DNA from: a bacterium
GTDB taxonomy: Bacteria; Thermosulfidibacterota; Thermosulfidibacteria; Thermosulfidibacterales; Thermosulfidibacteraceae
Length of the DNA: 6,592 bases
Direction of reading: 5' to 3'
Assembly: GCA_027022065.1 (NCBI GenBank)
Contig: JALVZS010000201.1
Span: forward strand, 1-6,592
Below are positions 1 to 6,592 of the stretch, piece by piece. Positions within the stretch are counted from its first letter, which is position 1; the number at the start of each line of letters is the position of its first letter. The notes under the pieces were generated by a model that made no database searches, was not told the DNA's origin, and worked only from the letters and a program-made list of their open reading frames with translations. The translations under genes and the position numbers were made by a program.

Positions 1-3000
1 CTAATGAGCCGCTTCAGCCCTTTCCACTTTAAACACGAACTCGCCGTCTTTTGCGTCCACGATCACCTTGTGCCCTTCCTTCAGCTCTCCGGTGAGTATA
101 AGCTCGGAAATCCTGTTTTCTATGTTCTTCTGTATGGCCCTTCTTAAGGGCCTTGCACCCATGAGGGGATCGTAACCTTCTTCGGCAAGAAGCTCTTTGG
201 CAGCATCCGTAAGCTCTATGTCCATGCCCTGATCCTTCAGACGCCTCCTCAGCTGGGAAATCTGAAGCTCAACTATCTGGAGTATCTGCTCCTTGGTGAG
301 AGGATGGAACACCACTATCTCGTCAATCCTGTTGAGAAACTCAGGCCTGAAGAAGCCTTTAACCGTATCCAGTATTCTTCTTTTTGCAACCTCAAAGGCC
401 TCTTTGAACTTCTTCTCATCCCTCATTATCTCTGGATTGCTCATCATGTCCCTGAGATACTCGGAGCCAAGGTTGGACGTCATGATGATTACGGTGTTTC
501 TGAAGGATACGGTCCTGCCCTTGGAGTCGGTGAGCCTTCCATCGTCCAGCACCTGCAGGAAGAGGTCAAACACCCTGGGATGGGCCTTCTCTATTTCGTC
601 AAGCAGTATCACGGAGTATGGACGGCGCCTTACAGCCTCCGTGAGCTTTCCTCCTTCTTCATACCCCACGTATCCAGGAGGGGCGCCTATGAGCTTTGCA
701 ACCGAGTGCTCCTCCTTGAACTCGCTCATGTCCAGCCTTATGAGGGCATCCTCGCTACCGAAGAGGAATTCCGCAAGGGCCTTTGCAAGTTCGGTCTTTC
801 CAACGCCTGTGGGACCCAAGAAGAGGAAAGAACCAAGGGGCCTTCTGGGATCAGATATGCCGGCTCTTGCCCTCCTTATGGCCTCGCAAACGGCCTTTAT
901 GGCCTCATCCTGACCGATAACCCTCCTATGGAGGTACTCCTCCATCTTGAGGAGCTTCTGCTTCTCCTCCTCCATCATCTTGGATGCGGGAACGCCGCTC
1001 CACTCGGAAACAACTTTAGCCACATCCTCTCCATCCACCACGATGTCAGAGGCAACACCCTCTTCTTTCTTTTTCTTAAGAAGCTTAAGCTCCTTTTCCA
1101 GCTTGGCCTTCTCTATCTTAAGTTCAGTCTCCTTATCTATATCCTCCGCCTCCTCAGCCTTCTTTATCTCCTCATCAAGCTCCGTCACCTTCTTAGTCAG
1201 GCTATCTATCTTGGCATCTATGTCAGCACTTCTTTCCGCAGCAGCCACGGCCTTCTCAAGCTCTTCCTTCTTCCTCTCAAGCTCTTTTCTCTTTGCCTCG
1301 TCCTTCTCCTCAGATATGGCCTTTTTAAGCTCCTCAAGCTTCTCTTTCAGCTCGTCAAGGGATTTCTGCTGGTATATTGCCTCAAGCTTCTTCTTGGCGG
1401 CAGCCTGATCAAGGGCGTCTATGGCCTTATCGGGATTGCGCCTGTCTTGTATGTACCTTCCCGTAAGCTTAACAGCAGCTTCAATGGCTTCATCCGATAT
1501 GCGGACACCATGGTGCTTTTCATACTTGGGTCTGAGGCCCCTTAGTATCTCCATGGTTGCCTCAGGAGTTGGCTCCTCCACGAATATGGGCTGGAACCTC
1601 CTCTCAAGGGCGGGATCCTTCTCAATATACTTCCTGTACTCGTCCAAGGTGGTGGCGCCGATGACCTGGAAGTCTCCTCTGGCCAAGGCAGGCTTGAGGA
1701 TGTTTGCGGCATCCATGGCACCTTCGGCACTACCAGCTCCTACTACGGTGTGGATCTCGTCTATAAACAGGATCACATCGTTTCTGGACTTCACTTCATC
1801 AACGATAGCCTTGAGCCTTTCCTCAAACTCTCCCCTGTACTTGGTTCCGGCAAGCAAGGCCCCCATATCAAGAGAGAGGATCCTCTTGTTCTTGAGGGCA
1901 TCCGGAACATTACCCTTAACTATCTCCTGGGCAAGTCCTTCAACTATGGCGGTCTTACCAACTCCCGCCTCTCCTATGAGAACGGGATTGTTCTTCTGCC
2001 TTCTGGAGAGCACCTCTATAACCTGCCTTATCTCCTTCTCCCTACCTATTACGGGATCCAGCTTACCCTCTTCCGCAAGCTTCGTGAGATCAACCGTGTA
2101 CTTCTCCAGTGCTCCCTTCTCCTCGTCTGCCACCTCTTCCCTTATACCCATGGCTTTACCCTCCTTAGACACAGCTTTTGTTATTTGATTCAGGATGTTT
2201 CCACCAACGGTGTTAGGATAGGCCAGAAGGGCGTCAACCAGATCGGCTACGCCAACCTCGTCTTTGCCCTCTGAGGCCTTCTCCACCACCTTCTCCATGA
2301 AGTATGAGTATCCCACCTTGTCAAAACGCTCGTTGAAAAGAAGCCTCAGGATGCTTCTCACCACACGGCGGGGATCCACACCTGAGCTTGCAAGCTGCTG
2401 CAGAGAGTTGGAAATCTTTTCCCCAAGATCCGTGAGGTAAACCACCACCTCATCAGCCACCTCTTCTGAAACCCTGTGCCTTGCAGCAGCCTCCCTCACG
2501 TAGTCCACAAAGGCCTTGGGTACCTCAACAACCTCCTCCCTCAGGCTCCAGCGCACACTGGGACGCTCAAAGTCGCTGAAGAAGCTGCCGAAGAACTCAG
2601 AGAATATATCCTCTCCGAAAAACTCCTGGATGAGGCTTCTGGTTCTCTCCCTGACAGGGGCCCACCTCTTCACCTTTATGGGCACCCTGTCCTTCACTCC
2701 CTCTCCCTTAAGCCCTCTGTAAATGGAGTCATCAATCTGAAGAAGAAGCGCCTTCATCACATCGTCTGCAAAGTCCATGCCGTACTTGGAGCGAAGCTCA
2801 TCCCTTGTCTTCATAACAGCACTTCTGTAGGAATCCTCCACAGAAGAAAGCTGGGAATAGAGGTTTTCCAAGGCCTTTTCCACCTCCGCCCTGGCAGAGG
2901 AGGGATCTACTCCCTTCTTCTCAAGCCACCTGTAGAAGGGATTGCCCTCTTTAACGGAAAAGAGAGCCCACACAAAGTGATCAGTATCTATAAGGCTCTC

Positions 3001-3069
3001 CTTTCTATCCCTAGCCCTTTTCTCCGCCCTATCCATCACGGCCTTTGCTTTGGCGTTGAGCTTTGCCAT
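1..3069 (-). CDS. clpB: ClpB-type AAA+ protein disaggregase with enlarged N-terminal region
   Basis: Hsp104/ClpB-family hexameric ATPase; family members pull polypeptides out of aggregates through a central pore, with DnaK, in the cytoplasm. Visible in the 1022 residues: Clp_N-like halves (about 6-68 and 255-295); AAA+ module 1 (about 325-552) with Walker A GEAGVGKT 366-373, Walker B ending D437-E438, pore loop KYRG 410-413 and Arg fingers R490/R491; a Lys/Glu-rich coiled-coil middle domain (about 553-685); AAA+ module 2 (about 700-1022) with Walker A GPTGVGKT 752-759, D824-E825, pore loop GYVGY 799-803, Arg finger R914 and sensor-2 GARPLRR 971-977. The long middle domain and lack of an IGF/IGL-type ClpP-docking loop after TSNLGS (865-869) favour ClpB over ClpC/ClpA. 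It is about 160 residues longer than usual ClpB (about 860), the excess being in the N-terminal region. The ATG at 3069 follows a consensus SD. Stop is TAG. Both ATPase sites look intact. Confidence 0.95.
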   Translation of the reverse strand: MAKLNAKAKAVMDRAEKRARDRKESLIDTDHFVWALFSVKEGNPFYRWLEKKGVDPSSARAEVEKALENLYSQLSSVEDSYRSAVMKTRDELRSKYGMDFADDVMKALLLQIDDSIYRGLKGEGVKDRVPIKVKRWAPVRERTRSLIQEFFGEDIFSEFFGSFFSDFERPSVRWSLREEVVEVPKAFVDYVREAAARHRVSEEVADEVVVYLTDLGEKISNSLQQLASSGVDPRRVVRSILRLLFNERFDKVGYSYFMEKVVEKASEGKDEVGVADLVDALLAYPNTVGGNILNQITKAVSKEGKAMGIREEVADEEKGALEKYTVDLTKLAEEGKLDPVIGREKEIRQVIEVLSRRQKNNPVLIGEAGVGKTAIVEGLAQEIVKGNVPDALKNKRILSLDMGALLAGTKYRGEFEERLKAIVDEVKSRNDVILFIDEIHTVVGAGSAEGAMDAANILKPALARGDFQVIGATTLDEYRKYIEKDPALERRFQPIFVEEPTPEATMEILRGLRPKYEKHHGVRISDEAIEAAVKLTGRYIQDRRNPDKAIDALDQAAAKKKLEAIYQQKSLDELKEKLEELKKAISEEKDEAKRKELERKKEELEKAVAAAERSADIDAKIDSLTKKVTELDEEIKKAEEAEDIDKETELKIEKAKLEKELKLLKKKKEEGVASDIVVDGEDVAKVVSEWSGVPASKMMEEEKQKLLKMEEYLHRRVIGQDEAIKAVCEAIRRARAGISDPRRPLGSFLFLGPTGVGKTELAKALAEFLFGSEDALIRLDMSEFKEEHSVAKLIGAPPGYVGYEEGGKLTEAVRRRPYSVILLDEIEKAHPRVFDLFLQVLDDGRLTDSKGRTVSFRNTVIIMTSNLGSEYLRDMMSNPEIMRDEKKFKEAFEVAKRRILDTVKGFFRPEFLNRIDEIVVFHPLTKEQILQIVELQISQLRRRLKDQGMDIELTDAAKELLAEEGYDPLMGARPLRRAIQKNIENRISELILTGELKEGHKVIVDAKDGEFVFKVERAEAAH
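2149..2166 (-). promoter_or_regulatory. Candidate internal ribosome binding site and start codon inside clpB (Met307)
   Basis: Read on the minus strand, AAGGAGGG (2166-2159) lies 7 nt before an in-frame ATG (2151-2149) encoding Met307. The site is as strong as those of the other genes and sits just before the first AAA+ module begins (KYTVDLTKL at 323-331). Initiation here would give a 716-residue ClpB lacking the whole N-terminal region. E. coli and cyanobacterial ClpB are known to make a shorter form from an internal start. The SD bases also encode Lys-Glu-Gly, so chance remains possible. Confidence 0.5.
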
Positions 3070-3090
3070 CCGTCTACCTCCTGGTATAAT
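3062..3090 (+). promoter_or_regulatory. Possible upstream extended -10 promoter toward leuS
   Basis: TGGTATAAT at 3082-3090 is a perfect extended -10 element (TGnTATAAT). The hexamer TTTGCC at 3062-3067, 17 nt upstream, is a poor -35. A transcript would start near 3097 and carry a leuS leader of about 155 nt. The element overlaps the clpB ribosome binding site on the opposite strand, so its bases may be constrained for another reason. Confidence 0.3.
3076..3082 (-). promoter_or_regulatory. Shine-Dalgarno site of clpB
   Basis: The minus strand reads AGGAGGT, 6 nt before the ATG at 3069. This fixes the clpB start and supports the full N-terminal region as translated. Confidence 0.85.
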
Positions 3091-3104
3091 TTTCCTAGGC
3101 TTTT

Positions 3105-3132
3105 AATTTAAACCATACACCGAATATTGCAA
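3105..3132 (-). promoter_or_regulatory. Possible clpB promoter
   Basis: On the minus strand, TTGCAA (3132-3127) and TAAATT (3110-3105) are separated by 16 nt; each matches the sigma-70 consensus at about four of six positions. Transcription would start near 3098, giving a leader of about 30 nt. No CIRCE or CtsR-like operator is visible nearby. The match is weak in an AT-rich region. Confidence 0.3.
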
Positions 3133-3152
3133 GATTATTTTCAGAAAATCTT
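3131..3152. repeat. Imperfect inverted repeat in the divergent intergenic region
   Basis: AAGATT at 3131-3136 is mirrored by AATCTT at 3147-3152; one bulged A and two or three further pairs extend the stem around a short loop. It lies between the proposed clpB and leuS promoters and overlaps the proposed clpB -35 element by two bases. It could be an operator, but it is AT-rich and may be chance. No U-run characteristic of a terminator follows on either strand. Confidence 0.25.
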
Positions 3153-3187
3153 AGTCAATCAATTTAACCATATCTCTGCTCGGTCTC

Positions 3188-3216
3188 TTTAAACTTTTCA
3201 GGACTTACTGTATAAA
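3188..3216 (+). promoter_or_regulatory. Probable leuS promoter
   Basis: TTTAAA (3188-3193) and TATAAA (3211-3216) are separated by exactly 17 nt, a good sigma-70-type arrangement. The start point would be near 3223, about 30 nt before the leuS ATG at 3253. This leader is too short for a T-box or attenuator. Confidence 0.5.
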
Positions 3217-3239
3217 GGGCTTGAAAAATCAAAGCTTAC

Positions 3240-3246
3240 AGGAGGT
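3240..3246 (+). promoter_or_regulatory. Shine-Dalgarno site of leuS
   Basis: AGGAGGT lies 6 nt before the ATG at 3253. It marks 3253 as the native leuS start, although that frame meets a TGA 16 codons later. The downstream in-frame ATG at 3367 has no SD in the usual window; the nearest, AAGGAGGA (3328-3335), ends 31 nt before it. Confidence 0.85.
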
Positions 3247-3252
3247 AACTTC

Positions 3253-5736
3253 ATGAAGAGGTACAATCCGCAGGAGATAGAGGAAAAGTGGCAGAAGAGG
3301 TGAGAAGAAGCAGGACTTTTCAGGGTTAAGGAGGACGAAGAAAAGCCAAAGTACTACTGCCTTGAAATGTTCCCATACCCCTCCGGAAGGATACACATGG
3401 GACACGTGAGGAACTACTCCATCGGTGATGTGGTGGCCAGGTTCATGAGGATGAAAGGGTACAATGTGCTTCATCCCATGGGCTGGGATGCCTTCGGACT
3501 TCCCGCGGAAAACGCCGCCATAAAGCACGGTGTTCATCCCGCCAAGTGGACATACGACAACATAGCATACATGAAGAAGCAGCTCAAAAGGCTCGGTTTC
3601 TCATACGACTGGGACAGGGAAATCGCCACCTGCGACGAGGAGTACTACAGGTGGGAGCAGAAGATCTTTATACAGATGCTGGAAAGGGGGCTGGCGTACA
3701 AGAAGAAGGCTCCGGTGAACTGGTGCGAGAAGTGCCACACGGTGCTTGCAAACGAGCAGGTAGTGGGCGGCAGGTGCTGGAGGTGCGAGAGCGAGGTGGT
3801 AACCAAGGAGCTTGAGCAATGGTTCTTCAAGATAACGGCATACGCCGATGAGCTTCTTGAAGGGCTGAAAAAGCTTAAGGGCAAGTGGCCCGATAAGGTT
3901 CTGATGATGCAGGAAAACTGGATAGGAAAATCTGAAGGTGCTGAAATAGAGTTTAAAATTGTGGGAAGAAACGAAACCATAAGGGTGTTCACCACAAGGC
4001 CCGATACCGTTTACGGCATAACCTTCATGAGCCTTGCACCCGAGCATCCGCTGGTGGATGAGCTTATCAAGGAGCATCCGGATTATGAAAAGGTTAAAGC
4101 AGAAGTTGAGAGGCTCAGAAAGCAGCCAAAATCGGCCAGGCTTTTAGAAGAGTTTGAAAAAGAGGGTGTGTTCACGGGAGCCTACTGCATCAATCCCTTT
4201 ACGGGGGACAAGGTTCCCATCTTTGTTGCGAACTTCGTGCTCTACGAGTATGGAACGGGTGCGGTGATGGCGGTTCCCGCCCATGATCAGAGGGACTTTG
4301 AGTTCGCCAAAAAGTACAACCTGCCCATAAAGGTGGTGATACAGCCTAAGGACAAAGAGCTGGATCCCGAAACCATGACGGAAGCCTACGAAGAAGAAGG
4401 GTACCTGGTAAACTCAGGGCCGTTTACAGGTATGCATAACGAGGAGGCAAAGAAGGCCATAGTTGAGTATATGGAAAAGGAGGGATTCGGGAAGAGGGCC
4501 GTTTCATACAGGCTGAGGGATTGGCTCATATCCAGACAGCGCTACTGGGGAGCGCCTATTCCCGTCGTGTACTGCGAAAAGTGCGGTATCGTCCCTGTGC
4601 CCGAGGAGGAGCTTCCCGTCAAGCTTCCAAAGGATGTGGAAATAACGGGCGTGGGAAATCCTCTTGAGAAGGTGGAAGAGTTTGTAAAAACAACATGTCC
4701 CAAGTGCAAAGGTCCTGCAAGAAGGGAAACCGATACCATGGACACCTTCGTTGAATCTTCTTGGTACTTCTTCAGGTTCTGCTCCGCAAAGTACGATAAA
4801 GGTCCCTTTGACAGAAAGGCGGTGGACTACTGGATGCCTGTGGATCAGTACATAGGCGGAGTGGAGCACGCAGTTCTACATCTTCTGTATGCGAGGTTCT
4901 ACACCAAGGTGCTAAGGGATCTGGGCTATACGGATGTGGATGAGCCCTTCAGCGCCCTTTTAACCCAGGGAATGGTTCTTAAGGACGGAAGGAAGATGTC
5001 CAAGTCCTTTGGGAATGTGGTGGATCCCGACGACATGATAGAAAAGTACGGGGCCGACACTGTAAGGCTCTTTCTGCTATTTGCCGCCCCGCCCGAAAAG
5101 GACCTTGAGTGGAGCGATCAGGGCATAGAGGGCTGCTACAGGTTCCTCAACAGGCTTTGGCGCATCCTCACAGACCACATTGAACAGATCAGAGAAAAGA
5201 AGGGGGACTTTAACTTTGAAAAGCTCTCAGATGCGGTAAAGAAGGCGGTAAAGGCCACCCACAAGCTCATAAAGAAGGTAACATCCGACATAGAGAAGTT
5301 CAGGTTCAACACGGCCATTGCCGCCTTCATGGAGTACACAAACGAGCTTTACGAGCTTGAGGCGGGAATAAAGTGGGAGGAGGAAAACGAAGCAAAAGCT
5401 CTAAGGGACTGCTTTGAGAGGGTGATTATTGCCATTTCTCCGTTTGTGCCCCACTTTGCCGATGAGCTTTGGAGCATACTGGGAAACGAAGGATTTACCC
5501 TTCAGCAGAAGTGGCCCAGCTACAATGAGGCCTGGACGAAGGAAGAGAACATAACCCTGATAGTTCAGGTAAATGGTAAGGTTAGGGCAAAGATTGATGT
5601 GCCTGCCGGGCTCTCCAAAGAGGAACTTGAGAGAATAGCCCTTGAAAACGAAAGGGTGAAGAAGTGGATTGAGGGCAAGAGCATTGTAAAAACCATAGTG
5701 GTGCCTAACAAGCTGGTAAACATCGTGGTTAAATAA
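3253..5736 (+). CDS. leuS: Leucyl-tRNA synthetase, interrupted by in-frame TGA at codon 17
   Basis: Class Ia synthetase that charges tRNA-Leu with leucine and hydrolyses misacylated tRNA. Numbering from the ATG at 3253 (827 codons): HIGH-type HMGH 48-51; zinc-type cysteines C158, C161, C175, C178; CP1 editing domain (about 228-416) with TTRPDT 247-252 and [15 protein letters not shown] 334-348, whose D345 matches the editing Asp of the family; a second cysteine set C441, C444, C482, C485; catalytic KMSKS 581-585; anticodon-binding helices; and a C-terminal tRNA-binding domain (about 768-827). The leucine-specific insertion before KMSKS is almost absent. The frame is open from 3367 (789 residues) to TAA, but codons 1-38 contain TGA at 3301-3303 where homologues have Trp (KRWEEAGLF-type context). 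Starting at 3367 would remove the first strand of the catalytic fold, so it is a doubtful start. A gene in decay, a sequencing error or readthrough are the alternatives. Confidence 0.93.
3301..3303 (+). other. Premature in-frame TGA in leuS at a conserved Trp position
   Basis: Codon 17 reads TGA in the frame that begins with a good SD and ATG and continues into clear LeuRS sequence. Residues on both sides ([11 protein letters not shown] before; EEAGLF after) match the family N-terminus, so the frame is not shifted. One G-to-A change from TGG explains it. All 20 other Trp codons of leuS are TGG. Confidence 0.9.
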
Positions 5737-5740
5737 ACCT

Positions 5741-5747
5741 AAGGAGG
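5741..5747 (+). promoter_or_regulatory. Shine-Dalgarno site of the GAF-GGDEF gene
   Basis: AAGGAGG lies 7 nt before the ATG at 5755 and only 4 nt after the leuS stop. No promoter or terminator fits in the 18-nt gap, which suggests cotranscription with leuS and possible translational coupling. Confidence 0.8.
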
Positions 5748-5754
5748 GGAGGGT

Positions 5755-6592
5755 ATGGGACTGGGGCTGGTTAAGGAAGCCCTGAAAGACATAGTGGATG
5801 GGGTTTATGCTGAAGAGGTGCTTTCCGGGATAGTGCAGACGCTTAAGGAGCGGTTTAAGCCGCGCTCATGCGGTGTTGTGCTTCAGGAAGAGGAGGAGCT
5901 GAGGGTGAAGATATCCAGAGGGCTTTCTTACACCTTTATAAAAGAGCTACACTCGCAGACCACGCACCCTCTGCTGGAAGAGCTCAAAAAGGAGAAAAAG
6001 ACGGTTGTAATTGACGAAAAGCACCACCTATACCCTGTTAAGCTTGAGCATTCTTACAAAAAGCTGGTTCTGGTTCCCCTGTTTAAGGGTGAGAATGTTA
6101 AAGGAATGCTGTTTCTCAACATATCTGAAGAAAGGGATGTAACCGATGAAGACCTGAATCTGTTGGAAACCGTGGGATATCTCATATCCGTTGCGCTTAG
6201 ATACTATGAACTGGAGGACAAGCTAAGCGAGCTGAACAACCACGACACACTCACAGGGGTCTACAACTACAAGAGATTCCACGAGCTTCTCTTCCAAGAA
6301 GTGGTAAGATCCCAGGACACAGATCACTCTTTCTCCATCGTACTGTTCGCCATAACGGGGCTTAAGCGCTTCAACGAGCTCTACGGCCACATCAAGGGCG
6401 ATGAGCTACTTAAGAGCACCGCGAGGCTCATTGAGAAGCACGCAAGAAGGTTTGACTATGCGGCAAGGTACACAGCAGCCAAGTTCGCCCTCCTCATGCC
6501 GGAGGCGGGAAAAGAGATAGCCAGGCGCCTTGCAGAAGAGGTTCTGGAAGAGTTCAAGCAGTCCCAGTGGGCAAAGGACGTTTACCTGAAGC
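5755..6592 (+). CDS. GAF plus degenerate GGDEF protein, likely c-di-GMP receptor (partial, runs off the window)
   Basis: The first 279 residues are present; the 3' end is outside. Residues about 15-150 look like a GAF sensor domain, joined by a charged helix (about 148-163) to a GGDEF fold starting DTLTG at 164-168. The catalytic features are lost: the motif is TAAKF at 240-244 in place of GGDEF, and the first metal-binding Asp is Ala199 (FAITGLK for the usual FDIDxFK). Kept are N207, YGH 210-212, D216 (equivalents of guanine-binding residues) and the inhibitory-site RxxD at R231-D234, correctly spaced five residues before the motif. No signal peptide or membrane segment is visible, so it is probably cytoplasmic. 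In the GGDEF family this pattern fits an inactive cyclase that binds c-di-GMP, as in PelD, which also has GAF then degenerate GGDEF. Ligand binding is inference. A further domain such as EAL may follow downstream. Confidence 0.85.
   Translation, partial: MGLGLVKEALKDIVDGVYAEEVLSGIVQTLKERFKPRSCGVVLQEEEELRVKISRGLSYTFIKELHSQTTHPLLEELKKEKKTVVIDEKHHLYPVKLEHSYKKLVLVPLFKGENVKGMLFLNISEERDVTDEDLNLLETVGYLISVALRYYELEDKLSELNNHDTLTGVYNYKRFHELLFQEVVRSQDTDHSFSIVLFAITGLKRFNELYGHIKGDELLKSTARLIEKHARRFDYAARYTAAKFALLMPEAGKEIARRLAEEVLEEFKQSQWAKDVYLK

Follow-up and report, generated by a model that had tools for sequence, protein, structure and literature searches.

How could a bacterium make leucyl-tRNA synthetase (LeuRS) if the reading frame for this essential enzyme is closed by a stop codon sixteen codons after its start? 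Such an interruption appears in leuS on contig 201 of a draft genome. The draft comprises 251 contigs with a total of 1,571,795 bases; its completeness is 88.3% and its contamination 2.66%. In the window, the whole stretch of 6,592 nucleotides analyzed here, leuS occupies the plus strand and a gene for a ClpB-like AAA+ ATPase the minus strand, and a GAF-GGDEF gene is cut by the contig end. The features relevant to the question are the following:

3240..3246, plus strand: Shine-Dalgarno motif AGGAGGT of leuS, read directly from the sequence
3253..5736, plus strand: leuS, bacterial leucine--tRNA ligase, 827 codons with codon 17 taken as Trp, otherwise intact
3301..3303, plus strand: in-frame TGA, codon 17 of leuS, Trp in 103 of the 103 other aligned LeuRS
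3367..3369, plus strand: next in-frame ATG (Met39 of the full frame); a start there drops residues 1-38

The ATPase gene next to leuS (window 1-3069, minus strand, 1022 amino acids) finds its best NCBIfam match in ClpB, with 1022.9 bits against a cut-off of 1232.1 bits. The protein matches the ClpB profile only from residue 294. Clp_N was detected at residues 15-67, followed by a segment (residues ~70-290) without a match to any listed family.

An interrupted frame in a constrained gene

An earlier note, made from the sequence alone, had placed the natural start of leuS at ATG 3253 and a TGA in frame with it at codon 17. We confirmed both from the sequence. Six bases separate this ATG from the Shine-Dalgarno motif, and the TGA is followed by 810 open codons, up to TAA at 5734-5736. 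When the TGA is read as Trp, the product matches the bacterial LeuRS profile TIGR00396 over profile positions 1-843 with 1149.5 bits, a full-length match well above the curated cut-off of 548.4. This match bears out the claim that the residues on both sides of the TGA belong to LeuRS. The product also contains the LeuRS editing domain (PF13603, 262.5 bits, residues 221-408) and an anticodon-binding domain, and it aligns from residue 1 with LeuRS from Thermus thermophilus (1H3N). The family assignment of leuS rests on these profile matches. An uninterrupted frame from its own start, which is needed for function and not for family assignment, is absent; the assembled frame is broken at codon 17.

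We aligned 104 LeuRS and counted deviations at the 238 columns with a conservation of at least 95%; with codon 17 set to Trp, leuS has none. By the same count, the near relatives G001 and G002 deviate once each. Comparison of leuS with its counterpart in G001 gave a dN of 0.15 and a saturated dS of ~3.3. This gene is strongly constrained and has no lesion other than the TGA, which is therefore either very recent or not real.

The enzyme might instead be made in a shorter form, if ribosomes reinitiate or initiate internally at ATG 3367. This codon is in frame, 63 bases past the TGA, and an SD-like AAGGAGG motif occurs at about 3328-3334. The spacing between the two, however, is ~33 bases, and no ATG, GTG or TTG lies in frame at a normal distance after this motif and before 3367. 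The earlier note had described the fallback ATG as one without a nearby Shine-Dalgarno motif that costs the protein 38 residues, and this description is accurate. The lost segment extends into the catalytic start of the enzyme, which is conserved, and a protein initiated at ATG 3367 would open with MFPYPSG, inside that conserved region. Moreover, every aligned LeuRS relative keeps its N-terminus: none in the 104-sequence alignment lacks the segment preceding Met39. A LeuRS truncated to Met39 is probably inactive, and we regard a productive restart as very unlikely.

Relatives and the decoding of UGA

We compared leuS among nine genomes of the phylum including this one, distributed over five genera in three families. 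In the other eight, the matched stretch of leuS is free of stops. All 103 other sequences of the LeuRS alignment have Trp at the position of codon 17, and a filtered homologue scan placed Trp opposite this codon in 70 of 70 aligned queries. Reading the lesion as a clean TGG-to-TGA substitution of a conserved Trp codon is therefore well founded. In a gene that depends on readthrough, two or more species would be expected to share a stop at the same site, and the earlier note had raised the possibility that relatives share the TGA. They do not (0 of 8 genomes, 0 of 103 LeuRS). The same note had pointed to a second leuS as a possible rescue; no second bacterial leuS was found in the genome, the assembly of which is 88.3% complete.

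The comparison also revealed some variation in LeuRS architecture. The proteins of G004, G006, G007 and G008 (L019, L015, L020 and L016, respectively), genomes of the same taxonomic order, match in two pieces, with a break near query residue 541 (~579 of the full frame), and their open frames are longer (869-922 codons). These alignments suggest an extra inserted segment that is absent from this genome and from G001, G002 and G003. Finally, G002 contains a second partial leuS match (G002:C168:1970-3232; 75% identity over query residues 370-789); the estimated contamination of that genome is 6%.

Trp is precisely the residue expected at the leuS TGA, as it would be if UGA encoded Trp throughout the genome. 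Genetic codes of this type (code 4) are recognized by TGA being absent or rare as a stop and by a tRNA-Trp that has the anticodon UCA or is a known suppressor variant. In a sample of 436 genes of at least 150 codons, 183 end in TGA, 141 in TAA and 112 in TAG, so that TGA is the most frequent stop. The 1550 Trp codons in these genes are TGG. The genome contains prfB, the gene for RF2, although this gene is cut by a contig end. Among the tRNA genes found in the 88.3% complete assembly there is one tRNA-Trp, with the anticodon CCA, and no tRNA with the anticodon UCA. Nor does any other TGA fall on a conserved Trp in the homologue-covered sample. Genome-wide reassignment of UGA to Trp is refuted by the use of TGA as the commonest stop, and we give this reading practically no weight.

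Decoding of UGA by a tRNA-Trp with a CCA anticodon is known to be promoted by G24A (the Hirsh mutation), by A9C and by an unpinned anticodon stem of 4 base pairs (PMC13092985). In the tRNA-Trp of this genome, whose positions we assigned manually along its sequence, base 9 is A and base 24 is G, and the anticodon stem contains five Watson-Crick pairs. The suppressor tRNA-Trp considered in the earlier note was thus not found in the 88.3% complete assembly, as judged from the anticodon, positions 9 and 24, and the anticodon stem.

UGA can also be recoded as selenocysteine. The genome encodes SelB (contig 124:17265-19115, L275), which may indicate that some UGA recoding occurs in this lineage, and a weak hairpin can be drawn downstream of the leuS TGA. 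A selenoprotein gene is expected to combine a SECIS-like hairpin that exceeds chance with a tRNA-Sec in the same genome. For leuS, the RNA fold after the TGA has a z-score of -1.39, and 15 of 200 shuffled sequences fold as well. The hairpin is not common to the relatives, in three of which the same stretch folds differently. No true tRNA-Sec was found: the only match of the tRNA-Sec model above its cut-off in this genome is a tRNA-Trp on contig 21 (47.6 bits against 47), whereas the same model detects clear tRNA-Sec genes in the relatives G003 and G004. A search for formate dehydrogenase, intended to provide a positive control with an in-frame Sec TGA, gave no match in the genome. Since the relatives have Trp and not Cys at this site, and since neither a true tRNA-Sec nor a convincing hairpin was found, we rejected selenocysteine as an exceedingly improbable reading of codon 17.

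Frequency of in-frame stops in the assembly

We scanned 567 kb (about a third of the genome) by coding statistics, keeping only stops with coding sequence on both sides. Four of 45,789 stops passed this filter, and the leuS TGA ranked first. It is more than a chance stop in a non-coding frame. In a homologue-based scan that covered ~36,800 codons (~110 kb), with antisense shadow frames filtered out, the leuS TGA was the only convincing in-frame stop. Since neither scan returned another convincing case, errors of this kind are not frequent. The assembly is not error-ridden, and the leuS TGA is an isolated event that needs explaining.

The other matches were judged by eye. Of the three further candidates from the coding scan, one looks like the normal start of a gene whose product has a signal-peptide-like N-terminus, and the other two look like non-coding or antisense frames. 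The remaining matches of the homologue scan are shadow-frame matches, gappy matches or alignments that extend past a gene start.

About 2-4% of random substitutions in coding sequence create a stop, so that even a low consensus error rate can suffice for an occasional stop per genome. TGG-to-TGA accounts for ~3-12% of random nonsense changes with the codon usage of this genome, depending on the assumed transition bias. This share provides a modest argument for an event that is compatible with Trp at codon 17.

Origin of the TGA and comparison with known systems

A base-level artefact of the assembly is probably behind the leuS TGA, a rating that reflects our judgement and was not computed. According to this explanation leuS would be an ordinary, functional and essential gene of the organism, and the TGA a single-base artefact: the consensus of this 6.6 kb contig, part of a fragmented draft genome, would have A where G belongs. 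In the living cell codon 17 would be TGG, and LeuRS would be made at full length from ATG 3253. Error is the likeliest origin because the relatives have the normal codon and because the organism uses TGA as an ordinary stop. From the TGA being unique to this genome, from its being the only lesion of the gene and from UGA being read as stop, we infer that sequencing reads would show TGG at this position. The earlier note had considered a sequencing or assembly error the simplest account, and the relatives without TGA, the failure to find a second leuS or a suppressor tRNA-Trp, and the normal use of TGA as a stop support this view. Two observations speak against it. Outside the leuS TGA the MAG looks clean in both the ~110 kb and the 567 kb scans, and leaky decoding of UGA as Trp would tolerate precisely a TGG-to-TGA change.

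The consensus could also report a true base that comes from a minority or dead allele in a mixed population, or the cell could rely on a second leuS that the incomplete assembly does not contain. Mixed populations are commonplace in metagenome bins, and both the completeness of 88.3% and the contamination of 2.66% leave room for such scenarios. On the other hand, no second bacterial leuS was found, duplicate leuS genes are rare in bacteria, and the leuS at hand shows no further decay. Taken together, these two variants are unlikely, although a non-viable minority allele that entered the consensus stands beside base error among the most likely causes of the TGA.

The TGA might, finally, be real and fixed, with enough LeuRS produced by leaky decoding of UGA through the ordinary tRNA-Trp(CCA). 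Of the three stops, UGA is the leakiest in Escherichia coli, where readthrough usually inserts Trp, and a G directly after the stop lowers termination (PMC11126739). The leuS TGA is followed by G, and Trp is the residue needed at codon 17. Readthrough has been proposed for in-frame stops in conserved bacterial genes (PMC7918605). That study, however, accepted only stops common to two or more genomes, in order to exclude sequencing errors; the leuS TGA occurs in none of the relatives and would have been discarded. The tRNA-Trp has no known suppressor features, prfB is present, and a yield of a few percent would presumably starve the cell of an essential enzyme. We therefore consider survival on leaky decoding quite unlikely. 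More doubtful still is the specific proposal that the TGA is a real feature of the species, with constitutive leaky UGA-to-Trp decoding and a LeuRS supply that is tied to termination efficiency. The argument from a Trp-compatible change is outweighed, in our judgement, by the relatives without TGA, by the intact standard decoding and by the low prior for a single-copy essential synthetase that depends on readthrough.

If the TGA is an error, as we favor, the lesson is one of caution only: because of one base in a draft genome, an essential gene can appear defective, and annotation pipelines would label leuS a pseudogene or let it begin at Met39. If the TGA is real, leuS would offer a clean natural example of a tolerated nonsense codon, in an essential synthetase gene that depends on UGA readthrough, and charging of tRNA-Leu would be tied to termination efficiency.

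The leuS product shares the editing and anticodon-binding domains and the N-terminal Trp column with T. thermophilus LeuRS (1H3N) and the other members of TIGR00396. In contrast to these enzymes, codon 17 is TGA in the assembly. The case resembles those in PMC7918605 in that an isolated stop interrupts a gene that otherwise appears constrained, but the stop described here occurs in one assembly only. Similarly, the suppressor tRNA-Trp variants of PMC13092985 have the same CCA anticodon as the tRNA-Trp of this genome, which differs from them by A9, G24 and a full anticodon stem of 5 base pairs.
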